From Neolewinella litorea (lineage in GTDB: Bacteria > Bacteroidota > Bacteroidia > Chitinophagales > Saprospiraceae): 64,000 nt of DNA. A program made the position numbers and the translations under genes. The notes below the pieces were generated by a model. The model was not told where the DNA came from, ran no database searches, and saw only the letters and a program-made list of their open reading frames with translations. Each line of letters opens with the position of its first letter. Positions within the stretch are counted from its first letter, which is position 1. The stretch spans positions 1 to 64,000 of the forward strand of contig NZ_SRSF01000006.1 of assembly GCF_004803465.1 (NCBI RefSeq). The letters are read 5' to 3'. This document shows, piece after piece, positions 1 through 64,000 of the stretch.

Positions 1-185
1 TATCCGGAGTACTGATAAAAAACAATAATGGAGAGTACCTCACTGATACTCATAATACCTTCGAAACGTGGGTTGCGATAAACGGGCTGGGGATGGAGTG
101 TTAACCACTGGTCAAACTGCTGGCAAAAATCGTCGACCGTAACAAAGATCTCGATTAGTTTGAATGCTTTATCTTCGGTGAGCAT
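1..185 (-). CDS. IS982-family transposase, N-terminal part (cut by window edge)
   Basis: The reading frame starts at an ATG (complement of 183-185) and stays open to the window edge, giving about 61 residues beginning MLTEDKAFKLIEIF. The pattern of an early VDDFC motif followed by MSISEVLSIIVFYQYSG is what I know from the start of IS982-family DDE transposases; the catalytic DDE residues lie beyond the edge. Upstream of the start (258-281) a hairpin AAATCGCTG / CAGCCGATTT is visible. I could not place the terminal inverted repeat or a target duplication, so the element's outer boundary is unknown, and I cannot say if the gene is intact. Confidence 0.7.
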   Translation of the reverse strand, partial: MLTEDKAFKLIEIFVTVDDFCQQFDQWLTLHPQPVYRNPRFEGIMSISEVLSIIVFYQYSG

Positions 186-456
186 GAGGCGGGTTTTTGG
201 TCCGGAAGGGAGTTGAGATGTCCTTCCAAGGTACCAACTACTCGTCTCATCTTGCGTAAATCGCTGATCTGCAGCCGATTTGCCCCCAACCTCACGTTAA
301 ATTAGTCATCAAAATAAAAAAAATGGGAATAAATCACTGACCTGCTCAAAAAGTGGCTCTTATTTGGCCTCATTTTAGGCAATGTTTCGGATTACAAATA
401 AGTCATGCTATTATGGGGTAGAGTTTAAAACCTGTGGGTCTACACAAACCAGCGAT
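186..456. other. Non-coding stretch beside the IS982 gene
   Basis: This AT-richer stretch holds the upstream side of the transposase gene, including an imperfect hairpin at 258-281, and probably one end of the insertion element. Short open frames starting at 382 and 434 have no family resemblance and run against the adjacent D-aminoacylase gene, so I do not call them. No promoter box is obvious. Confidence 0.4.
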
Positions 457-488
457 AAAAGGCCTGAAGCATCCGCTTCGGGCCTTTT
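457..488 (-). terminator. Intrinsic terminator of the D-aminoacylase gene
   Basis: AAAAGGCC and GGCCTTTT flank an inner GAAGC/GCTTC stem with a single-base interruption. Read on the minus strand, the hairpin sits about 20 bases after the stop codon at 509 and ends in a T-rich run. The symmetry would let it work in both directions. Confidence 0.75.
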
Positions 489-508
489 GCATTGGTGGGC
501 ATCCGGTC

Positions 509-2158
509 TCAGGGCATCGCTGCCCGCGCGCCCGGCCCCTTCACGAAGCGGCCGCAGGGGTTGCCGGTAGGAGTGCCATTTTCCAGGGAAAGGCAGCCGT
601 TAACGAGCACGTCGCGGACCCCGGTGGCGTATTGGTGGGGATCGGCGAAGGTGGCGTTGTCGCGTACTTCAGCGGGGTCGAAGACGACGATATCGGCATA
701 GTGGCCGACTTTCAGGTGGCCGCGCCGTTCCAACCGCAGGTTTTCGGCGGGCAGGGACGTCAGGCGGCGAATACCTTCCTCCAGGGGAAACAGCCCTTTG
801 TCGCGGCTGAACTGCCCAAGTACCCGGATGAAGGAGCCGTAAGCCCGCGGGTGGGTACTCTGCTCCAGGAAAACCCCCTCGGCCGAGTACGCGCCGGCAT
901 CTGAGCAGAAGCTCATCCAGGGTTGCTGAATCTTGCGGTCAATGTTCTCCTCCGACATGGAGAAGTAGACCACCTGGATCCGGCTCTGGTCGCGGACGAT
1001 CAGGTCGACCACCGCCTCGCCGGGGGGCAGGCCCAGTTCGGCGGCCACTTCATCGAGGCGCCGGCCGTTGTATTGCCGCAGGTCCGGGTTCTTGAACCCG
1101 ACGAACAGGATGCGGTCGGGAGGATTGCGGAAGGTCAATTCCCCGATCACCCGTTCCCGCACCGCGGGGTCCTCCAGTTCCTTAAGCATGGCGTCAATGC
1201 CTTCTTTGCGTACCCACTCCGGCAGTTGTACGTGGAGCCCGGTGGAACTGGCATTGTAGGTGTACATATCGGCGGTCACGGGGAGCCCCTGCGCCCGCAC
1301 CCGATCGATCAGGCGGATGACGCTGTCCATTTTCCACCAGTTGGCTTCCCCGGAGGCTTTGAGGTGGTATATCTCCGAGCGCACGTCGGCGTCGCGGCAA
1401 ATGGAGATCAGTTCATCCACTGCCTCAAACAGTTCATCGCCTTCGTTGCGGATATGGGAGATGTACATGCCCCCGTACCGTCCAGCCACGCGGGCCAGTT
1501 CGGTGAGTTCTTCCGTATCGGCGTGCATGCTGGGTGAGTAAAGCAGGGAGGAGGAAAGCCCGACGGCCCCTTCTTCCATGCTCCGGGCGAGCAAGTCTTT
1601 CATCTCCTGCATCTCCTCCGGGGTGGCCGCCCGGTCCGCGTAGCCGATCACGTGAGTACGCAGGGTGCCGTTCCCGACAAAAGAGGCCACGTTCACCGCT
1701 ACGCCCCGGTCTTCCAGATGCTTGAGGTATTCACCCAGGGTGGTCCAGCTGACTTCGTACCGCAACGCCTGCTGGTTTTCGGTCATTTCCTGCTTCATGC
1801 GCGCATTGAGTGGACCCATGGAACGGCCTTCCCCCATCACTTCCAGCGTGACGCCCTGCCGCAGGTCGCTTTGCGCGCGACCGTCGACCAGCAACGACTC
1901 GTTGGCCCAGCTGAGCATATTGATGAATCCCGGGGCGACGGCCATGCCGGTGGCGTCGATGCTGCGGATGGCCCGGCCGAGATCGGGGCCGATCGCCGCA
2001 ATAGAATCACCGCGTACGCCAATATCCGCCCGGTACGGTTCCCCGCCCGAGCCGTCGTATACCAGTCCATTGCGGACGACCAGGTCAAAGGGCGGGCTGG
2101 ACGGGGTGCATCCCCCGATGAGGAGGGCCAGGACCGTAAGCAGACAGAAAAAACGCAT
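509..2158 (-). CDS. D-aminoacylase / N-acyl-D-amino-acid deacylase-like lipoprotein
   Basis: A 549-residue amidohydrolase-superfamily protein. It opens with a lipoprotein signal (MRFFCLLTVLALLIGGC, lipobox Cys17), so it should be exported and membrane-anchored. The start was set at 2158, not at the upstream codon at 2221, because the upstream extension is not signal-like and a consensus promoter (2182-2214) overlaps it. Family features are ISHIRNEG and YHLKASG (histidines of the D-aminoacylase metal site), the CSDAG aspartate region and a C-terminal HPRAYGSF stretch. Oddly, the usual metal-binding PGFIDxHxH is PGFINMLSWA (76-85), with both histidines missing. A role in hydrolysing N-acyl-D-amino acids or related peptides is inferred from family only. 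Confidence 0.85.
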   Translation of the reverse strand: MRFFCLLTVLALLIGGCTPSSPPFDLVVRNGLVYDGSGGEPYRADIGVRGDSIAAIGPDLGRAIRSIDATGMAVAPGFINMLSWANESLLVDGRAQSDLRQGVTLEVMGEGRSMGPLNARMKQEMTENQQALRYEVSWTTLGEYLKHLEDRGVAVNVASFVGNGTLRTHVIGYADRAATPEEMQEMKDLLARSMEEGAVGLSSSLLYSPSMHADTEELTELARVAGRYGGMYISHIRNEGDELFEAVDELISICRDADVRSEIYHLKASGEANWWKMDSVIRLIDRVRAQGLPVTADMYTYNASSTGLHVQLPEWVRKEGIDAMLKELEDPAVRERVIGELTFRNPPDRILFVGFKNPDLRQYNGRRLDEVAAELGLPPGEAVVDLIVRDQSRIQVVYFSMSEENIDRKIQQPWMSFCSDAGAYSAEGVFLEQSTHPRAYGSFIRVLGQFSRDKGLFPLEEGIRRLTSLPAENLRLERRGHLKVGHYADIVVFDPAEVRDNATFADPHQYATGVRDVLVNGCLSLENGTPTGNPCGRFVKGPGARAAMP

Positions 2159-2181
2159 GAGCAAATGGGATCGGTAGGTAC

Positions 2182-2214
2182 CAAATTTACCGCATGAAGG
2201 GGCTTTTGCGGCAA
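2182..2214 (-). promoter_or_regulatory. Bacteroidota promoter for the D-aminoacylase gene
   Basis: On the minus strand TTG (complement of 2212-2214) is followed after 22 bases by TAAATTTG (complement of 2182-2189), a full match to the Bacteroidota TTG / TAnnTTTG promoter. It predicts a transcript start near 2178 and a leader of about 20 bases before the ATG at 2158. Confidence 0.7.
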
Positions 2215-2399
2215 AAGCCACCGAATGATGCCCGAATTATCGTCTTGGCCGGCGGGGGGCGGCGGATTTTATTATTTTGTCCGGTCCCCTACGTAGGAAT
2301 GATTAGTTTCTTAATCCATTTACCGGGTCGTAATATTGGCGCACGACACGTATCTCCGGCTTCCGGACCGCTAAACCAACTTCCAAACTAACAATTGCT

Positions 2400-5336
2400 A
2401 TGCAGAAAATTTTACTCCTAATTGGCCTCGTCCTTTCGGCCTTTACCGCGACCGCCCAGGTGATCTACGTGGACGCCGACGCCGGGGGAAACAACGACGG
2501 TACATCCTGGACGGACGCCTACACCGACCTTGGCATAGCGATCAATAACGCCGAAGCCGGCAGCTCACTCTGGATCGCCGGGGGCCGTTACGTTACCCCG
2601 GACACCGCCGCTTTCTTCATCGATCGCGAGTTATCGCTCTACGGTGGTTTCGACGGTTCCGAAACTTCCGTGGAAGAGGCCGACCCCGTCACCAATCCCA
2701 CCATCCTTAGCGGTGACGTGATGGGCAACGACAACGGAACGGTCTACGATAGTACCCTGGCGGCAGACAACAACCGTGTGTTGATCATCATCGATACCAG
2801 CGAGGTGACCAGTTCCTTTACGGTTACCCTGGATGGACTCACGATCCGCGACGGTGCCGTAGCGGCGGATTACGAAGAGGGCTCCCCCATCCCCTTTGCC
2901 GGCGGTGGACTCTACAGCGAAGCCCGCACCGATATCTCCCGGGTCACCTTCACGGCCAACCGGGCGCCCTTCGGTTCGGCATCGGCCCACATCTTCACTA
3001 CCGGCTCGCAGTCCACCTTCGACAACGTCGTAAGCGAGGGTAACTACTCCGGCATCCGCGGCAACCACTACTTCAACAGCGTCGATTCGATCTCCTTCAC
3101 CAACAGCACCTTCAGCGGGTCAACCGACGTGGTAGTGGACGGAGGCTTCATCTCCACTGTTGCCATGACCGGCCTGACCATCGACGGCTGCAGTTTCAGT
3201 GACCTCAACGGCGGCGACGTAGTCCGCGGCGGTGCGCTGAACACGGCCAGTACACTCGATATCCGCATCATGAACAGCGACTTCAGCAACCTGTCGGCCG
3301 ACCTCGGCGGGGCCCTGTACCTGCGGAACCCCAACCTCTACCTCGCGGACCGGGAAACGAACGCCGAAGAGTGCGTGATCGATAACTGCACGTTTACGGA
3401 CATCAACGCCCAGCGCTGGGGCGGCGCCGCTTTCTTCGGCAACATCAGCCACACCATCAGCAATTCCACCTTCACCGACGGTATCGGAGCCCAGACCGGC
3501 GGACTCGGCGGTGCTGTCTACGGACAAAGCGGGGACACCATCCGCTATGCCTACCACATCGACAATACCGACTTCATCCGCAACACCACCAGTGGCAGCA
3601 GCGGGGGAGCGATCTTCTACTTTGCCGATGGCGTAGACGTGAAAATTACCGGTAGCCGGTTTGAAGGCAACATTGCGGCGGGTAACGCGGGTGCCATCTT
3701 CCTCCAGGGATCCAGCACCGACCGGGTCACCGCAAGCATGATCGATAACTGCGAATTCGTTGGCAATACGGCGGGCGCGGGTTTTGCCGCCGCGGCTCTG
3801 TTGCTCTTCGAGAAATCCACGGTGTCGAACAGCAGCTTCATGGAAAACAGCGCCACCAACGGCAGTCTCTACGTAGGAGCCGGTGGAAAGGCCTACCACG
3901 TGGTGAACTCCGAATTTACCAACAACGGATCCTCGACCAACTCCACCTTCGCCCGTGGGGCGGGCATCTGGGCCGGTCTAAGCGGCGGCAACCTTGGCGA
4001 CAGCGTGGTTGTCGACAGCTGCACCTTCAGCGGCAACGTGGTTTCGGGCGACGACTTCATTAGCGGCGGCTCGGCCATCTACGTCAGCGGAGACACCGGT
4101 CCAATGGTACCCAGCTTCCGGGTGATGAACTCCAGCTTCGTAAACAATGCCTCGACCAACGACGCCGACGCGGCCATCGAGGTAATCAACGGCACCAACC
4201 TGGAAGTGATCAACTCCGACTTCTTCGCCAACTCCTCCTCCGGCAACGGCGGCGCAATCAATATGTGGCAACTGCCCGAGCGGGACACGCTGGACAACGT
4301 GCCCTTTACCTTCTACCTGCCCGACAACCTGCCGACGCTGACCGTCGAGCGGAGCCTCTTCGTGAACAACAATGCCGGCGTGCAGGGCGGAGCGATCAAC
4401 CTCTTCTCCAGCACGATCGACATGCGCAACTCCATCATGCTCGGCAACACCGTCGACAACGGCGAAGGCAGCGGTGGTGGTATCATCATCAACGGCAGCT
4501 CCTCCCCGGGCGCCGTGCTGGACAACTACCTCATCAACAATACCTTCTACAACAACCGCGACGGCGGCCGTATCGGCATCGACACCCTCCCCGGATCGGT
4601 GGGTAATGCCGTAGCCATCTTCCAGCCCGGTAATACCGACGCCGACTCCAACGCGGTCGTCCTGACCATCCAGAACAACGCCTTTTTCATGGATGCCCCG
4701 CAGGAGGAAAGCATCGGCCTGGAACTGAACACCGGCGACGTCAGCGACCCCACCGGCTTTGGTGCCATCACCGTCAATTCCCTCGGCGGTAACTACTTCA
4801 GTAGCAGCCTGGCGGCCAACCTGCCCTTCACCGACGTCAGTGGCGAGGATATCGTGAACGTTGAGGTTGACCTGGAGGACATCTTCGTGGATCCCTTCGA
4901 ATCCGACCCCAACTCCGACTTCCCGAACGTCAACCTCGTTGATAGCGAAACGAACGTATTGATCAACGGTGGTACCACGGGCGACCTGGTACCGGAAGTG
5001 GACTTCTACAACCGCACGCGCATCGGCCTGCCCGACATCGGGGCCATCGAGCTCGACACCACCTCCACCAGCGTGGCTGAGCCCATCTCCCAGAGCGGCC
5101 TGGCCCTGGAATTCTTCCCCAATCCGACCGTAGATGTGGTCAACATCGTCAACCACGACCCCGCTATCCGCGACTTTACGGTGCTGGTTTCCGATATGCA
5201 AGGACGCTTCGTGGGCGGTCGCCAGTTCGGTGCCGTCAACAACAAGCTGGACGTCAGCGGCCTACCAAAAGGCGTATACAACCTGACCCTGCTGATCAAC
5301 GGGAAGGTCTACAGCCAGCAGATCATGCGGCAGTAG
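2400..5336 (+). CDS. Secreted parallel beta-helix protein with T9SS sorting domain
   Basis: A 978-residue protein with a signal peptide (MQKILLLIGLVLSAFTATAQ). The body is made of repeated short strands rich in N, S, T and G (patterns such as SNSTF, INGGG, NNTA), as in right-handed beta-helix and polymorphic outer-membrane-protein repeat families. Near residue 870 a GLPDIGAIE motif resembles the choice-of-anchor Q region. The last ~77 residues (LEFFPNPT ... GVYNLTLL ... QQIMRQ) are a type A T9SS C-terminal sorting domain, so the protein should cross the outer membrane and be released or anchored on the surface. The ligand or substrate is unknown; adhesion or polysaccharide binding is possible. 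A strong terminator follows, so it is transcribed alone. Confidence 0.9.
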   Translation: MQKILLLIGLVLSAFTATAQVIYVDADAGGNNDGTSWTDAYTDLGIAINNAEAGSSLWIAGGRYVTPDTAAFFIDRELSLYGGFDGSETSVEEADPVTNPTILSGDVMGNDNGTVYDSTLAADNNRVLIIIDTSEVTSSFTVTLDGLTIRDGAVAADYEEGSPIPFAGGGLYSEARTDISRVTFTANRAPFGSASAHIFTTGSQSTFDNVVSEGNYSGIRGNHYFNSVDSISFTNSTFSGSTDVVVDGGFISTVAMTGLTIDGCSFSDLNGGDVVRGGALNTASTLDIRIMNSDFSNLSADLGGALYLRNPNLYLADRETNAEECVIDNCTFTDINAQRWGGAAFFGNISHTISNSTFTDGIGAQTGGLGGAVYGQSGDTIRYAYHIDNTDFIRNTTSGSSGGAIFYFADGVDVKITGSRFEGNIAAGNAGAIFLQGSSTDRVTASMIDNCEFVGNTAGAGFAAAALLLFEKSTVSNSSFMENSATNGSLYVGAGGKAYHVVNSEFTNNGSSTNSTFARGAGIWAGLSGGNLGDSVVVDSCTFSGNVVSGDDFISGGSAIYVSGDTGPMVPSFRVMNSSFVNNASTNDADAAIEVINGTNLEVINSDFFANSSSGNGGAINMWQLPERDTLDNVPFTFYLPDNLPTLTVERSLFVNNNAGVQGGAINLFSSTIDMRNSIMLGNTVDNGEGSGGGIIINGSSSPGAVLDNYLINNTFYNNRDGGRIGIDTLPGSVGNAVAIFQPGNTDADSNAVVLTIQNNAFFMDAPQEESIGLELNTGDVSDPTGFGAITVNSLGGNYFSSSLAANLPFTDVSGEDIVNVEVDLEDIFVDPFESDPNSDFPNVNLVDSETNVLINGGTTGDLVPEVDFYNRTRIGLPDIGAIELDTTSTSVAEPISQSGLALEFFPNPTVDVVNIVNHDPAIRDFTVLVSDMQGRFVGGRQFGAVNNKLDVSGLPKGVYNLTLLINGKVYSQQIMRQ

Positions 5337-5358
5337 TCCGAATGATATAGGCTTATTA

Positions 5359-5400
5359 CCCGGGGGCGGGCCGTCTGAAAAGCGGTCCGCCCCCGGTTTT
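5359..5400 (+). terminator. Intrinsic terminator of the beta-helix gene
   Basis: CCGGGGGCGGGCC pairs with GGTCCGCCCCCGG across a loop of about 11 bases, followed by TTTTA. It lies 23 bases after the stop codon. Confidence 0.9.
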
Positions 5401-5484
5401 ATTTACGGCGGCTAACGACTTGGCCCGGCACCCGCGGCCGCGCCCAAATTGAACCTCAGGGGGTAGGGATTGTATTAATAGCAC

Positions 5485-5492
5485 TAACTTTG
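5485..5492 (+). promoter_or_regulatory. Promoter -7 box of the arginine operon
   Basis: TAACTTTG fully matches TAnnTTTG. The nearest TTG (5470-5472) is too close (12 bases) for a standard -33 element. With the box at about -11 to -4 the transcript would start near 5496, next to the ATG of the small arginine-rich frame at 5497. The first enzyme gene starts 150 bases further on. Confidence 0.6.
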
Positions 5493-5496
5493 CCGC

Positions 5497-5544
5497 ATGC
5501 AACAGGTACCGCCCAGCATCCGCCTACTCAGGCGAAGGATTTAA
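5497..5544 (+). CDS. Candidate arginine-operon leader peptide (15 residues)
   Basis: The frame ATG...TAA encodes MQQVPPSIRLLRRRI: four arginines in 15 residues, three of them consecutive and written AGG CGA AGG, codons that seem uncommon beside the CGC/CGG used in neighbouring genes. It lies between a consensus -7 box and the first gene of the arginine biosynthesis operon. A small hairpin, CGCCT ACTC AGGCG (5521-5534), falls exactly on the Arg codons, and a second, GGCACT TC AGTGCC (5572-5585), follows the stop. A ribosome stalling on Arg codons when charged Arg-tRNA is scarce would melt the first hairpin. Attenuation is an inference; no strong terminator is visible, only a weak GC stem and TTTTT (5637-5641) just before the first enzyme gene. 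Confidence 0.6.
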   Translation: MQQVPPSIRLLRRRI

Positions 5545-5645
5545 TACGCTTCCCGCTACGGCCCGGAAGCCGGCACTTCAGTGCCCGACGCAGTACCCTC
5601 CCCCTTCATTTTGACTACCCGCGCGGCGGTCCCTCCTTTTTAGCT

Positions 5646-6224
5646 ATGCAGATTAAGATCCTGGTTGCCCAACCGGAACATACCGTATTCGCTCCGGCCA
5701 TTTGTGCCCTCATTGAAGAATCCGCCAAGGCCCGTGGTACCGGTATCGCCAAGCGTAAACCGGAGTACATCGAGGAAAAGATCCTCAGCGGCAAGGCCAT
5801 CCTGGCCCTGGTCGACGGAGAGATCGGCGGCTTCAGCTACATCGAGACCTGGGAGCACGGCAAGTACGTGGCCAACTCCGGCCTCATCGTGAACCCCGCC
5901 TTCCGCCGTCACGGACTGGCCCGCCGCATCAAGGCGGCCATCTTCCGGTTGTCGCGCACGAAGTACCCCGAGGCCCGCATCTTCGGCATTACCACCAGTC
6001 TGCCGGTGATGAAAATCAACAGTGACCTCGGCTACCGGCCGGTCACCTTCTCCGAACTCACCCAGGACGATGCCTTCTGGGCCGGCTGCAAGACCTGCCC
6101 CAACCACGACATCCTGGAACGCAACCAGCGCCGGATGTGCCTGTGCACGGCCATGATGGCCCCCAGTGCCGTGGAGGCCCGCAAGATGGCGGTGGACCTC
6201 TCCGATATGATCGTGGAGGCCTAG
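5646..6224 (+). CDS. GNAT acetyltransferase, first gene of the arginine operon
   Basis: A 192-residue GNAT-fold protein (MQIKILVAQPEHTVFAPAIC). The acyl-CoA-binding motif is seen as NPAFRRHGLARRIK. A longer frame reaches back to 5490, but that part is not protein-like, so the ATG at 5646 was chosen. The C-terminal part carries several Cys (GCKTCPN, RRMCLCTAM). In Bacteroidota a protein of this type regularly opens the arginine operon where no classical argA/argJ is found, so it probably makes the N-acylglutamate that starts the pathway (acetyl or succinyl). That role is inferred from context. Confidence 0.75.
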   Translation: MQIKILVAQPEHTVFAPAICALIEESAKARGTGIAKRKPEYIEEKILSGKAILALVDGEIGGFSYIETWEHGKYVANSGLIVNPAFRRHGLARRIKAAIFRLSRTKYPEARIFGITTSLPVMKINSDLGYRPVTFSELTQDDAFWAGCKTCPNHDILERNQRRMCLCTAMMAPSAVEARKMAVDLSDMIVEA

Positions 6225-6304
6225 GCGGGTCCGAAATTCCGATATTGACCTTTGAATTGGGAAGCCGCGGCCCCACCCGCCGCTTCCATACAAACCAGCA
6301 TACC

Positions 6305-7492
6305 TTGAAAAAGATAGTTCTTGCCTACTCGGGCGGATTGGACACCAGCTTTTGCGTCGCCTACCTCACCGAACAGGGCTACGAAGTGCACGCCCTCACC
6401 GTCGACACGGGCGGCTTCTCCCGCGAGGAACTGGCCGAAATGCGGGAGCGGGCCCTGACCCTCGGCGCGGCATCCTACAAAAGCATCGACGTCACCGACG
6501 AATACTACCGGGAATGCCTCCGCTTCCTGGTCTACGGCAATTGCCTGCGCTATCAGACCTACCCTATGTCGGTCAGCGCCGAACGGATGTTCCAGGCCAT
6601 GACGACCGCCCGCTACGCCGTGGAGATCGACGCCGACGGCGTAGCGCACGGGAGTACCGGCGCGGGCAACGACCAGGTGCGCTTCGACCTGGCTTTTGAG
6701 CTGAGCGGCAAGGAACTGGAGATTATCACCCCCATCCGCGACCTGAAGCTGTCGCGGCAGGAAGAGGTGGACTTCCTGGCCGAACGCGGGTTGCAGTGGC
6801 CCGAAAAAAAGGGAACCTACAGCATCAACGCCGGCCTCTGGGGAACCTCAGTCGGGGGCGCCGAGACCCTCACCAGCGACCAGCCGCTGCCGGAGGACGC
6901 CTGGCCGGTACCGGTCACGGCCACCGAGCCGCGAAAACTGGACATTCACTTCCGGCAGGGGCAGATCACCGGGTTTGACGGCGAAGAGTTTGTCGGACAG
7001 GTCGCCGCCATCCGCGCGCTGGAGAAACTGGCCGCACCCTACGGCGTGGGCCGCGACGTCCACGTGGGCGATACCATCATCGGCATCAAGGGCCGCGTGG
7101 GGTTCGCCGCCGCCGCCGCCGTGCTCATCATCAAGGCGCACCACCTGCTGGAGAAGCATACGCTGGGCAAGTGGCAGCTCTTTTGGAAGGAACAACTCAG
7201 CAACTGGTACGGCATGATGCTTCACGAGGGTCAGTTCCTGGACCCCGTCATGCGCGACGTGGAAGCCTTCCTGGAAAGCTCACAGGACACCGTCAACGGC
7301 ACCGTACACCTTACGCTGCACCCCCACCGCTTCACCCTCGACGGCATTACTTCGCCGGACGATCTGCTGGGCGCCGGCTTCGGTTCCTATGGGGAGATGA
7401 ACAAGGGCTGGAGCGGCGAGGACGTCCGCGGATTCACCAAGATTCTGAGCGTCCCCGGTCGCATTCGTAACAGCGTACACCAGGACTCATGA
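6305..7492 (+). CDS. argG: Argininosuccinate synthase
   Basis: Joins citrulline and aspartate with ATP to give argininosuccinate, the penultimate step of arginine synthesis. The protein has 395 residues, normal for the family. The ATP pyrophosphatase loop AYSGGLDTS is at 7-15; STGAGNDQVRFDL and the SINAGLWGTSVGG segment match the Bacteroidota form. The only plausible start is TTG at 6305 (TTG AAA AAG ATA), because the frame upstream of it is unrelated. It follows the GNAT gene after 80 bases and its stop overlaps the argC start (ATGA), pointing to coupled translation. Confidence 0.95.
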   Translation: MKKIVLAYSGGLDTSFCVAYLTEQGYEVHALTVDTGGFSREELAEMRERALTLGAASYKSIDVTDEYYRECLRFLVYGNCLRYQTYPMSVSAERMFQAMTTARYAVEIDADGVAHGSTGAGNDQVRFDLAFELSGKELEIITPIRDLKLSRQEEVDFLAERGLQWPEKKGTYSINAGLWGTSVGGAETLTSDQPLPEDAWPVPVTATEPRKLDIHFRQGQITGFDGEEFVGQVAAIRALEKLAAPYGVGRDVHVGDTIIGIKGRVGFAAAAAVLIIKAHHLLEKHTLGKWQLFWKEQLSNWYGMMLHEGQFLDPVMRDVEAFLESSQDTVNGTVHLTLHPHRFTLDGITSPDDLLGAGFGSYGEMNKGWSGEDVRGFTKILSVPGRIRNSVHQDS

Positions 7493-8478
7493 AGCGGATA
7501 GGAATCATCGGCGGCGGAGGCTATACGGCTGGCGAACTGCTTCGCATCCTGGTGCACCACCCGGAGGTGGAAATTGCTTTCGTGGAAAGCAGCAGCCAGG
7601 CGGGCAAGGCCGTACACGAAGTACACAGTGATTTGATCGGCGATACGGACCTTCATTTTGTCGGGTCCGCGGGTGCCGCGCTTACGGGTGGCGGGGCCCC
7701 GGAAAAGGGTCCGGTGGATGCCGTCTTTCTCTGCATGGGCCATGGCGTTTCCCGGGGGTGGGTAGAATCTCACCGGCCCCGGCAAGGTACTTTGGTGGTG
7801 GACCTGAGTACCGACTACCGGCTCGATCCGGCGTGGGTATACGGCCTGCCGGAAATCAACCGGGAAGCCATCCGCGGCGCCCGGCGAATTGCTAATCCAG
7901 GCTGCTTTGCCACGGCGATCCAGCTGGCCCTGTTGCCGCTGGCCTCCGCCGGCCTGGCCGAAGGGGAAGTGCACGTGAACGGTATCACGGGCAGCACCGG
8001 TGCCGGACAGAGTCCGTCACCCACGACCCACTTCAGCTGGCGCAACGCCAACGTGAGCCTGTACAAGGCCTTCAACCACCAGCACCTGGCCGAGATCAGC
8101 CGTAGCGCCGCGCAGGTTGGCCGCCGGGCGACCGACAACATTCATTTCCTGCCAGTGCGGGGTCCATTTGCCCGGGGTATTCTGGTGACCTGCTACCTGG
8201 ACACCGACCGTTCGGAGGAGGAGCTGCGGCAGCTGTTCCGCGACTTCTACGCCGGGGCGGCCTTCACCCACGTCACCGACGAGGGCATCAACCTGAAGCA
8301 GGTGGTGAATACCAACAAGGGGCTGGTGCACGTCGAAAAGCACGGCAGCAAGGTGCTGGTGACCACCGCCATCGATAACCTCCTCAAGGGGGCCAGTGGC
8401 CAGGCGGTTCAGAACATGAACCTGGCGCTGGGCCTGGACGAGCGAATGGGACTCAATCTTAAAGCCTCCATGTTTTAG
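7489..8478 (+). CDS. argC: N-acyl-gamma-glutamyl-phosphate reductase
   Basis: NADPH-dependent reduction of N-acylglutamyl phosphate to the semialdehyde. The protein has 329 residues. It has a Rossmann start (GIIGGGGYTAGEL, 5-17) and the catalytic cysteine in NPGCFATA (Cys139). The GITGSTGAG segment and a C-terminal LKGASGQAVQNMN also fit. It overlaps argG by four bases (ATGA at 7489-7492) and precedes argD by 40 bases. Confidence 0.95.
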   Translation: MKRIGIIGGGGYTAGELLRILVHHPEVEIAFVESSSQAGKAVHEVHSDLIGDTDLHFVGSAGAALTGGGAPEKGPVDAVFLCMGHGVSRGWVESHRPRQGTLVVDLSTDYRLDPAWVYGLPEINREAIRGARRIANPGCFATAIQLALLPLASAGLAEGEVHVNGITGSTGAGQSPSPTTHFSWRNANVSLYKAFNHQHLAEISRSAAQVGRRATDNIHFLPVRGPFARGILVTCYLDTDRSEEELRQLFRDFYAGAAFTHVTDEGINLKQVVNTNKGLVHVEKHGSKVLVTTAIDNLLKGASGQAVQNMNLALGLDERMGLNLKASMF

Positions 8479-8518
8479 CCGCGGCTACTTCTTCGACCAA
8501 ACGGAAACCCATACTACG

Positions 8519-9652
8519 ATGCAACTCTACGACGTCTACTCCCTCTATCCGATTGAACCCGTCCGCGGCGAGGGCAGCTACGTCTTCACCGCCGACGGTA
8601 CCCGCTACTTGGACTTCTACGGCGGGCACGCGGTGATCAGCATCGGGCACGCCCACCCGCACTACGTCCGGATGGTCGCCGATCAGGTCGGCAAACTCGG
8701 CTTCTACAGCAACAGCGTGGAAAATGCCCTGCAGCAGGAGTTGGCGGATAAACTGGGGCGGTTGTCGGGTCTGGACGACTACCAACTTTTCCTCGTCAGC
8801 AGCGGTGCCGAGGCCAACGAGAACGCCCTTAAGCTGGCCAGTTTCCGGACCGGCCGGCGGCGGGTGATCGCCTTCCGGGGCGGGTTCCACGGCCGCACCT
8901 CCGCCGCCGTCAACGCTACGGACAACGAGGGCATCAAGGCCCCCATCAACCGCAACTACCCCGTCACTTTTCTGGAGATCAATGACCTGGACGCGCTGCG
9001 CCGGGAACTCAAGAAGGGCGACGTAGCGGCCGTGATCATCGAGGGTATCCAGGGCATCGGAGGCATTCACATTCCCGACGTCGGTTACCTGGAAGCCCTG
9101 CCGGAATTGTGCCACGCTCACGGCACGCTGCTGATCCTGGATGAGGTACAGTCGGGCTACGGGCGCAGTGGCAAATTCTTTGCTTTCCAACACAGCGATA
9201 TCCGGCCGGACATCATCACCGTAGCCAAGGGCATGGGCAACGGTTTTCCGATCGGGGGTGTGCTGATCGCGCCGGAGATTCCGGCTATCAAAGGACAACT
9301 CGGCACCACCTTCGGCGGAAGCCACCTGGCCTGCGCGGCGGGTATTGCCGTACTTGACGTGCTGGAGCGGGAAGCGCTGATGGACAACGCCAGCCGACTG
9401 GGGGATTACCTGCAAACGGAATTGAAGGCCACCGGACGATTTCGGGAGGTACGGGGGCACGGACTCATGATCGGCCTGGATATGGACGAACCGATCGGCG
9501 AACTGCGGAAGAAACTCCTCTTCGAGCACCAGGTATTTACCGGGTCGGCGAAGGATCCAAATACTATTCGGCTCCTGCCGCCGCTCAATGTTGGGCGGGA
9601 AGACTGCGATGTAGTGATTGGTGCGTTCCGGGAAGCCCTGGTCGCGGGATAG
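8519..9652 (+). CDS. argD: N-acylornithine aminotransferase (class III, PLP)
   Basis: Transfers an amino group from glutamate to the N-acyl-glutamate semialdehyde. The protein has 377 residues. It shows class III aminotransferase landmarks: SSGAEANENALKLA (PLP phosphate binding), FHGRT, LDEVQSGYGR (Asp binding the PLP ring) and TVAKGMGNGFPIGG carrying the Schiff-base lysine near 235. It sits in the arginine operon between argC and argF' with short gaps. A role in lysine synthesis (DapC) is also possible, as for many ArgD proteins. Confidence 0.93.
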   Translation: MQLYDVYSLYPIEPVRGEGSYVFTADGTRYLDFYGGHAVISIGHAHPHYVRMVADQVGKLGFYSNSVENALQQELADKLGRLSGLDDYQLFLVSSGAEANENALKLASFRTGRRRVIAFRGGFHGRTSAAVNATDNEGIKAPINRNYPVTFLEINDLDALRRELKKGDVAAVIIEGIQGIGGIHIPDVGYLEALPELCHAHGTLLILDEVQSGYGRSGKFFAFQHSDIRPDIITVAKGMGNGFPIGGVLIAPEIPAIKGQLGTTFGGSHLACAAGIAVLDVLEREALMDNASRLGDYLQTELKATGRFREVRGHGLMIGLDMDEPIGELRKKLLFEHQVFTGSAKDPNTIRLLPPLNVGREDCDVVIGAFREALVAG

Positions 9653-9688
9653 CGACGGAAACCACCCTAAGCACATACAAACACACCC

Positions 9689-10627
9689 ATGAAGAATTTC
9701 CTCTCCGTCCACGACGCGCCCTCGGTCGGTCGGCTCATCGAGCGGGCCGCAGCCATCAAGGCCGACCCCTTCGACCACGAGCGAACCGGGCACCACAAGA
9801 CCCTGATCAACCTCTTTTTCAATCCCAGCCTGAGGACGCGACTGAGTACCGAAAAGGCCGGAATGACGCTGGGTTTCCAGGTGATCACCATGGATATGGC
9901 CGGGGGCTGGAAGCTGGAATTCGAGGACGGGATAGTTATGAATCTGGACCGCGCCGAACACGTGCGGGAAGCGGCCGGTGTGCTGAGCCAGTACTGCGAT
10001 ATCCTGGCGGTCCGCTCCTTTCCCGAACTGGTGGACCGGGACGCGGACTACGCCGACCGGGTGATCAACGCCTTCGTGAAGTACGCCACCGTACCGGTGG
10101 TCAGTCTGGAATCGGCCATCCGCCATCCGCTGCAGAGCCTGGCCGATTGCCTGACGATCAGCGAGCACCGGCGGTCGGCGCGCCCCCGCGTGGCCCTGAC
10201 CTGGGCACCGCATCCGCGCAAACTGCCACAGGCGGTGGCCAACAGTTTCGCAGAATGGATGGTCAACTGGGGTGAGGTCGACCTGGTGATCGCCAATCCG
10301 GAAGGCTTCGACCTGGCCCCGGAGTTCACCGCCGGTGCCGAGGTGGTGCACGATCAGGCTGCGGCCCTGCGGGGGGCGGAGTTCGTGTACACCAAGAACT
10401 GGTCGAGCTACACCCATTACGGGGCAACCGCCGACCTGCCCGGCTGGATCGTGGATGAGGATAAAATGGCCCTGACCGACAATGCTTACTTCATGCACTG
10501 CCTGCCCGTGCGGCGCAACGTCATCGTTTCGGACGGCGTGCTGAACAGCGACCGCTCCCTGGTGCTGCAGCAGGCCAATAACCGTACCTGGGCGGCCGCG
10601 GCCGTGCTGGAGGCTTTGGCGGGGTAG
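9689..10627 (+). CDS. argF': N-acetyl/N-succinylornithine carbamoyltransferase
   Basis: Carbamoylates an N-acylated ornithine, as in the Bacteroidota and Xanthomonas variant of the pathway. The protein has 312 residues. The carbamoyl-phosphate motif is FFNPSLRTR (43-51); HPLQ SLAD and MHCLPVRRN also fit. It aligns throughout with the recalled Bacteroides fragilis enzyme (for example TWAPHPR, QAVxNSFAEWM), so it is not a standard ArgF. At the residue recalled as Pro90 in the succinylornithine enzyme this protein has Ala89 (DRAEHV), so the acyl group it prefers cannot be read from that position. It is the last clear arginine gene in the window; argB, argE and argH are not present here. Confidence 0.9.
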   Translation: MKNFLSVHDAPSVGRLIERAAAIKADPFDHERTGHHKTLINLFFNPSLRTRLSTEKAGMTLGFQVITMDMAGGWKLEFEDGIVMNLDRAEHVREAAGVLSQYCDILAVRSFPELVDRDADYADRVINAFVKYATVPVVSLESAIRHPLQSLADCLTISEHRRSARPRVALTWAPHPRKLPQAVANSFAEWMVNWGEVDLVIANPEGFDLAPEFTAGAEVVHDQAAALRGAEFVYTKNWSSYTHYGATADLPGWIVDEDKMALTDNAYFMHCLPVRRNVIVSDGVLNSDRSLVLQQANNRTWAAAAVLEALAG

Positions 10628-10729
10628 GGGCATGCCCGGAGGTATGTCGGCACGCGACCCGGACCGCCATCAGGCTCGCCGGGGTAGCCGGGTAAATGGT
10701 ACATTGTCGTTCGTAAAGTGAATGTCCCT

Positions 10730-12148
10730 ATGGCCCGCCAACTCCTAGAAACCGAACAGAAAGCCCTCGAAATTAACCTCAACCCCAAGATCTACGGCAC
10801 CTTCGCCGAGATCGGGGCCGGACAGGAGGTTGCCCGACACTTTTTCCAGGTGGGCGCGGCGGCCGGCACCATCGCCAAGACGATGAGTGCCTATGACAAG
10901 GTGTACTCCGACCAGATCTACGGGGTGGAACCCAGCGGGCGCTACGTCTGTGAAAGCCGCATCCACAAGATGCTCGACCACGAGTACGACCTGATGGTCG
11001 ACCGACTGCGGCACGACCGGCCGGAAACCAACTTCTTCGTCTTCGCCGATACGGTGGCCGCCATCAACTACACCCGTACCATCCGGGGCAACGGTTGGCT
11101 GGGTCTGCGCTTCGAACTATCCCCCAACGGCGGACCCAATGACCTGCTGCTCCACGCGCGTATGCTCGACAACGATAACCAGTTGCAGCAGCAGGCCATC
11201 GGTATCCTGGGGGTGAACATGATATACGGTGCCTTCCGCCTGCACGACGACCCCGAAGCACTGGTGGAAAGTCTCCTCGATGGCTTGAAAGGCCGGATCG
11301 CCATCGACATGATGGTGCTGAGTGGAGCGGACTTTTCGGTGGATAACCGTTTGCTCAGTCTGTGGCTGGTGAAGCACGGCCTGACCGACATAACCATGTT
11401 CGACCCACGGGGCCGTAGCATTCACCCCAGTGAGTTCCTGTACAAGAAGGCCGTGATGGTGGTGCGCGGGAGCTTCCGCCCCACTACGCTCGTGAATGCC
11501 GACATGCTGGAATCCGGCTACCGGCAATTCCGGTCGGAGGAAAACATCGACCCCTCGAAGAGTTTCCTGCTGACCGAACTCACGCTGGACAACTTGCAAC
11601 ACAGTTCGGAGTTGAACGAGCGGGACTACCTCCACCGGGCCACCCTGCTCAACGCATTGGGGCAGACCGTAATCATCAGCAACTACCACCGCTACGGCGA
11701 CCTGATCGAGTACCTCTCGCTCTACAAGGTGTCGCCGCTCGGCATCGTAGTGGGGGTGAATGATTTGCTGCAGCTCATCAGCGACAAATACTACGCCAAC
11801 CAGGACGGCCGGCTGCTGGCCGCCTTCGGGGAGATATTCACCCGTAACGTTAAACTGTACGTATACCCGGCGCAGCAGGAGGGAAGTGCCGACCTGATGA
11901 CGGCCGAGAACGTACCGATCCCGGAAGGCGTCAAGTTCCTTTACCGCCACCTCATCGACAGCGGGCAAATTGTGGACATCGAGGGCTTCAACCCCAATAT
12001 CCTCCACATCTACAGCCGGAACGTACTGGAGATGATCCGTGCCGGGGAAGACGGCTGGGAGAAGATGGTCCCCGACCGCGTGGCCAAGTTGGTGAAAGGC
12101 GACTGCCTGTTCGGTTACCCTTCGGAAAAGTTGGAGTTCGAATACTAG
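10730..12148 (+). CDS. Conserved protein of unknown function (472 residues)
   Basis: The protein begins MARQLLETEQKALEINLN and continues with KIYGTFAEIGAGQEVARHFF, a sequence I recognise as very well conserved in Bacteroidota and some other phyla. I know no proven function; names given to homologs are inconsistent and I do not use them. There is no signal peptide or membrane segment, so it should be cytoplasmic. NHR/Asp-rich motifs (VLSGADFSVDNRLLSLWLV, MFDPRGRSIHPSEFLYKKA, ISNYHRYGDL) suggest an enzyme. The start at 10730 was preferred to a GTG at 10718. It follows argF' after 102 bases and may be a separate transcription unit. Confidence 0.85.
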   Translation: MARQLLETEQKALEINLNPKIYGTFAEIGAGQEVARHFFQVGAAAGTIAKTMSAYDKVYSDQIYGVEPSGRYVCESRIHKMLDHEYDLMVDRLRHDRPETNFFVFADTVAAINYTRTIRGNGWLGLRFELSPNGGPNDLLLHARMLDNDNQLQQQAIGILGVNMIYGAFRLHDDPEALVESLLDGLKGRIAIDMMVLSGADFSVDNRLLSLWLVKHGLTDITMFDPRGRSIHPSEFLYKKAVMVVRGSFRPTTLVNADMLESGYRQFRSEENIDPSKSFLLTELTLDNLQHSSELNERDYLHRATLLNALGQTVIISNYHRYGDLIEYLSLYKVSPLGIVVGVNDLLQLISDKYYANQDGRLLAAFGEIFTRNVKLYVYPAQQEGSADLMTAENVPIPEGVKFLYRHLIDSGQIVDIEGFNPNILHIYSRNVLEMIRAGEDGWEKMVPDRVAKLVKGDCLFGYPSEKLEFEY

Positions 12149-12288
12149 CACGGTGGCCTTCGCAACCCACTCGGCGGGGGCGAGGGAATTGTCCGGCCAG
12201 CGTAATAACCGCCGACTCCCGGTGTATCGACAACCAAAGTAGGCGGACAGGTGTAAATACAGAACCATCATCAAGAAAATAATACTGT

Positions 12289-12705
12289 ATGTACCCCGTC
12301 GAGCTTACCATCCCGATGTCAAAGGACCTGACCAATTTCGGGTTTGAGTCCCTCACCACGCCCGAGGCAGTGGATGCCGCCCTCGGCCAGGAAGAAGGAA
12401 CCGCCCTGCTGGTGGTCAACTCCGTATGCGGCTGTGCCGCCGCCAACGCCCGCCCCGGCGCGAAGTTGGCCGTCAAGAACGAACACAAGCCCGACCGGCT
12501 GTACACGGTCTTTGCCGGCGTAGACCGCGAGGCGACCGCCCAGGCCCGTGAGCACCTGCTGCCTTACCCCCCGAGCAGCCCCAGCATTGCCCTTTTCAAG
12601 GACGGCAAGCTGGTCCACTTCCTGGAGCGCCACCACATTGAAGGCCGCCCGGCGGAAGTGATCGCCCAGAACCTCAAAATGGCTTTCGACCGCTACTGCT
12701 CCTAG
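12289..12705 (+). CDS. Bacilliredoxin, BrxA/BrxB family
   Basis: A 138-residue thioredoxin-fold protein that opens MYPVELTIPMSKDLTNFGFE, typical of the BrxA/BrxB (YphP/YqiW) family. The CGC redox motif is at Cys47-Cys49. In Firmicutes these proteins remove bacillithiol from mixed disulfides; in Bacteroidota some species make bacillithiol, so a similar role is likely but not shown. A strong terminator follows, so the gene is transcribed alone. Confidence 0.9.
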   Translation: MYPVELTIPMSKDLTNFGFESLTTPEAVDAALGQEEGTALLVVNSVCGCAAANARPGAKLAVKNEHKPDRLYTVFAGVDREATAQAREHLLPYPPSSPSIALFKDGKLVHFLERHHIEGRPAEVIAQNLKMAFDRYCS

Positions 12706-12730
12706 TCAGCCGGCGATAAGAAAGGTTTAA

Positions 12731-12763
12731 CGCCCCGGGAATGGACTTTCCCGGGGCGTTTTC
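12731..12763 (+). terminator. Intrinsic terminator after the bacilliredoxin gene
   Basis: CGCCCCGGGAA pairs with TTCCCGGGGCG across a six-base loop and is followed by TTTTCTGTT. It is one of the strongest terminators in the window. Confidence 0.93.
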
Positions 12764-12780
12764 TGTTGTTAGGACGATCT

Positions 12781-13227
12781 TTGCACCGGATAAACCCTCG
12801 CGATTTGCCTTTACTGTTCGCCATTATAGCCCTGCTCTTTCCCTTCCACACCCCCCAAACGGTGAACGTGGAAGTGGTCAGCTCCACCGCCGGCGGCGAA
12901 ATTTACCTGGCCGTGTACGACAGCGCCGACGGTTTTGAAAACGACGACCACGTAGCGAACGCCCGCCACCTCATGGGCGAGGAGGCCCTGCGAGCGGAGT
13001 TGGACCTCAGTCTGCCCCGGGCTGGCCGTTACGTCGTAGCCGCCTTCCAGGACCTGAACGGCAACGGTCTGCTCGACCGGAATTTCCTGGGCGTACCGAC
13101 CGAGCCCTACGGTTTCGGCAAACTGCCGCCCAGCAAATGGCGCGCCCCCTCCTTCGGTGAGCTGGTTACCCACATCCAGGGTGCCGACCATTTGGTCATA
13201 GAGATGCGGCATTGGAAGGACTATTAG
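12781..13227 (+). CDS. DUF2141-family exported protein
   Basis: About 148 residues. A hydrophobic stretch (LPLLFAIIALLFPF) acts as a signal peptide, followed by the DUF2141 core with AAFQDLNGNGLLDRN, VPTEPYGFG and an ending LVIEMRHW. The DLNGNGKLD-like motif resembles a calcium-binding loop; the function of the family is not known. No ATG is available; TTG codons at 12766, 12781 and 12805 are all in frame. I chose 12781 because it gives a basic n-region and avoids the terminator; this start is uncertain. Confidence 0.75.
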   Translation: MHRINPRDLPLLFAIIALLFPFHTPQTVNVEVVSSTAGGEIYLAVYDSADGFENDDHVANARHLMGEEALRAELDLSLPRAGRYVVAAFQDLNGNGLLDRNFLGVPTEPYGFGKLPPSKWRAPSFGELVTHIQGADHLVIEMRHWKDY

Positions 13228-13337
13228 GAGCGTAGGGTCTTGTCCTCCGGCTGGATTGGTTCCACCTGCTTGGGCGGAATAGTGTTTGTAGCGTCGACTT
13301 GAGTCGGCCTGCTGCTTTGTTTTCGGGTATTTTCGGC

Positions 13338-13666
13338 AGCTTGACGGCTGAAGCCGTCGCTACTGCAACGGGTTGAGGGCTTTCAAGCCCGATTTGCGCA
13401 CCAAGCTGCTGTTTTTTTAGCAGCTTGACGGCTAAAGCCATCGCTACAAAACGGGTTGAGGGCTTTCAAGCCCGATTTGCGCACCAAGCTGCTGTTTTTT
13501 TAGCAGCTTGACGGCTGAAGCCATCGCTACGCGTACAACGGGCCGTCGGGCCTGTGGCCCGACGTAAACAGAGCTGTGCGAGGAGGGAACGCCCGCGAAA
13601 ATTTGGCCCACGCGGCGCGTGGGCCGTCCGATATTGGAGCAGCCTGACGGATGAAGCCATCGCTAC
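13338..13666. repeat. Direct repeats with a GACGGCT/AGCCGTC hairpin (REP-like)
   Basis: This entry also covers the gene-free stretch 13228-13679. A unit beginning CAGCTTGACGGCTGAAGCC recurs at 13338, 13422 and 13505 (spacing 84 and 83 bases), with a degenerate fourth core at 13639-13666. The first two units also share GGGTTGAGGGCTTTCAAGCC and GCACCAAGCTGCTGTTTTTT. The core GACGGCT GA AGCCGTC is an inverted repeat; other copies have lost one pair. The stretch lies between two genes on the plus strand. It contains no convincing gene. Confidence 0.85.
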
Positions 13667-13679
13667 AGTATATTCGGGT

Positions 13680-14498
13680 ATGACCACGCCCATTATCTCC
13701 GCCGAAGAACTATCCTCGCTGCTTGCCGACAATCCGCTGGTGCTGGATTGCCGCTTTGACCTCATGGCCCCGGACGCGGGGCGGCAGCAATACCTCGAAA
13801 GCCACATACCCGGCGCCCGCTACCTGCACCTCAATGAGGACCTTTCCGGAACCGTTGTGCCCGGCAAGACGGGGCGCCATCCCCTGCCGGACCGGCACGA
13901 CTTCGCTCGCCTGATGGGCAGCCTGGGCCTTACCCCGGACCGGCCCGTGGTGGCCTACGACGACAAGGGCGGCGGCATCGCCGCGCGGGCCTGGTGGCTG
14001 ATCAAGGACCTGGGCCACGACGCCGTGGCGGTGCTGGACGGCGGTTACGACGCCTGGCTAGAAATCGGCGGCCGCACCGAATGGGGCCCGGTAATGGCCG
14101 AGCCTGCGGAACCCTACCCCCTGGCGCCTGCCGGCAGACTCGGCACCCGCGACCGCGCCCAGACGGAGCAACTCCGGAAAGATCCCTCCTGCACGCTGGT
14201 CGATTCCCGTACACCCGAGCGCTACCGCGGCGAAGTGGAGCCCATCGATCCGGTGGCCGGACACATCCCCGGAGCGATCAACCTCCCGTGGCCGGATAAT
14301 CTCGAGAACGGCAAATTCAAAAGTCGGGAAGCCCTGCGCGAACGCTTCGCTGCACTGCAAAAAGAGCCGCAGCAGAATGTTTTCTACTGCGGCTCTGGCG
14401 TGACGGCCTGTCACAATATCCTGGCGTACTACTACGCCTTTGATGAACTCCCCGCCCTGTATCCGGGCAGCTGGAGTGAGTACCTGCTAGCTGAATAG
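13680..14498 (+). CDS. Rhodanese-type sulfurtransferase (SseA/TST-like)
   Basis: A 272-residue protein with two tandem rhodanese domains. The first (1-~130) lacks the active cysteine; the second carries the persulfide cysteine in FYCGSGVTACHN (near 238). The CGSGVTA loop is characteristic of 3-mercaptopyruvate or thiosulfate sulfurtransferases. The ATG at 13680 was chosen because the upstream extension is encoded by repeats. The last 12 bases overlap the convergent nucleotidyltransferase gene. Confidence 0.9.
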   Translation: MTTPIISAEELSSLLADNPLVLDCRFDLMAPDAGRQQYLESHIPGARYLHLNEDLSGTVVPGKTGRHPLPDRHDFARLMGSLGLTPDRPVVAYDDKGGGIAARAWWLIKDLGHDAVAVLDGGYDAWLEIGGRTEWGPVMAEPAEPYPLAPAGRLGTRDRAQTEQLRKDPSCTLVDSRTPERYRGEVEPIDPVAGHIPGAINLPWPDNLENGKFKSREALRERFAALQKEPQQNVFYCGSGVTACHNILAYYYAFDELPALYPGSWSEYLLAE

Positions 14499-15401
14499 TG
14501 GGCTGGGGTAAGTATTCTCGGCCACCAGCATGCTGAAGGCTTCCTGTACCTTGGGTTTGTCTTCCTGGTAGGTTACGCCGTACCACTTGTCTTCGCTGAC
14601 GAGGACCTTCACCTTGGCACTGCCGTCTTTGATCATGCCGTCGACGAGTTCGGGAATGAGGTATTCGGCACGGGGGTTGTCCTTGTTGTCGCGGGCAAAC
14701 TCCGTGAAGCCCTTTTCGAGGCGGTCGAAGATGGAGGGGTGGAAGCCCCAGAAATTCATGGACACCACGGCGTCGTCGGCCAGTTCGTAGCGGTGGCCGT
14801 CTTCACCCAGGTAGGTGACCTTATTGTCGTTGCCGCGCTGGATCTTCAGGCGCTCGTTGACGTCGCGCAGCAGGTAATCTTCGGCGACGACGGTCACGCC
14901 GCGGTTAACGGTGCCGTGGTCGGAGAGGGTGCGGTGGAGGACGTAGCCCACCATGGCAAAGGTTTCGGGGTCGGCTTCGGCCACCAGGAAGGAGGCCATT
15001 TTCTGGAAGGCTTCTACCCCGTAGTAGTCGTCGGCGTTGATGACGGCGAAGGGCTCGTTCACCACGTCCTTGGCCACGAGCATGGCGTGGGAGGTTCCCC
15101 AAGGCTTTTCCCGCTTTTCCGGGTCAACGTCGTCGGGAACGAAACTGTCCATGCCCTGGAAGGCGTAGGCTACCTCGATCTGATCCTTGAACTTGCCGTC
15201 GAACTTCTCCCGGAAGGGGGCTTCGATGTCCTTGCGAATGACGAACACCACCTTACCGAATCCGGCGCGGATGGCGTCATAAATAGAGTATTCGATGATG
15301 CCTTCCTCGCTAGGGCCTACGCCGTCGATCTGCTTGAGACCGCCGTAGCGACTGCCCATACCGGCGGCCAGAATGACTAAAGTGGGTTTGGTAACTGCCA
15401 T
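14487..15401 (-). CDS. Sugar-phosphate nucleotidyltransferase-like protein
   Basis: The 304-residue protein starts MAVTKPTLVILAAGMGSRYGGLKQ, the NTP-binding motif of the nucleotidyltransferase (NTP_transferase) superfamily. AVINADDYYG holds the metal-binding aspartates, and WGTSHAMLVAKD contacts the base. The exact sugar is not evident; a homologous group is common in Bacteroidota as a stand-alone cytoplasmic protein. Its end overlaps the sulfurtransferase gene by 12 bases. It is followed upstream by a small membrane protein gene on the same strand, 23 bases away. Confidence 0.85.
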   Translation of the reverse strand: MAVTKPTLVILAAGMGSRYGGLKQIDGVGPSEEGIIEYSIYDAIRAGFGKVVFVIRKDIEAPFREKFDGKFKDQIEVAYAFQGMDSFVPDDVDPEKREKPWGTSHAMLVAKDVVNEPFAVINADDYYGVEAFQKMASFLVAEADPETFAMVGYVLHRTLSDHGTVNRGVTVVAEDYLLRDVNERLKIQRGNDNKVTYLGEDGHRYELADDAVVSMNFWGFHPSIFDRLEKGFTEFARDNKDNPRAEYLIPELVDGMIKDGSAKVKVLVSEDKWYGVTYQEDKPKVQEAFSMLVAENTYPSPLFS

Positions 15402-15424
15402 GAAAGTATTTTTCTGTAGAGCGG

Positions 15425-16090
15425 CTAGGAGAGCCGTTTGTTTATCTGTGCCGACCGAAAATTGGTGGCTTCACGGTAGGTAAGGTAGTATGCGTACCCG
15501 TAGGCACCAAACAGGCTCAGCATTCCGGTGAGGAAGACGTAGAAGCTCAGGCGGGTGGCGACGTCGGCGTAAACGGGGAAAAAATTCTGGATTACCAGGA
15601 GGTTGAGGGTCACGACCAGGGCGGTCAGCAGCATGCACAGGATACAGGCGGCGCGGCCGAACTGCAGTACCTCCCGCTGCTGCCGGAACAGGGTAGTGCG
15701 CAGGAATCGGACGTAAACGTCGCGCCGCGGCCGCATCCGGATCAATTCCCGCAGCACGTGCTCGGCGGTGCCGTATTCCTGGATGCGGAAGGCACTGGCG
15801 GCCTTGCGGAAGAGCTGGTACTCGTAAATCTCCTCCTCCCGGCCCGGTACGTAGCGTATGTCGTGCCGGATACTGGCGTGGATGACCAGGTCCACCATTA
15901 GCTGGTGCTGGCGGTAAGCGCCCGTCTCGAAAAGGGCATCGACGTAGTGGACGGTCAGTTCGAAGTTCTCCAACACGTCGAGGCGCCCGATCTCCTGCTC
16001 CCGCTCTTCGTACATGCGGATGATGCGGTGGTAATCGGCCGGGTCGACGGCCCGCAGTTCGCGATAGAGTTGGGAGTAGTGGCGCGGCAT
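15425..16090 (-). CDS. Membrane protein of unknown function
   Basis: A 221-residue protein. Residues 1-~150 are helical and charged (MPRHYSQLYRELRAVDPADY), compatible with TPR-like packing; two membrane segments follow (ACILCMLLTALVVTLNLLVI and LSFYVFLTGMLSLFGAYGYA). The start at 16090 was preferred because the nine-residue extension upstream lies over AT-rich promoter-like sequence. It lies upstream of the nucleotidyltransferase gene and is probably co-transcribed with it. I do not recognise the family. Confidence 0.75.
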   Translation of the reverse strand: MPRHYSQLYRELRAVDPADYHRIIRMYEEREQEIGRLDVLENFELTVHYVDALFETGAYRQHQLMVDLVIHASIRHDIRYVPGREEEIYEYQLFRKAASAFRIQEYGTAEHVLRELIRMRPRRDVYVRFLRTTLFRQQREVLQFGRAACILCMLLTALVVTLNLLVIQNFFPVYADVATRLSFYVFLTGMLSLFGAYGYAYYLTYREATNFRSAQINKRLS

Positions 16091-16286
16091 GAAAAATTTA
16101 CCGTTTGTGATATACAATGTACGAGCTGCGGCTCTCTCGCGTCGCGCGTATACCGGCTAAAATGCGCTTGCCTCAGCGATCAGGACCCGTGCGGGTGTAC
16201 ACTGGCACAACTGCGTTTTGGAGGGTTCGGTTTTGGTAAAGGCCAGGCATTGATACGGCCTGCAATGATAAATTGCAAATGGGCAA

Positions 16287-16318
16287 TTGTAAATCGGACA
16301 TCCCGCTCCCTACCTTCG
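16287..16318 (+). promoter_or_regulatory. Promoter of the SH3-domain gene, apparently leaderless
   Basis: TTG (16287-16289), 21 bases, then TACCTTCG (16311-16318), one base off TAnnTTTG. The predicted transcript start is about 16322 and the ATG is at 16323, so the mRNA would have practically no leader. Confidence 0.6.
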
Positions 16319-16322
16319 CGCC

Positions 16323-16952
16323 ATGGCTTCTCCGCAACGCAGCACCTCACAGTTCGTCCCGTTCATCCTGGTGTCACTGGTCACCCTGGTCTTCATGATC
16401 TGGGCCATGCGCCGCTGCAACGAGAACGACAGCGATTACGCCATGATTGAGGAGCAGGCAACGCGGGAAGACTACCTGGAGCGGCGTGACAGCATCCTGC
16501 GCGACAGCATCCGCAAACTGCAGGCGGCCCAGGCACTGGCCACTCCCGCCGAATCACTCCTCTCGGACGCGGAGCAGGAAGCCCTCGCGCGCGAAGCCGC
16601 CCTGCTGCGGGCCCGTACCCAACCCCTGCCGGGCGACAGCGTGAACGTCGTGCCCGGCCGCACCCCCCGGCAGATCGTGGTGCAGAAGGAGACCACCCTC
16701 TACAGCACCATCGACGGCCTGAACGTTCGCGTGCAGCCCCGCCTCGGAGCGGCCGTCATCGGTCGGCTCAGCCTGTACGAGCCCGTGACCTTCATGAACG
16801 AGACAACCGACTCCCTCTACCAGATCGATCTGGGCGAGATCACGCCCACCGCCCCCTGGGTGAAGATCCGCATGTCGAACGGTCAGCAAGGCTGGGTATA
16901 CGGTGCCGGGGTAGATTACTACAAGTACAAACTCGAGGGCGTCCTCAACTAA
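16323..16952 (+). CDS. Membrane-anchored SH3-domain protein
   Basis: A 209-residue protein. One membrane segment (FVPFILVSLVTLVFMIWAM, about 11-29) anchors it; a charged coiled stretch (40-100) follows, and the C-terminal half is a bacterial SH3-like domain (LNVRVQPRLGAAVIGRL ... WVKIRMSNGQQGWVYG). Such domains often bind peptidoglycan. It should face the periplasm. It is 23 bases upstream of the LpxD-like gene, suggesting co-transcription and an envelope role. Confidence 0.8.
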   Translation: MASPQRSTSQFVPFILVSLVTLVFMIWAMRRCNENDSDYAMIEEQATREDYLERRDSILRDSIRKLQAAQALATPAESLLSDAEQEALAREAALLRARTQPLPGDSVNVVPGRTPRQIVVQKETTLYSTIDGLNVRVQPRLGAAVIGRLSLYEPVTFMNETTDSLYQIDLGEITPTAPWVKIRMSNGQQGWVYGAGVDYYKYKLEGVLN

Positions 16953-16975
16953 GGCCTGCCCCGCAATCCCCCGCC

Positions 16976-17884
16976 ATGAAACTACCCGCATCCACCACTG
17001 CCGCCGCCCTGGCCGAATGGCTCGGCGCCCGGTTGGTCGGCGACGGATCGCTCACCGTGACGGGCCTGAACGAAATTCACCACGTAGAGGCGGGCGACCT
17101 CTGTTTCGTAGACCACCCGCGGTATTATACCCCCACGCTGGCCTCCGCGGCTACGGTGATCCTGATCGACCGAGAAGAGGAGTGCCCCGCCGGCAAGGCA
17201 CTGCTGGTACACCCGGAGCCATTCGCCTTGTACAACCGGCTCGTCTGGGAGGCGCGGCCGCCGGTGCCGTATGAGTCGCCGGAGCCGGGGGCGTCGGTAG
17301 GCACCGGTACAGTCGTCGCTCCCGGCGTGGTGCTCGGCAAGGGGGTTAGCATCGGTCGCGACTGCCGCCTGGAACCCAACTGCGTGATCGGTGACGGCTG
17401 CGTGCTGGGCGACCGCGTGACGGTCAGCTCGGGCTGCGTGGTGGGGGGTGAGGCCTTCTATTTCAAACGGACCGCCGAAGGCCTTATTCCCTGGCGGAGC
17501 GGGGGCAGCGTTTGGTTGCAGGACGACGTTTTTCTCGGGCCCTGCTGCACAATCGCCCGGGGCGTCAGTTCCGTTACCGTAATCGGTCGGGGCAGCAAAC
17601 TCGACGCCCAGGTACAGATCGGCCACGATTGCCGCATTGGTGCCCACGTTCAGATGGCCGCCCAGGTGGGGGTAGCGGGAAACTGCGTGATCGGCGACTG
17701 GTCCATACTGCAGGGGCAAGCGGGCATTGCCCAAAACGTGACCCTCGGGGAACGAACCGTCATAATGGCCCAGAGCGGTGTTGGCCGCGACCTCGAAGGG
17801 GGCAAGGCCTGGTTCGGTTCACCCGTGCAGGAAGCCCGCAAGGCCTTCCGCGATCTGGTGAAGCTGCGGCGGCTCGGAGAATAG
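16976..17884 (+). CDS. LpxD-like UDP-3-O-acylglucosamine N-acyltransferase
   Basis: The 302-residue protein has an N-terminal LpxD uridine-binding domain (1-~100, with GDLCFVDHPRYY) and a left-handed beta-helix of hexapeptide repeats (~105-260). A catalytic-type histidine lies in VQIGHDCRIG. Bacteroidota often carry a second, shorter LpxD homolog like this beside the LpxD of the main lipid A cluster, so it may act on another sugar nucleotide. A short inverted repeat (17917-17939) between this gene and rel could be a weak terminator. Confidence 0.8.
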   Translation: MKLPASTTAAALAEWLGARLVGDGSLTVTGLNEIHHVEAGDLCFVDHPRYYTPTLASAATVILIDREEECPAGKALLVHPEPFALYNRLVWEARPPVPYESPEPGASVGTGTVVAPGVVLGKGVSIGRDCRLEPNCVIGDGCVLGDRVTVSSGCVVGGEAFYFKRTAEGLIPWRSGGSVWLQDDVFLGPCCTIARGVSSVTVIGRGSKLDAQVQIGHDCRIGAHVQMAAQVGVAGNCVIGDWSILQGQAGIAQNVTLGERTVIMAQSGVGRDLEGGKAWFGSPVQEARKAFRDLVKLRRLGE

Positions 17885-17959
17885 TCGACGGCCGACCTTT
17901 GGGGGAGTTCGTCACCCGGCATTTCGTCCAGGAATGCCGTATAATTGTTGTTAGAGGGT

Positions 17960-20197
17960 ATGGCTGAGGTATTAGACATAACAACGGAAGAACAGGCTGC
18001 CATCCGCAGCGCCTACGAAGACATGATCGCGAGTCTGCGTACCCCCTTCTCGCAGGAGGACCGGGAGCAGATGGACCGTGCCTTCAAACTGGCCAACTAC
18101 GCCCACCGCCACCAGCGCCGGAAATCAGAGGAGCCCTACATCTTCCACCCCATCGCCGTGGCCCGCATTTGCGCCGAGGAGATCGGCCTGGGGCCCACCG
18201 CCATCTGCGCCGCGCTGCTGCACGACGTGGTGGAGGATACCCCCGTTACGATTGAGGAACTGCAGGACGAGTTCGGGGAACGCATCGCCCAGATGGTCAA
18301 CGGCCTCACCAAACTCGACAGCGCCTACCAGTCGGAAAGCAAGCAGGCCGAGAACTTCAAGAAGGTACTCAGCACCCTGATCGTCGACGTCCGCATCGTG
18401 CTCATTAAGATGGCCGACCGCCTGCACAACATGCGGACCATCAAGAGCATGCCCGAGCACAAGCAGCTCAAGATCGCCGCCGAAACCAGCTACATCTACG
18501 CGCCGCTCGCGCACCGCCTGGGGCTCTACAACTTCCGTTCCGAATTCCTGGACCTCTGCATGAAGGTGCTGGAACGCGACGAATACAACGCCGTGGCCCG
18601 CAAGCTGCAGGAAACCAAGGCCGCCCGCGAGAAGTACATCGAGAGCTTCATCGCCCCGCTGCGCTCCAAACTCGACGAACTGGGCTACCCCTACCGCATC
18701 TTCGGCCGGCCGAAGTCGATCTACAGCATCGCCAACAAGATCAAGAAGAAGCAGGTACCCTTCGAGCAGATTTACGACCTCTTCGCCGTCCGGGTGATCC
18801 TTGACGTGCCCCGCGAAAAGGAAAAGCTCGCTGCCTGGGCCACTTACAGCGCCATCACGGATGCCTACCAGGCCGTGCCGTCGCGCCTCAAGGACTGGAT
18901 CACCATCCCAAAGTCCAACGGCTACGAAAGCCTCCACACCACGGTGGTCGGGCCCGGCGCCCGCTTCGTGGAGGTGCAGATCCGCAGTGAACGCATGAAC
19001 GAGATCGCGGAGCGGGGCTTTGCCGCCCACTGGAAGTACAAGGGCGTGACCAACCAGCGCGACGTCTACGAGCAATGGTTCGAGAGCGTCCGTGACATCC
19101 TCGAGAACCCCAACAGCGATACGGTACAGTTCCTGGGCGACTTCCGGGCCAACAGCTTCTTCAACGAGGAAGTGTACGTCTATACCCCCGACGGAGACAT
19201 GAAGGCCCTGCCCAAGGGCTCGACGGCGTTGGACTTCGCCTTCAGCGTCCACAGCATGGTCGGCTACCACTGCCAGAGCATCCTCTGCGACGAGCGCATC
19301 GTGCCGATGTCGTACGAACTGCGCAACGGCGACCGCCTGAAGGTCAACACCAATCCGCACCAGAAACCGAACCCGAACTGGCTGGATATGGTCAAGACGG
19401 GCAAGGCGAAGGCCAAGATCCGCCAGGCCCTTAAGGAAGAAAAGCGGCAACAGGGCGAACTCGCCAAGGAAGCCCTCCACCGCAAGCTGAAAAAGCTGCA
19501 CGTCGAAGACGAAAAGGCGGCCGTGGAGACCATCGCCCGTCACTTTACGGAAGGCAGCCACGTAGACCTCTTCTACGAGATAGGCCAGGAAACCCTGCAG
19601 ATCAGTCAGGTCCTTAAGCCATTCACGGTAGAGCACGGCAAGCTCGTCCTCGCCGCACCGCCGGCCTCCAACGGGCAGCCGCACGTGCAGGAGAAGGACG
19701 CTGATAGCCGCAGCCGGCGCAGCGGCGCCAACCGGCCCAAGGGTACCACCCGACTGCTGATCAACGGTGAGCCCGGCGACCAACTAGAGTACACCATGGC
19801 CAGCTGCTGCAACCCCGTACAGGGCGACCAGGTGTTTGCCTACCTGACCTCCAATGCCGGACTGAAGATCCACCGCGTAATCTGCCCGAACGCCGAGAAC
19901 CTGATGGCCAACTACGACTACCGCATCATGAAGGCGGAGTGGGTGAGCACCTCGGAACACAGCTTCGTCGCCGAACTCAAGCTCACCGGCCTGGACAGCG
20001 GCAAGGGCGTCATCGAGCGCATCAGCCACGAGATCACCCACCTGGACCTCGACATCCGCAGTTTCAACATCGCCGCCGAGAGCGGCACCTTCACCGCCCG
20101 CATCAGCCTGCTGGTACGCAATACCGACCAGCTGCGGCTGGCTACCCGGGCCCTGCAAAACTTAGACAACGTCTCAACCGTTTCACGAGTAGAATAA
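17960..20197 (+). CDS. rel: Bifunctional (p)ppGpp synthetase/hydrolase, Rel/SpoT type
   Basis: The 745-residue protein makes and degrades the alarmone (p)ppGpp. Domain order: HD hydrolase with LLHDVVEDT (about 88-96), synthetase with FGRPKSIYSIANKI and NGYESLHTTVVGP, TGS (VYTPDGDMKALPKGSTALDFAF), a helical/zinc-finger-like part with YTMASCCNPVQGD, and a C-terminal ACT domain. The intact HD motif argues for both activities. The ATG at 17960 (MAEVLDITTEEQ) was preferred to a TTG at 17945. A fur gene follows 21 bases after the stop. Confidence 0.95.
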   Translation: MAEVLDITTEEQAAIRSAYEDMIASLRTPFSQEDREQMDRAFKLANYAHRHQRRKSEEPYIFHPIAVARICAEEIGLGPTAICAALLHDVVEDTPVTIEELQDEFGERIAQMVNGLTKLDSAYQSESKQAENFKKVLSTLIVDVRIVLIKMADRLHNMRTIKSMPEHKQLKIAAETSYIYAPLAHRLGLYNFRSEFLDLCMKVLERDEYNAVARKLQETKAAREKYIESFIAPLRSKLDELGYPYRIFGRPKSIYSIANKIKKKQVPFEQIYDLFAVRVILDVPREKEKLAAWATYSAITDAYQAVPSRLKDWITIPKSNGYESLHTTVVGPGARFVEVQIRSERMNEIAERGFAAHWKYKGVTNQRDVYEQWFESVRDILENPNSDTVQFLGDFRANSFFNEEVYVYTPDGDMKALPKGSTALDFAFSVHSMVGYHCQSILCDERIVPMSYELRNGDRLKVNTNPHQKPNPNWLDMVKTGKAKAKIRQALKEEKRQQGELAKEALHRKLKKLHVEDEKAAVETIARHFTEGSHVDLFYEIGQETLQISQVLKPFTVEHGKLVLAAPPASNGQPHVQEKDADSRSRRSGANRPKGTTRLLINGEPGDQLEYTMASCCNPVQGDQVFAYLTSNAGLKIHRVICPNAENLMANYDYRIMKAEWVSTSEHSFVAELKLTGLDSGKGVIERISHEITHLDLDIRSFNIAAESGTFTARISLLVRNTDQLRLATRALQNLDNVSTVSRVE

Positions 20198-20218
20198 AGA
20201 TCTTCCCCGCTCCCGTCT

Positions 20219-20680
20219 ATGCGATCCAATCCCACCACCGACATCCAACAGGTTAAGGATATATTTTCCGAGCACCTCCGCGAGCGTAAGGCCCGCCGGA
20301 CGCCGGAACGGTTCGCGATACTGGAGGAGATTTACAACCGCGACGATCACTTCGACGCGGAGTCGCTGTACATCCACATGAAGACCAACAACTACCGCGT
20401 CAGCCGGGCTACGGTCTACAACACCCTCGAGTTGCTGGTCAGTTGCGACCTGGTCAAGAAGCACCAGTTTGGCAAGAACCTGGCCCAGTACGAGAAGAGT
20501 TACGGGTACAAACAGCACGATCACCTCATCTGCAATACCTGCGGTCGGGTGACCGAATTCTGCGACCCCCGGGTGCAGCAGATCAAGAATATGATGGGCG
20601 AGATCCTGAACTTCCGGGTCACCGGTCACAGCCTCAACCTCTTCGGCGAGTGCGCCGGTGCCTGCGAGCGCACCCAGTAG
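20219..20680 (+). CDS. Fur-family transcriptional regulator
   Basis: A 153-residue protein. The N-terminal winged helix is seen as RRTPERFAILEEIY and SRATVYNTLELL; the metal/dimer region has HDHLICNTCGRVTEFCD, and a second Cys pair is at the end (GECAGACE). This fits a zinc-structured Fur/PerR/Zur protein, but the metal sensed cannot be told. It is 21 bases downstream of rel and probably in the same transcript. Confidence 0.9.
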   Translation: MRSNPTTDIQQVKDIFSEHLRERKARRTPERFAILEEIYNRDDHFDAESLYIHMKTNNYRVSRATVYNTLELLVSCDLVKKHQFGKNLAQYEKSYGYKQHDHLICNTCGRVTEFCDPRVQQIKNMMGEILNFRVTGHSLNLFGECAGACERTQ

Positions 20681-20763
20681 CCCTCCGAAATGCTTAAATT
20701 CGCCGACATCCCGAACCGGGACGGCCCCTAATTTGCTTGATACAAAAGACTAAATCTTTACCT

Positions 20764-21135
20764 ATGTCCTTCGAAATTACTGGAACGCTCGTCAAGAAAT
20801 ACGAAACCGAAACCAAAGGCGAGAGCTTTCGCGTGCGCGACTTCGTCATCAAAGCCAACGATGGCGGGCAGTACGACAATTTCGTGAAGTTCCAGACCAC
20901 CCAGGACCGGACCAGCATAATCGACGACTTCAACGAAGGCGACGAGCTGAAAGTCCACTTCGACCTGCGCGGACGGCAGTGGCAGGACAAGTACTTCACC
21001 AACCTGAACGCCTGGCGCGTCGAAGCCACCACGGCCAACGCCGCTCCCGGCAATACGTCCAGCGACAATCCCGGCCCCTTCCCCCAGGCCGACGACGCCC
21101 CCGTAGTCGAAGCCGACGACGACCTGCCCTTCTAA
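20764..21135 (+). CDS. DUF3127 protein with SSB-like acidic C-terminus
   Basis: A 123-residue protein beginning MSFEITGTLVKKYETETK; residues 1-~85 form the DUF3127 region, which looks like an OB-fold (KYETETKGESFRVRDFVIK, DELKVHFDLRGRQW). A low-complexity linker rich in N, A, P and D follows and the protein ends DDDLPF. This is the acidic tip by which single-stranded DNA-binding proteins recruit partner enzymes. Its linker and tip mimic an SSB tail, so binding of nucleic acid or of SSB partners is a reasonable inference. It lies between fur and apaG. Confidence 0.85.
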   Translation: MSFEITGTLVKKYETETKGESFRVRDFVIKANDGGQYDNFVKFQTTQDRTSIIDDFNEGDELKVHFDLRGRQWQDKYFTNLNAWRVEATTANAAPGNTSSDNPGPFPQADDAPVVEADDDLPF

Positions 21136-21149
21136 CCCAAACCGACACC

Positions 21150-21542
21150 ATGACCAGCCAGACCACCCAGCGCATCCGGGTAAGTGCCCAAAGCTTCTAC
21201 CAGGAGCGGTACTCCCAACCACAGGAAGGACAATACGTCCACGCCTATCGGATCCGTATTGAAAATAATAGTGCCCTGCCCATTCAGTTGCTGAGCCGGA
21301 GCTGGGAGGTGATCGACGCAACCGGCTTCCGCCGCCACGTCGAAGGCGATGGCGTGGTCGGACAGCAACCCGTGATTCCCCCCGGCGAATCGTACGAGTA
21401 CAACAGTTGGGTGCAGTTCGAGACCCCCATCGGGGCCATGGAAGGCAGCTACGTTATGTTTCGGGAAAGGGATGGCGTGGAGAACTACTTCCACGTTAAG
21501 GTGCCGCGCTTCCTCCACATTGCGCCCGCCATCCTGAACTAG
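21150..21542 (+). CDS. apaG: ApaG-domain protein
   Basis: A 130-residue single ApaG domain: VSAQSFYQERYSQPQEGQYVHAYRIRIENNS, then LLSRSWEVIDATG, VVGQQPVIPPGESYEYNSW and a GAMEGSYVM strand, all diagnostic for the family. The fold is fibronectin-like; ApaG has been linked to Co/Mg homeostasis and to nucleotide-derived substrates, without a settled activity. The ATG at 21150 is 14 bases after the DUF3127 stop. It ends six bases from the convergent scpA gene. Confidence 0.93.
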   Translation: MTSQTTQRIRVSAQSFYQERYSQPQEGQYVHAYRIRIENNSALPIQLLSRSWEVIDATGFRRHVEGDGVVGQQPVIPPGESYEYNSWVQFETPIGAMEGSYVMFRERDGVENYFHVKVPRFLHIAPAILN

Positions 21543-21548
21543 CAATTT

Positions 21549-22310
21549 CTATTCCTCTTCTCCCGAACCCAATTCCAGGGTGAAATCGTTGATCCCGCTG
21601 CCCGGCAGCAGGCGCACCTGGTGTGCGTTCAGCAGTTCCAGTAACCCCAGGAACGTAATGATGGCGTGCAGTCGGGTCGTACATACACCGAAGATATCCT
21701 GAAAACTGGGCCTGGCCTGTCCGTAATCGGCGGCCGTCACCAGGGCCATGATCCGCTCCTGTTGCTCCTCGATGGTGTGGGTAAACTGGGCGATCTCGTG
21801 GACTACGGGCCGCTGACTGGCCTCTTCCAGCCGGCCCAGCATGCGCTCGTAGGCCCTGAGGAGTTTGAAGAGCGTAACGCTTTCCAACTCGACGTCCACC
21901 AAGGCGCGCGTGGCCAGTTCGGCGAGTTCGTCGGTGATGTTGCCGCGGTAGCTGCGCAGGCCCCGTTCGGTTTCCAGGCTGCGTAATTCCTCCAGCACGC
22001 TTTTGTAGCGCTTGTATTCCAGCAGCCGGTGCACGAGTTCCTCGCGCGGGTCGATCTCGTTGCCTTCTTCATCTACCGGCTTGCGCGGGATCAACATCTT
22101 TGCCTTGATGCGGCACAGGGTGGAGGCCACCAGTACAAATTCGCTGGCCAGGTCGATGTCCATCCGCTCCGCCTGCCGCATGTAATCCAGGAAGTCGTTG
22201 GTCACCTGCGAGATGGGAATGTCGTAGATGTCCAGTTCGTCCCGCTCAATAAAGAACAGCAACAGATCGAAGGGGCCCTCGAATTGGGGTAACCGGATAT
22301 TATAGCCCAC
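21549..22310 (-). CDS. scpA: Segregation and condensation protein A
   Basis: The kleisin subunit of the SMC-ScpAB condensin, which organises and segregates the chromosome. The protein has 253 residues, with the ScpA opening (RLPQFEGPFDLLLFFIERDELDIYDIPISQVTNDFLDYM), LASEFVLVASTLCRIKAKMLIPR and a C-terminal winged-helix region ending in an acidic tail. A promoter box lies 23 bases upstream. scpB is not in the window. Confidence 0.95.
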   Translation of the reverse strand: MGYNIRLPQFEGPFDLLLFFIERDELDIYDIPISQVTNDFLDYMRQAERMDIDLASEFVLVASTLCRIKAKMLIPRKPVDEEGNEIDPREELVHRLLEYKRYKSVLEELRSLETERGLRSYRGNITDELAELATRALVDVELESVTLFKLLRAYERMLGRLEEASQRPVVHEIAQFTHTIEEQQERIMALVTAADYGQARPSFQDIFGVCTTRLHAIITFLGLLELLNAHQVRLLPGSGINDFTLELGSGEEE

Positions 22311-22332
22311 GGTGGTTCAGGATTGCTGCCGG

Positions 22333-22340
22333 CAAAGGTA
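22333..22340 (-). promoter_or_regulatory. Promoter -7 box of scpA
   Basis: TACCTTTG on the minus strand fully matches TAnnTTTG and predicts a start about 19 bases before the scpA ATG. A five-base inverted repeat GCTGC/GCAGC (22325-22329 and 22342-22346) surrounds the box, which could be an operator. No well-spaced TTG is seen. Confidence 0.5.
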
Positions 22341-22352
22341 AGCAGCCGACGG

Positions 22353-22922
22353 TCAGCGGCTTACCGCGTAATCGGCCCAGGTGGCGCGGAGCGGCAGGAC
22401 TGATTCAGAAAAAATGGCCAGTATCTTCTCTAGCCAACGCTGGTCGATGGCATCGAAGCTGTCGCGTTCCGTGCTGTCTACGTCAAAGACGCCCAGCAGG
22501 CTACCGTCGGACCGGCGCACCGGAAGCACGATCTCGGAACGGCTGTTGGGGTCACAGGCGATGTGTTCCCGTCCTTCCTCGAGAGCATGGGTGTCGGGCA
22601 CGATCTTGGTCTGGCCGGAAGCCGCTACCGCCCCGCATACGCCCCGGCCGAAGTCGATGGACAGGCAGCCCAGGGTGCCCTGGTAGGGGCCGACGGCAAG
22701 TTTGTCAGGGGCGACCACCAGGTAGAAGCCCGTCCAGTAGAAGTAGGGCAGGTACGTTTTCAGCAGGCTGTTGATGGTGACCATGGCTACCAGTTCGTTG
22801 GTCTCCCCGGTGAGGGTGGCGGCAATGGCGGCGTAGGCCTGGGCGTAGGCCCGTTCCTTTTCCTCGGCGGAGAGGTTTTTGGACGGGCGGACGAAGTAGG
22901 GCATTTCAGCGGTTGCACTCAT
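22353..22922 (-). CDS. msrC: Free methionine-(R)-sulfoxide reductase (GAF domain)
   Basis: A 189-residue single GAF-domain enzyme that reduces free methionine-R-sulfoxide. The three family cysteines are kept in GCLSIDFGRGVCGAVA and EHIACDPNSRSEIVLPV, together with the YFYWTGFYLV strand. The start MSATAEMPYF at 22922 was preferred to a codon five residues upstream. It shares direction with scpA, with a promoter box in between. Confidence 0.9.
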   Translation of the reverse strand: MSATAEMPYFVRPSKNLSAEEKERAYAQAYAAIAATLTGETNELVAMVTINSLLKTYLPYFYWTGFYLVVAPDKLAVGPYQGTLGCLSIDFGRGVCGAVAASGQTKIVPDTHALEEGREHIACDPNSRSEIVLPVRRSDGSLLGVFDVDSTERDSFDAIDQRWLEKILAIFSESVLPLRATWADYAVSR

Positions 22923-22990
22923 AGAGTATCCGAACAATCCCGCCTACGCATCCGGTTGTAACTAGAAGCGTTAAAACATCAACATTTACT

Positions 22991-24004
22991 ATGCACAGCC
23001 CAAAATTTGAACGCCCCCGGACCATCGTAATTACCGGGGCCTCGGCCGGAATCGGCCGCGCCATCGCCCGCGAATTCGCCAAGGAGCACGCCCGCATCGG
23101 CCTGATCGCCCGCAACCGCGACGGCCTGGAAGCCGCCCGCAAGGAAGTCGAAGCCCTCGGGGGGGAAGCCCTCGTCCTGGCCCTCGACGTATCCGATTAT
23201 CAGGCACTCGACAACGCCGCCAGCAAGATTGAAGAAACCTTCGGACCCATCGACGTGTGGGTGAACAACGCCATGAACAGCGTACTCGGCCTGTTTAAGG
23301 ACATCGATATGGACGAATTCAAGCGGGTGACGGACGTGACCTACCTCGGTACGGTCTACGGTGCCAAGTGCGCCCTGAACCGGATGCAGCCCCGCAACCG
23401 CGGCAGTATCGTGTTCGTCGGTTCGGCCCTGGCCTACCGGGGAATTCCCCTGCAGACCGCCTACTGCGGCGCCAAGCACGCCATTGAGGGGTTCTACGAC
23501 AGCCTGCGCGCCGAGTTGCGCCACGAGAAGAGCAACGTCAAGACCACTATGGTCCAGCTGCCCGGCATCAATACCACCCAGTTCAGCCTGGTCCGCAACA
23601 AGATCGACAAGGCACCCCGCCCCATGGGAACGATCTATCAGCCCGAGGTGGCCGCCCGGGCCGTAGTTTCTGCCGCCGATACCAACGACCGCGAGTACTA
23701 CGTGGGCATGCCCGCGGTACAGACCATCCTGGGCAGCAAGCTGTTTCCGGGACTGATGGACGTCTTCCTGGGCAAGACCGGCGTGAGCGGTCAGAAGACT
23801 GACCGGCCGGCTACCCACGACAAGGATTACCTCTTTGAAACGGTGCCCGGCGACCACGGAAGCCACGGTGACTTTGACGATACGGCCAAGGAAAGCGGTA
23901 TCGTGGTGAAGGGCTCCACCGTCCGCGCCCTCGCCTCCCTGATCGTCTTCGGTACCGTCATTGCGACCACCAGCCTGATCACCTCATCGTTGGCCCGGCG
24001 CTAA
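22991..24004 (+). CDS. Short-chain dehydrogenase/reductase with C-terminal membrane segment
   Basis: A 337-residue classical SDR. The cofactor-binding glycine motif is TGASAGIG; the active site is Ser (FVGSALAYRG) and YCGAK. After the catalytic domain (about 1-255) comes an extension with a His/Asp-rich stretch and a final hydrophobic segment (ALASLIVFGTVIATTSLITS), which may tether it to the membrane. The substrate is unknown. It ends at a bidirectional terminator shared with the next, convergent gene. Confidence 0.88.
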   Translation: MHSPKFERPRTIVITGASAGIGRAIAREFAKEHARIGLIARNRDGLEAARKEVEALGGEALVLALDVSDYQALDNAASKIEETFGPIDVWVNNAMNSVLGLFKDIDMDEFKRVTDVTYLGTVYGAKCALNRMQPRNRGSIVFVGSALAYRGIPLQTAYCGAKHAIEGFYDSLRAELRHEKSNVKTTMVQLPGINTTQFSLVRNKIDKAPRPMGTIYQPEVAARAVVSAADTNDREYYVGMPAVQTILGSKLFPGLMDVFLGKTGVSGQKTDRPATHDKDYLFETVPGDHGSHGDFDDTAKESGIVVKGSTVRALASLIVFGTVIATTSLITSSLARR

Positions 24005-24025
24005 CCGCTGACCGACCGAAAAGCA

Positions 24026-24058
24026 AAAGGGCGCGATGGATCTTCCATCGCGCCCTTT
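24026..24058. terminator. Bidirectional terminator between SDR and DUF2911 genes
   Basis: AAAGGGCGCGATGGA pairs perfectly with TCCATCGCGCCCTTT around a three-base loop. With A-rich and T-rich flanks it can serve both convergent genes. Confidence 0.93.
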
Positions 24059-24079
24059 GTCGTCGGAGGGGGAATTGGC

Positions 24080-24925
24080 TTATTTGCTCCAGTCCTCGAT
24101 GGATTTGTCGTTCATCCGAACGTAGTCCATATTACCGGCTTTCTCGGCGAGGTCACGTGACTTCTTGGCGGCGGCTACGGCTTCCTGCTTGCGACCGAGG
24201 TCGTTCAGGATCACCGCCTCACGGCGCACGATCCAGTAGGCGGGGTTGTCGCTCATGCTGATGGCTTTGCGCACGTATTCGAGGGCCTTTTCATTGTCGG
24301 CACCCGTCTCGCTGAGGAAGGTGGCGGCCTGGAAGTAATCATTGGCACTGGGTCCGGCCATAACGCGGTCGATGGTGGCCATGACGCTTTCCTTGGCGTT
24401 GGAGACGATCGGCAGGGTAGCCATGGTGTTGCCCCACATCATTACGAGGTCGGCACCGTCCATGGTGTAGTTGCGGATGTCGATGGTGAAGGTTTCGGCC
24501 GAATGGGGCATTTCGCTGACCTTGGCGGTTACCGTGACGGCGGGGTCCATTTCCACGTAGTTGGTCCACGCGCCGCCGGAGTAGGGGTAGAACATGACGT
24601 CCCAGCTTTGGGCGGAGGGCTTGGTCAGGATGGCGTAAGCACCGGCGGGAACTTCCTTGCCAGCTACCTGGACGGGGTCGCTGAAGGTAATCTTGGTGGC
24701 CTGGTTGGCGCCGGTGCGCCAGAGCTCGCCGTAGGGTACGAGACCGTCAGCCGCGAAGAGGGTACGCCCCTTCATTCCGGGACGGCTGTATTCGAGGGAA
24801 ACATCAGTCAGGCCGACCGTGGTTTCCATGGTCACGCCGGGGGAAGCCGGTGGGCTCTGGATCTGGGCGTGCACGAAGGGAGTGGTGAATAGGGCCAGGC
24901 AAAGGGCTAGTATACGTAGTTGCAT
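24080..24925 (-). CDS. Exported DUF2911 protein with TPR-like C-terminus
   Basis: A 281-residue protein with signal peptide MQLRILALCLALFTTPFVHAQ. The DUF2911 domain (about 22-170) shows EYSRPGMKGRTLF, LVPYGELWRTGANQATKITF and AGAYAILT. The rest has helical repeats (AATFLSETGADNEKALEYVRKAI, EAVAAAKKSRDLAEKAG) like TPRs. The family is common in Bacteroidota, and its function is unknown. A box TATCTTTA, one base off the consensus, lies upstream. Confidence 0.9.
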   Translation of the reverse strand: MQLRILALCLALFTTPFVHAQIQSPPASPGVTMETTVGLTDVSLEYSRPGMKGRTLFAADGLVPYGELWRTGANQATKITFSDPVQVAGKEVPAGAYAILTKPSAQSWDVMFYPYSGGAWTNYVEMDPAVTVTAKVSEMPHSAETFTIDIRNYTMDGADLVMMWGNTMATLPIVSNAKESVMATIDRVMAGPSANDYFQAATFLSETGADNEKALEYVRKAISMSDNPAYWIVRREAVILNDLGRKQEAVAAAKKSRDLAEKAGNMDYVRMNDKSIEDWSK

Positions 24926-25017
24926 GTTGAAAGCTATTTGGTTTACCTGTAAAGATAGGGATTCAACGGCCGCGGGACCCGCGGCGGGCCGCCCGCCTTT
25001 TCCCCTCCCCGATCCGT

Positions 25018-26217
25018 TTAGTGGGTGGACTTCCGGGGGGCGGGGGCCGAAGCGTGGAATTCGGTGGCCACCCGGCCAGCGTAATTATCGAGCAAGTCCC
25101 GCACGCGGCCCACTGAATCGGAGGCCACGATCAATCCGATGTGTTGCTGCTTGTCCATGCGCCACACGATCTCGGGGTCGTTGAAGGAGGAGGTGTCCGG
25201 GTGCTCAAAGCGCGAAAGGCTCACGATGATGCCCGCCTGGTCGTAGCGCCGGGGCGGCACCTGGTAGCTACGCCCGGCGGCCTTGGCCGATTCCAGGCGC
25301 GCCCATTCCGTCCACAGGCCCACGCCGGTGGCCGCTTCTACCATCTCGGCCAGGTGGGCCCCGCCCACGCGGCTGGCCGTTTCCAGGAATACGAAGCTGC
25401 CGTCCTGGGTCTTGATAAACTCGGTGTGGGAGGCACTGAACTGCATCCGGAAGGCGTGCATCACCCCTTCGGTCATCCGCCGCAGGATGACGGCCTCCTC
25501 GTCGTGGTACGGCACACTGACCGAGCGGAAGATGCCACCCCCGTGGGCCACCTCGAATGGCGTACTCAGGTAACGCGATACCTGGCAGAAAGCTACCTCA
25601 CCGTCGACCGAAAGGGCATCGACGTGGTACACGTCACCCGGGCGGAACTGCTCGACGAGGTAATCCTTGCGGCGTTCACCCAAGGCGTGGACCTGCTCCC
25701 AGAGTTCCTCGGCGGAATGCACCTTGGTAATGCCGGTGGCGCTGGCCTCGCCCCGCGGCTTGATCAGGCAGGGGTATTCGATGCGGTTGGCGAATTCGGT
25801 GAGGGCCACGTCATTAAATAGACTGGAAAATTCCGGTACGGGAATCCCGTGATCGCGGGCCCGGATGCGCATCGCGAGCTTGTCGCGGAAGTACCTGGCC
25901 GTGGTCTGACCCATGCCCGGCAGCCGGAACTCCTCGCGCAGGTACGCCGCCTTTTCCACGTCAAAATCGTCCAGGGCCACGATGCGGTCGATGGGCCGGC
26001 TGCGGAGCATCCAGGCAAAGCCCTTGGCCAGGTTGGCCAGGCTGCCCGGGGCGTTGCTGTCGCTCTCCAGGTAGAAAAACTCGTCGATCGCCTCGCGCGG
26101 CCAGGGGTCGTGCTCGAGTTTCTTGACGGTCAGGAGGTATACGGTATTGCCCGCGTTCTTGAGGGCACGTAGGAACGGGACGCCCTTGAAGTAGCAGGAG
26201 ATGCAGAGGAAGGTCAT
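25018..26217 (-). CDS. ATP-grasp ligase of unknown substrate
   Basis: A 399-residue protein starting MTFLCISCYFKGVPFLRALK; an extension up to 26265 is not protein-like. It has a pre-ATP-grasp domain (1-~105), then the ATP-grasp fold: CLIKPRGEASATGITKV (ATP-binding lysine), YLVEQFRPGDVYHVDALSVDGEV and the metal site FLETASRVGGAHLAEM. It resembles carboxylate-amine ligases such as those making dipeptides or biotin-carboxylase-like enzymes. No partner biosynthetic gene is adjacent, so the product is unknown. Confidence 0.85.
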   Translation of the reverse strand: MTFLCISCYFKGVPFLRALKNAGNTVYLLTVKKLEHDPWPREAIDEFFYLESDSNAPGSLANLAKGFAWMLRSRPIDRIVALDDFDVEKAAYLREEFRLPGMGQTTARYFRDKLAMRIRARDHGIPVPEFSSLFNDVALTEFANRIEYPCLIKPRGEASATGITKVHSAEELWEQVHALGERRKDYLVEQFRPGDVYHVDALSVDGEVAFCQVSRYLSTPFEVAHGGGIFRSVSVPYHDEEAVILRRMTEGVMHAFRMQFSASHTEFIKTQDGSFVFLETASRVGGAHLAEMVEAATGVGLWTEWARLESAKAAGRSYQVPPRRYDQAGIIVSLSRFEHPDTSSFNDPEIVWRMDKQQHIGLIVASDSVGRVRDLLDNYAGRVATEFHASAPAPRKSTH

Positions 26218-26328
26218 GACGAAACGTTGGCGGGTAAGACAAGGCGGGCAAGTAAGTAAACCCACCCATGGGGGAAAGCCTTTACAGGAGTACGCAAGCT
26301 AACCAAGAACGCACTAAAGTAACGCAAG

Positions 26329-26886
26329 ATGGCCCTCACCGAATCCACCATGGTCGACATCGGCACCCCCGCCCCCGACTTCAACCTGACCGATACCATG
26401 TCGGGCGCCAAATACAACTACGACGACGTAAAGGGCAAAAAGGGCACGCTGGTCTACTTCATTTGCAACCACTGTCCCTACGTCATCCACACGATCGATG
26501 AACTGGTCGACGTGGCCAACGACTACGAGGAAAAAGGCATCGGAGCGGTGGCCATCAGCAGCAATGACGTGGAAAAGTATCCGGTCGACAGCCCCGAGAA
26601 TATGGAGGCTTTCGCCCTAAACAATCTTTTCACCTTTCCCTACCTCTACGACGAAACCCAGGAAGTGGCCCGCGCCTACGATGCCGCCTGCACGCCGGAT
26701 ATCTACCTTTTCGACGGACAGGGCAAGCTATACTACCGCGGCCGGCTCGACGACAGCCGCCCCCGCTCCGGTACGCCCGTCACCGGTGCCGACCTGCGGT
26801 CGGCCCTCGACGACCTGCTCGCCGGCAAACCCAGCCCTGAAAAGCAGTACCCCAGCGCCGGGTGCGGCATCAAGTGGAAGCAATAA
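26329..26886 (+). CDS. Thioredoxin-fold peroxiredoxin-like protein
   Basis: A 185-residue protein in the AhpC/TSA-Redoxin group. A CNHCPYV motif replaces the classical CxxC with flanking helix (YFICNHCPYVIHTIDEL), and GTPAPDFNLTDT begins the fold. The C-terminus ends with SAGCGIKWK, a motif often seen in this subgroup. It probably handles disulfides in the cytoplasm, as there is no signal peptide. Six bases separate it from the convergent PepSY gene. Confidence 0.88.
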   Translation: MALTESTMVDIGTPAPDFNLTDTMSGAKYNYDDVKGKKGTLVYFICNHCPYVIHTIDELVDVANDYEEKGIGAVAISSNDVEKYPVDSPENMEAFALNNLFTFPYLYDETQEVARAYDAACTPDIYLFDGQGKLYYRGRLDDSRPRSGTPVTGADLRSALDDLLAGKPSPEKQYPSAGCGIKWKQ

Positions 26887-26892
26887 CACAGA

Positions 26893-27432
26893 TTAGCGCC
26901 GCATCCGCCGTGGACCGTACCACAACCAGAAACCCGACACCGTGAAGACGATCGTGGCCAGGCCCATGATCGTGGAGTAGATCAGTTTGAACAGGTCGCT
27001 CACAATCGATCCGTCGTGCACCTGCTCGATGAAGTCAGCCCGTCTGATGCCCACGCTCAGCACCTGTCCCGTGGCACCGTCGAGCTGGACCTCACCGTAG
27101 TGATCCTTGAAGAGGAACTTGAGGGAACCCTTGTCGGGCCGGTAGTCGATGCGGTCGATGGTGGGATCGTAGGCTGAGCCCAGTGAATCCACCAGGGTGG
27201 TCTGGGCGCGGGCCAGCAACTCGGCGGTGGGCAACCACTCGGTCAGTTCAGTGCTGCTGCCGCGGGCGGTGGCCGGCATGATGTAGGTACTGTCCTTTTT
27301 CCAGCCCAGCAGGACGCTGGTGACGCCGATCACGAAGAAGAAAACGAATAGGGTGATTCCCGACCAGCGGTGGATGCGGCGGGTCTGCCGCAACACGCGG
27401 GCCTGCTGCTGGCGGCGGGTCGTACTGCTCAT
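26893..27432 (-). CDS. PepSY-associated membrane protein
   Basis: A 179-residue protein with two membrane segments (WSGITLFVFFFVIGVTSVLL and STIMGLATIVFTVSGFWLWY) around a periplasmic PepSY-like domain (about 60-140). RRIHRWSG before the first helix is characteristic of PepSY_TM proteins, often involved in siderophore reduction or iron release. This short form has two helices rather than four. No siderophore gene is adjacent. Confidence 0.85.
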   Translation of the reverse strand: MSSTTRRQQQARVLRQTRRIHRWSGITLFVFFFVIGVTSVLLGWKKDSTYIMPATARGSSTELTEWLPTAELLARAQTTLVDSLGSAYDPTIDRIDYRPDKGSLKFLFKDHYGEVQLDGATGQVLSVGIRRADFIEQVHDGSIVSDLFKLIYSTIMGLATIVFTVSGFWLWYGPRRMRR

Positions 27433-27500
27433 GGGCCGGGGGTTATGGCGGTAGGATTCGGAAACCGGTGTAACTATCCGCCGAAGATACTACCCCCGCG

Positions 27501-28595
27501 CTACCAGCTGCGGCGGTCGGAGAAGCTGGCCAGCAGCAAAAACAGGTAGTAGAAAGAATACAGGGAATCGGCAACCAGCAGGCCCGGCACTTTCCACCAG
27601 GCTACGGCACCCGCGCCCCCGCCCAAAAACCGGGAAACCGGGCTGCGCACGTACGTGGCTACGACCACCACCGCGCGCACGGCGTAGAGCATGAGCGCAT
27701 AAGGGGCCAGGGGGGTAAGCAGAAGCAGCAGGCCGCTGAGGTAAAACAGGCCGTGGCTGGCCGCAATGGCGATGAGCAACAACTGGTGGCGGCGGCGGTA
27801 GTGCAGGCCCACCGACTGGTGGCGGGTCTTCTGGAAAAAGTAGCTTTCCCAGTCGGGTGAAGACTCCGATAACGTCCAGGCTTCCGGGCGGGTCACCCGG
27901 GCGGTGCGGGTGGCTACGGCGTTGCCGTTCACAAGCAGGTCGTCGTCACCGCCGGGTACATGCGCGTGGCCTTCGAGGCCGCCGGCGCGGGAGAAGAAGT
28001 CGGCCGAGTAGGCGAGGTTGCGTCCGACGCCCATGTAGGGCATGCCGAGGCGCGCCAGGCCCTGGTACTGCAGCACGGTCTGGGTGGATTCGAAGCGTTG
28101 CCAGCGGTTGAGCCAGCCGGGGGCGCGGCGGTAGGGTGAGCAGCCCAGGACGGTCTCCGCGCCATCGTCGAGGGGGGCAGCCATCCGGGAGAGCCAGTCG
28201 GTGGAGGCCGGTACGCAGTCGGCATCGGTGAGCAGCAGGCGCGGGTGGCTGGCGGCGGCGATGCCGGCCGAAAGGGCATCTTTTTTCCCGGGGCGGGTAG
28301 GGCCGGGGCGGACGAGCCGCAGGTGCCGGGCTTCCCCACAGATGCGCTGGACGATGGCCGCCGATTCATCGCTGGAATTGTCGTCGACGGCGATCACCTC
28401 AAAATCGGAGTGCCGCTGGGCCAGGAGGCCGCGCAGGCAGGCTTCGATCCGGCGGGCCTCGTCGCGGAAGCAGACGATCACCGAGACGGGCCGGTCTTGC
28501 TGACCGGGGGTGGACCCCGGACTCAAGGCCGGATAGAAAACGAATAACCAGATCAGGAGCTGGACGGTGAAGGCCAGCAGCAGCAGAAGCAGCAT
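27501..28595 (-). CDS. Family 2 glycosyltransferase, membrane-bound
   Basis: A 364-residue protein with an N-terminal membrane segment, the GT-A domain (PVSVIVCFRDEARRIEACLRG, VIAVDDNSSDE, LLTDADCVPAS as the DxD-type metal site, and GGDDDL) and three to four C-terminal membrane segments. It likely adds a sugar to a lipid or polysaccharide on the cytoplasmic face. Its ATG directly abuts the stop codon of the small GNAT gene upstream, so the two are co-translated. Confidence 0.9.
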   Translation of the reverse strand: MLLLLLLAFTVQLLIWLFVFYPALSPGSTPGQQDRPVSVIVCFRDEARRIEACLRGLLAQRHSDFEVIAVDDNSSDESAAIVQRICGEARHLRLVRPGPTRPGKKDALSAGIAAASHPRLLLTDADCVPASTDWLSRMAAPLDDGAETVLGCSPYRRAPGWLNRWQRFESTQTVLQYQGLARLGMPYMGVGRNLAYSADFFSRAGGLEGHAHVPGGDDDLLVNGNAVATRTARVTRPEAWTLSESSPDWESYFFQKTRHQSVGLHYRRRHQLLLIAIAASHGLFYLSGLLLLLTPLAPYALMLYAVRAVVVVATYVRSPVSRFLGGGAGAVAWWKVPGLLVADSLYSFYYLFLLLASFSDRRSW

Positions 28596-28889
28596 CTAGG
28601 GTTCGACTACCACGTCGTTCCATTCGGGGTGACGGCTCACGTAGGAGGCCACGAAGGGGCAGGAGGGGATCGCTTCCAGGTCGTTGTCGCGGGCGTACTG
28701 GAGGGCGGTAGTGACGAGGGCGCTGCCGATGCCCTGGCCGGTCAGGTCTTCCGGCACCTCGGTGTGGACCAGGTCGATCTGGTTGTCTCCCTTCATGCGG
28801 TAGATTAGTTCGGATCGCTGGGATCCGCTGACGACCTCAAATCGGCTTTTGTCGACATTGTTAACAACAGACTCGTGGTTGGTGGACAT
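28596..28889 (-). CDS. Small GNAT acetyltransferase (YjdJ/NATD1 type)
   Basis: A 97-residue minimal GNAT domain: DLTGQGIGSALVTTAL binds acetyl-CoA, and the ending PSCPFVASYVSRHPEW is the signature of the GCN5-related CG subfamily. The substrate is unknown. The stop codon touches the start of the glycosyltransferase gene, which points to an operon. Upstream (53 bases) lies the rpoN stop codon. Confidence 0.9.
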   Translation of the reverse strand: MSTNHESVVNNVDKSRFEVVSGSQRSELIYRMKGDNQIDLVHTEVPEDLTGQGIGSALVTTALQYARDNDLEAIPSCPFVASYVSRHPEWNDVVVEP

Positions 28890-28942
28890 GCTACTTGGAT
28901 TAGACAGGTGCCATTGATACGCAGGGCAACCCCAGATGTTTG

Positions 28943-30439
28943 TTAGAGCTCCTTGCGCAGGCGGGCGACCGGCAGGCCGAGTTGCTCGCGGTATTTGGCG
29001 ACGGTGCGCCGGGCGATCTCGTAACCGGCATCCTTCAGGGCGCGTTGGAGCTTGCTGTCGTTGAGCGGCTTGCGCTTGTCCTCGGCGGAGATGATCTCGG
29101 CCAGGACCTTTTTGACCTGCGTGGTGCTTACTTCCTCCCCGTCATCGTTGGTCATGCCCTCGCTGAAGAATTCGCGCAGGGAGAAGGTGCCGAAGTCGGT
29201 CTGTACGAACTTGGAATTCACAACCCGGCTCACGGTGCTGATGTCGAGCTCGGTAGGACCGGCGATATCCTTAAGGATCATGGGCCGCAGGGTTTTGAGG
29301 TCGCCGGTGCGGAAGAACTGCTCCTGGTAGCGGACGATGGCGTGCATTACGCTATACAGGGTCTGCTGTCGCTGCTGGATGGCTTCGATGAACCAGTTGG
29401 CGGAATCGATATTCTGGCGGATGAAGCCCGCGGCCTGCTTCTGGGCGGTGGTGAGGGCGCCGGATTCCTTTTGCTTGCGGCGGTATTCGGCGAGTTGCTG
29501 CTGGTAGTAGTCGTTGATCTTGAGGTCGGGGGCATTGCGGGCGGTGAGGCTGAGGCGCAATTCACCGTCGACCACCGTCACCAGAAAGTCGGGCACCACC
29601 ACCCGGGCAGCGCGGCCTCCGGCGCGGCCGCTGAGGCCGCTGGCGGGCTTGGGGTTGAGCTTGAGGATTTCGTTGAGGGCGTCCCGGAGTTCGTCCTCCT
29701 CCACCTCCAGCTTGTCGCGCAGCTTTTCGTAGTGCTTCTTGCTGAAGAGGTCGAAGTAGTCGCGGATGATGGTCTGGGCGAGCACGAGGTCGGCAAAGAG
29801 GTGATCATCGAGCTGGTCGCCGTTGTCGATCTTGCTGTTCAGTTGCAGCAGGAGGCATTCGCGCAGGTTGCGGGCGGCCAGGCCGGGGGGCTCGAGCGAC
29901 TGTACCACCTTGAGGACTTCCCGGATCCGTCGGGGCTCGACCTCGATATCGTAATTGATGAGCAAGTCGTCGGCGATGGCGCTGGGCAGGCGCTGAAGGT
30001 AGCCGTCATCGTCGAGGTTGCCGATGATCTGCAGGGCAATGGTACGGTCGAGTGGGGTTTCGAACTCCAGATTCGCGAGTTGCCCTTCCAGGTATTCGAA
30101 GAAGGAATTTTCATCAGCCGTGTAGCTACCGGGCGCGTCGTAAGTGTCGTCGCTATTACCGTTTTGCTGGTAGTTGGTGGGGTCGTCCTCGATGTACTGC
30201 TGGAAGAGTTCCTCCATTTCGAAGGGGTCCTCCTTGCCCGCTTCGGCTTCCTGGGCGTCGTGATCGGCGGGCCCGTCGAGCGAATCAGGGATCCCTTCCT
30301 CAAGGGTAGGATTGCGCTCCAGCTCCTCCTTGACCCGCTGTTCCAGCTCGTACAGGGGCAACTGCATCAGTTGCATCAGCTGGATCTGACGGGGGCTGAG
30401 TTTCTGGAGCTGCGATTGCTTGAGCGATTGTCCTAGCAT
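28943..30439 (-). CDS. rpoN: RNA polymerase sigma-54 factor
   Basis: A 498-residue sigma-54. Region I (SLKQSQLQKLSPRQIQLMQL, activator-interacting) is at the start, an acidic region II follows (about 45-110), then the core-binding domain, and near the end the HTH and the RpoN box RRTVAKYRE before LGLPVARLRKEL. It needs AAA+ activators, none of which are in this window. An inverted repeat ACTAAC/GTTAGT (30448-30467) lies just upstream of the start. Confidence 0.96.
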   Translation of the reverse strand: MLGQSLKQSQLQKLSPRQIQLMQLMQLPLYELEQRVKEELERNPTLEEGIPDSLDGPADHDAQEAEAGKEDPFEMEELFQQYIEDDPTNYQQNGNSDDTYDAPGSYTADENSFFEYLEGQLANLEFETPLDRTIALQIIGNLDDDGYLQRLPSAIADDLLINYDIEVEPRRIREVLKVVQSLEPPGLAARNLRECLLLQLNSKIDNGDQLDDHLFADLVLAQTIIRDYFDLFSKKHYEKLRDKLEVEEDELRDALNEILKLNPKPASGLSGRAGGRAARVVVPDFLVTVVDGELRLSLTARNAPDLKINDYYQQQLAEYRRKQKESGALTTAQKQAAGFIRQNIDSANWFIEAIQQRQQTLYSVMHAIVRYQEQFFRTGDLKTLRPMILKDIAGPTELDISTVSRVVNSKFVQTDFGTFSLREFFSEGMTNDDGEEVSTTQVKKVLAEIISAEDKRKPLNDSKLQRALKDAGYEIARRTVAKYREQLGLPVARLRKEL

Positions 30440-30443
30440 GCGG

Positions 30444-30478
30444 TTGAACTAACGGGTGTAAGTTAGTGGTTAAGTTTG
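30444..30478 (+). promoter_or_regulatory. Promoter of the M3 peptidase gene
   Basis: TTG (30444-30446), 24 bases, then TAAGTTTG (30471-30478), a full -7 match. The predicted start near 30482 gives a 74-base leader. It overlaps the inverted repeat ACTAAC/GTTAGT upstream of the divergent rpoN. Confidence 0.6.
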
Positions 30479-30555
30479 GACGCCCCGACGGGGCAACACT
30501 CGGATCGGCGAATACGTGGGCCGGGTGAATCAGATCAATTCTCTACCCTAACCAT

Positions 30556-32241
30556 ATGTCACAAATTACGTTCCCCGAATTCGAATACAAGCGGCCGGAC
30601 CTCGATCAACTAGAAAATGCATTTCAGGCGGTGCTTGTTGAATTGCGGGACGCCGAAACTGTAAACGACGCCATTGCCGCGGTCGAGCAGATCGACAGCA
30701 TCCGGGCGAGCGTAGCCACTGCCTACAACATCGGCTACATCCGCTACAGCATCAATACCCGCGATTCCTTCTACCGGGAGGAAAAGGACTGGTTCGACAC
30801 CAACCTCCCCCGCACCGAGCAGTGGCGGGTCGACTACTACCGCGCCCTGCTTGACAATCCGCACCGGGAAGCGCTGCAGAAACACTTCGGCGACCAGCTC
30901 TTCGATTCGGCCCGGGTGAGTATCAACACCTTCCGCCCCGAGATCCTCGAGGAGCTCCAGGCCGTCAACAAGCTCAGTAGCGAATTCACCCAGATGCGCG
31001 GCGGCGCGGAAATTGAGATCGACGGCAAAACCTACAATCTTTCCAGCATCGCCCCCCTGGAGCAGGTACCAGACCGTGAAAAGCGCAAGGCGGCAAGCAC
31101 CGCGAAGTGGAACTGGTACGCCGAGCACCGGGAGCGCATGGAGAACATCTACGGCGAGATGGTGCAGCTGCGTACCACCATGGCACGGAAGCTGGACTAC
31201 GAGAACTACGTAGGTCTAGGCTACGCGAACATGAACCGCACCGACTACGGACCGGAAGAGGTAGCCAATTTTCGCCGGCAAGTCCGCGAGCACATTGTGC
31301 CCATCGCGCAACAGCTCTATGAGCAGCAGCGCGAGCGGATCGGGGTGGACCGGCTGCGGTACTACGACCTGTCCTTTCGCTTCCCCGACGGCAACCCCAC
31401 GCCCAAGGGCGATCCCGCAGCCATTGTGGCCCACGCGGAGAAGATGTACCAGGAGCTGAGTCCGGAAACTGGCACCTTTTTCCGCATCCTCCAGGACCAG
31501 AAACTCATGGACCTCGAGGCTAAGGACGGCAAGGCGCCCGGCGGCTACTGCACCTACATCAACGAGTACCAGACGCCGTACATTTTCAGCAACTTCAACG
31601 GGACGAGTCACGACATCGACGTACTCACCCACGAGTTCGGCCACGCCTTCCAGGTGTACAGCAGCCGCAACCAGCGGCCGATGGAATACAATTGGCCCAC
31701 CTTCGACGCGGCCGAGATCCACTCCATGAGCATGGAGTTCTTTACTTACCCGTGGATGGAGGGCTTCTTCAAGGGAGATACCGGCAAGTACTACTTCAGC
31801 CACCTGGCCAGTGCCTTCCGCTTCCTGCCCTACGGCTGCGCGGTGGATGAGTTCCAGCACCGGGTCTACGAGAACCCTGACCTCGGCAATGCCGGCCGCA
31901 ACGCGATTTGGAAGGAGATGGAGGCGGCCTACCTGCCCCACCTCGACTACAGCGACAACGACCACCTGAAGGACGGCACCTTCTGGCAGAGCCAGGGACA
32001 CGTATTCAACGTACCGTTCTACTATATCGATTACTGTCTGGCCCAGATCTGCGCCTTTCAGTTTCTGCTCCGCGACGAACAGGACCACACCTCGGCCTGG
32101 GCCGATTACGTCAAACTCTGCAAGGCTGGTGGTTCGAAATCGTTTCTGGAGCTGGTGAAGCTGGCCGGACTTGAGAATCCATTTGAGGACGGCGTAGTGA
32201 AGAAAATTGCGGACCGGGTCCGTGAACGACTTGACGCTTAG
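30556..32241 (+). CDS. M3-family oligoendopeptidase
   Basis: A 561-residue cytoplasmic zinc peptidase of the M3B (PepF-like) type, which trims short peptides. The zinc motif is THEFGHAFQVY, with the third ligand in the following AEIHSMSMEFF. The length is usual for the family. The MFS gene starts inside its last 20 bases, so the two are probably co-transcribed; a peptide-processing and uptake link is possible but not shown. Confidence 0.93.
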   Translation: MSQITFPEFEYKRPDLDQLENAFQAVLVELRDAETVNDAIAAVEQIDSIRASVATAYNIGYIRYSINTRDSFYREEKDWFDTNLPRTEQWRVDYYRALLDNPHREALQKHFGDQLFDSARVSINTFRPEILEELQAVNKLSSEFTQMRGGAEIEIDGKTYNLSSIAPLEQVPDREKRKAASTAKWNWYAEHRERMENIYGEMVQLRTTMARKLDYENYVGLGYANMNRTDYGPEEVANFRRQVREHIVPIAQQLYEQQRERIGVDRLRYYDLSFRFPDGNPTPKGDPAAIVAHAEKMYQELSPETGTFFRILQDQKLMDLEAKDGKAPGGYCTYINEYQTPYIFSNFNGTSHDIDVLTHEFGHAFQVYSSRNQRPMEYNWPTFDAAEIHSMSMEFFTYPWMEGFFKGDTGKYYFSHLASAFRFLPYGCAVDEFQHRVYENPDLGNAGRNAIWKEMEAAYLPHLDYSDNDHLKDGTFWQSQGHVFNVPFYYIDYCLAQICAFQFLLRDEQDHTSAWADYVKLCKAGGSKSFLELVKLAGLENPFEDGVVKKIADRVRERLDA

Positions 32242-33406
32242 GGTTCGGCTATCGATCCTGCTTTTCCTCCAGTTTGCCGTCTGGGCGAGTTGGCTCATCA
32301 ACCTGGGTACCTACCTGTTGGAAAGTCTGCACTTTTCCGGTCTGCAGGTGGGTATGATCTACGCGACCAACGCGATCGCCGCCACCGTGGCGCCCCCGCT
32401 GATGGGCTGGCTGGCCGACCGGAGTTACCCATCGGAACGCCTGATGGGCGTACTGAATACGGTGGGCGGACTCAGTCTGATCGCCTGCTACTTCACGGTC
32501 AGTTTCCCTTGGTTCTACGGCCTGATGCTGCTGTTCAACCTGTGCTTCATTCCCACCTTCAGTCTGGCCGCGGCCATGTGCTTCTACCACTTGGAGCGGC
32601 CGGCTGAGCAGTATCCGCTCATCCGGGTATGGGGCACGGTGGCATTTATGCTGGTGGGCATCGGCCTGAGCGTCTTCCGGGTGGAGCAGTCGGCCCTGCC
32701 GCTACTGTCGGGGGGCTTCGTGGCGCTGCTGCTGGCGGCCTACTCCCTGCTGCTGCCGCATACCCCGCCGGAACCGGGCTTCAACTGGGCCACCCTGAAG
32801 GGCGAGGAGGTGCGCGGCATCTTCCGGCAGCGGGGAATGATCGTACTGCTCATTGCCCTGCTGGCGAGCTGCATTCCTTCCTCCTTTTACTACAGTTTCC
32901 TCAATCCCTTCCTCAACGAGGTAGGGTGGCCGGCGGCCGCGGCCAAGATGGCGCTCGGACAGCTTTTCGAGATCGGCGTGGTGCTGGCCATGCCGTTCAT
33001 TTTTCGCCGCTTCCGCTTCCGGAACATCATCTTCTGGGGCCTCATGGCGTGGGGCCTGCGGTACTTTGCGTTCGGAATCGGACGACCGGGAGAATCCGAG
33101 TGGCTGCTCTACGCCGGCATCGTAGTGCAGGGCGTCGCTTTCGCCTGGATCATCATTGCCGCGCAGATATACGTCAACAACCGCGTGCCAACCTACCTGC
33201 GCAACACGGCCCAGGGTCTGATCTCCTTCGCTAACCTCGGCGTCGGGGCCTTCATCGGCAGCTGGATCGCGGGCGAGGTGGTCAACGCCAACCTCCTGGC
33301 CGACGGTACGCACAATTGGTGGGCCATCTGGCTGGTCCCGGGCTGTGTAGGCGTCGGAGCTGCTGCTTTCTTTTGGGTGGCCTTTCCGCGGGAGGGGCGG
33401 TTGTAG
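32222..33406 (+). CDS. MFS permease, nucleoside:H+ symporter-like
   Basis: A 394-residue protein with about 12 membrane segments. LRVRLSILLFLQFAVWASWLI and GMIYATNAIAATVAPPLMGWLADR resemble the NupG/XapB group of nucleoside transporters. The start is not an ATG: GTG at 32222 (overlapping the peptidase gene by 20 bases) gives MNDLTLRVRLSI; TTG at 32231 is an alternative. Its stop codon lies three bases before a large repeat array. Confidence 0.83.
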   Translation: MNDLTLRVRLSILLFLQFAVWASWLINLGTYLLESLHFSGLQVGMIYATNAIAATVAPPLMGWLADRSYPSERLMGVLNTVGGLSLIACYFTVSFPWFYGLMLLFNLCFIPTFSLAAAMCFYHLERPAEQYPLIRVWGTVAFMLVGIGLSVFRVEQSALPLLSGGFVALLLAAYSLLLPHTPPEPGFNWATLKGEEVRGIFRQRGMIVLLIALLASCIPSSFYYSFLNPFLNEVGWPAAAAKMALGQLFEIGVVLAMPFIFRRFRFRNIIFWGLMAWGLRYFAFGIGRPGESEWLLYAGIVVQGVAFAWIIIAAQIYVNNRVPTYLRNTAQGLISFANLGVGAFIGSWIAGEVVNANLLADGTHNWWAIWLVPGCVGVGAAAFFWVAFPREGRL

Positions 33407-33408
33407 TC

Positions 33409-34116
33409 GGCTCGCGACCTCTGGTCGCGGTAAACCCGACAGGATGTCGGGAACCGCCCGGCTCGCGACTTCTGGTCGTGTAGTAAGCCCGACAGGATGT
33501 CGGGAACCGTGCTGGCTCGTGACCTCTGGTCGCGTATTAAACCCGATGGGATGTCGGGAACCGTGTTGGCTCGCGACTTCTAGTCGCGTATTAGACCCGA
33601 CAGGATGTCGGGAACCGGAACCGCCCGGCTCGTGACCTCTGGTCGCGCGGTAAGCCCGACAGGATGTTGGGACCGTGTTGGCTCGCGACTTCTAGTCGCG
33701 TAGTAAACCCGACAGGATGTCGGGAACCGTGCTGGCTCGTGACCTCTGGTCGCGTAGTAAACCCGACAGGATGTTGGGAACCGCCCGGCTCGTGACTACT
33801 AGTCGCGTAGTAAGCCCGACAGGATGTCGGGAACCGTGCTGGCTCGCGACTTCTAGTCGCGTATTAGGCCCGACAGGATGTTGGGAACCGGAACCGCCCG
33901 GCTCGTGACCTCTGGTCGCGCGGTAAACCCGACAAGATGTTGGGAACCAGAACCGCTCGGCTCGTGTCTTCTAGTCGCGTAGTAGACCCGACAGAATGTT
34001 GGGAACCGTGCTGGCTCGCGTCCTTTGGTCGCGCGGTAAGCCCGACAGGATGTTGGGAACCGTGCTGGCTCGTGACTTCTAGTCGAGTGTTAGGCCCGAC
34101 AGGATGTCGGGAACCG
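33409..34116. repeat. Tandem array of a two-hairpin repeat, about 13 units
   Basis: Units of 53-59 bases are repeated about 13 times. Each has module A, GCGACCTCTGGTCGC (inverted repeat GCGACC/GGTCGC), a short variable linker (GTAGTAA, GTATTAA, GCGGTAA), and module B, CCCGACAGGATGTCGGG followed by GAACCG. Changes within stems are common (GTGACC, ACTTCTAGT, TGTTGGG). The array fills the whole space between the convergent MFS and TonB receptor genes, beginning three bases after one stop and ending five bases before the other. Short open frames across it are products of the repeat. Confidence 0.95.
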
Positions 34117-34121
34117 TCAAA

Positions 34122-36677
34122 CTAAATCTCCACCACCATCCGCAAATTGACCCGCCGCCCGGTAAGGCGATTGGGCACAGCATACTGCTGCTGAAAAATG
34201 GTCTTGATCCAGGTGTTGCCGGCCTGATTGCCGACGTTCATGAGGTTGTAGACTTCCAGGCTCAGGAAGGTAGAGCGGGTGAAGCGCAGGGGAGAGGTAG
34301 CCAGATTGCGGGAGGTTTCCCGGTCGAAGAGGCGGAGACTGAATCCAATGTCGATCCGGTGATAGGTGTCGAAGCGCAGGGTATTGCGGTATACCTGGTT
34401 ATTGCCCTGGATGCCAAAGGGGAGGCCGCCACCGACAGTCAGGTTGACGTGGGTGCGGAAGTTGGGGTTGTTGCGCAGGTAATCCTGAAAGAACAGCGAC
34501 AACTGAAAAAGCTGATCGGTAGGCCGGGGGACGTACTCTTTCACTTCATCGATGACCTCGCCGTCCTGGCCGCGGCCGATCACTTCGCGATGCTCCACGC
34601 CGAGCAGTTTTTCGCGGGCGCGCAGCAAACTCAGGTTGAGCCAGCTGTCGGCGCCGGGCACGAACTCACCGTTCAGGCGGAAATCCAGTCCCGCAACGTA
34701 GCCGCTGGCGTCGTTCAGTCCGGAATACTGGATGCGGACGTTCTCGATCTCGTAGCTGACCAGGTCCCAGAGCGACTTGTAGTAAGCCTCAGTGATGAGC
34801 CGGAACTTCTTCGGGTTGCGCTTGCCGTAGTAGAAGTCGCTCGTGATGCCGCCGACGAAGTGTAGCGATTTCTGGCTGCGCAGGTCGGTATTGACGGTGC
34901 CGTTGGGTGCCCGCATCTCGCGGTAAAAAGGTTGCTGAACGTACAGTCCGCCGGCGAGCTTGTAGGTGATGTCGGCGGTGCCGCCGAGGGGCTTGTAGAG
35001 CAGTTGCGCGCGTGGACTCACGTCCAGGTCACCGTTGAGGTCCCAGGCTACGGCCCGCACTCCAGCGCTCAGGCGGATGTCGGCGCGGTCCTCCTGCCGC
35101 CAGGTGTAGGTGTCCTGGAAAAAGGCGCTGAAGCGGTTGCTGAGCAGTTCGTTCTCCGTTTGAAGGAAGCTGAACAGCCGCACCGCGTCCTCGTCGAACG
35201 GCAGACTGTAGCCCGCCGAATCTAGCCGCTCCCACTCGTGGATGTAGTCGTTGACCCGCTCGTGTTGGGCCTTCACGCTCCACTGCAGGAAATGCGCGCG
35301 GGTCGTGGTGGCGTCGCCGCCGTTGAGTTCCAGTCCGCCGCGCAGCTCCGCGTTATAGACCTGGATGTCAAGGAAGTTACGCACGTACTCCTGCTGGGTG
35401 CCGGTGCCGATGGTGCGACTGATTTCCCCAAAATTTTCGGAGCCGAGGTCGGTATCCAGTTCCCCGAGCGTGTAGCGGCCGCCGATGCTGATGCCCTCGT
35501 TCTCGTCGCTGCGGAAGGCGGAGGTAAGGAATTTGAGGAAGAGGGGGTTCTCCGTCTTTTCCGGGATGTAGGTCAGCGACAGGCCGCCCATCTGGGTGAG
35601 GAAATCGTCCCGTTCCGCGCCCTCAAAGACGCTGAACAGCTGCAGGGTCTCGAAAAAGCCGCCGAAGGCCGTGGACCGGCTCACCGGATTGAAGTTGTAG
35701 ATGCTGCGGTTGTAGTTAGTGAGCAGACCGAGTTGCAGGGTGCGGCTGAAGTCGTAGGTCACGTAAGCCTGCAGGTCGAAGAAGTTGGGCAGGTACTCAC
35801 CGGTGGTTTCCAGTGAGCCCAGGATGTACCGCGTCGTTTTGTAGCGGGCGCCGACCAGGTAACGCAGCCGCTGGTAACTGCTGCGCCCGAGTCGCTGGCT
35901 ACCCTCCACGTGGGCGGCACCGCCGAGCAGACTGGCCTCGAGGGAGCCGCGGAGGGTATCGGGCCGCTTGTATTTGATGTCCAGTACGGAGGAGAGCTTG
36001 TCGCCGTAGCGCGCCTCAAAGCCCCCCGAACTGAAGCTCAGGCTTCGCATCAACCTGGGGTTGGCAAAGGTGAGTCCCTCCTGCTGCCCCTGCCGGATGA
36101 GCTGGGGTCGGTAGATTTCAAAATCGTTGACGTACACCAGGTTCTCGTCGTAGTTGCCGCCGCGGACGTTGTACTGGCTGGTAAGTTCGCCGCCGGCGCC
36201 GCTGCTTACGCCGAGCGCGATGCTGGGCAGGAGGCTTTCAAGGTTGCCGGTCACGGAGGGCAGCAGGCGCAGTTGGGTGGGGTCCTCGCGGACCATCCCG
36301 CCTTCCTCGACCTTGCTTTCGCGCACCACCACTTCCAGTTGGCTTTCGACGGGTACCAGGGCCACGTCGATCTGTTTTCGGGTGCCGGCGGGCAGTTCAG
36401 CGACCCGTACTTCCGTTTCGCGGTACCCGATGCGGCTGAAGACCAGGATAAAGTCCTCACCCGCCGGTACGGTGGCCACGTAGCGGCCGGTTTCGCTGCT
36501 TTCCGCGGCACTGGTGGCGCCCTTGACGTAGATGGTGGCGAAGTCGACGGGCAGTTCGCTGACCAGATCGGTGACCTTTCCCGTTACGGTGGCCGTTTCC
36601 ACCTGGGCATTCAGGTGGCGCCCCGCGCAGGTGCCGAGCAATACCAGAAAAGCAAGGAGGGTGGTTCTCAACCGCAT
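34122..36677 (-). CDS. TonB-dependent receptor with carboxypeptidase-like N-domain
   Basis: An 851-residue outer-membrane receptor. A signal peptide is followed by a carboxypeptidase-regulatory-like domain (TATVTGKVTDLVSELPVDFATIYVKG, about 28-110), a plug (residues ~130-230, with YNVRGGNYDENLVYVNDFEIYRPQ) and a beta-barrel to the C-terminus. There is no SusD partner nearby, so it is not a typical SusCD pair. The ligand is unknown. It is transcribed in the same direction as the sirtuin gene, 97 bases downstream of it. Confidence 0.93.
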   Translation of the reverse strand: MRLRTTLLAFLVLLGTCAGRHLNAQVETATVTGKVTDLVSELPVDFATIYVKGATSAAESSETGRYVATVPAGEDFILVFSRIGYRETEVRVAELPAGTRKQIDVALVPVESQLEVVVRESKVEEGGMVREDPTQLRLLPSVTGNLESLLPSIALGVSSGAGGELTSQYNVRGGNYDENLVYVNDFEIYRPQLIRQGQQEGLTFANPRLMRSLSFSSGGFEARYGDKLSSVLDIKYKRPDTLRGSLEASLLGGAAHVEGSQRLGRSSYQRLRYLVGARYKTTRYILGSLETTGEYLPNFFDLQAYVTYDFSRTLQLGLLTNYNRSIYNFNPVSRSTAFGGFFETLQLFSVFEGAERDDFLTQMGGLSLTYIPEKTENPLFLKFLTSAFRSDENEGISIGGRYTLGELDTDLGSENFGEISRTIGTGTQQEYVRNFLDIQVYNAELRGGLELNGGDATTTRAHFLQWSVKAQHERVNDYIHEWERLDSAGYSLPFDEDAVRLFSFLQTENELLSNRFSAFFQDTYTWRQEDRADIRLSAGVRAVAWDLNGDLDVSPRAQLLYKPLGGTADITYKLAGGLYVQQPFYREMRAPNGTVNTDLRSQKSLHFVGGITSDFYYGKRNPKKFRLITEAYYKSLWDLVSYEIENVRIQYSGLNDASGYVAGLDFRLNGEFVPGADSWLNLSLLRAREKLLGVEHREVIGRGQDGEVIDEVKEYVPRPTDQLFQLSLFFQDYLRNNPNFRTHVNLTVGGGLPFGIQGNNQVYRNTLRFDTYHRIDIGFSLRLFDRETSRNLATSPLRFTRSTFLSLEVYNLMNVGNQAGNTWIKTIFQQQYAVPNRLTGRRVNLRMVVEI

Positions 36678-36774
36678 AATAACCGGGATAAAGAAAAGCG
36701 AACGCCCAAACTATGACCCTTGGTACCCGCCGGGCTGGCCCCCGGTACAAACCCGGCACCCGCGCGCCGTCGCC

Positions 36775-37470
36775 CTACAGCAGCTCTTTCAGGAGCGCGG
36801 TGGCTTCGCGCATGCCTTCGCTGCCGCCCATTTCCAGGACGTGAAGTTGGGAGCGGTTGCGGAGTTCGAAGCTGACGGCCGGACTGGGGTCGATGTAAAT
36901 GACCGGGGCCGACTCGGGCGCAAAACCCACCAGTCCGGCCGCCGGATAAACCTGCAACGAGGTACCCACGATGATGACGGCGTCGGCGGTCTGCACCTCC
37001 TCCACCGCCCGTTCGATCATGGGCACTTCCTCGCCGAACCAGACGATGTGGGGGCGCAGCTGGGTACCCTGCTCGTCGACGTCCCCGATGGCCAGGTCGC
37101 CCGACCAGGGGCGGGGCTTGCCGTGACCGCGTACCGGCCGCACTTTGGTCAGCTCGCCGTGGAGGTGGAGTACCCGGGTGGAGCCGCCGCGTTCGTGGAG
37201 ATCGTCGACGTTCTGGGTGATGACGGTGACGCGGTACTGCTGTTCGAGTTCCGCGATTAGCCGGTGGCCTTCGTTTGGTCGGGCGTCGCGCAACTGGGCT
37301 CGCCGCAGATTGTAGAAGCGCATAACGAGCTCGGGGTTGCGGGCGAAGGCTTCGGGCGTGGCGACGTCCTCCACCCGGTGCTCTTCCCAGAGTCCGTTGC
37401 TGTCTCGGAAGGTCTTCAGTCCGGATTCGGCGCTGATGCCCGCCCCTGAGAGAACGACTACGTGCTTCAC
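36775..37470 (-). CDS. cobB: Sirtuin NAD-dependent deacylase without zinc cysteines
   Basis: A 231-residue class III sirtuin that uses NAD to remove acyl groups from lysines. It shows GAGISAESGLKTFR (NAD binding), TQNVDDLHERGG, catalytic His104 in HLHGELTK, and GTSLQVYPAAGL. Tyr53 and Arg56 in RFYNLRR match the pair that favours succinyl/malonyl groups in SIRT5 and CobB. The small domain has no cysteines at all, so the usual four-Cys zinc site is missing. It is six bases downstream of the enoyl-CoA hydratase gene. Confidence 0.9.
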   Translation of the reverse strand: MKHVVVLSGAGISAESGLKTFRDSNGLWEEHRVEDVATPEAFARNPELVMRFYNLRRAQLRDARPNEGHRLIAELEQQYRVTVITQNVDDLHERGGSTRVLHLHGELTKVRPVRGHGKPRPWSGDLAIGDVDEQGTQLRPHIVWFGEEVPMIERAVEEVQTADAVIIVGTSLQVYPAAGLVGFAPESAPVIYIDPSPAVSFELRNRSQLHVLEMGGSEGMREATALLKELL

Positions 37471-37476
37471 GGGGGC

Positions 37477-38238
37477 TTACTTTTTCTGCTTGAACTTGGC
37501 GAGGGCGGCTTTGGCGTCATCCTGCAGGATGAGCTGGCCGGTGATGCCGGCCCGTTCGGCAAGCAATTGTGGCCAGTCTTCCGTGCCCTCCCAGAGGCTG
37601 CGCTTGAGGCGGGTGGCCGCGCCGGAGCTGTAGCTGGCGAGCTTTCGGGCGACCAGGCGGGCTTCGCGGAACAGTTCCTCGGGGCCGGCATAGACCCGCT
37701 GGTAGAGGCCTTTCTCGCGGGCCCATTTGGCGTCGTGCCACTCGGTGTCGAGGCAGAGTTCGCCGGCGGCGGCCACGCCCATTTTGCGCGTCAGGGCCGG
37801 CAGGATGACGAAGGGGCCGATGGCGATGGCCAGTTCACTGAGTTTGATCTCCGAAGCCCGGCAACCGAGGCAGTAATCGGCCGCCGCGGCGATGCCGACG
37901 CCCCCCCCGATGGCCTTGCCCTGCACGGCGACCACGATGGGTTTGGGGCAGCGGCGCATGGCGAGGATTACGTTGGCGAAGCCCATGAAAAACTCGCGGC
38001 CGCTTTCCTCGTCCTGGATGGCGAGGAGTTCGTCCAGGTTCGCTCCGGCGCAAAAGGTGCCGTCGCCGGCGCTGCGCAGGAGGATGGACTTCACGGCGTC
38101 GTTGCGGCCGGCGGCCTCGATGTGCTCGACGAGTTCGGCCAGCAGGTGCGACGGCATGCTGTTGTGGGAGGGGTGGGAGAAGACGATACGCATGAAATTC
38201 GTGCGTAGCTCGGAAGTGATGCTGCCTGTCTGATTCAT
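37477..38238 (-). CDS. Enoyl-CoA hydratase/isomerase family protein
   Basis: A 253-residue crotonase-fold protein. The oxyanion-hole motifs are DGTFCAGANLDE and VVAVQGKAIGGGVGIAAAAD. In the position of the second catalytic acid there is KLSELAIAIGPF, resembling methylglutaconyl-CoA hydratase-type paralogs. The start at 38238 (MNQTGSITSEL) replaces a longer frame that runs through repeats. Six bases separate it from the sirtuin gene, so acyl-CoA metabolism and protein deacylation may be co-expressed. Confidence 0.88.
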   Translation of the reverse strand: MNQTGSITSELRTNFMRIVFSHPSHNSMPSHLLAELVEHIEAAGRNDAVKSILLRSAGDGTFCAGANLDELLAIQDEESGREFFMGFANVILAMRRCPKPIVVAVQGKAIGGGVGIAAAADYCLGCRASEIKLSELAIAIGPFVILPALTRKMGVAAAGELCLDTEWHDAKWAREKGLYQRVYAGPEELFREARLVARKLASYSSGAATRLKRSLWEGTEDWPQLLAERAGITGQLILQDDAKAALAKFKQKK

Positions 38239-38287
38239 GGCGTGAAAATAGATCGGGAAAGATAAATGGAGGAGTGGGCGGGTTTTA

Positions 38288-38477
38288 GACGTCGGACGTG
38301 TCAGCTGTGACAATGTGACAGACGTCGGACGTCTGCCACGAGAAAAGGAGGGTTCGGCTGGGGTGGATAGGCGGTGTTTTGTCGTTGGCCTATAGAAAAT
38401 CCAGTATTTGCTGGGCTGACATAATTGCAGACGTCCGACGTCTGCAATTATGTCCGGACTGACACGTCCGACGTCTG
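38288..38477. repeat. ACGTCSGACGT repeats and a perfect 17-base hairpin
   Basis: Four copies of a palindromic core (GACGTCGGACGT or ACGTCCGACGTC) occur at 38288, 38321, 38430 and 38464. One copy is extended into a perfect hairpin: GACATAATTGCAGACGT (38418-38434), loop CCG, and its exact complement (38438-38454). The cluster lies between the divergent enoyl-CoA hydratase and dusB genes and thus overlaps their promoter region. Confidence 0.9.
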
Positions 38478-38534
38478 CCACAACCATTCCCGCCTCCCGG
38501 TTGTAATTTTACCTGCGCCAAACTCAACCGCCCC

Positions 38535-39524
38535 TTGGTCAAAATCGCCGACATTGAATTGGGAGAATTCCCCCTCCTGCTCGCCCCCATGGAAGACGTG
38601 AGCGACCCCCCCTTCCGGGCCCTCTGCAAGGCCCAGGGCTGCGATATGATGTACACGGAGTTCATCAGCGTGGAGGGACTCATCCGGGACGCGGACAAGA
38701 GCGTCGCCAAACTCGATATCTACGACTACGAACGACCCATTGGCATCCAGATTTTCGGGGCCAACCTCGACAGCATGGTGCAGGCCGCCGACATCGTGAC
38801 TGAGGCGAATCCCGAAGTGCTTGACATCAACTTCGGCTGCCCCGTCAAAAAGGTGGTGTGCAAGGGCGCCGGTGCCGGTATTCTCCAGGACATCCCCAAG
38901 ATGGTCGAATTGACGAAGGCCATCGTCGACCGCACTGCCCTCCCGGTCACGGTAAAGACCCGCCTCGGCTGGGACGACAACAGCAAATACATCGAGGAGG
39001 TAGCCGAGCGGCTGCAGGACGTAGGCATCAAGGCCCTCAGCATCCACGGGCGCACCCGCAAGCAGATGTACAAGGGCGAAGCCGACTGGTCGCTGATCGG
39101 CAAGATCAAAGACAACCCGCGCATCAAAATACCCATCTTCGGCAACGGAGACATCGACAGCCCCGAAAAGGCCGCCGCGTACCGCGAGCGCTACGGGGTC
39201 GACGGAATCATGATCGGACGGGCAGCCATCGGCTATCCCTGGATCTTCCGCGAGATCAAGCACTACTTCGCCACCGGACAATTACTCCCGCCCCCCACCG
39301 TGGAGGAGCGGGTAGCCGCGGCCCGGGAGCATCTGAAGCGCAGCATCGACTGGAAGGGAGAAACCCTGGGCATCCTGGAAATGCGCCGACACTACACCAA
39401 CTACTTCCGCGGCCTGCCGCACATCAAGCAGTACCGCAAGACCCTCGTCAGTGAATTTGACCCGGCCGTACTGCACGCCACCCTGGATGAGATCCACGAG
39501 GTATACGGCGAGGTCAGCGCCTAA
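38535..39524 (+). CDS. dusB: tRNA-dihydrouridine synthase
   Basis: A 329-residue FMN enzyme that reduces specific uridines in tRNA. It shows APMEDVSDPPFRALCK at the start, NFGCPVKKVVCKGAG with the catalytic cysteine, VTVKTRLGWDD, SIHGRTRKQMYKGEADW and FGNGDI. The length and motifs fit DusB. The start codon is TTG (38535); the first downstream ATG would lose the flavin-binding start. Its stop codon abuts that of the convergent metallopeptidase gene. Confidence 0.93.
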   Translation: MVKIADIELGEFPLLLAPMEDVSDPPFRALCKAQGCDMMYTEFISVEGLIRDADKSVAKLDIYDYERPIGIQIFGANLDSMVQAADIVTEANPEVLDINFGCPVKKVVCKGAGAGILQDIPKMVELTKAIVDRTALPVTVKTRLGWDDNSKYIEEVAERLQDVGIKALSIHGRTRKQMYKGEADWSLIGKIKDNPRIKIPIFGNGDIDSPEKAAAYRERYGVDGIMIGRAAIGYPWIFREIKHYFATGQLLPPPTVEERVAAAREHLKRSIDWKGETLGILEMRRHYTNYFRGLPHIKQYRKTLVSEFDPAVLHATLDEIHEVYGEVSA

Positions 39525-40415
39525 TCAAAGGTTGCGGGTCGAGAAAAAACGGTCAAGGGCCGCCTTGCTGGCGTCGCCACTCTGGTAGCCGCTGGTGAAG
39601 GCGCGCACCCGCTGTTCCGAAGTGCCGTGGGTGAAGCTTTCCGGAACGACGTACCCCTGCGATTCCATTTGCAAGCGATCGTCACCGATGGCGGTGGCTG
39701 CTCCGATGGCCTCTTCAATGTCTCCGGGCTCAAGGAGCTGGGATTGCTGATTGGCGTACTTGGCCCAGACACCGGCCAGGTAATCCGCCTGGAGTTCCAG
39801 GCGCACCGACATGGCATTGGCATCGGCCTCACTCATCCGTCCCCGCGCCTGGCTTACCTGCTGGCTGTAACCTAGGAGGTTTTGAATGTGGTGGCCCACC
39901 TCGTGTGCGACCACGTAGGCCAGGGCGAAATCGCCCGGCGCGCCGAAGCGTTCGCGCAGTTGATCGGCGAAGGACAGGTCGATGTACACCTGCTGGTCAG
40001 CCGGACAGTAAAACGGTCCGGTAGCGGCGGAGGCGAATCCGCAGGCGCTGCGGTCCTGCCTACTGAAGAGGACCAGCACGGGCTCCTGGTAGCTGCGGCC
40101 GTACTGCTGCTGGAAGATCGAGTTCCAGACGTCCTCGGTCTCGGCCAGGGTGACCGACACGATCCTGGCATTGGTGTCGTCTTCGGCGATGTCGGCGCCG
40201 GGATTGGATCGCCTCTCCGTGGGGGCCGGGCTACCGCCACCACCCATGCCCAGGTAGTCAAGCGGATTTCCCCCCAGGAAGAAGACGATGATCATGATGA
40301 TGATGGTGCCGATGCCGAAGCTGCCGGCTTTGCCCGCACCCCCGATGAAGCTGCCGCCACCCCGACCGCGCCGGTCGTCGATGTTGCTGCTGCCCTTTCT
40401 ACCCTGTAGTTTCAT
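39525..40415 (-). CDS. Neutral zinc metallopeptidase (YpfJ-like)
   Basis: A 296-residue protein with a basic Gly-rich N-terminus (RKGSSNIDDRRGRGGG), one membrane segment (GIGTIIIMIIVFFLGG), a flexible linker, and a metallopeptidase domain with VVAHEVGHHIQN, FYCPADQQVYIDLSF and RLELQADYLAG. This is the KPN_02809/YpfJ family, with an outward-facing domain. Its substrates are unknown. It is the last gene of the sigma factor-folB cluster, 27 bases downstream of the DUF4197 gene. Confidence 0.92.
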   Translation of the reverse strand: MKLQGRKGSSNIDDRRGRGGGSFIGGAGKAGSFGIGTIIIMIIVFFLGGNPLDYLGMGGGGSPAPTERRSNPGADIAEDDTNARIVSVTLAETEDVWNSIFQQQYGRSYQEPVLVLFSRQDRSACGFASAATGPFYCPADQQVYIDLSFADQLRERFGAPGDFALAYVVAHEVGHHIQNLLGYSQQVSQARGRMSEADANAMSVRLELQADYLAGVWAKYANQQSQLLEPGDIEEAIGAATAIGDDRLQMESQGYVVPESFTHGTSEQRVRAFTSGYQSGDASKAALDRFFSTRNL

Positions 40416-40442
40416 AGTGATAAAGCTTAAGGTGATACTGGT

Positions 40443-41162
40443 CTAGTTCAAGTTATCCTGCTGGGCGAAGACCCGCCGCAGGAGATCGGTGGTGCGGGCG
40501 GCCACGTTTTCTCTGATATCCTGTTCCTTCAGGGCCACCTTGAGAAATAGACCGTCCAACGCCCGCTGGGTGACGTAGGCCCCCAGGTCGGTTTCAACCT
40601 TTTCCCGGGTCAGGGGGAAGTTGTTGTAGGCACTCGCGGCGTCAAGCCACACCTTGTTGGCGTCGTACTTGTCCAGGCTGGCGTTGATCACGGGGGCAAA
40701 CTCGGCGGTGAGGGCCTGGGAGGTGGTGCGGCGCAGGTAATCCGTAGCGGCCGTCTTGTCGCCCTTGAGGATGCCCACCGCGTCCTGGATCGACATCTGC
40801 CGGATGGCATCAACGAAAATGGGAGCGGCCTTCGTGGCGGCATCTTCGGCGCCTTGGTTGATCTTTTTCAGGATCACCGCTTCCAGGTTGCTGAAGCCCG
40901 GTACATTTTGCAGGCGCTCCGTCACCTTCCTTACCTCCTCCGGTAGAAGGATGCGATAGGTCAGGTCTTCGTAGTAGCCACCGGGCTTGGCCAACTCCTC
41001 GGCTCCTTCCCGGGCACCAATACGGAGTGCTTCCTTCAGGCCGTTGGCGATGTCAGTGGAAGTGAGGCCGCCGTTCAGGACGGTGTTCAGCGTCTGGTTG
41101 ATCTGCTGGCTGGTACAACCGAGGAAAAAGAGGGGAAGGACAAGAATCAGGAGGCGCTGCAT
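40443..41162 (-). CDS. DUF4197 lipoprotein
   Basis: A 239-residue protein. The start MQRLLILVLPLFFLGC at 41162 gives a lipobox with Cys16, so it is a lipoprotein; a 21-residue extension upstream is not signal-like. The body is helical (LKEALRIGAREGAEELAKPGGYYED, RILLPEEVRKVTERLQNVPG), as in the DUF4197 family of periplasmic proteins with no known function. It follows folB by 74 bases. Confidence 0.9.
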   Translation of the reverse strand: MQRLLILVLPLFFLGCTSQQINQTLNTVLNGGLTSTDIANGLKEALRIGAREGAEELAKPGGYYEDLTYRILLPEEVRKVTERLQNVPGFSNLEAVILKKINQGAEDAATKAAPIFVDAIRQMSIQDAVGILKGDKTAATDYLRRTTSQALTAEFAPVINASLDKYDANKVWLDAASAYNNFPLTREKVETDLGAYVTQRALDGLFLKVALKEQDIRENVAARTTDLLRRVFAQQDNLN

Positions 41163-41236
41163 ATGCTTGGTTTGGTGAGGCCTCTCTATAAGCGGAATCC
41201 GGTCCCATTGGTTTGGTGGGGGCAATGTGACGGGAA

Positions 41237-41719
41237 CTAAAACTTGAAGCCGGTCAGGTCAAAGTTTCCGCCCCCGAACCCTTCGTCACCAAAATCATCG
41301 TCGTCCGGATCTTCGAAGGTGTGCTGCTCGCGCTGGCCCGGGAAGCCGGGCGCCCCGCCGTCCCCGCCCAGACGCACTTCCACGGTGGCAGCACCGACGC
41401 GCCCACCGAGGGGTGGATTGAGCTTGCGCAGCTTCAGTCGTACGGAGGTTACCGTATCAAACTGATTAAGGATGCGTTGGCCCATCCGGTAAGCCAGGGC
41501 CTCCAGCAGGCGGGTGGGTTTTTTCATCTCTGCCTGCAGCAGGTAATAAATGGTGGCGTAGTTGACCGTACCGCCGAGGTCGTCCTCCGTAGCCGCTTCC
41601 GCGACCATGGCTTCCACCTCTACGTCGATGCTGAATTCGTTGCCCATCAGCTGTTCTTCCTCGAAGTAGCCGTGGGGGGCGTGAAAACGTACGTCTTCCA
41701 GGCCGATTGTTGCCGTCAT
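41237..41719 (-). CDS. folB: Dihydroneopterin aldolase with acidic C-terminal tail
   Basis: The enzyme splits dihydroneopterin into hydroxymethyl-dihydropterin in folate synthesis. Residues 1-~118 form the aldolase: GLEDVRFHAPHGYFEEEQLMGNEF, NYATIYYLL, and VRLKLRKLNPPLGG with the family's lysine-proline motif. The remaining ~40 residues are an unusual Asp/Gly/Phe-rich tail (PDDDDFGDEGFGGGNFD) not part of the fold. It lies five bases from the TPR gene, in an operon with an ECF sigma factor. Confidence 0.9.
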   Translation of the reverse strand: MTATIGLEDVRFHAPHGYFEEEQLMGNEFSIDVEVEAMVAEAATEDDLGGTVNYATIYYLLQAEMKKPTRLLEALAYRMGQRILNQFDTVTSVRLKLRKLNPPLGGRVGAATVEVRLGGDGGAPGFPGQREQHTFEDPDDDDFGDEGFGGGNFDLTGFKF

Positions 41720-41724
41720 GAAAA

Positions 41725-42483
41725 TCAGAATTTATCGAGCAGTTGCTCGGCCGCATCCCTTGAGGGGTGGCCCGGGGTATCCGCGATGCGGCTCAGTTGT
41801 GCTTTGGCGTCGACCCATTCGCCCGCTCCCAATCGTGCTACGGCGCGGTAGTAGGCCGCCTCGGCGGAGAGGTTGAAGTCGGTCAGATCGACCAGGTCTT
41901 CAAAGAGGGTTGCTGCCTCAGCGTAGTCCGCCTGGGCCAGCAGGCTCTGGGCTAGATAGAAACGGTCTACGGGCTCGGGGGCACCGAACCGTCGGAAGGC
42001 AGCCGCCGCCCCGGCGTAATCGCCGGCTTCGTAAGCCACGTAGGCGGCTGCCCGTGGGTCGCTCAGCAGGTAATTTGCGTCGGAACCCGGGGAGGGGACC
42101 TGTCCAAAGGGCTCAATATCGCGCACGGCCAGCACGGCGGCAGGGTCGCGGTCGGGGGCCAGGATAAGGTAACCGGCCAGAAAGAGAAGCAGTGCCGCGG
42201 TAGCCGCCAGGGTGAGCCAGCGTCTCTTGCGCACGTGCCGGATCGGGATCACCCGGGCCCCGTCTTGCGCCCGCGGGCCGACGTGGTCGGTCTCCAGTTG
42301 TTGGAGGCGGCGCTTCAGGCGGTGGTGCTCGCTGATGTCGATGGCCTCCAGGGCCCGTCGGGTAGCTTCCATTTCGGTTTTCAGTTGGGGTTGGGCTTGC
42401 AATTGGCGCTCGAAATCCTCGGTATCGCCGAGGCGACCGGTCAAGAAGTCGTCGATCCGCTCTTGCTGCTCATCATGGTTCAT
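41725..42483 (-). CDS. Membrane protein with TPR-like C-terminus; possible anti-sigma factor
   Basis: A 252-residue protein. Residues 1-75 are charged and helical (RIDDFLTGRLGDTEDFERQLQAQ), one membrane segment follows at about 88-108 (WLTLAATAALLLFLAGYLIL), and the outer part has TPR-like repeats (YVAYEAGDYAGAAAAFRRFG, LAQADYAEAATLFEDLVD). It lies nine bases downstream of an ECF-type sigma gene, the classical place for an anti-sigma factor, and the opening residues look like the zinc-free anti-sigma fold. The function is inferred from that position. Confidence 0.7.
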   Translation of the reverse strand: MNHDEQQERIDDFLTGRLGDTEDFERQLQAQPQLKTEMEATRRALEAIDISEHHRLKRRLQQLETDHVGPRAQDGARVIPIRHVRKRRWLTLAATAALLLFLAGYLILAPDRDPAAVLAVRDIEPFGQVPSPGSDANYLLSDPRAAAYVAYEAGDYAGAAAAFRRFGAPEPVDRFYLAQSLLAQADYAEAATLFEDLVDLTDFNLSAEAAYYRAVARLGAGEWVDAKAQLSRIADTPGHPSRDAAEQLLDKF

Positions 42484-42492
42484 AATTTGGCT

Positions 42493-43047
42493 TCAGGGTT
42501 TGACTAACTGCTTGAGCGACTGCAAGCAGCGCATTTTCTTGATGCGGGTCGCTCCGGCGGAGGGCAGGCCCACGGTCTGGGCAATACTTTCAATGGGGTA
42601 ATGGTGAAAATAATAGAGGGTCAAAATTTCCCGGCAGGGGCTACCCATTTGATCCATGGCACTCAGCAGCAGCGTGTGGTAGTGCTCCTGCTCAAAACGG
42701 TCGATCAGGCTCCAGTCGAGTTCGTCGGCGGGGTTGGGTCCCGCTTCGTGGTCGGTGGGGCGTTCGCGGCGGCGTTGGTGGTTGCGGCGGTACACGAGTC
42801 GCTTGCCGATACTGAACAGATAAGTGCGGATACTGCAGCTTAGTTCGGTGAGCCGACCGGCGACGATGTTGCGGTAAAAAGCGATAACGGCATCCTGGAA
42901 GCAATCCGCTGCATCTTCCTCCGTAGCGAACAACTGCCGCTGGGCGTAGGTGACGAAGGCGTCGCGGTGTTGCAGGTAGAGTTGATCAATCAATTCGTAC
43001 TGACCGCACTTTATCGCTGCGAAAAGATCATTGTCTTCGGTTTGCAT
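42493..43047 (-). CDS. ECF-type sigma-70 family factor
   Basis: A 184-residue sigma factor with regions 2 and 4 only. Region 2: YELIDQLYLQHRDAFVTYAQRQL ... AADCFQDAVIAFYRNI; region 4: PCREILTLYYFHHYPIESIAQTVGLPSAGATRIKKMRCL as the helix-turn-helix. The start MQTEDNDLF at 43047 was chosen because the longer frame runs through the promoter region. Nearby genes (TPR membrane protein, folB, DUF4197, metallopeptidase) may be its operon partners. A promoter box lies 42 bases upstream. Confidence 0.9.
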   Translation of the reverse strand: MQTEDNDLFAAIKCGQYELIDQLYLQHRDAFVTYAQRQLFATEEDAADCFQDAVIAFYRNIVAGRLTELSCSIRTYLFSIGKRLVYRRNHQRRRERPTDHEAGPNPADELDWSLIDRFEQEHYHTLLLSAMDQMGSPCREILTLYYFHHYPIESIAQTVGLPSAGATRIKKMRCLQSLKQLVKP

Positions 43048-43088
43048 CTGCGTCCGGTGCCCTTGCGTGCTCTTGAAGTGGTTCCTTT

Positions 43089-43096
43089 CAAATGTA
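43089..43096 (-). promoter_or_regulatory. Promoter -7 box of the sigma factor operon
   Basis: TACATTTG on the minus strand matches TAnnTTTG. The predicted start is about 38 bases before the sigma-factor ATG. No well-placed TTG was found, so it may use another -33 sequence. Confidence 0.5.
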
Positions 43097-43216
43097 GTGT
43101 TTTTGTGACCGAAATCCCACTGGCGGTGGGCCTTGGGAGTTGATTCGCCGGACCGCCGGGGTGTTACGCTGCAGGCTGCTAACTTTTGGGCGTTTGTCGT
43201 GGTCGGAGGTTTTCCT

Positions 43217-43224
43217 TTACTTTG
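43217..43224 (+). promoter_or_regulatory. Probable -7 box of the RlpA-like gene
   Basis: TTACTTTG differs from TAnnTTTG at one base. The predicted start near 43228 gives a leader of about 20 bases to the ATG at 43249. Confidence 0.35.
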
Positions 43225-43248
43225 GACCGCCCCGATAACCCTGCCGAT

Positions 43249-44064
43249 ATGCCTTTTCTCCCCTGGTCCCTGCGGGGTGCCGTCCTTATTTTCTTTCTGC
43301 AACTGCTCGTGCTGCCCCTGACCGCCCAGCCCGACGAGGGGATGGCGAGTTACTACGCCGATCGCTTTCACGACCGGCTCACCAGCACCGGAGAGTCGTA
43401 CGACAAGGAGGATTACACCGCCGCCAGTAAGGCTTACCCCTACGGTACGGTGCTGGAGGTCACCAACGTCACCAGCGGCAGTTCCGTGGAGGTGCGCGTC
43501 AACGATTGCGGTCCGCACCACCCCAACCGGATCATCGACCTCAGCCGCGCCGCCGCCCGCTCGATCGGACTGCTGCGCACCGGCACCGCCCGCGTGCAAG
43601 TAAAGGTGGTGGAACTCGGCGACCAGGGGCCTACCTGTCACCGCGGCGCCTGGACGCGCGCCGAAAAGCGGAAAAGGACGCGAACGGAAAATCGTGACCG
43701 GCCCGCCCTGGCCGCCACGGAAGCCCAGGCTCCGGTAACCACCATCACGGAGGTACGGCCCGATACGGTACCCGCGCCCGCCGCCCCGGAAACGAACAAG
43801 CCCGCGCCGCAGCGCAAGAAAGAATTTGCCCCCGACGAGATGCTCTTTGGCGTGCAGGTGGGCGCTTTCAGCCAGGAGAAGAACGCCAGCGAGCTGGTCA
43901 GTGACCTGCAGACCAAAGGTTTCAGCGATGCCTGGTTCGCGCGGGTTGGCAAGGTCTACCGGGTGTTCACCGGCCGTTTTTACTTCCAGGATGAGGCCCG
44001 CGACCTGCGCGACCGCGTGCGTGAGGCCGGCTACGGCGATGCCACCGTGCGCCGCGTACAGTAA
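43249..44064 (+). CDS. RlpA-like protein with SPOR domain
   Basis: A 271-residue exported protein. The signal peptide ends near residue 27 (LLVLPLTAQ). The double-psi beta-barrel of RlpA (about 30-115) has GMASYYADRFHDRLTSTGE and VRVNDCGPHHPNRIIDLS, with Asp86. The SPOR domain is at the C-terminus (FGVQVGAFSQEKNASELVSDL, VFTGRFYFQDEARDLRDRV), which binds denuded septal glycan. The recalled catalytic histidine of RlpA, in the TAAHxxxPFGT motif, is Ser60 here (YTAASKAYPYGT), so lytic activity is doubtful. It abuts the convergent DMT gene. Confidence 0.88.
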   Translation: MPFLPWSLRGAVLIFFLQLLVLPLTAQPDEGMASYYADRFHDRLTSTGESYDKEDYTAASKAYPYGTVLEVTNVTSGSSVEVRVNDCGPHHPNRIIDLSRAAARSIGLLRTGTARVQVKVVELGDQGPTCHRGAWTRAEKRKRTRTENRDRPALAATEAQAPVTTITEVRPDTVPAPAAPETNKPAPQRKKEFAPDEMLFGVQVGAFSQEKNASELVSDLQTKGFSDAWFARVGKVYRVFTGRFYFQDEARDLRDRVREAGYGDATVRRVQ

Positions 44065-44526
44065 TTACTCGGCCGAGGCCGCATTGCCGAGGGTGACGAG
44101 CAACACCCCGCCGATCGAGAGCACGACCCCGAGGATCTTCTGCCAGTTGATGGCGTTTTCCTCCACGCCCAGCCAGGCGAAGTGGGCCAGCAGGACCGAT
44201 ACAATGACCTGCCCCGCCACTCCGGCCACGAAGTAGCGGTCCGGGCCGATCGCCTCGATCAGATAAGTGGAGCCGAACAGCGCGATGGCACCCCCCACCC
44301 CCGCGCACAAGGCCCACACCGGCACGTCGGCGAACCTGGCGAGGCTGGCGGGCTGCTCCCGGATCAGGAAGACCACCGCCGTAATCGCAAAGGCGATCGT
44401 GAAGTAAAGCAGGTTGGCCTGGGCGGCCGAGCCCACCTTTTCGGAGAGGAGGGAATTGAGGGTCAGGTAGGTCGAAACCAAGGCGCCCACGGCGAAAGCG
44501 CCCGCGATGAAAAGGATCTGCTGCAT
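44065..44526 (-). CDS. DMT-superfamily transporter (YdcZ/DUF606)
   Basis: A 153-residue protein with about five membrane segments. The opening (FIAGAFAVGALVSTYLTLNSLL) and the GVGGAIALFGSTYLIEAIGPDRYFVAGVAGQVIVSVLLAHF stretch match the DUF606/YdcZ family of small drug/metabolite transporters, half the size of EamA proteins. The substrate is unknown. It lies 39 bases downstream of the ABC permease gene on the same strand. Confidence 0.88.
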   Translation of the reverse strand: MQQILFIAGAFAVGALVSTYLTLNSLLSEKVGSAAQANLLYFTIAFAITAVVFLIREQPASLARFADVPVWALCAGVGGAIALFGSTYLIEAIGPDRYFVAGVAGQVIVSVLLAHFAWLGVEENAINWQKILGVVLSIGGVLLVTLGNAASAE

Positions 44527-44565
44527 ACGGCAAGCAACCGGCCCGCCGCGGTGCTTTGTTCGCGC

Positions 44566-45816
44566 CTAGCTGCGCATCGCCTCCACGGGGTCCATGCGGG
44601 CGGCCAGCAGGGCCGGAACCAGTCCCGCGAAGATGCCCACCACCGCCGAGATGGCCACGCCGGCAATAGCGTAGAGCACGCTCAGACTAATCTGGAAGCC
44701 GGGCAGAAACATATTGATGACTGAGGTGATGGCCACCACCATCACAAGGCCCATGGCGCCGCCGATGATGCACAGGATCACCGATTCGGTAAGGAATTCC
44801 AGCAGGATGATGTACTGCCGGGCGCCAAGGGCCTTCTTCACGCCGATCAGGCTGGTGCGTTCCTTGACGCTGACGAACATGATGTTGGCCACGCTGATGG
44901 CCCCGACGATGATCGAGAACAGGCCGATGACCAGTCCGATTATGTTCAGCACCCCGAAGATGTTGCCGAGTGCCTCGGTGGTCATGCTCAGTTCGTTCAG
45001 GGCAAAATTGTCGTCTTCCCGCGGGCGCAGCTGGCGGTTGGAGCGCAGGATGCCGCGGATATCGTCCTGCAGGCGCTCCAGTTCCACGCCGGATGCCGCC
45101 TTTACGCCGATTGTGCCGCCGTACTGGTTGCGCGTCTTGAGGTTGATGAAGCGGGCGGCGTTGTTGTAGGTGACCATGATGGCGTCGTCGAAGTCGAGGG
45201 GGTTCACCAGGTCGTCGCCGGCCGGGGCCAGGGTGCCGATCACGCGGTACTTGCGGCCCTGCATCTTCACCTCCTTGCCGATGGGGTTGATGGGCCCGAA
45301 GAGTTGCTCGGCAATGGTGTGGCCCAACAGGATGCGGTCGGTGCCGTTACGGTATTCGGTGGTGGACCAGTAGCGGCCGCGGTCGATCTCTATATTGAAC
45401 AGGCGGTCGAGCTCGTAGGTGGTCACGAAGAGGTAGCCGCCTTCCACGGCTTCTCCCTGGTACTTAAGCGTACGGGTGCCGGGTACGGTCCAGTAGGAGA
45501 CCAGGTTGGCCGTGGCGAGGTTTTCCTTCAGGGCCTCATAGTCGTCGTGGTCGGGGTAGGGGCGCTGGTAGTATTCCCACCAGTCGTCGCTGTTGTCTTT
45601 CCAGGGCCACTTGTCGATGTAAACTACGTCGTCGCCGAGCTTGGCTAGGCTGCCGGAGACTTCCTTTTGCAGCGACTGCACGGCGGAGAGCACCCCGATG
45701 ATGCAGAAAATGCCGATCGAGATACCGAGCAGCGACAGGAAGGTGCGCAGCTTGTTGCCCGTAAGCTGTTGCCACGCCTGCCGGAAACTTTCCGCTATAA
45801 CCTTGGAGAGAACCAT
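44566..45816 (-). CDS. MacB/FtsX-type ABC transporter permease
   Basis: A 416-residue protein with four membrane segments in the MacB layout: the first at 20-40 (KLRTFLSLLGISIGIFCIIGVL), a large periplasmic domain with MacB_PCD features (about 50-280), then three C-terminal helices. MFVSVKERTSLIGVKKALGARQ is the signature of the FtsX family. Such permeases export lipoproteins, peptides or macrolides, but the ATPase and adaptor genes are not adjacent here. Confidence 0.92.
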   Translation of the reverse strand: MVLSKVIAESFRQAWQQLTGNKLRTFLSLLGISIGIFCIIGVLSAVQSLQKEVSGSLAKLGDDVVYIDKWPWKDNSDDWWEYYQRPYPDHDDYEALKENLATANLVSYWTVPGTRTLKYQGEAVEGGYLFVTTYELDRLFNIEIDRGRYWSTTEYRNGTDRILLGHTIAEQLFGPINPIGKEVKMQGRKYRVIGTLAPAGDDLVNPLDFDDAIMVTYNNAARFINLKTRNQYGGTIGVKAASGVELERLQDDIRGILRSNRQLRPREDDNFALNELSMTTEALGNIFGVLNIIGLVIGLFSIIVGAISVANIMFVSVKERTSLIGVKKALGARQYIILLEFLTESVILCIIGGAMGLVMVVAITSVINMFLPGFQISLSVLYAIAGVAISAVVGIFAGLVPALLAARMDPVEAMRS

Positions 45817-45970
45817 CCTGTGTCACTTTGAACGGCTAAAATAGCGTGGGGCGCGGCCGCGGGTGCCGGGTTTTCGACGAAAGGCAGGGTGCTGGGGGCA
45901 GACGCCCCGTGCTCCGCCGCGGGTACCGGCACTGCCCCGTTGGTCGGACAGCTAATTGTACGGAAACTCT

Positions 45971-45978
45971 TACCTTTG
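45971..45978 (+). promoter_or_regulatory. Promoter -7 box of queA
   Basis: TACCTTTG fully matches TAnnTTTG. The predicted start near 45982 leaves a 39-base leader before the queA ATG. Confidence 0.55.
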
Positions 45979-46020
45979 CGCGCTGTTTCTTGTACACAGC
46001 GTAAATAATCATATTCCGGG

Positions 46021-47085
46021 ATGAGGACCAAACTTTCACAATTTAAATTTGAACTTAACGACAAACTCATCGCCAGAACCCCCAGCAAGCGGCGCGACGA
46101 CAGCCGCCTCATGGTGGTTAACCGCGCTACGGGGGAGATCGAGCACAAGCAGTTTTCCGATCTGCTCGATTACTATAGCGAGGGCGATTCGCTGGTCTTC
46201 AATAATACCAAGGTTTTTCCCGCCCGTCTGTACGGCCTGAAGGAAAAAACCCAAGCCCGCATCGAGGTATTTTTGCTGCGCGAACTGAATAGTCAGGCCC
46301 GCTTGTGGGACGTACTCGTCGATCCCGCCCGCAAGATCCGCGTCGGCAACAAGCTGTACTTCAACGACAAGCGCGGTAACAACCGCCTCGTGGCCGAGGT
46401 CGTGGACAACACCACCAGCCGCGGACGCACCATCCGCTTCCTCTACGACGGGCCCAACGATGAATTTACCAAGGAACTGCACGGCCTCGGCAACACCCCC
46501 CTGCCCAAACTGCTGGAGCGGGAGGCCGACAGCCGCGATGCCGAGCGCTACCAGACCGTCTTCGCCAAGGAAGTCGGGGCCGTTGCCGCCCCCGCCGCCG
46601 GACTGCACTTCAGCCGCGAAACCCTGATGCGGATGGAACTGGCCGGCATCAAGAAAGCCGAAGTCACCCTCCACCTCGGACTGGGCACCTTCCGCGACAT
46701 CGAAGTGGAAGACCTCTCCAAGCACAAGATGGACGCCGAGTACTACCGCATCGAGCAACCCGCGGTGAATACCGTCAACGCTACCAAGAAAGACGGCGGA
46801 CTGGTCTGCGCCGTAGGCACCACCACCCTGCGCGCACTCGAGAACAGCGTCAGCGCCGAGCGTCTCCTGGCCACCAGCGAGGGTTGGACCAACAAGTTCA
46901 TCTTCCCGCCCTACGACTTCCACATCCCCGATCACCTGCTGACCAACTTCCACCTGCCCAAGAGTAGCCTCTTCATCACCACCTGTGCCTTCGGCGGCAT
47001 CGACCTCATCCTTGAAGCCTACGCCCAGGCCCAGAAGGAGAAGTATAAGTTCTTTGCTTATGGGGACGCTATGTTGATTGTTTAG
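46021..47085 (+). CDS. queA: S-adenosylmethionine:tRNA ribosyltransferase-isomerase
   Basis: Transfers the ribosyl part of SAM to 7-aminomethyl-deazaguanine in tRNA to form epoxyqueuosine. The protein has 354 residues. It opens [26 protein letters not shown], with [30 protein letters not shown] and [12 protein letters not shown] motifs of QueA. It stands alone on the plus strand between divergent and convergent neighbours; a repeat array follows. Confidence 0.95.
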
Positions 47086-47142
47086 GGTTGTGGGTTGTCG
47101 GGTTTTTGAGTTTCCCGACTTGCATTTTTCCCTCGCTTCGCC

Positions 47143-47661
47143 CGGCTCGCGACCTCAGGTCGCGTCATTCGGCTCGTGACCTCTGGTCGCGCCTGATGCA
47201 GCCCGACAGGATGTCGGGAACCGTGCGGCACGTGACCTCAGGTCGCGCTTGGTGCAGCCCGACAGGATGTCGGGAACCGTGCGGCTCGTGACCTCTGGTC
47301 GCGTTTGATGCAGCCCGAAGGATGTCGGGAACCGTGCGGCTCGTGACCTCTGGTCGCGTAACTCGGCTCGTGACCTCTGGTCGCGCTTGGTGCAGCCCGA
47401 CAGGATGTCGGGAACCGTGCGGCTCGTGACCTCAGGTCGCGTACCTCGGCTCGTGAACTCAGGTCGCGCTTGGTGCAGCCCGACAGGATGCCGGGAACCG
47501 TGCGGCTCGTGACCTCTGGTCGCGTACCTCGGCTCGTAACCTCAGGTCGCGCTTGGTGTAGCCCGACAGGATGTCGGGAACCGCCCGGCTCGCGACCTCA
47601 AGTCGCGTTTGAAGCAGCCCGACAGGATGTCGGGAACCGCCCGGCTCGTGACCTCAGGTCG
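47143..47661. repeat. Second array of the two-hairpin repeat
   Basis: This array is made of the same modules as the one at 33409: A (GTGACCTCAGGTCGC and variants; about 12 copies) and B (CCCGACAGGATGTCGGG; about 7 copies). Here the linker is mostly TTGGTGCAG or TTGATGCAG, and A often occurs twice before each B with a TACCTCG spacer. It occupies most of the 642-base space between the convergent queA and the 1199-residue protein gene; the flanks (47086-47142, 47662-47727) hold no gene. Confidence 0.95.
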
Positions 47662-47727
47662 ATCCACCGATAATGGCCATTTGGTTACCCGCTCAGCACC
47701 TGCGTATTGCGGCTGTTCTATTGCTTT

Positions 47728-50700
47728 TTAAAAGTCAAGTCCCAGAGAAACGTGGAGCTTCCCAGCCTGGCGGATGCCCGTTTCCACGCCCCAGGCGTAA
47801 TCCGCGCGAAGGAAATAGCCGAACAAGGTAGTGCGCACGCCACCGCCGTAGCCGTAGACGATGGGTTCGCGGAAGCGACGGACACGGACACGCACGGGGC
47901 TGTAGCCACCGGCGTTCTGGTCGGGGTACTCGGTGATGTTAACGGGGTTGTCTTCGTCGAAGGGGTTCTTTCCGGCCCAGGCGGTACCGGTGTCGAAGAA
48001 GCCGACGACCTGAAAATCGCGCAGGAAAGCGGAGCGAAGGTTTTCGAAGATATAGTTGAAGATGGGTACGCGCAGTTCGGCGTTTGCCAGCGTGTAAGTG
48101 CCGCCGTTGCGAATGTTGATATCAAAGCCCCGTAGGGGGTTAGCCAGGTCCTGAAACACGAACTCCCCGGTCTGAGGCGTAGGGATCGACTGGTTGAAAT
48201 TGTTGATCACGCTGTTGTCGGCACCCCCCAGGTAGTAAAGCACCTTTTGTTGCCCATAATTTGTTGCCGCCGCGATCCGGAAGGCCAGCACGCTGCGCTT
48301 CAGGATGCGCTGGTAGTGCCGGGCGTCGATACCGATGATGCCCAGGATACCGGGATCAAACTGTGCTCCAAAACCCTCGGCGATGGAAATATCGAAGCTC
48401 TTGAATACTTCTCCGTACACCTTATACCGGGTGCCCATGCGCAGGTTGGTGCCCAGGTTGATGGTGTTGTCGAAGACGTATTCTAGGCGCAGGCCGACCC
48501 GTTCGGTGCTGATGGGCTCGGATTGCAGGGCCGCCAGTTCGGTAGAAAGCGTCTGGACCCGGTCGCGGCGCAAGGTGGCGTAGGCCCGCAGGCTGCGGAA
48601 GATGTCGAGGGGGTAACGCAGACCGTACTGTGCCATCAGGGTGTTCTCCTCCACCAGTCGCGGACCGTTGAGGAAGGAAGTGGTGTTGTAGATGCCCTCC
48701 TGGGTGCGGCGGTTGCGCCGGTAGAAGGTATAGGTGCGGTCGAGGCGGTGCTTGAGGTCGGAACCGGTAAGGAAATACTCCGTGCCGTTGAAGCTGGTCG
48801 GGATGCGGATGCCGCCCGTGATGGTGTAGTCTTCGAGCAGGTCAATGACGTTTCCCTTGATCAGGATGCCCACCGGCTGCTGGGTGTAGCCGTCGGGGTT
48901 GGCGGCGAAAACGTTCATGCCGTTGAACAGCGGCTCGTTGTCGACGGTGGTTTTGACGTAGTTCAACCGGAAGGTGGTCCGGTAAGACGTAACGCGGCCG
49001 GGGCGGAAGCGGTAGATGCGGTTGAGCTCCGGCACGGGGCGTTCACCACGGAAAATGGTGCCCGCTCCGGTATTGGGTTCCCTACGGCGTTGCTCGCGGG
49101 GCGTGCCTACTACGGTCAGGGGCGGGCGGGTCCCCGTAGTGTCCGGAGCGGCTCCAGCGGGCGGCAGGTTGCCGCTGACGGGCGGATCGGACAGGAGATC
49201 CTCGGCCGGAGCTTCTTCCACCGGTGGGGGAGTGATGGTGTCCTGGAAGCGGGTCTGAAAAAGGAGTCCCTCGTCGTCGGACTCGATCAGGGGGTTACGC
49301 CGGTTGGGTCGCATTACGCGGTCGGGCGCCCCCTTAACCACGTTCGTAAACTGGGGGACGGTCTGCCCCGCAGCCCGGTAACTCCGGCGGCGGTAAGCGG
49401 TGGGCGTCAGACTGACCGTGGTTGTCGTGTCGAAGGTAAAGCGGCGGATGAGGGTGGTGCCATCCACGATGAAGCTTTCCAGGCCCACGGGCAGTTTGCT
49501 GCTGCCGTCGAGGGTCAGCACGTTCGTGCCGTAGTTGGTGGTGGCCTCCGTGACGGCGCGCTCCTTTATGACGGGGTAGATCGAGATGGAATCGATCAGG
49601 GAGGTGTCAAGGGATTCCAGGGTTGAATCGCCGTGCAGCACGATCTGGGTGCCGTCCTCCAGGTAGATACGCTGCTCGTAGTGGTCAAGGTAGTCTTCCA
49701 GGTGGGCCTGGTAGCGATTGTAGATGCCGTTGGCGTCGCTGAGGTAGGCGAAGTGCTGGTCGTCGATCGGCGCGGGTTGGCGCTCGTCGGCCAGAGGAGT
49801 GTTGGTAATCCGCACCAGCTCGCCCGGCTTGTTCTCCAGATCGTAGTAGAAGAGATCGTAGTGACCGATGGGCAGGAGGGTATCCAGGGGCTGGGCCAGC
49901 AGGGAGGTGTCCGGACGGTTACTCGAGAAGACCACGCCGCGGCGACCGCGCACGTTGACGGGGGTGGCGTCGAGGTCGTCCCAGAAATCATTGGTGATCT
50001 TCACCGCCTGCCGCGAGGCGGGGTAGTAGGTATAGATGTCCGTGAAACCGTCGGCCATGGCCGAGATCAGAAAGTTGCTGGGGTCGTAGTACTTGAGACT
50101 GAGTACCCGATCAAGCCGGATACCGAGAATGTCGGTGGTCGATTTGCCGGTATTCAGGTCGTACAGCAGGAGTTTCGGCTGGTCGCGGAACTCGTACATG
50201 ATTGCCACCTCTTGGTTGGTGGGCGAAAAATCGATGAGGGGGTAGGCGTAGTCAGTCGCCTGCAGCAAATTGCGCTGGCCGCCCTTGAGGAGCAGCTCGC
50301 GTTCGCCGGTGTTCACGTCCTGGAGGTAGACCTTGTACTTGCCGATCTCATTCAGCACGTAGGCGATGCGCTGCCCGTCCGGACTCACCTTCAGCTGCGT
50401 AATGGGCAGTCGCTTCTTGTTCTGGATCGTGAGCAGGTCCTCGGTGGGGGTCTGGCGTCCGCGACTGTCCTCGGCGTAACGGTTGCGGTAAAATTCCAGC
50501 CAGTTGTACAAGACCGTTTCGTAGTTGCTGCCCAGCACGTAGAGGAAGCCGTTCTCGACCGAACGATTAATTCGGGTCAGGTACAGTAGATTCGAGACGG
50601 TGGGCTTCCCCAGGTTTTCGGCGATGTAGTACCAGAAGGAATGACCCGCCAGGCGCGGGTAATCGGCGGCCAGGTCGCTAAAGTCCTCGTACTCCCCCGT

Positions 50701-51327
50701 CGCCATGAGGTCGCGCAACTGATCGTCGAGTTCACTGGACCAATCCTGCCCGAGGTAGGCCACCAGTCCGGGCTTAAACCAGGTAGGCAGATTAAGCAGG
50801 ACGGCGTTCTGGACCACTTCCTGGACCGTGGAGCCGTACAGCAGTTGTTCGATGTATACGCTGGCCATGGCCTCGCGCACCTGCCGGCGCAGGTCGGCGT
50901 GGTCGCCGTTGAAGTAAACGAAGGCCTTATTGCCGAGAAACTTGGCTTCGGTGCCCGAGATGTAGCTGGTGTTGGTGCGCAGCGACTGGTTGCCGGTCAG
51001 TTCGAAGACCTCCTCGTTGCCGATGTTGCTCTGCTTGACGTCCGTGATGTCGCGGTAAGTGATCAACTGCACCTTCTGGTTCATCCGGCTTTCCAGCATC
51101 TTCTGGATGTAGGCGAAGTCGTATTCCGCCAGCTGTACGACTGCCTGACCGACGCCCTGGTTGTTCCCGTACCAGTAAGTGACGAAGTTGTCGGATTCGT
51201 ACTTCTCCCACTCCTCGAAGTCGTCGTGGTACTGCACCCGGTTCTTGCCGAACTCCACGCGGGAGGTCTGGGCCGGAAGATCGGACAGCACGAAGCAGGC
51301 CAGGAGGATAAAGAGTAGACGCATCAA
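47728..51327 (-). CDS. Exported pseudo-peptidase / TolB-like propeller / outer-membrane barrel fusion
   Basis: A 1199-residue protein. The signal peptide is MMRLLFILLACFVLSDLPAQ. Residues ~25-290 resemble a peptidase MA-like (gluzincin) domain, but where HExxH should be there is VREAMASV, so it looks inactive. Residues ~300-650 are TolB-like propeller repeats (LKVSPDGQRIAYVLNE, LIDFSPTNQEVAIMYEF). A Pro-rich linker (~690-780) leads to an Omp85/surface-antigen-like barrel ending in F (LHVSLGLDF). Proteins with this plan occur in Bacteroidota; the role, perhaps in outer-membrane assembly or peptidoglycan contact, is unknown. ParA and RHH genes lie upstream on the same strand. Confidence 0.8.
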   Translation of the reverse strand: MMRLLFILLACFVLSDLPAQTSRVEFGKNRVQYHDDFEEWEKYESDNFVTYWYGNNQGVGQAVVQLAEYDFAYIQKMLESRMNQKVQLITYRDITDVKQSNIGNEEVFELTGNQSLRTNTSYISGTEAKFLGNKAFVYFNGDHADLRRQVREAMASVYIEQLLYGSTVQEVVQNAVLLNLPTWFKPGLVAYLGQDWSSELDDQLRDLMATGEYEDFSDLAADYPRLAGHSFWYYIAENLGKPTVSNLLYLTRINRSVENGFLYVLGSNYETVLYNWLEFYRNRYAEDSRGRQTPTEDLLTIQNKKRLPITQLKVSPDGQRIAYVLNEIGKYKVYLQDVNTGERELLLKGGQRNLLQATDYAYPLIDFSPTNQEVAIMYEFRDQPKLLLYDLNTGKSTTDILGIRLDRVLSLKYYDPSNFLISAMADGFTDIYTYYPASRQAVKITNDFWDDLDATPVNVRGRRGVVFSSNRPDTSLLAQPLDTLLPIGHYDLFYYDLENKPGELVRITNTPLADERQPAPIDDQHFAYLSDANGIYNRYQAHLEDYLDHYEQRIYLEDGTQIVLHGDSTLESLDTSLIDSISIYPVIKERAVTEATTNYGTNVLTLDGSSKLPVGLESFIVDGTTLIRRFTFDTTTTVSLTPTAYRRRSYRAAGQTVPQFTNVVKGAPDRVMRPNRRNPLIESDDEGLLFQTRFQDTITPPPVEEAPAEDLLSDPPVSGNLPPAGAAPDTTGTRPPLTVVGTPREQRRREPNTGAGTIFRGERPVPELNRIYRFRPGRVTSYRTTFRLNYVKTTVDNEPLFNGMNVFAANPDGYTQQPVGILIKGNVIDLLEDYTITGGIRIPTSFNGTEYFLTGSDLKHRLDRTYTFYRRNRRTQEGIYNTTSFLNGPRLVEENTLMAQYGLRYPLDIFRSLRAYATLRRDRVQTLSTELAALQSEPISTERVGLRLEYVFDNTINLGTNLRMGTRYKVYGEVFKSFDISIAEGFGAQFDPGILGIIGIDARHYQRILKRSVLAFRIAAATNYGQQKVLYYLGGADNSVINNFNQSIPTPQTGEFVFQDLANPLRGFDINIRNGGTYTLANAELRVPIFNYIFENLRSAFLRDFQVVGFFDTGTAWAGKNPFDEDNPVNITEYPDQNAGGYSPVRVRVRRFREPIVYGYGGGVRTTLFGYFLRADYAWGVETGIRQAGKLHVSLGLDF

Positions 51328-51439
51328 GGGTGACCTTTAAATCAATCTCCCGGTACGGGGCACGGGGCTGCGGCAGCTCCGGACCAGCGGGAAGACAATG
51401 GTAAGGTCAAGATAACGGAAAAGGTGAGGATTGGTTAGC

Positions 51440-51892
51440 CTACTTCTCCAAGTACTGAGCGACCATCTCCTGTACGACATCTTTGAGGTACATCTTGCGC
51501 TCTTTGGCCTGCTCCTTGAGGGTGACGAGGTGTTCCTTGTTGAAGATGAGAGTCACCCGTTTGGTGTCGGGTTTGGCCGGCTCGGTGGGCGCGGCGCGGT
51601 CCTCGTCCTGCACGGTGGAGCGGATCAGGTAGTCCAGGCCGGTACGGCGGCGGGGGGTCTGCCGATTGGCGGTGGTACCGCCGGCGGCGGCGCGGCGTTG
51701 GTCGTCGCTGAGGAAGACGTCGAGGTTCTGGGTGAAGTTCTTACTCGAGATCTTCTTTTGGGCCTTCTTGGTCCGTACGGGCACGCTTACCTCTACCGCT
51801 TCCTCGTCCTCCTGCGTGGCGGTGTCGGTACCCGTGAGGTAATTGTCCTCGAAGAGTCCGGATAGGTCGTCGGTGAAGCGTTTCTTAGCCAT
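51440..51892 (-). CDS. RHH-type partner of ParA (putative DNA-binding protein)
   Basis: A 150-residue protein. The first ~100 residues are low-complexity and charged (TKKAQKKISSKNFTQNLD, DEDRAAPTEPAKPD). The last 40 look like a ribbon-helix-helix domain (KRVTLIFNKEHLVTLKEQAKERKMYLKDVVQEMVAQYLEK, with one strand and two helices). It starts six bases after the ParA stop, the place of a centromere-binding ParB-type adaptor in plasmid partition systems. No ParB-type HTH is visible. Confidence 0.75.
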   Translation of the reverse strand: MAKKRFTDDLSGLFEDNYLTGTDTATQEDEEAVEVSVPVRTKKAQKKISSKNFTQNLDVFLSDDQRRAAAGGTTANRQTPRRRTGLDYLIRSTVQDEDRAAPTEPAKPDTKRVTLIFNKEHLVTLKEQAKERKMYLKDVVQEMVAQYLEK

Positions 51893-51898
51893 TACGGG

Positions 51899-52705
51899 TT
51901 ACTTGACGGGGGTCGTAGCGGGTTGGTCTTTCTTGCGGGCGCGCAGGTGGATGGGATTTTCCGTCCGATCAATGATTTCCTTGCAGAGCTTGAGGTAATC
52001 CTTGGCACCGTGGCTCGACCGACTGTAGGTGAAAATGTCCTGACGGTTGGCCGGAGCCTCCGCTAGAGAAACGTTATCCCGGATGTAAGTTTCGAAAAGC
52101 AGGGGGCCGAAGTATTTTTTTATGGTCTCCACGACGTCCCGGTTGAGGACTTTCCGCTGGTCGTACATCGTAGCGAGTACCCCGCTTATGTGGAGCTCCT
52201 TGTTGAGGCGCAGCTTGACTTTCTGGATGACCTGCTTGATCTTGGCCAGGCCCTGCATAGCAAGGAATTCGGTCTGCAGGGGGATAATCACCTGCTGGCT
52301 GCTCGTCAGGGCATTCAGGGTGAGCAGACCGAGGCTCGGCGGGCAGTCGATGATGATGAAATCGTAGTCCTCGTCAACGGCGGAGAAGAGTTCCCGCAGG
52401 ATAAACTCGCGGCCCGCTTCGTTCACCAGTTCCATTTCGGCGCTCGACAAGTCGAGACTGGAGGTTACGACCTCAAAGCCCGGTTTGATCTCGAAGGGTG
52501 CCAGATCGGATTCCCCCATCATACTCTCGTAGATGGTTACGGCTTGCCGCGGAATGCCGAGGCTGAGCGTGAGGTTAGCCTGGGGATCCAGGTCGACCAG
52601 GAGTACGCGCTTGCCGAGTTCGACGAGTCCGGCTCCGATGTTGATGGCGCTGGTGGTTTTTCCAACGCCGCCTTTGTGGTTCAGTAAGCTTAATACAGTT
52701 GCCAT
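51899..52705 (-). CDS. parA: ParA-family partition ATPase
   Basis: A 268-residue deviant-Walker ATPase: KGGVGKTTSAINIG (Walker A), VDLDPQANLT (A') and IIIDCPPSLGLLTLNA (Walker B). It drives segregation of plasmids or chromosomal loci on the nucleoid. Its length is that of a small plasmid-type or Soj-like ParA. The downstream gene encodes an RHH protein in place of a classical ParB. Confidence 0.92.
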   Translation of the reverse strand: MATVLSLLNHKGGVGKTTSAINIGAGLVELGKRVLLVDLDPQANLTLSLGIPRQAVTIYESMMGESDLAPFEIKPGFEVVTSSLDLSSAEMELVNEAGREFILRELFSAVDEDYDFIIIDCPPSLGLLTLNALTSSQQVIIPLQTEFLAMQGLAKIKQVIQKVKLRLNKELHISGVLATMYDQRKVLNRDVVETIKKYFGPLLFETYIRDNVSLAEAPANRQDIFTYSRSSHGAKDYLKLCKEIIDRTENPIHLRARKKDQPATTPVK

Positions 52706-52726
52706 GCCAGGTGCTTGGTGTGGCCG

Positions 52727-52734
52727 CGAAGGTA
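52727..52734 (-). promoter_or_regulatory. Probable -7 box of parA
   Basis: TACCTTCG on the minus strand, one base off TAnnTTTG and identical to the box before the SH3 gene. It predicts a leader of about 18 bases. Confidence 0.4.
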
Positions 52735-52881
52735 GTGAATTAAAATAGAATTCGGAGGTAGGTTGCCCTGGCTTCTGTCACCTTTATTACCAGAGCGTGA
52801 AGGCTGTAAATCAGGCGGAAAGCGAGTCTTTCACCACTCTGCGACCAGTAATAGAATACCGGAAGGAAATTGATAAAACAA

Positions 52882-52913
52882 TTTGTATTTATAATTTAGT
52901 TTCTCTACATTTG
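52882..52913 (+). promoter_or_regulatory. Consensus Bacteroidota promoter without an adjacent gene
   Basis: TTTG (52882-52885), 20 bases, then TACATTTG (52906-52913): both elements match the consensus with ideal spacing. Transcription would start near 52917 and run to the right; the first recognisable gene on that strand begins at 53539. The transcript may be an RNA gene, a long leader, or read into the DoxX gene. Confidence 0.55.
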
Positions 52914-53538
52914 TTGTGCACCGGCTGGCTGTTCCTTCCCAACAGTTCCCCTTCTTCCGCACCAATGCCGCCGGGACTGCTCCAATACTTTCATAGACGC
53001 GTTGCCCCGCCGTGCCCCGGTACCGGACGGATCCGGGATAGCCTGTCCATTAACCTTCATCTGCCCCCTTTTAGTACCCGGGGTGGAAAGGCCACCGGCG
53101 TGGGCGGTGGTGCGGCCGGTGGGGGGACGTCAGCGCGGCGGTGGCCGGGTGGGTTCTCCCACCCACTCTGAGGAGCCGTGTGTCCACCGTCCAGGGCTGG
53201 GGTGCGGAACGCAGATGCTATATTATTTCCGGAGGTAACCACTCTGCCGTGGACGGCAATTGAAAGGGTGGGCGGGGCCGCAGGTGCAGAGTCCCCGGCT
53301 TCGATGCCGACTGCCGTGGCTGTTCTCCTCAAAACATGGCACCCGCGTTCGCGCCCTGCAATTCGGAGCTCCGTGAACCCCCTAAATGATATGCGCAATA
53401 ATTCCCGCGACGCAACCGCGACACCCCAGGGACAGCCGGCCCCACACCTGCCCCGCCCGGAACCGGATGCACGTTTTGCTGTTGAACCCCCGCAAGGCCG
53501 GGGGTATCTTCCAGCGGTTCCGCCCACAAAATAGCAGT

Positions 53539-53910
53539 ATGGAATACATCATTATCGCCCTCCAACTTATCGTCGGACTCAGTATCCTGAACGTCTGGCT
53601 GGTGCAGAATCAGAAGGCCACCCGCTGGCGCGGCGGCGACGCCACCACCCTCGTAGAAGAGTTTCAGGCTTACGGCCTGCCGGTCTGGTCGGTGTACGTG
53701 GTGGGTGTAATTAAGGTGGTCCTGGCGCTCCTGCTCATCGCGGCCATCTGGTACCCGGCGCTGCGGTTCCCCGCGGCCATCGGGCTGGCCGCCATGCTCA
53801 CCGGCTCCGTGCTGATGCACCTCAAGATCAGCGACCCCCTGTACAAGTCCTTCCCCGCGGCGCTGTTCCTGGTGTTGTGCCTGATCATTGCCTTCGTTCC
53901 CGGCAGTTGA
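53539..53910 (+). CDS. DoxX-like small membrane protein (first of three)
   Basis: A 123-residue protein with four membrane segments (IIIALQLIVGLSILNVWLV, YVVGVIKVVLALLLIAAIW, AAIGLAAMLTGSVLMHL, ALFLVLCLIIAFV). The arrangement fits the DoxX/DoxX-like family, which includes thiosulfate oxidase and quinone-linked subunits, but this member's activity is unknown. The start at 53539 (MEYIIIALQ) was chosen because the longer frame lies in gene-free sequence. A possible box TATCTTCC lies at 53504-53511. Confidence 0.75.
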   Translation: MEYIIIALQLIVGLSILNVWLVQNQKATRWRGGDATTLVEEFQAYGLPVWSVYVVGVIKVVLALLLIAAIWYPALRFPAAIGLAAMLTGSVLMHLKISDPLYKSFPAALFLVLCLIIAFVPGS

Positions 53911-53945
53911 TCCCGGCTGGAGGGGCCGCTCGAAGCCAACTTTAC

Positions 53946-54293
53946 TCACCAACGGCCGGCGTAATGGACGGCCAGGTACAGGTTGAGTGCGGCGTAAAGA
54001 AAGGCGGGCGTGGCCGCCCAAAGGCTGTCGCCGATCTTCATCCGAACGCCGAATCCGTACGCCATCATCAGGCACAGCCCGGTGGCGGCGGCGAAAGCGA
54101 GCAGGGGCATTAGCCAGAAACCAGCGATGAGGCCCGCACCCCCCAGCATCTGCAGCACCCCGGTGAGGGGCCGCTCGCGGTCGTGCCCGTAACGGATGAA
54201 CTCGCTTTTCATGTAGGAGGACGTCAGGCAGCTCGCCCCGAAGAAGAGGAAGGATACCCCCGAAAAATAAGTGGCGACGGCAGGAAGGTCCAT
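53946..54293 (-). CDS. DoxX-like small membrane protein (second of three)
   Basis: A 115-residue protein with four membrane segments, beginning MDLPAVATYFSGVSFLFFG. The start at 54293 was chosen over 54362. GVLQMLGGAGLIAGFWLMPLLAFAAA and a final LYAALNLYLAVHYAG fit DoxX-like proteins. It lies opposite to its two neighbours of the same type. Confidence 0.65.
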   Translation of the reverse strand: MDLPAVATYFSGVSFLFFGASCLTSSYMKSEFIRYGHDRERPLTGVLQMLGGAGLIAGFWLMPLLAFAAATGLCLMMAYGFGVRMKIGDSLWAATPAFLYAALNLYLAVHYAGRW

Positions 54294-54355
54294 AGGGGAG
54301 AATTGGGGAGGGGGAAGAAATCCGATCAAACAACCGGCCGCCAGGTGGCTGCCTA

Positions 54356-54745
54356 ATGCCAAATACCCAGATGATGTTGCAGTTACACGACCCGGGAATC
54401 AGCCAGGTCCGCCGCGCGATCGGCTACCTCCTCTCGTTTCTGCCCTCCCTGGCGGTGCTCGGCTCGGGGATGACGAAGTTCTGGCCCGACAATGAGATCC
54501 ACGCGCTGCTGGCCCAACTGGGCATGGGCGAGTACGCCATAGCTATCGGACTGACCGAAATCGCCTGCGTACTGCTCTACTGGATCCCGCGGACGAGTAA
54601 CCTTGGCTTCTTTCTCTTCTGCTCCTACGTCGGCGGCATCACCGTGGCGGAGCTGATCCTGGACCAGGTACCCTGGCCGGGACTGACGATCGGTGCCATG
54701 ATCTACGCGGGTACGCTGCTGCGCAAGCCTTCCCTGCTGGGTTAG
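54356..54745 (+). CDS. DoxX-like small membrane protein (third of three)
   Basis: A 129-residue protein with about four membrane segments (AIGYLLSFLPSLAVLGSGMTKF, YAIAIGLTEIACVLLYWIP, LGFFLFCSYVGGITVAELIL, GLTIGAMIYAGTLLRKP). The GSGMTKFWP turn resembles the DoxX-like family (DUF6632/DoxX_2 type). It diverges from the previous gene with 62 bases between. Confidence 0.75.
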   Translation: MPNTQMMLQLHDPGISQVRRAIGYLLSFLPSLAVLGSGMTKFWPDNEIHALLAQLGMGEYAIAIGLTEIACVLLYWIPRTSNLGFFLFCSYVGGITVAELILDQVPWPGLTIGAMIYAGTLLRKPSLLG

Positions 54746-54766
54746 TCCCTCGCATAATAAAGCACC

Positions 54767-56053
54767 TCAGTCGTCCACCGCCGCGCCGACCAGGAGGCGG
54801 AACTTCCAGCCTGTTTGGTCCTTGGAGGTGCCCTGGGTCTGCTTCATCAGGATGCCGATAATCTGCTCCTGCGGATCGGCGAAGTACTGGGTGTTGAAGT
54901 AGCCGCCCCAGTCGAAGGTACCCTCACTGCCGCGGCCGCCCCGGCCCTGACCGGTTTCGTCCACCACGCCGAAGGCCAGTCCGTAGTAGGAGCCGGGGTT
55001 CAGCAGGTCGCCCACCTGGTTAGCCATGATGCTCTCTACGGTGGTGCGGCTGAGCAGGCGGGTGCCGTTCAGCTCCCCGCCGTTGAGGTACATCTGCAGG
55101 AAGGCGGCGTAGTCCTCGGCCGTGCTGGAAAGTCCCGCCCCGCCGGAAAAGAAGCGTTGGGCGCCGGTCACCGGGTAATTCGGATCGTAGAAGGTGGTGG
55201 GGTAGTTCTCCCATCCGTCGTCCGCGGGCCGCTGAATGGCCACGAGGCGGTCGTGCTTGCCCTGGGGCAGGTAGAACCAGGTGTCGTCCATGCCCAGCGG
55301 CTCGAAGATGTGGTTGCGAAAGTATTCGTCCAGCGGCTCCCCTGACATAACCTCGATGAAGTAGCCGAGTACGTCCAGCCCCTCGCTGTAAGTGTACGCC
55401 GCACCGGGATCGTGGTGGAGGGGCAGGGCGGCCAGCTTCAGCACGCTCTCCTCGATGGAGATGTCCTCGGTGGTGAAGAGATCCGTGACCCCTGCGTCCG
55501 CGTAGATCCGCTTGAAGCGCGGGTCGCCGTCGATGACGCCGTAGCCAAGTCCGGAGGTGTGGGTGAGCAGGTGGCGGATGGTGATGGGCTTGTCAGCCGG
55601 ACGGGTGTCGTAGGTACCGTCCTCGTACAGGGTATCTAGCACCTGCGCGTCCGCGAACGCGGGGATGTACTTGCTGATCGGGTCGTCGAGTTGGAAGAGC
55701 CCCTGCTCCCACAGCATCATCACTGCGGTGGAGGTGATGGCCTTGGTCTGTGATGCGATGCGAAAGATGGCGTCCCGCTCCAATTCCCGCCCGTCGGCCG
55801 CGGCCGTGCCAAAGGCCTGGTGGTAGACGATCTTCCCGTTGCGGGCCACCAGCGCTACGGCCCCGGGGACCTGCCCCTCCGCGATAGCCTCCTCCAGCAT
55901 GGTGCCAATACGTGCCAGCCGCTCCTCCGACATCCCCACGCTGGCCGGATCGGCGGTGGTGAGCGGGGGAGACTGCTGTACGGAGGGCGTCTGGGCCAGG
56001 AGGCTGAAGGCCATCAGGCAGGAGAGTAGGAGGAGTAGTGGGCGGGGGTGCAT
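54767..56053 (-). CDS. Beta-lactamase-fold serine hydrolase, exported
   Basis: A 428-residue class C-type serine hydrolase. A signal peptide (MHPRPLLLLLSCLMAFSLLAQ) sends it to the periplasm. SQTK carries the nucleophilic serine and lysine; YTYSEG is the YxN-type motif with Glu in the third position; LLTHTSGLGYG is a family marker. Such enzymes act as esterases, D-peptidases or amidases. The box TATCTTCG (complement of 56078-56085) lies 25 bases upstream of the ATG. Confidence 0.9.
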   Translation of the reverse strand: MHPRPLLLLLSCLMAFSLLAQTPSVQQSPPLTTADPASVGMSEERLARIGTMLEEAIAEGQVPGAVALVARNGKIVYHQAFGTAAADGRELERDAIFRIASQTKAITSTAVMMLWEQGLFQLDDPISKYIPAFADAQVLDTLYEDGTYDTRPADKPITIRHLLTHTSGLGYGVIDGDPRFKRIYADAGVTDLFTTEDISIEESVLKLAALPLHHDPGAAYTYSEGLDVLGYFIEVMSGEPLDEYFRNHIFEPLGMDDTWFYLPQGKHDRLVAIQRPADDGWENYPTTFYDPNYPVTGAQRFFSGGAGLSSTAEDYAAFLQMYLNGGELNGTRLLSRTTVESIMANQVGDLLNPGSYYGLAFGVVDETGQGRGGRGSEGTFDWGGYFNTQYFADPQEQIIGILMKQTQGTSKDQTGWKFRLLVGAAVDD

Positions 56054-56569
56054 GGTCGGAACGGAATTGATTGCACCGAAGATAAACGGATATGCTTATT
56101 GAGTCACCTATGCTTTACCCCCCCCCCGATTCGTCACCGCTACTACGTCGTACATGCACAAGGTGTGCGGGGGCGCGGGTTCCGGGCTTTCCCGGTTGTG
56201 CCGGCCTGTGCCGGAGAATCCTCGCCTAGGGCCGCCCTGGTGGAACCCCGGACTGGAGCGGACCCTTCGAAAGCGTCAGTGGAACCCTCCAAATAAACAA
56301 GCGAGATGTGATCTCATTCAGCATTGCGGCATACTGGAAGCATGCATAGGACTACCGATTGAGGCGTACGCAGTGACAAATACGGAGACCGGTACCCTGC
56401 CACTCTAGCTCAGTCTGGCCCATCACGACCCCGGCGGTGCTTAATAATCCGGTGAAAGCCAGTTAAATAGATCGTATATTAAGAGAGCTATTGCATACCA
56501 ATCCTCCGGGTCAACCACATCCGCTGGGAACACCGCCATGACCATTTACACTGAAACAAGACATTCACC
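56054..56569. other. Gene-free stretch between two divergent genes
   Basis: Apart from the serine hydrolase promoter box (TATCTTCG, complement of 56078-56085) I see nothing clear. Open frames at 56048-56408 overlap each other and resemble no family. The last ~150 bases are AT-rich and should hold the promoter of the DUF4440 gene, but no consensus match was found. Confidence 0.5.
56078..56085 (-). promoter_or_regulatory. Probable -7 box of the serine hydrolase gene
   Basis: TATCTTCG on the minus strand is one base off TAnnTTTG and gives a predicted leader of about 21 bases. Confidence 0.4.
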
Positions 56570-57058
56570 ATGAACATCACACCAATTTCACTCCTTGCCG
56601 GCATGTTGCTGATCTCCCTCGTTTCCTGCAATGAACCGGAAAGGGAAGAAGCCCAGGCCCTAGACATGAACGAGCTCAGAGCGGAAATCCAGGCGATGGA
56701 GGACGCTTACGCCGAAGCCCAAAACGCCAAAGACCCGGATGGGGTAGTCGTTTACTACGCCGACGATGCGGTAAGTATGCCTAATAATCAGCCAACGGTT
56801 AGCGGGAAGGCAGCCATCCTGGACCAGGTCAGGGCGGATATGGCCAGGGATACCGCGGGCTCTACCACCACCTTCCAGGTCACGGACATTAAAGCTTCGG
56901 GCGATCTCCTCGTAGAAGCGGGCACCAGTACGACAACCGACGCCGCGGGCAACGTCACTACGGGGAAGTACGTCTCCGTATTCGAAAAACGGGATGGGAA
57001 ATACGTGTGCATCCGGGACATCTGGAACACCGATGCTCCTGAAGCTGGTAGCGAGTAG
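56570..57058 (+). CDS. DUF4440/SnoaL-like lipoprotein
   Basis: A 162-residue protein with a lipoprotein signal (ISLLAGMLLISLVSC, Cys20). The rest is a single NTF2-like domain of the DUF4440 type: MEDAYAEAQNAKDPDGVVVYYADDAVSMPNNQPTVSGK, then TDIKASGDLLVEAGT and GKYVSVFEKRDGKYVCIRDIWNTD. It would sit in the periplasm. These domains bind small ligands or are catalytic in some cases; here the function is unknown. Confidence 0.88.
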   Translation: MNITPISLLAGMLLISLVSCNEPEREEAQALDMNELRAEIQAMEDAYAEAQNAKDPDGVVVYYADDAVSMPNNQPTVSGKAAILDQVRADMARDTAGSTTTFQVTDIKASGDLLVEAGTSTTTDAAGNVTTGKYVSVFEKRDGKYVCIRDIWNTDAPEAGSE

Positions 57059-57258
57059 TCTGTTACCATACTTTCACTCCCTCCTGCTACGAGCTAGGGC
57101 ACGACAATTAATTTCTCAGCGTGAGCAATTGGCATATGGATTCTTCCCGGTTGTACGCCTCCCCTAAGCCGCGACCAGTGGAAAGTAGAAATTGTCGTTT
57201 GCGTTTTCGTAGGCTCCGGGGCTTTACTAGCCAAGGATCTGGGGCGACCGGTCATAGT

Positions 57259-57552
57259 TTAGATTACTGACCCGTCCTGGATCTGCTCGTTGAGCCCTTC
57301 CAGTGAGGCGAACCTGTTCTGGTTCATGCACTCCAAGCGCAAGGGTTTGTTCAGCCGTTCGATGTGTCCGTTTTGGCTCGGTCTTCTCGGCTGGATGTGC
57401 CGGAGTTCTACGGCACGGTCGTCAGCCCACTGGCGCACATTATGGCGAATAAATTCCGGACCATTATCGCAGCGGATATAGTTTGGGTGGGGGAGTGCCG
57501 GCGTCGACCTGGCCCAGGATCTCGAGGCGCTGGGAGGGGGAACTAGCTTCAT
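57259..57552 (-). pseudogene. IS3-family transposase remnant (integrase core)
   Basis: In the 97-residue frame the segment NYIRCDNGPEFIRHNVRQWADDRAVELRHIQPRRPSQNGHIERLNKPLRLECMNQNRFASLEGLNEQIQ is the second half of the IS3-family OrfB integrase core, with the second Asp and the Glu of the DDE set. The N-terminal half is missing; a neighbouring frame (57464-57835, PSQRLEILGQVDAGTPP) might carry a few preceding residues after a frameshift. The C-terminal end is also lost. The fragment is thus a dead transposase with no clear element ends. Confidence 0.8.
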
Positions 57553-57644
57553 CGCACGGTGAAACCACTGTGGGAAGGTGAACTAATTTAGGGTTAGTTC
57601 TACCACAAAGTGGTCGCGGGGCACGGACACAGCCAAAAGCCCAC

Positions 57645-58403
57645 TCAATACCCCACCACCACCCGGGCCACCGTACCCGGGGCGGCGCCCGATGACCAGT
57701 GGAGGAGATACACCCCGGGGGGCAGGTCAGGAAAGGTGAGCCGCAGGGGATTAGCCGAGGCGGCGGGGAAGCGGCGGGCCCAGACGGTGCGGCCGAAGTG
57801 GTCGGACAACCGCAGGGCGAAGGGGTGGTCCGCATCCGGCAGCTGTACGCTGGCCGCGCGGCGCGTCGGGGTGGGGAACACCCTCAGCTCGGGGCGCCGG
57901 AATTCGTTGTCCACCGCGCGGATGCGGCTGTAGATGTTGGCCCCGTCGGCGGCTTCCCCCCGGACCCGATAGTAGGAGGTGCCGAAGTGGGCGTTCGGGT
58001 CGAGGTACTCCCGCTGCAGGATGAGCGCCCGCGGCAGTTCGCGGACAGTGGTGAATACGGCCTCCACGTCCAGGCGGCGCTCCAGCGTCCAGCGGTATTC
58101 ACCACTGTCGCTTTCCTCAATTTCCCAGCTCAGGGTCACCGTGGTGGCGTTGTCGCGGGTAGCTTCCAGGGCAGTGATACGAAGGGGGAAGGGGGGCGGG
58201 GCTTCGGCTGCGACCATACAGCCCGAGGCGTTTTCAAAGGTTTCCGACAGCGGGGCAATGGAGTACCCACCCACTGCGTAGCCGGATACGCTGCTGTATT
58301 TAACGGCAAAGGCCGAGGGGGTCTGGCCGTTGGCCGTGCCGGTATACCCCCCGTAAGCCAGCAGCAGAGCGTAACAGAGCAGCCGAGTAGTCCTCAGGTT
58401 CAT
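57645..58403 (-). CDS. T9SS-sorted secreted protein
   Basis: A 252-residue protein. A signal peptide (MNLRTTRLLCYALLLAYGG ... ANGQ) precedes a region with a single fibronectin III-like domain (LRITALEATRDNATTVTLSWEIEE, about 75-170). The last ~75 residues (LRVFPTPTRRAASVQLP ... GVYLLHWSS ... RVVVGY) form a T9SS C-terminal sorting domain. It should be exported through the outer membrane. Its start overlaps the stop of the Hcp-like gene (ATGA), so the two are co-translated. Confidence 0.82.
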   Translation of the reverse strand: MNLRTTRLLCYALLLAYGGYTGTANGQTPSAFAVKYSSVSGYAVGGYSIAPLSETFENASGCMVAAEAPPPFPLRITALEATRDNATTVTLSWEIEESDSGEYRWTLERRLDVEAVFTTVRELPRALILQREYLDPNAHFGTSYYRVRGEAADGANIYSRIRAVDNEFRRPELRVFPTPTRRAASVQLPDADHPFALRLSDHFGRTVWARRFPAASANPLRLTFPDLPPGVYLLHWSSGAAPGTVARVVVGY

Positions 58404-58963
58404 CCTCCGTTACCGGTTTCGAAGTCGTAATAGGCAGTATGGGTTTTTCCCACCGCCCCGGTAGCCGGGTCAATCTCGTTTACCGTCATTTCAATCCGGG
58501 AAGGACTAAGGGCAATCACTTCCTGCCCACGCTCGGTTCCAACTCCTCCGGTGTCGTAGAGTGAAATGATGACGTTGTCCAGCACATACTCCACAAAAAC
58601 GTTGGACGGGCCGGATTGGGATAATTGTACCTGTTGGAGTTTTATTTGGAGGTGCACCTCACCCAAAACCGCACTCTTGAAAAGGTAAGGAGAAGATATG
58701 TCGACTTGCTTGCCTAACCGGATGGTGCACAAGGATGGCCGCGAGGCATCCCTGGGCCCGCCGGTGGAAGGATCGGATACGGTGGTCTCCGTATTCCAGG
58801 AGAAGTCCTGAATTTCTATTAGGTTTTCGTACCCAGTCGTGGTTGATGTCCCTTTGATCCCCGGGATGTCCAGGTACATATTTGTGGACTGGGCCGTCAG
58901 GGATAATGGTGCAATCAGCACCAACAGGGGGAGACCCCATCGGAGAAAGGCGAGTGGAAACAT
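58400..58963 (-). CDS. Hcp-like protein with a signal peptide
   Basis: A 187-residue protein. Residues 1-25 (MFPLAFLRWGLPLLVLIAPLSLTAQ) form a Sec signal peptide. The rest aligns with the Hcp (T6SS tube) family as I remember it: MYLDIPGIKGTSTTTGYENLIEIQDFSWN, SSPYLFKSAVLGE, YVLDNVIISLYDTGGVG and EVIALSPSRIEMTV. Classical Hcp is cytoplasmic and lacks a signal peptide, and no other T6SS gene is present. Its promoter (59095-59123) and coupling with the T9SS-sorted protein suggest a secreted pair. Confidence 0.8.
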   Translation of the reverse strand: MFPLAFLRWGLPLLVLIAPLSLTAQSTNMYLDIPGIKGTSTTTGYENLIEIQDFSWNTETTVSDPSTGGPRDASRPSLCTIRLGKQVDISSPYLFKSAVLGEVHLQIKLQQVQLSQSGPSNVFVEYVLDNVIISLYDTGGVGTERGQEVIALSPSRIEMTVNEIDPATGAVGKTHTAYYDFETGNGG

Positions 58964-59094
58964 GGTATGCGTTGTTCAATAGTGCTGAATTGGCTGCTGC
59001 CCGGCGGGTGGCAGGCTCTCAAATACTTGTCAGGGTAAGTGACCCACGCCCTGCGGGAGGGGGCGGTAATTCAGCGGTCACCGGTGCGTGTACC

Positions 59095-59123
59095 TAAATA
59101 TAGGGTTTTTTTCAATGTGACAA
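59095..59123 (-). promoter_or_regulatory. Promoter of the Hcp-like/T9SS operon
   Basis: On the minus strand, TTG (complement of 59121-59123), 18 bases, then TATATTTA (complement of 59095-59102), one base off TAnnTTTG. The leader to the ATG at 58963 would be about 128 bases. Confidence 0.5.
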
Positions 59124-59190
59124 CTCACAAATTGTGCCGGACCTGGCTGAGCATCCGGTTTGCCCACTCCCGTCACGCAGGTGTGTTGCC

Positions 59191-60063
59191 TTACTCCTCC
59201 ACGTAAAAGCCCATCTTCCCCATCTTATAATCCCGCATGGCCTCCATGATTTGGGTCTGGTCGTTCATCACGAAGGGGCCGTGGCTCACGACGGGCGCGC
59301 CGATGGGTTCCCCGCCGAGCACGAGGACGCGGGCGGGATTGCCAGCAGTATTGGTTAGGTGGATGCCCGTGCCGTCATTGCGGTAGTGGAGCAGGGTGCG
59401 GGCCGGGTTCTCGAAGCCGCTGCTGCCGGCCACCCCGCCGTCGAGCAGGTAGGCAGCCAGGTTGTAGGATTCCGGTACGGGCAGGTCCACGGTTACGCCG
59501 GGGGGCAGGGTCAGTTGCCACGCCAGTATGGCATTGTGGGTTTGCGCGGCACCCGCGAGCCCGCCAAAATTACCGGCCACGACACGCAGTTCCGCGCCAT
59601 CGCCCAGCTCCACCTGGGGGATGGTAGCGGCCTTGATGTCCTGGTAGCGCGGCTGTACCATCTTGTGGTCGGGCCCCAGGTTTACCCACAGCTGGATACC
59701 CTCCAGAGTGCCGCCGGATTCCATGAACTCCTTGCTGCCGCGTTCGCTGTGGATGATGCCCCGGCCCGCCGTCATCCATTGTACGTCGCCGGCGCGCAGG
59801 TGCCCGGTATTGTCCCGGGAGTCGCGATGGCGGATCCCGCCCTGGTAAAGGAACGTGACGGGCTCAAATCCGCGGTGGGGGTGCGGACCAAGGTCCAGTG
59901 GATCGCGGCCCCCGGCCTCCACCTCGACCGGACCGAAGTGGTGCAGTAACAGGAAAGGGTCGATCTGGTCCACCCGCTGGGTAGGCAGGGGCTGATAAAC
60001 CGTAAGCATGCCCATCTGCAGGGGATGACCAGAAAGGACGTTGGCGACGGTGCGGTAGGTCAT
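59191..60063 (-). CDS. Pirin-family protein
   Basis: A 290-residue bicupin. HPHRGFEPVTFLYQG holds the metal-binding histidines, followed by GDVQWMTAGRGIIHSE, and the second cupin is less conserved. Bacterial pirins act as quercetinase-type dioxygenases or regulatory partners; the role here is unknown. It has its own strand neighbours in the divergent lipoprotein gene. Confidence 0.93.
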   Translation of the reverse strand: MTYRTVANVLSGHPLQMGMLTVYQPLPTQRVDQIDPFLLLHHFGPVEVEAGGRDPLDLGPHPHRGFEPVTFLYQGGIRHRDSRDNTGHLRAGDVQWMTAGRGIIHSERGSKEFMESGGTLEGIQLWVNLGPDHKMVQPRYQDIKAATIPQVELGDGAELRVVAGNFGGLAGAAQTHNAILAWQLTLPPGVTVDLPVPESYNLAAYLLDGGVAGSSGFENPARTLLHYRNDGTGIHLTNTAGNPARVLVLGGEPIGAPVVSHGPFVMNDQTQIMEAMRDYKMGKMGFYVEE

Positions 60064-60199
60064 GGCGTAATCGTTGTAGGTACATTAATAACGCTGCGGG
60101 GTTTGCCGCGGTTGGGGCATCTGCAAACACCTTGTTATAGTGCCGCTCAAGCCTTATTTTACGGAAAGCGCTCTAGCCGAAATTACCAAACACCTAGTC

Positions 60200-60697
60200 A
60201 TGTCCTCTCTCTTTTCCCTTTTACCGCTTTTGCTGTGCATGGGCTTGTGTTTCTTCTCCTGCGACGATCCAGAGGCGGTGCTGCCGGTCTCGGGCGTGGA
60301 CGCGGAAACGCTGGTGGAGAACTATAATGCCAACATTGGCGACCAAGAGCTAGAGGAGGCCAGGGCTTTTTGCGCGATTGGTACCGTATCGGAGGTGGAG
60401 TTCAAGCCGCGGTCCGACGGAGACGAGGTCCTGCACTTTGTCTTTCGCGACGATGACCTGGAACGGTCATTCACCTTTGCCCTGGAAGAAAAACTGGATT
60501 TCCCGGAAGAGATTGACCGCGCCAAAGTGGTCTTTCTGGGCCATCAGATGATCGTGGCGGATCTGGATGGTCACTTCTACGTCCACTTGTACGTACCGGA
60601 AGCGGCGGAGGATAACTTGCTGCCGGGCCTGCCTTACGTGGAAGGTAATGGACTGGGCGTGGCTACGGAGGAGGAGCCCGTGCTTCAGGAAAGCTAG
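60200..60697 (+). CDS. Lipoprotein of unknown function
   Basis: A 165-residue protein from the ATG at 60200, with a lipoprotein signal (MSSLFSLLPLLLCMGLCFFSC, Cys21). A 20-residue extension upstream is not signal-like. The mature part is acidic and has a small beta-rich domain (EVLHFVFRDDDLERSFTFALEE, VFLGHQMIVADLDGHFYVHLYVPE). I recognise no family. The stop codon overlaps that of the convergent GNAT gene (CTAG). Confidence 0.75.
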   Translation: MSSLFSLLPLLLCMGLCFFSCDDPEAVLPVSGVDAETLVENYNANIGDQELEEARAFCAIGTVSEVEFKPRSDGDEVLHFVFRDDDLERSFTFALEEKLDFPEEIDRAKVVFLGHQMIVADLDGHFYVHLYVPEAAEDNLLPGLPYVEGNGLGVATEEEPVLQES

Positions 60698-61284
60698 TCT
60701 TCCCCGAATCCTTCCATGCCGTCGCGCCAGTTCCAGATCACCAGGATCCAGTTGCGGCCGTCGGCGGAGGTAAAGCGGTCCAGTTCCTCAAACCCGACGC
60801 GCTCGTGGACGTGCTGCGACCGCGTATTACGCGCGTCGATGGCAGTGACGCAGTAGGTGTACCGCAGGTGGTAGCAGGCACGCAGGTACTTGTACATCCG
60901 GTCGGGCAGCCGGAGGCCGCGGGCCTCTTCCGCTACGCAGATCTGTCCCATGATGATGTATTCACTTTCCCCGAGAAGTTGGCCGCGGTGCATGAGGCTG
61001 TCCTGCCGCTGGATCAGAAAAGTCAGGGCCGGGATGTCCTCGCTGAAGTCGCGCGTCATGGCCAGGCAGTAGCCGAGGACCTTGCGTTCACGGATGGCGA
61101 TCACCGAGGCGGCGGCGGCGGTCATGCGCTGGAGCAGGGGCAGGTCGTGCGTAGCCGTGACGAAGCCCTGGGCACTGGCGGTGTCCGCATCAACGCTCTC
61201 GATCAGGTTGGCGCGCTGGAGGGCAAGGATCTGCTTGAGCTGGTAGTCCTTGCGGGCCAGGGTGATTTTGATAGGCGCTTCCAT
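60694..61284 (-). CDS. GNAT-family acetyltransferase
   Basis: A 196-residue GNAT protein. SEYIIMGQICVAEEARGLRLPDRMYKYLR is the acetyl-CoA-binding region (with RGLRLP in place of the usual RGxGxG/A), and IDARNTRSQHVHERVGFEELDRF is the last strand-helix of the fold. The substrate is unknown. It ends on the convergent lipoprotein gene. Confidence 0.85.
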   Translation of the reverse strand: MEAPIKITLARKDYQLKQILALQRANLIESVDADTASAQGFVTATHDLPLLQRMTAAAASVIAIRERKVLGYCLAMTRDFSEDIPALTFLIQRQDSLMHRGQLLGESEYIIMGQICVAEEARGLRLPDRMYKYLRACYHLRYTYCVTAIDARNTRSQHVHERVGFEELDRFTSADGRNWILVIWNWRDGMEGFGED

Positions 61285-61421
61285 GGGGGAAGGTTAAAGG
61301 GGTAAAGGGGTTAAGGTATGGCGCTGCTCGCCTTAGGCTCGTCGCCACCGTCTTCCGACGAATCCTTGGCGCCTAGCGCAAAGTTCGTGACGACTGGTGG
61401 GATGCAGCCTCCCTAAAATAA

Positions 61422-61464
61422 CGAAGGATTGAAGCGCCTTTCGGCTAGTCTTCAATCCTTCGTC
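61422..61464 (-). terminator. Terminator of the transketolase operon
   Basis: ACGAAGGATTGAAG pairs perfectly with CTTCAATCCTTCGT across a 15-base loop. On the minus strand it is followed by TTATTTTAG, 23 bases after the stop at 61487. Confidence 0.85.
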
Positions 61465-61486
61465 AAGTTGGGGGTCGGTAATGGGT

Positions 61487-62446
61487 TTACTTACCCAGTA
61501 CGCGTTTTACGGCGGCGACCACGTCCTTGGTGCCTAGGCCGTACTTCTCTAGCAGTTCTTCGGCTTCACCGGATTCGCCGAAGGTGTCGTCGGTGGCAAC
61601 GAACTCCTGGCGGGTGGGGTGGTGCTTGGCGAGGCATTCGGCGATGGCGCTGCCGAGTCCGCCGTACTTGTTGTGCTCTTCGCAAGTGACTACGGCGCCG
61701 GTCTTCTTGGCGCTGGCGATGACGGCTTCCTCGTCGAGGGGCTTGATCGTGTGGATGTTGATCAGGTCGACGCTGATGCCTTCCTCGGCGAGCTGGCGGG
61801 CTGCTTCGACGGCTTTCCAGACCAGGTGGCCGGTGGCGAAGATGGTCACATCGCTGCCTTCACTGAGGTGCAGGGCTTTTCCGATCTCGAACTTGGTGTC
61901 CTCGGGGATGAAGATGGGCCAGCTCGGGCGGCCGAACCGTAGGTAGACCGGACCGTGGTGTTTGGCGATGGCCTGGACGGCGGCTTTGGTCTGATTGAAG
62001 TCGCAGGGGTTGATGACCGTCATGCCGGGCAGCATGCGCATCATGCCGATGTCTTCCAGGATCTGGTGGGTGGCTCCGTCCTCGCCCAGGGTAAGGCCGG
62101 CGTGGCTGGCGCAGATCTTGACGTTCTTGTCGCTGTAGGCGATCGACTGGCGGATCTGGTCGTAGACGCGGCCCGTGCTGAAGTTGGCAAAGGTGGTCGT
62201 GACGGGAATCTTACCCGCGGTGGCCAGACCGGCGGCGACGCCCATCATGTTGGCTTCCGAGATGCCGCACTGGATGAAGCGATCGGGGTAGGCATTGATG
62301 AAATCTTCCGACTTCATGGAGCCGCGCAGGTCGGCGGTCAGCATTACAACGTTGTCGTGCTGGTCGCCGGCGGCCTTAAGTCCGGCGCCGAAGCCGTCGC
62401 GGGTGGCTTTCTTGCCGGTGGATTGTAATTTATCGAGGGATAGCAT
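61487..62446 (-). CDS. Transketolase, C-terminal subunit
   Basis: A 319-residue subunit corresponding to the pyrimidine-binding and C-terminal domains. GISEANMMGVAAGLATAGKIPVTTTFANFSTGRVYDQIRQSIAYSDKNVKICASHAGLTLGEDGATHQ is the typical transketolase C-subunit region, with the catalytic Glu in GISEANM; the C-domain starts near 195. It completes the enzyme with the upstream-encoded N-subunit, separated by 99 bases. The complex acts in the pentose phosphate pathway. Confidence 0.95.
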   Translation of the reverse strand: MLSLDKLQSTGKKATRDGFGAGLKAAGDQHDNVVMLTADLRGSMKSEDFINAYPDRFIQCGISEANMMGVAAGLATAGKIPVTTTFANFSTGRVYDQIRQSIAYSDKNVKICASHAGLTLGEDGATHQILEDIGMMRMLPGMTVINPCDFNQTKAAVQAIAKHHGPVYLRFGRPSWPIFIPEDTKFEIGKALHLSEGSDVTIFATGHLVWKAVEAARQLAEEGISVDLINIHTIKPLDEEAVIASAKKTGAVVTCEEHNKYGGLGSAIAECLAKHHPTRQEFVATDDTFGESGEAEELLEKYGLGTKDVVAAVKRVLGK

Positions 62447-62545
62447 GCGCTAGGATATTCTTGGGTGATGATTGAAAAGCGAGCCGGAAACGAAGCGCCG
62501 GCCTGGGGACTATGTGCCTAAAGAACTAAAAGCCTAAAGACCTAC

Positions 62546-63400
62546 TCATATTCCTTCAGCGGGAAAGTCGCCCAGCGTCTCCTCCAACTGGTTGAGGGCG
62601 GTTTCGGCCTGTTCCTTGCTCGGAGCCTTGCCGTGCCAGTGGTGGGAGCCCATCATGAAGTCGACGCCCATGCCCATTTCGGTTTCCATGACGATGCAGG
62701 TGGGTTGTCCGTTGCGCTTGGTCTGGACCTTCTTCAGGGTGGTAACCACTTCCTCCATGTCGTTGCCGTTCATGTGAAGCACGTCCCAGCCGAAGGCCTT
62801 GTACTTGGCTTCGAAGGAACCCATGTACATCACTTCCTTGGTGGGGCCGTCGATCTGCTGGCCGTTGTCGTCAATGATTAGGACCAGGTTGTCCAGTTGC
62901 TTATCGGGGGCGAAGAGCGCCGCTTCCCAGATTTGCCCTTCCTGGTGCTCACCGTCCCCGGTCAGTACGAATACGGTACGGTCGTCGCCGTTCATCTTTT
63001 TGGAAAGAGCCATGCCGCAGGCTACGCTGACGCCCTGTCCGAGGGAACCGGATGCGACGCGTACGCCGGGCAGACCTTCGTGGGTGGTGGGGTGCCCCTG
63101 CAGGCGGCTGTCGATGGCGCGGAAGGTCTTGAGCTCTTCCACCGGGAAGTAGCCGGCACGGGCAAGGACGCTGTACCAGACCGGAGAGATATGGCCGTTG
63201 GAAAGGAAGAAAACATCTTCGCCTTCCGCCTCCATATTGAAGGACGGGTCGTGCTTCATCACCTCGAAGTAGAGGGCTACCAGCAGATCGGCATTGCCGA
63301 GGGCACCGCCGGGGTGGCCGCTCTGGCAGAGGAATACCTCCCGGATAATGTCGCGCCGGACCTGGGAAGCGATTTTCTTTAGTTCTTGGATGTCTGCCAT
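62546..63400 (-). CDS. Transketolase, N-terminal subunit
   Basis: A 284-residue subunit carrying the thiamine pyrophosphate site. GHPGGALGNADLLVALYF and GDGEHQEGQIWEAALFA (the GDG...N-type motif with its metal ligands) are diagnostic. A box TAAATTCG (complement of 63447-63454) lies about 47 bases upstream; a small hairpin TGCCG GTTA CGGCA is in the leader. Split transketolases are normal in many Bacteroidota, archaea and Firmicutes. Confidence 0.95.
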   Translation of the reverse strand: MADIQELKKIASQVRRDIIREVFLCQSGHPGGALGNADLLVALYFEVMKHDPSFNMEAEGEDVFFLSNGHISPVWYSVLARAGYFPVEELKTFRAIDSRLQGHPTTHEGLPGVRVASGSLGQGVSVACGMALSKKMNGDDRTVFVLTGDGEHQEGQIWEAALFAPDKQLDNLVLIIDDNGQQIDGPTKEVMYMGSFEAKYKAFGWDVLHMNGNDMEEVVTTLKKVQTKRNGQPTCIVMETEMGMGVDFMMGSHHWHGKAPSKEQAETALNQLEETLGDFPAEGI

Positions 63401-63446
63401 GTATGGAGTATGGTTTATGTAAAATGCCGGTTACGGCAAGGAGTCG

Positions 63447-63454
63447 CGAATTTA
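63447..63454 (-). promoter_or_regulatory. Probable -7 box of the transketolase operon
   Basis: TAAATTCG on the minus strand, one base off TAnnTTTG, with a predicted leader of about 43 bases. No well-spaced TTG is seen. Confidence 0.35.
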
Positions 63455-63544
63455 GGTATTCCAAAAGGATGAGGCCCCCTTTTGTTCCCTGCACGGCGTT
63501 ACGAATCGGCCCCGCAGGTACGACGGCTAAGGCTCGTCCCCCCA

Positions 63545-63729
63545 AAGCGGCCCTGAAAGGGACGCCCCCTTACCAGCGAAGTTAATTCCGAGGGCACCGA
63601 GGAATGGGCTTCGCGGACATAACGTCAGTTTCCCTCAGCAGCCCGCCCAAGCGGCCCTGAAAGGGACGCCTCCGACTTAGCGAAGTCAATTCCGAGGGCA
63701 CCGAGGAATGGGCTTCGCGGACATAACGT
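63545..63729. repeat. Two direct copies of an ~81-base repeat
   Basis: Copies at 63545-63625 and 63649-63729 (period 104) share AAGCGGCCCTGAAAGGGACG at the left and AATGGGCTTCGCGGACATAA near the right. Small inverted repeats inside include CCCT GAA AGGG. They lie in the 390-base space between the divergent transketolase gene and the partial gene at the right edge; the rest of that space holds only the transketolase promoter box. Confidence 0.9.
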
Positions 63730-63790
63730 GCCCCGAGCCCCCCAAACCCCACCCCGCCCCCCGGCGTTCGCATCACCGTAACCCTCACCC

Positions 63791-64000
63791 ATGCAAAACG
63801 GCCGACTGCTCGCCGAACTCAGGAAACACTATGCGGCGCACCTGTCCGACTACCTGCAGTGGGCGGCCGAACAGGAGTATCCCCTGGCGGAAGCGCGCCT
63901 CAATTACCGCCGGGCCCTGATCGCCTGGTACGAGGCCAGCAAGCGGTCCGACGACCCTTATACAGGTGACGTATTCACCTACCTTACGACCATCGCCGAG
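63791..64000 (+). CDS. Uncharacterised protein, N-terminal part (cut by window edge)
   Basis: An open frame from the ATG at 63791 to the window edge gives 70 residues (MQNGRLLAELRKHYAAHLSD ... EYPLAEARLNYRRALIAWYE). It is helical and charged, with a pattern that could be a TPR-like or coiled region. There is no signal peptide. No family can be named from this part. Confidence 0.65.
   Translation, partial: MQNGRLLAELRKHYAAHLSDYLQWAAEQEYPLAEARLNYRRALIAWYEASKRSDDPYTGDVFTYLTTIAE

Follow-up and report, generated by a model that had tools for sequence, protein, structure and literature searches.

The window, meaning the whole analysed stretch of 64,000 nucleotides (contig NZ_SRSF01000006.1, positions 1 to 64,000) of Neolewinella litorea, a member of the Saprospiraceae with a genome of 4.4 Mb, carries a group of arginine biosynthesis genes behind a short arginine-rich frame and a structured leader region. 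Its features are as follows.

5360-5396, plus strand: terminator-like hairpin with a 15-pair stem, 3' of the preceding gene (terminator scan)
5485-5492, plus strand: -7 box TAACTTTG (TAnnTTTG; motif search)
5497-5544, plus strand: leader peptide frame MQQVPPSIRLLRRRI, stop included (ORF, conserved in relatives)
5505-5509, plus strand: 5' arm of helix P1, GGTAC, leader codons 3-5 (position-anchored arm tests)
5521-5534, plus strand: helix P2, hairpin CGCC(tactca)GGCG over the Arg codons (RNAalifold)
5548-5570, plus strand: helix P3, GCTTCC..GGAAGC hairpin behind the leader stop (folds and RNAalifold)
5572-5585, plus strand: helix P4, GGCAC..GTGCC, which varies between relatives (folds)
5593-5597, plus strand: 3' arm of helix P1, GTACC (position-anchored arm test)
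5598-5645, plus strand: C-rich, G-poor stretch, a possible Rho entry region (C 0.44, G 0.16 over the last 50 nt)
5613-5645, plus strand: weak counterpart of the relatives' hairpin and T-tract, GACTACC..GGCGGTC then CCTCCTTTTT (-5 kcal/mol, no better than shuffles)
5646-6224, plus strand: GNAT gene, probably an N-acylglutamate synthase of the ArgA2 type (Pfam PF00583, no NCBIfam match; role judged from gene order and from what is reported in PMC7311316 and PMC9026213)
6305-7492, plus strand: argG (Pfam above cut-off; NCBIfam argG models match below their cut-offs)
7489-8478, plus strand: argC (TIGR01850 above cut-off)
8519-9652, plus strand: argD-type aminotransferase (Pfam above cut-off; NCBIfam models below cut-off)
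9689-10627, plus strand: N-acyl-ornithine carbamoyltransferase (NF003384 above cut-off)

The nearest named relative of the window GNAT protein is that of Neolewinella marina (98% identical). ArgA2 (BT3761) has been described as a probable N-succinylglutamate synthase with growth defects that are rescued by arginine (PMC7311316; PMC9026213), and the window GNAT corresponds to it, judged from gene order. It is thus probably the first arginine enzyme, of the ArgA2 type, and on the strength of this match the leader probably precedes the first arginine step. The regions directly upstream of argB and argH hold no Arg-clustered frame as defined below, for which reason a shared leader immediately before these two genes was rejected. 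Directly 3' of the arg genes, the window encodes a 476-residue protein (10718-12145) that matches neither Pfam nor NCBIfam.

The box TAACTTTG matches the -7 box TAnnTTTG of Bacteroidota and is separated by 4 nt from the ATG (5497-5499) of the leader frame, which codes for 15 residues and ends at the TAA stop codon 5542-5544; its Arg codons are CGC, AGG, CGA and AGG, the final three being consecutive. A first-pass annotation had pointed out the box, the frame, the four Arg codons and the hairpin over them, all of which were confirmed on re-reading the window. In Flavobacterium psychrophilum the box lies at -12 to -5 (PMC9723704), a geometry by which transcription would begin at the first base of the leader ATG, and the arg mRNA of the window is predicted from its sequence to be nearly leaderless. 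That report gives a leaderless share of 5.5% of the mRNAs considered in F. psychrophilum and describes Bacteroidota mRNAs as devoid of Shine-Dalgarno sequences (PMC9723704). On its other side, the terminator-like hairpin 5360-5396 would isolate the arg transcription unit from the upstream gene. Boxes of the TAACTTTG type by themselves show no enrichment in the window (10 against 12.2 expected), and the leader fold is no better than that of shuffled sequences (z -0.82).

Conservation of the arginine-rich frame

A frame with three consecutive Arg codons (RRR) stands at the corresponding place in 16 of 16 Lewinella-type relatives (L033-L048) and was found both with and without requiring RRR; the TAnnTTTG box lies just ahead of it in 15 of them, L046 having none. 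In the window and all eight of its closest relatives (L033-L040) the stretch IRLLRRRI is identical, non-Arg residues included. The main proposal of the first-pass annotation, an Arg leader peptide ahead of the arg operon, therefore stands up to the upstream alignment it had suggested as a check, as the small frame, its Arg codons and the overlying hairpin are kept in relatives.

Over the 17 sequences formed by the window and these 16 relatives, the first RRR codon is AGG in 13 and CGA in 4, a change that takes two substitutions, and the third is AGG in 14 and CGG in 3. AGG and CGA are locally rare Arg codons, accounting for 48 of the 51 RRR codons, whereas they make up 36 of the 309 Arg codons counted over 12 ORFs of the window. 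This rarity may mean little, since helix P2 also constrains the RRR codons and since rare and frequent Arg codons are reported to act alike in the orf34 leader of Salmonella (PMC6386406). The finding that 94 of 94 RRR codon differences are synonymous (28 expected) was dropped as evidence, because the frames had been chosen for containing RRR; what counts is the conservation of RRR, given that no locus among L033-L048 was dropped and that the frames were also found without demanding it.

More widely, a frame was called Arg-clustered if it began with ATG, ran over 10-60 codons with at least 3 Arg in the last 8, and lay at most 450 nt upstream of the GNAT gene. Such frames were found in 30 of 64 phylum loci, chosen by hand at about one per genus from 125 genomes; the reverse strand gave 3 of 64, and shuffled sequences 3.0 on average (maximum 6, 30 rounds). 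The corresponding figures are 16/40 against 1/40 for the family (shuffle mean 1.8, maximum 4) and 48/79 against 3/79 for the named loci, a set inflated by related loci (shuffle mean 3.4, maximum 7). L061 and L189 were too short and were left out, which reduced the named loci from 80 to 79 and the family genomes from 41 to 40; one genome that occurs twice, as L004 and L036, is among the dropped rows. No Arg-clustered frame was found in 34 of the 64 phylum loci and 24 of the 40 family loci, some of which hold other Arg-bearing frames and others nothing recognisable. Over 163 non-redundant upstream regions, which were left after near-identical loci between collections had been removed, TAnnTTTG ends 3-9 nt before an in-frame ATG for 29 of 79 Arg-clustered frames (4-8 nt in these 29) as compared with 9 of 1022 other ATGs. 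With the relatives counted, the leader is thus more than chance would give. That it is translated is suggested indirectly by the RRR run of the Lewinella-type relatives, which is kept while its codons differ.

The form of the frame differs by clade, with IRLLRRRI and RRxRRR in Lewinella types, a terminal RRRP in other Saprospiraceae as well as in loci taken for Flavobacteriaceae, and IPRRR in Balneolaceae. Inspection by eye of six loci taken for Flavobacteriaceae (L127, L129, L138, L139, L141, L144) showed two hairpins in common, the first (CGCCC..GGGYG) carrying the RRP codons and the second, a short one behind it, bearing GTGTCC or GAGTCC; some of these loci seem to hold two tandem Arg-bearing frames. 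Marinifilum/Labilibaculum loci (L075, L076, L078, L081, L082, L084, L096, L097, L102, L107, L111) carry a frame with RRHLRSNCYPGG.DELA, which in L075, L081 and L096 is followed by a strong terminator-like hairpin with a T-run and then by a second frame with RRR or RRRW-like runs. A further set (L079, L080, L085, L091, L092, L095, L104, L105, L119) has, where listed, a leader peptide resembling GFFA..SVF..R..W-RR, that is, more than an Arg run; for L085 only a neighbouring frame is listed and not the GFFA type. This leader is perhaps an arrest peptide.

Leader RNA structure and the region before the first gene

In the Lewinella clade the folded leader often forms a closed domain, in which helix P1, formed between leader codons 3-5 and a segment some 90-120 nt further 3', encloses P2, P3 and P4. 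When the homologous arms are placed by hand, 95 of 102 P1 positions pair over the 17 sequences, the arm variants including GGTATC/GATACC, GCTAAC/GTTAGC, TGCATC/GATGCA and GGTACC/GGTACC. The 10 distinct arm pairs form 54 of 60 pairs against a permuted mean of 43.2; 54 was reached in 5 of 20000 permutations, which is no formal probability as the sequences are related. A full 6/6 partner exists for 11 of the 17 hand-placed arms (shuffle means 1.4 and 1.6), compared with 37 of 226 arms that had been exchanged and 35 of the 595 other 6-mers taken from the frames. Only these position-anchored tests favour P1. When the leader start was searched without restriction for duplexes with the region downstream, P1 did not stand out (native mean -11.9 kcal/mol, against -11.6 across clades, -10.8 on exchange within a clade and -10.2 for shuffles), nor was it predicted by RNAalifold on the plain alignment, perhaps because the 3' arm is misaligned there. 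The covarying hairpins that the first-pass annotation had named as a check were found in part: P2 and P3 show two-sided changes at 5 of 13 predicted pairs, but the RNAalifold covariation term is small (-0.25). A known Rfam element was rejected, as the window and the loci of 12 relatives gave no match at the gathering score to a T-box or other leader.

In the window P1 amounts to five pairs, and the minimum-free-energy fold takes a pairing of ACCGCC (5508-5513) with GGCGGT (5625-5630) instead. It had been proposed that this pairing masks the start of the first gene. The two segments can indeed pair, but the pairing was seen as the preferred fold in the window only and was not found to be general among relatives. 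In addition, 15 nt separate the end of GGCGGT from the ATG, and a hairpin and T-tract take the place of the pairing in 10 of the 17 clade sequences. Start masking by this pairing was rejected on these grounds. In three other loci (L009, L018, L064) inspection by eye found, behind the leader stop, mutually exclusive hairpins TACCC..GGGTA and GGGTAG..CTACCC that share one arm and sit behind a hairpin over the RRP-stop.

Between the leader and the GNAT gene of the window no intrinsic terminator was found, relaxed rules included; the absence of a strong terminator before 5646 was thus read correctly from the start. The hairpin and T-tract of the 10 clade sequences (window not included), detected with relaxed rules, exceeds expectation (shuffled mean 3.3, maximum 7) and ends 14-17 nt from the gene in 8 of them. 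Constrained folding of the 13 of 17 leaders with a nameable hairpin, at equilibrium, gave no terminator/antiterminator switch and no mutually exclusive antiterminator governed by ribosome position, though a kinetic switch is conceivable. In the 12 relatives among them the pre-gene hairpin forms to much the same extent whether the ribosome is missing, sits on RRR or has reached the stop; the exception is L042, where the ribosome raises it from 0.24 to 0.97, opposite to what the model demands; in the window both P1 and the pre-gene hairpin come out at 0.00. As masking by the ribosome changes the hairpin so little, a classical attenuator switch is unsupported. Stricter rules applied to 92 leaders, some of them occurring in more than one collection, gave 22 with a terminator-like hairpin that follows the second half of the frame or overlaps with it (shuffled mean 2.0, maximum 5), and in several of these the stem takes in the end of the frame, stop codon included.

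The last 50 nt before the GNAT gene are rich in C and poor in G in 17 of 17 sequences (C 0.30-0.48, G 0.06-0.16), compared with means of 0.30 and 0.24 upstream of 44 long window ORFs, unverified ones included. At least 75% pyrimidine is reached in 10 of the 17 arg leaders and in none of those 44 partly unverified ORFs, and 13 Balneolaceae loci share the skew (C 0.22-0.36, G 0.02-0.10). Rho is encoded in the genome itself, and Rho-type termination would be favoured over intrinsic termination in the window species.

Other leaders of the genome and the distribution of ArgR

The same genome holds a textbook-like Trp attenuator. Upstream of a trpE-like gene (PF04715; contig C1 near 817103-817546, minus strand, L220), the frame MQNNTRNWWWLSCTLP, with WWW, begins four bases behind TACCTTAG and is accompanied by a terminator-like hairpin of 12 pairs. 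Ahead of hisG (contig C34 near 339181-339720, minus strand, L219) stands the leader MILGVHHHHLCLPCPSASDQVVR, with HHHH, followed by a 14-pair terminator-like hairpin; its ATG directly abuts the last base of a tRNA-Phe gene, and the two may lie on one transcript. Given these trp and his leaders, both with strong terminator-like hairpins, the genome appears to make use of leader peptides, while the arg leader seems to have a different kind of ending.

A repressor of the ArgR type (PF01316) has no match in the genome, and control by ArgR was rejected for it. PF01316 likewise gave no match in any of 100 family genomes, with 9 of 14 control genomes positive, and gave matches in 110 of 296 sampled phylum genomes. 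The first-pass statement that the phylum otherwise lacks well-described arginine control therefore agrees with the family but not with the phylum. The GNAT type of the window occurs in at least 125 of the 296 genomes, a lower bound because distant ArgA2 proteins were possibly missed, and coincides with ArgR in four, the PF01316 match being weak in two of these (G129, G151). In G325 and G333 the gene order is argR-GNAT-argG-argC-argD, with a GNAT 52-56% identical to that of the window, and neither the 520 nt ahead of argR nor the span between argR and GNAT yielded an Arg-clustered frame. In six further ArgR genomes that were inspected, the argG next to ArgR is a different one (30-32% identical). 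These arrangements suggest that regulators have been exchanged, leader against ArgR; the pattern follows lineage, so that the rarity of the coincidence was not counted as independent evidence. Regions upstream of ArgR in other genomes (20 regions, G325 and G333 having been examined separately) gave an Arg-clustered frame in four cases, a background above zero; to judge from their shared GRAW/GQAW runs, these four would be another gene read in the wrong frame.

Proposed mechanism and competing explanations

We consider it likely that Arg-dependent stalling of the ribosome in the leader peptide controls premature termination before the arg operon, possibly by Rho. A nearly leaderless mRNA starting at about 5497 would be translated at once into the 15-residue peptide, the end of which is mostly Arg. 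With Arg-tRNA scarce the ribosome would wait on AGG, CGA and AGG, with ample arginine it would finish the leader and leave, and its occupancy would set the passage of RNA polymerase into GNAT-argG-argC-argD-argF'. The terminating state would be the free folded leader, with P1 closing P2-P4 and followed by the C-rich stretch or by the hairpin with T-tract. The sequence basis of this proposal consists of the conserved frame with its changing Arg codons, the promoter spacing, the covariation of P1 and to some extent of P2 and P3, the operon content and the lack of a PF01316 match; from these we infer that the leader is translated, that ribosomes stall on it, in which direction the operon responds and that the output is termination.

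Competing explanations differ in what senses arginine and in what is controlled. The ligand could be free arginine (or ornithine), which together with the nascent peptide would halt the ribosome on the stop codon or close to it, in the manner of TnaC or SpeFL, without Arg-tRNA being the sensor. The Arg codons near the stop in several clades (RRRI*, RRRP*, IPRRR*), the IRLLRRRI stretch kept with its non-Arg residues and the lack of an intrinsic terminator in the window would all suit such a peptide. Arrest peptides usually keep spaced critical residues, however, while the leader has only 15 residues and those outside the Arg run vary between clades, which makes this explanation rather unlikely. 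Leader translation might also act on access to the GNAT start or on RNA decay, with no premature termination involved. Consistent with this, P1 overlaps early leader codons, no switch was seen at the terminator-like hairpin, and translation of orf34 in Salmonella is reported to act additionally on RNA decay by RNase G and on the ribosome-binding site of speF, which becomes masked (PMC6386406). Since the 17 folds share no pairing over the GNAT start and the hairpin with T-tract before the gene exceeds its shuffled controls, control of translation or stability is regarded as unlikely.

That the RNA itself senses arginine as a riboswitch, the frame being incidental, would fit the recurrence of P1-P3 in the Lewinella clade but not the retention of Arg through varying codons (AGG, CGA, CGG), the recurrence of Arg-clustered frames in clades with different-looking leader RNA, or the empty Rfam search, and is very improbable. 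Taken alone, a box and a 15-codon frame are unremarkable, and neither the box count nor the fold of the window departs from expectation; against the conservation, the strand and shuffle controls and the promoter spacing, a short Arg-containing frame arising by chance and lacking function has a negligible probability.

Stalling on the Arg codons, the preferred explanation, belongs to a known kind of regulation, ribosome-mediated control by a leader peptide. Like the trp and his attenuators, the arg leader has a short frame of end-product codons between promoter and first gene, with a hairpin over the control codons; unlike them, the window leader concerns arginine, has no strong terminator and no detected switch, and has a long-range helix that uses early leader codons. 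TnaC is Rho-dependent, with arrest at a Pro-stop. It resembles the window leader in having no intrinsic terminator and then a C-rich stretch, and several relatives of the arg leader end in RRP-stop. To our knowledge, the nearest known arginine-codon leader is orf34/SpeFL before speF. TnaC would differ from the arg leader in its signal, having been reported to be stalled by free tryptophan (PMC8429421). SpeFL/orf34 shares with the arg leader consecutive rare Arg codons and long-range leader helices, and its Rho-dependent termination is a further likeness insofar as the output of the arg leader is of the Rho type, as we infer (PMC6386406). It differs in controlling an ornithine decarboxylase, in its 34 codons, in its HIRRT core and in a frame that starts at +32 of the mRNA (PMC6386406), whereas the window leader is predicted to start at the 5' end of its mRNA and precedes GNAT-argG-argC-argD-carbamoyltransferase rather than speF.

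Within the phylum, 'strong clues' for leader peptides before amino-acid biosynthesis operons have been described in F. psychrophilum, with structured elements named upstream of pheA and hisG and no arginine operon named in the parts of the report cited (PMC9723704). An arginine version in Bacteroidota, that is, an arginine leader before an arginine operon, was not recognised in searches of the open literature, although a 2010 attenuator survey by Lopatovskaya and colleagues, as cited in PMC4833913, may cover the phylum. Tentatively, and with less confidence than for the window, a wider role is conceivable: across much of Bacteroidota, apart from the lineages that carry ArgR, arginine synthesis might be controlled by an Arg leader peptide placed 5'-terminally on a nearly leaderless mRNA, at the operon head where argR stands in two genomes, with a Rho-type output and with P1 closing over the leader start after departure of the ribosome.

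Taken together, the proposal offers a testable answer to how Bacteroidota without an arginine repressor regulate arginine synthesis. If it is true, arginine would join those amino acids for which leader translation serves as the readout of the operon that makes them, and the predicted arrangement suggests that regulation in Bacteroidota can enter at leaderless initiation.
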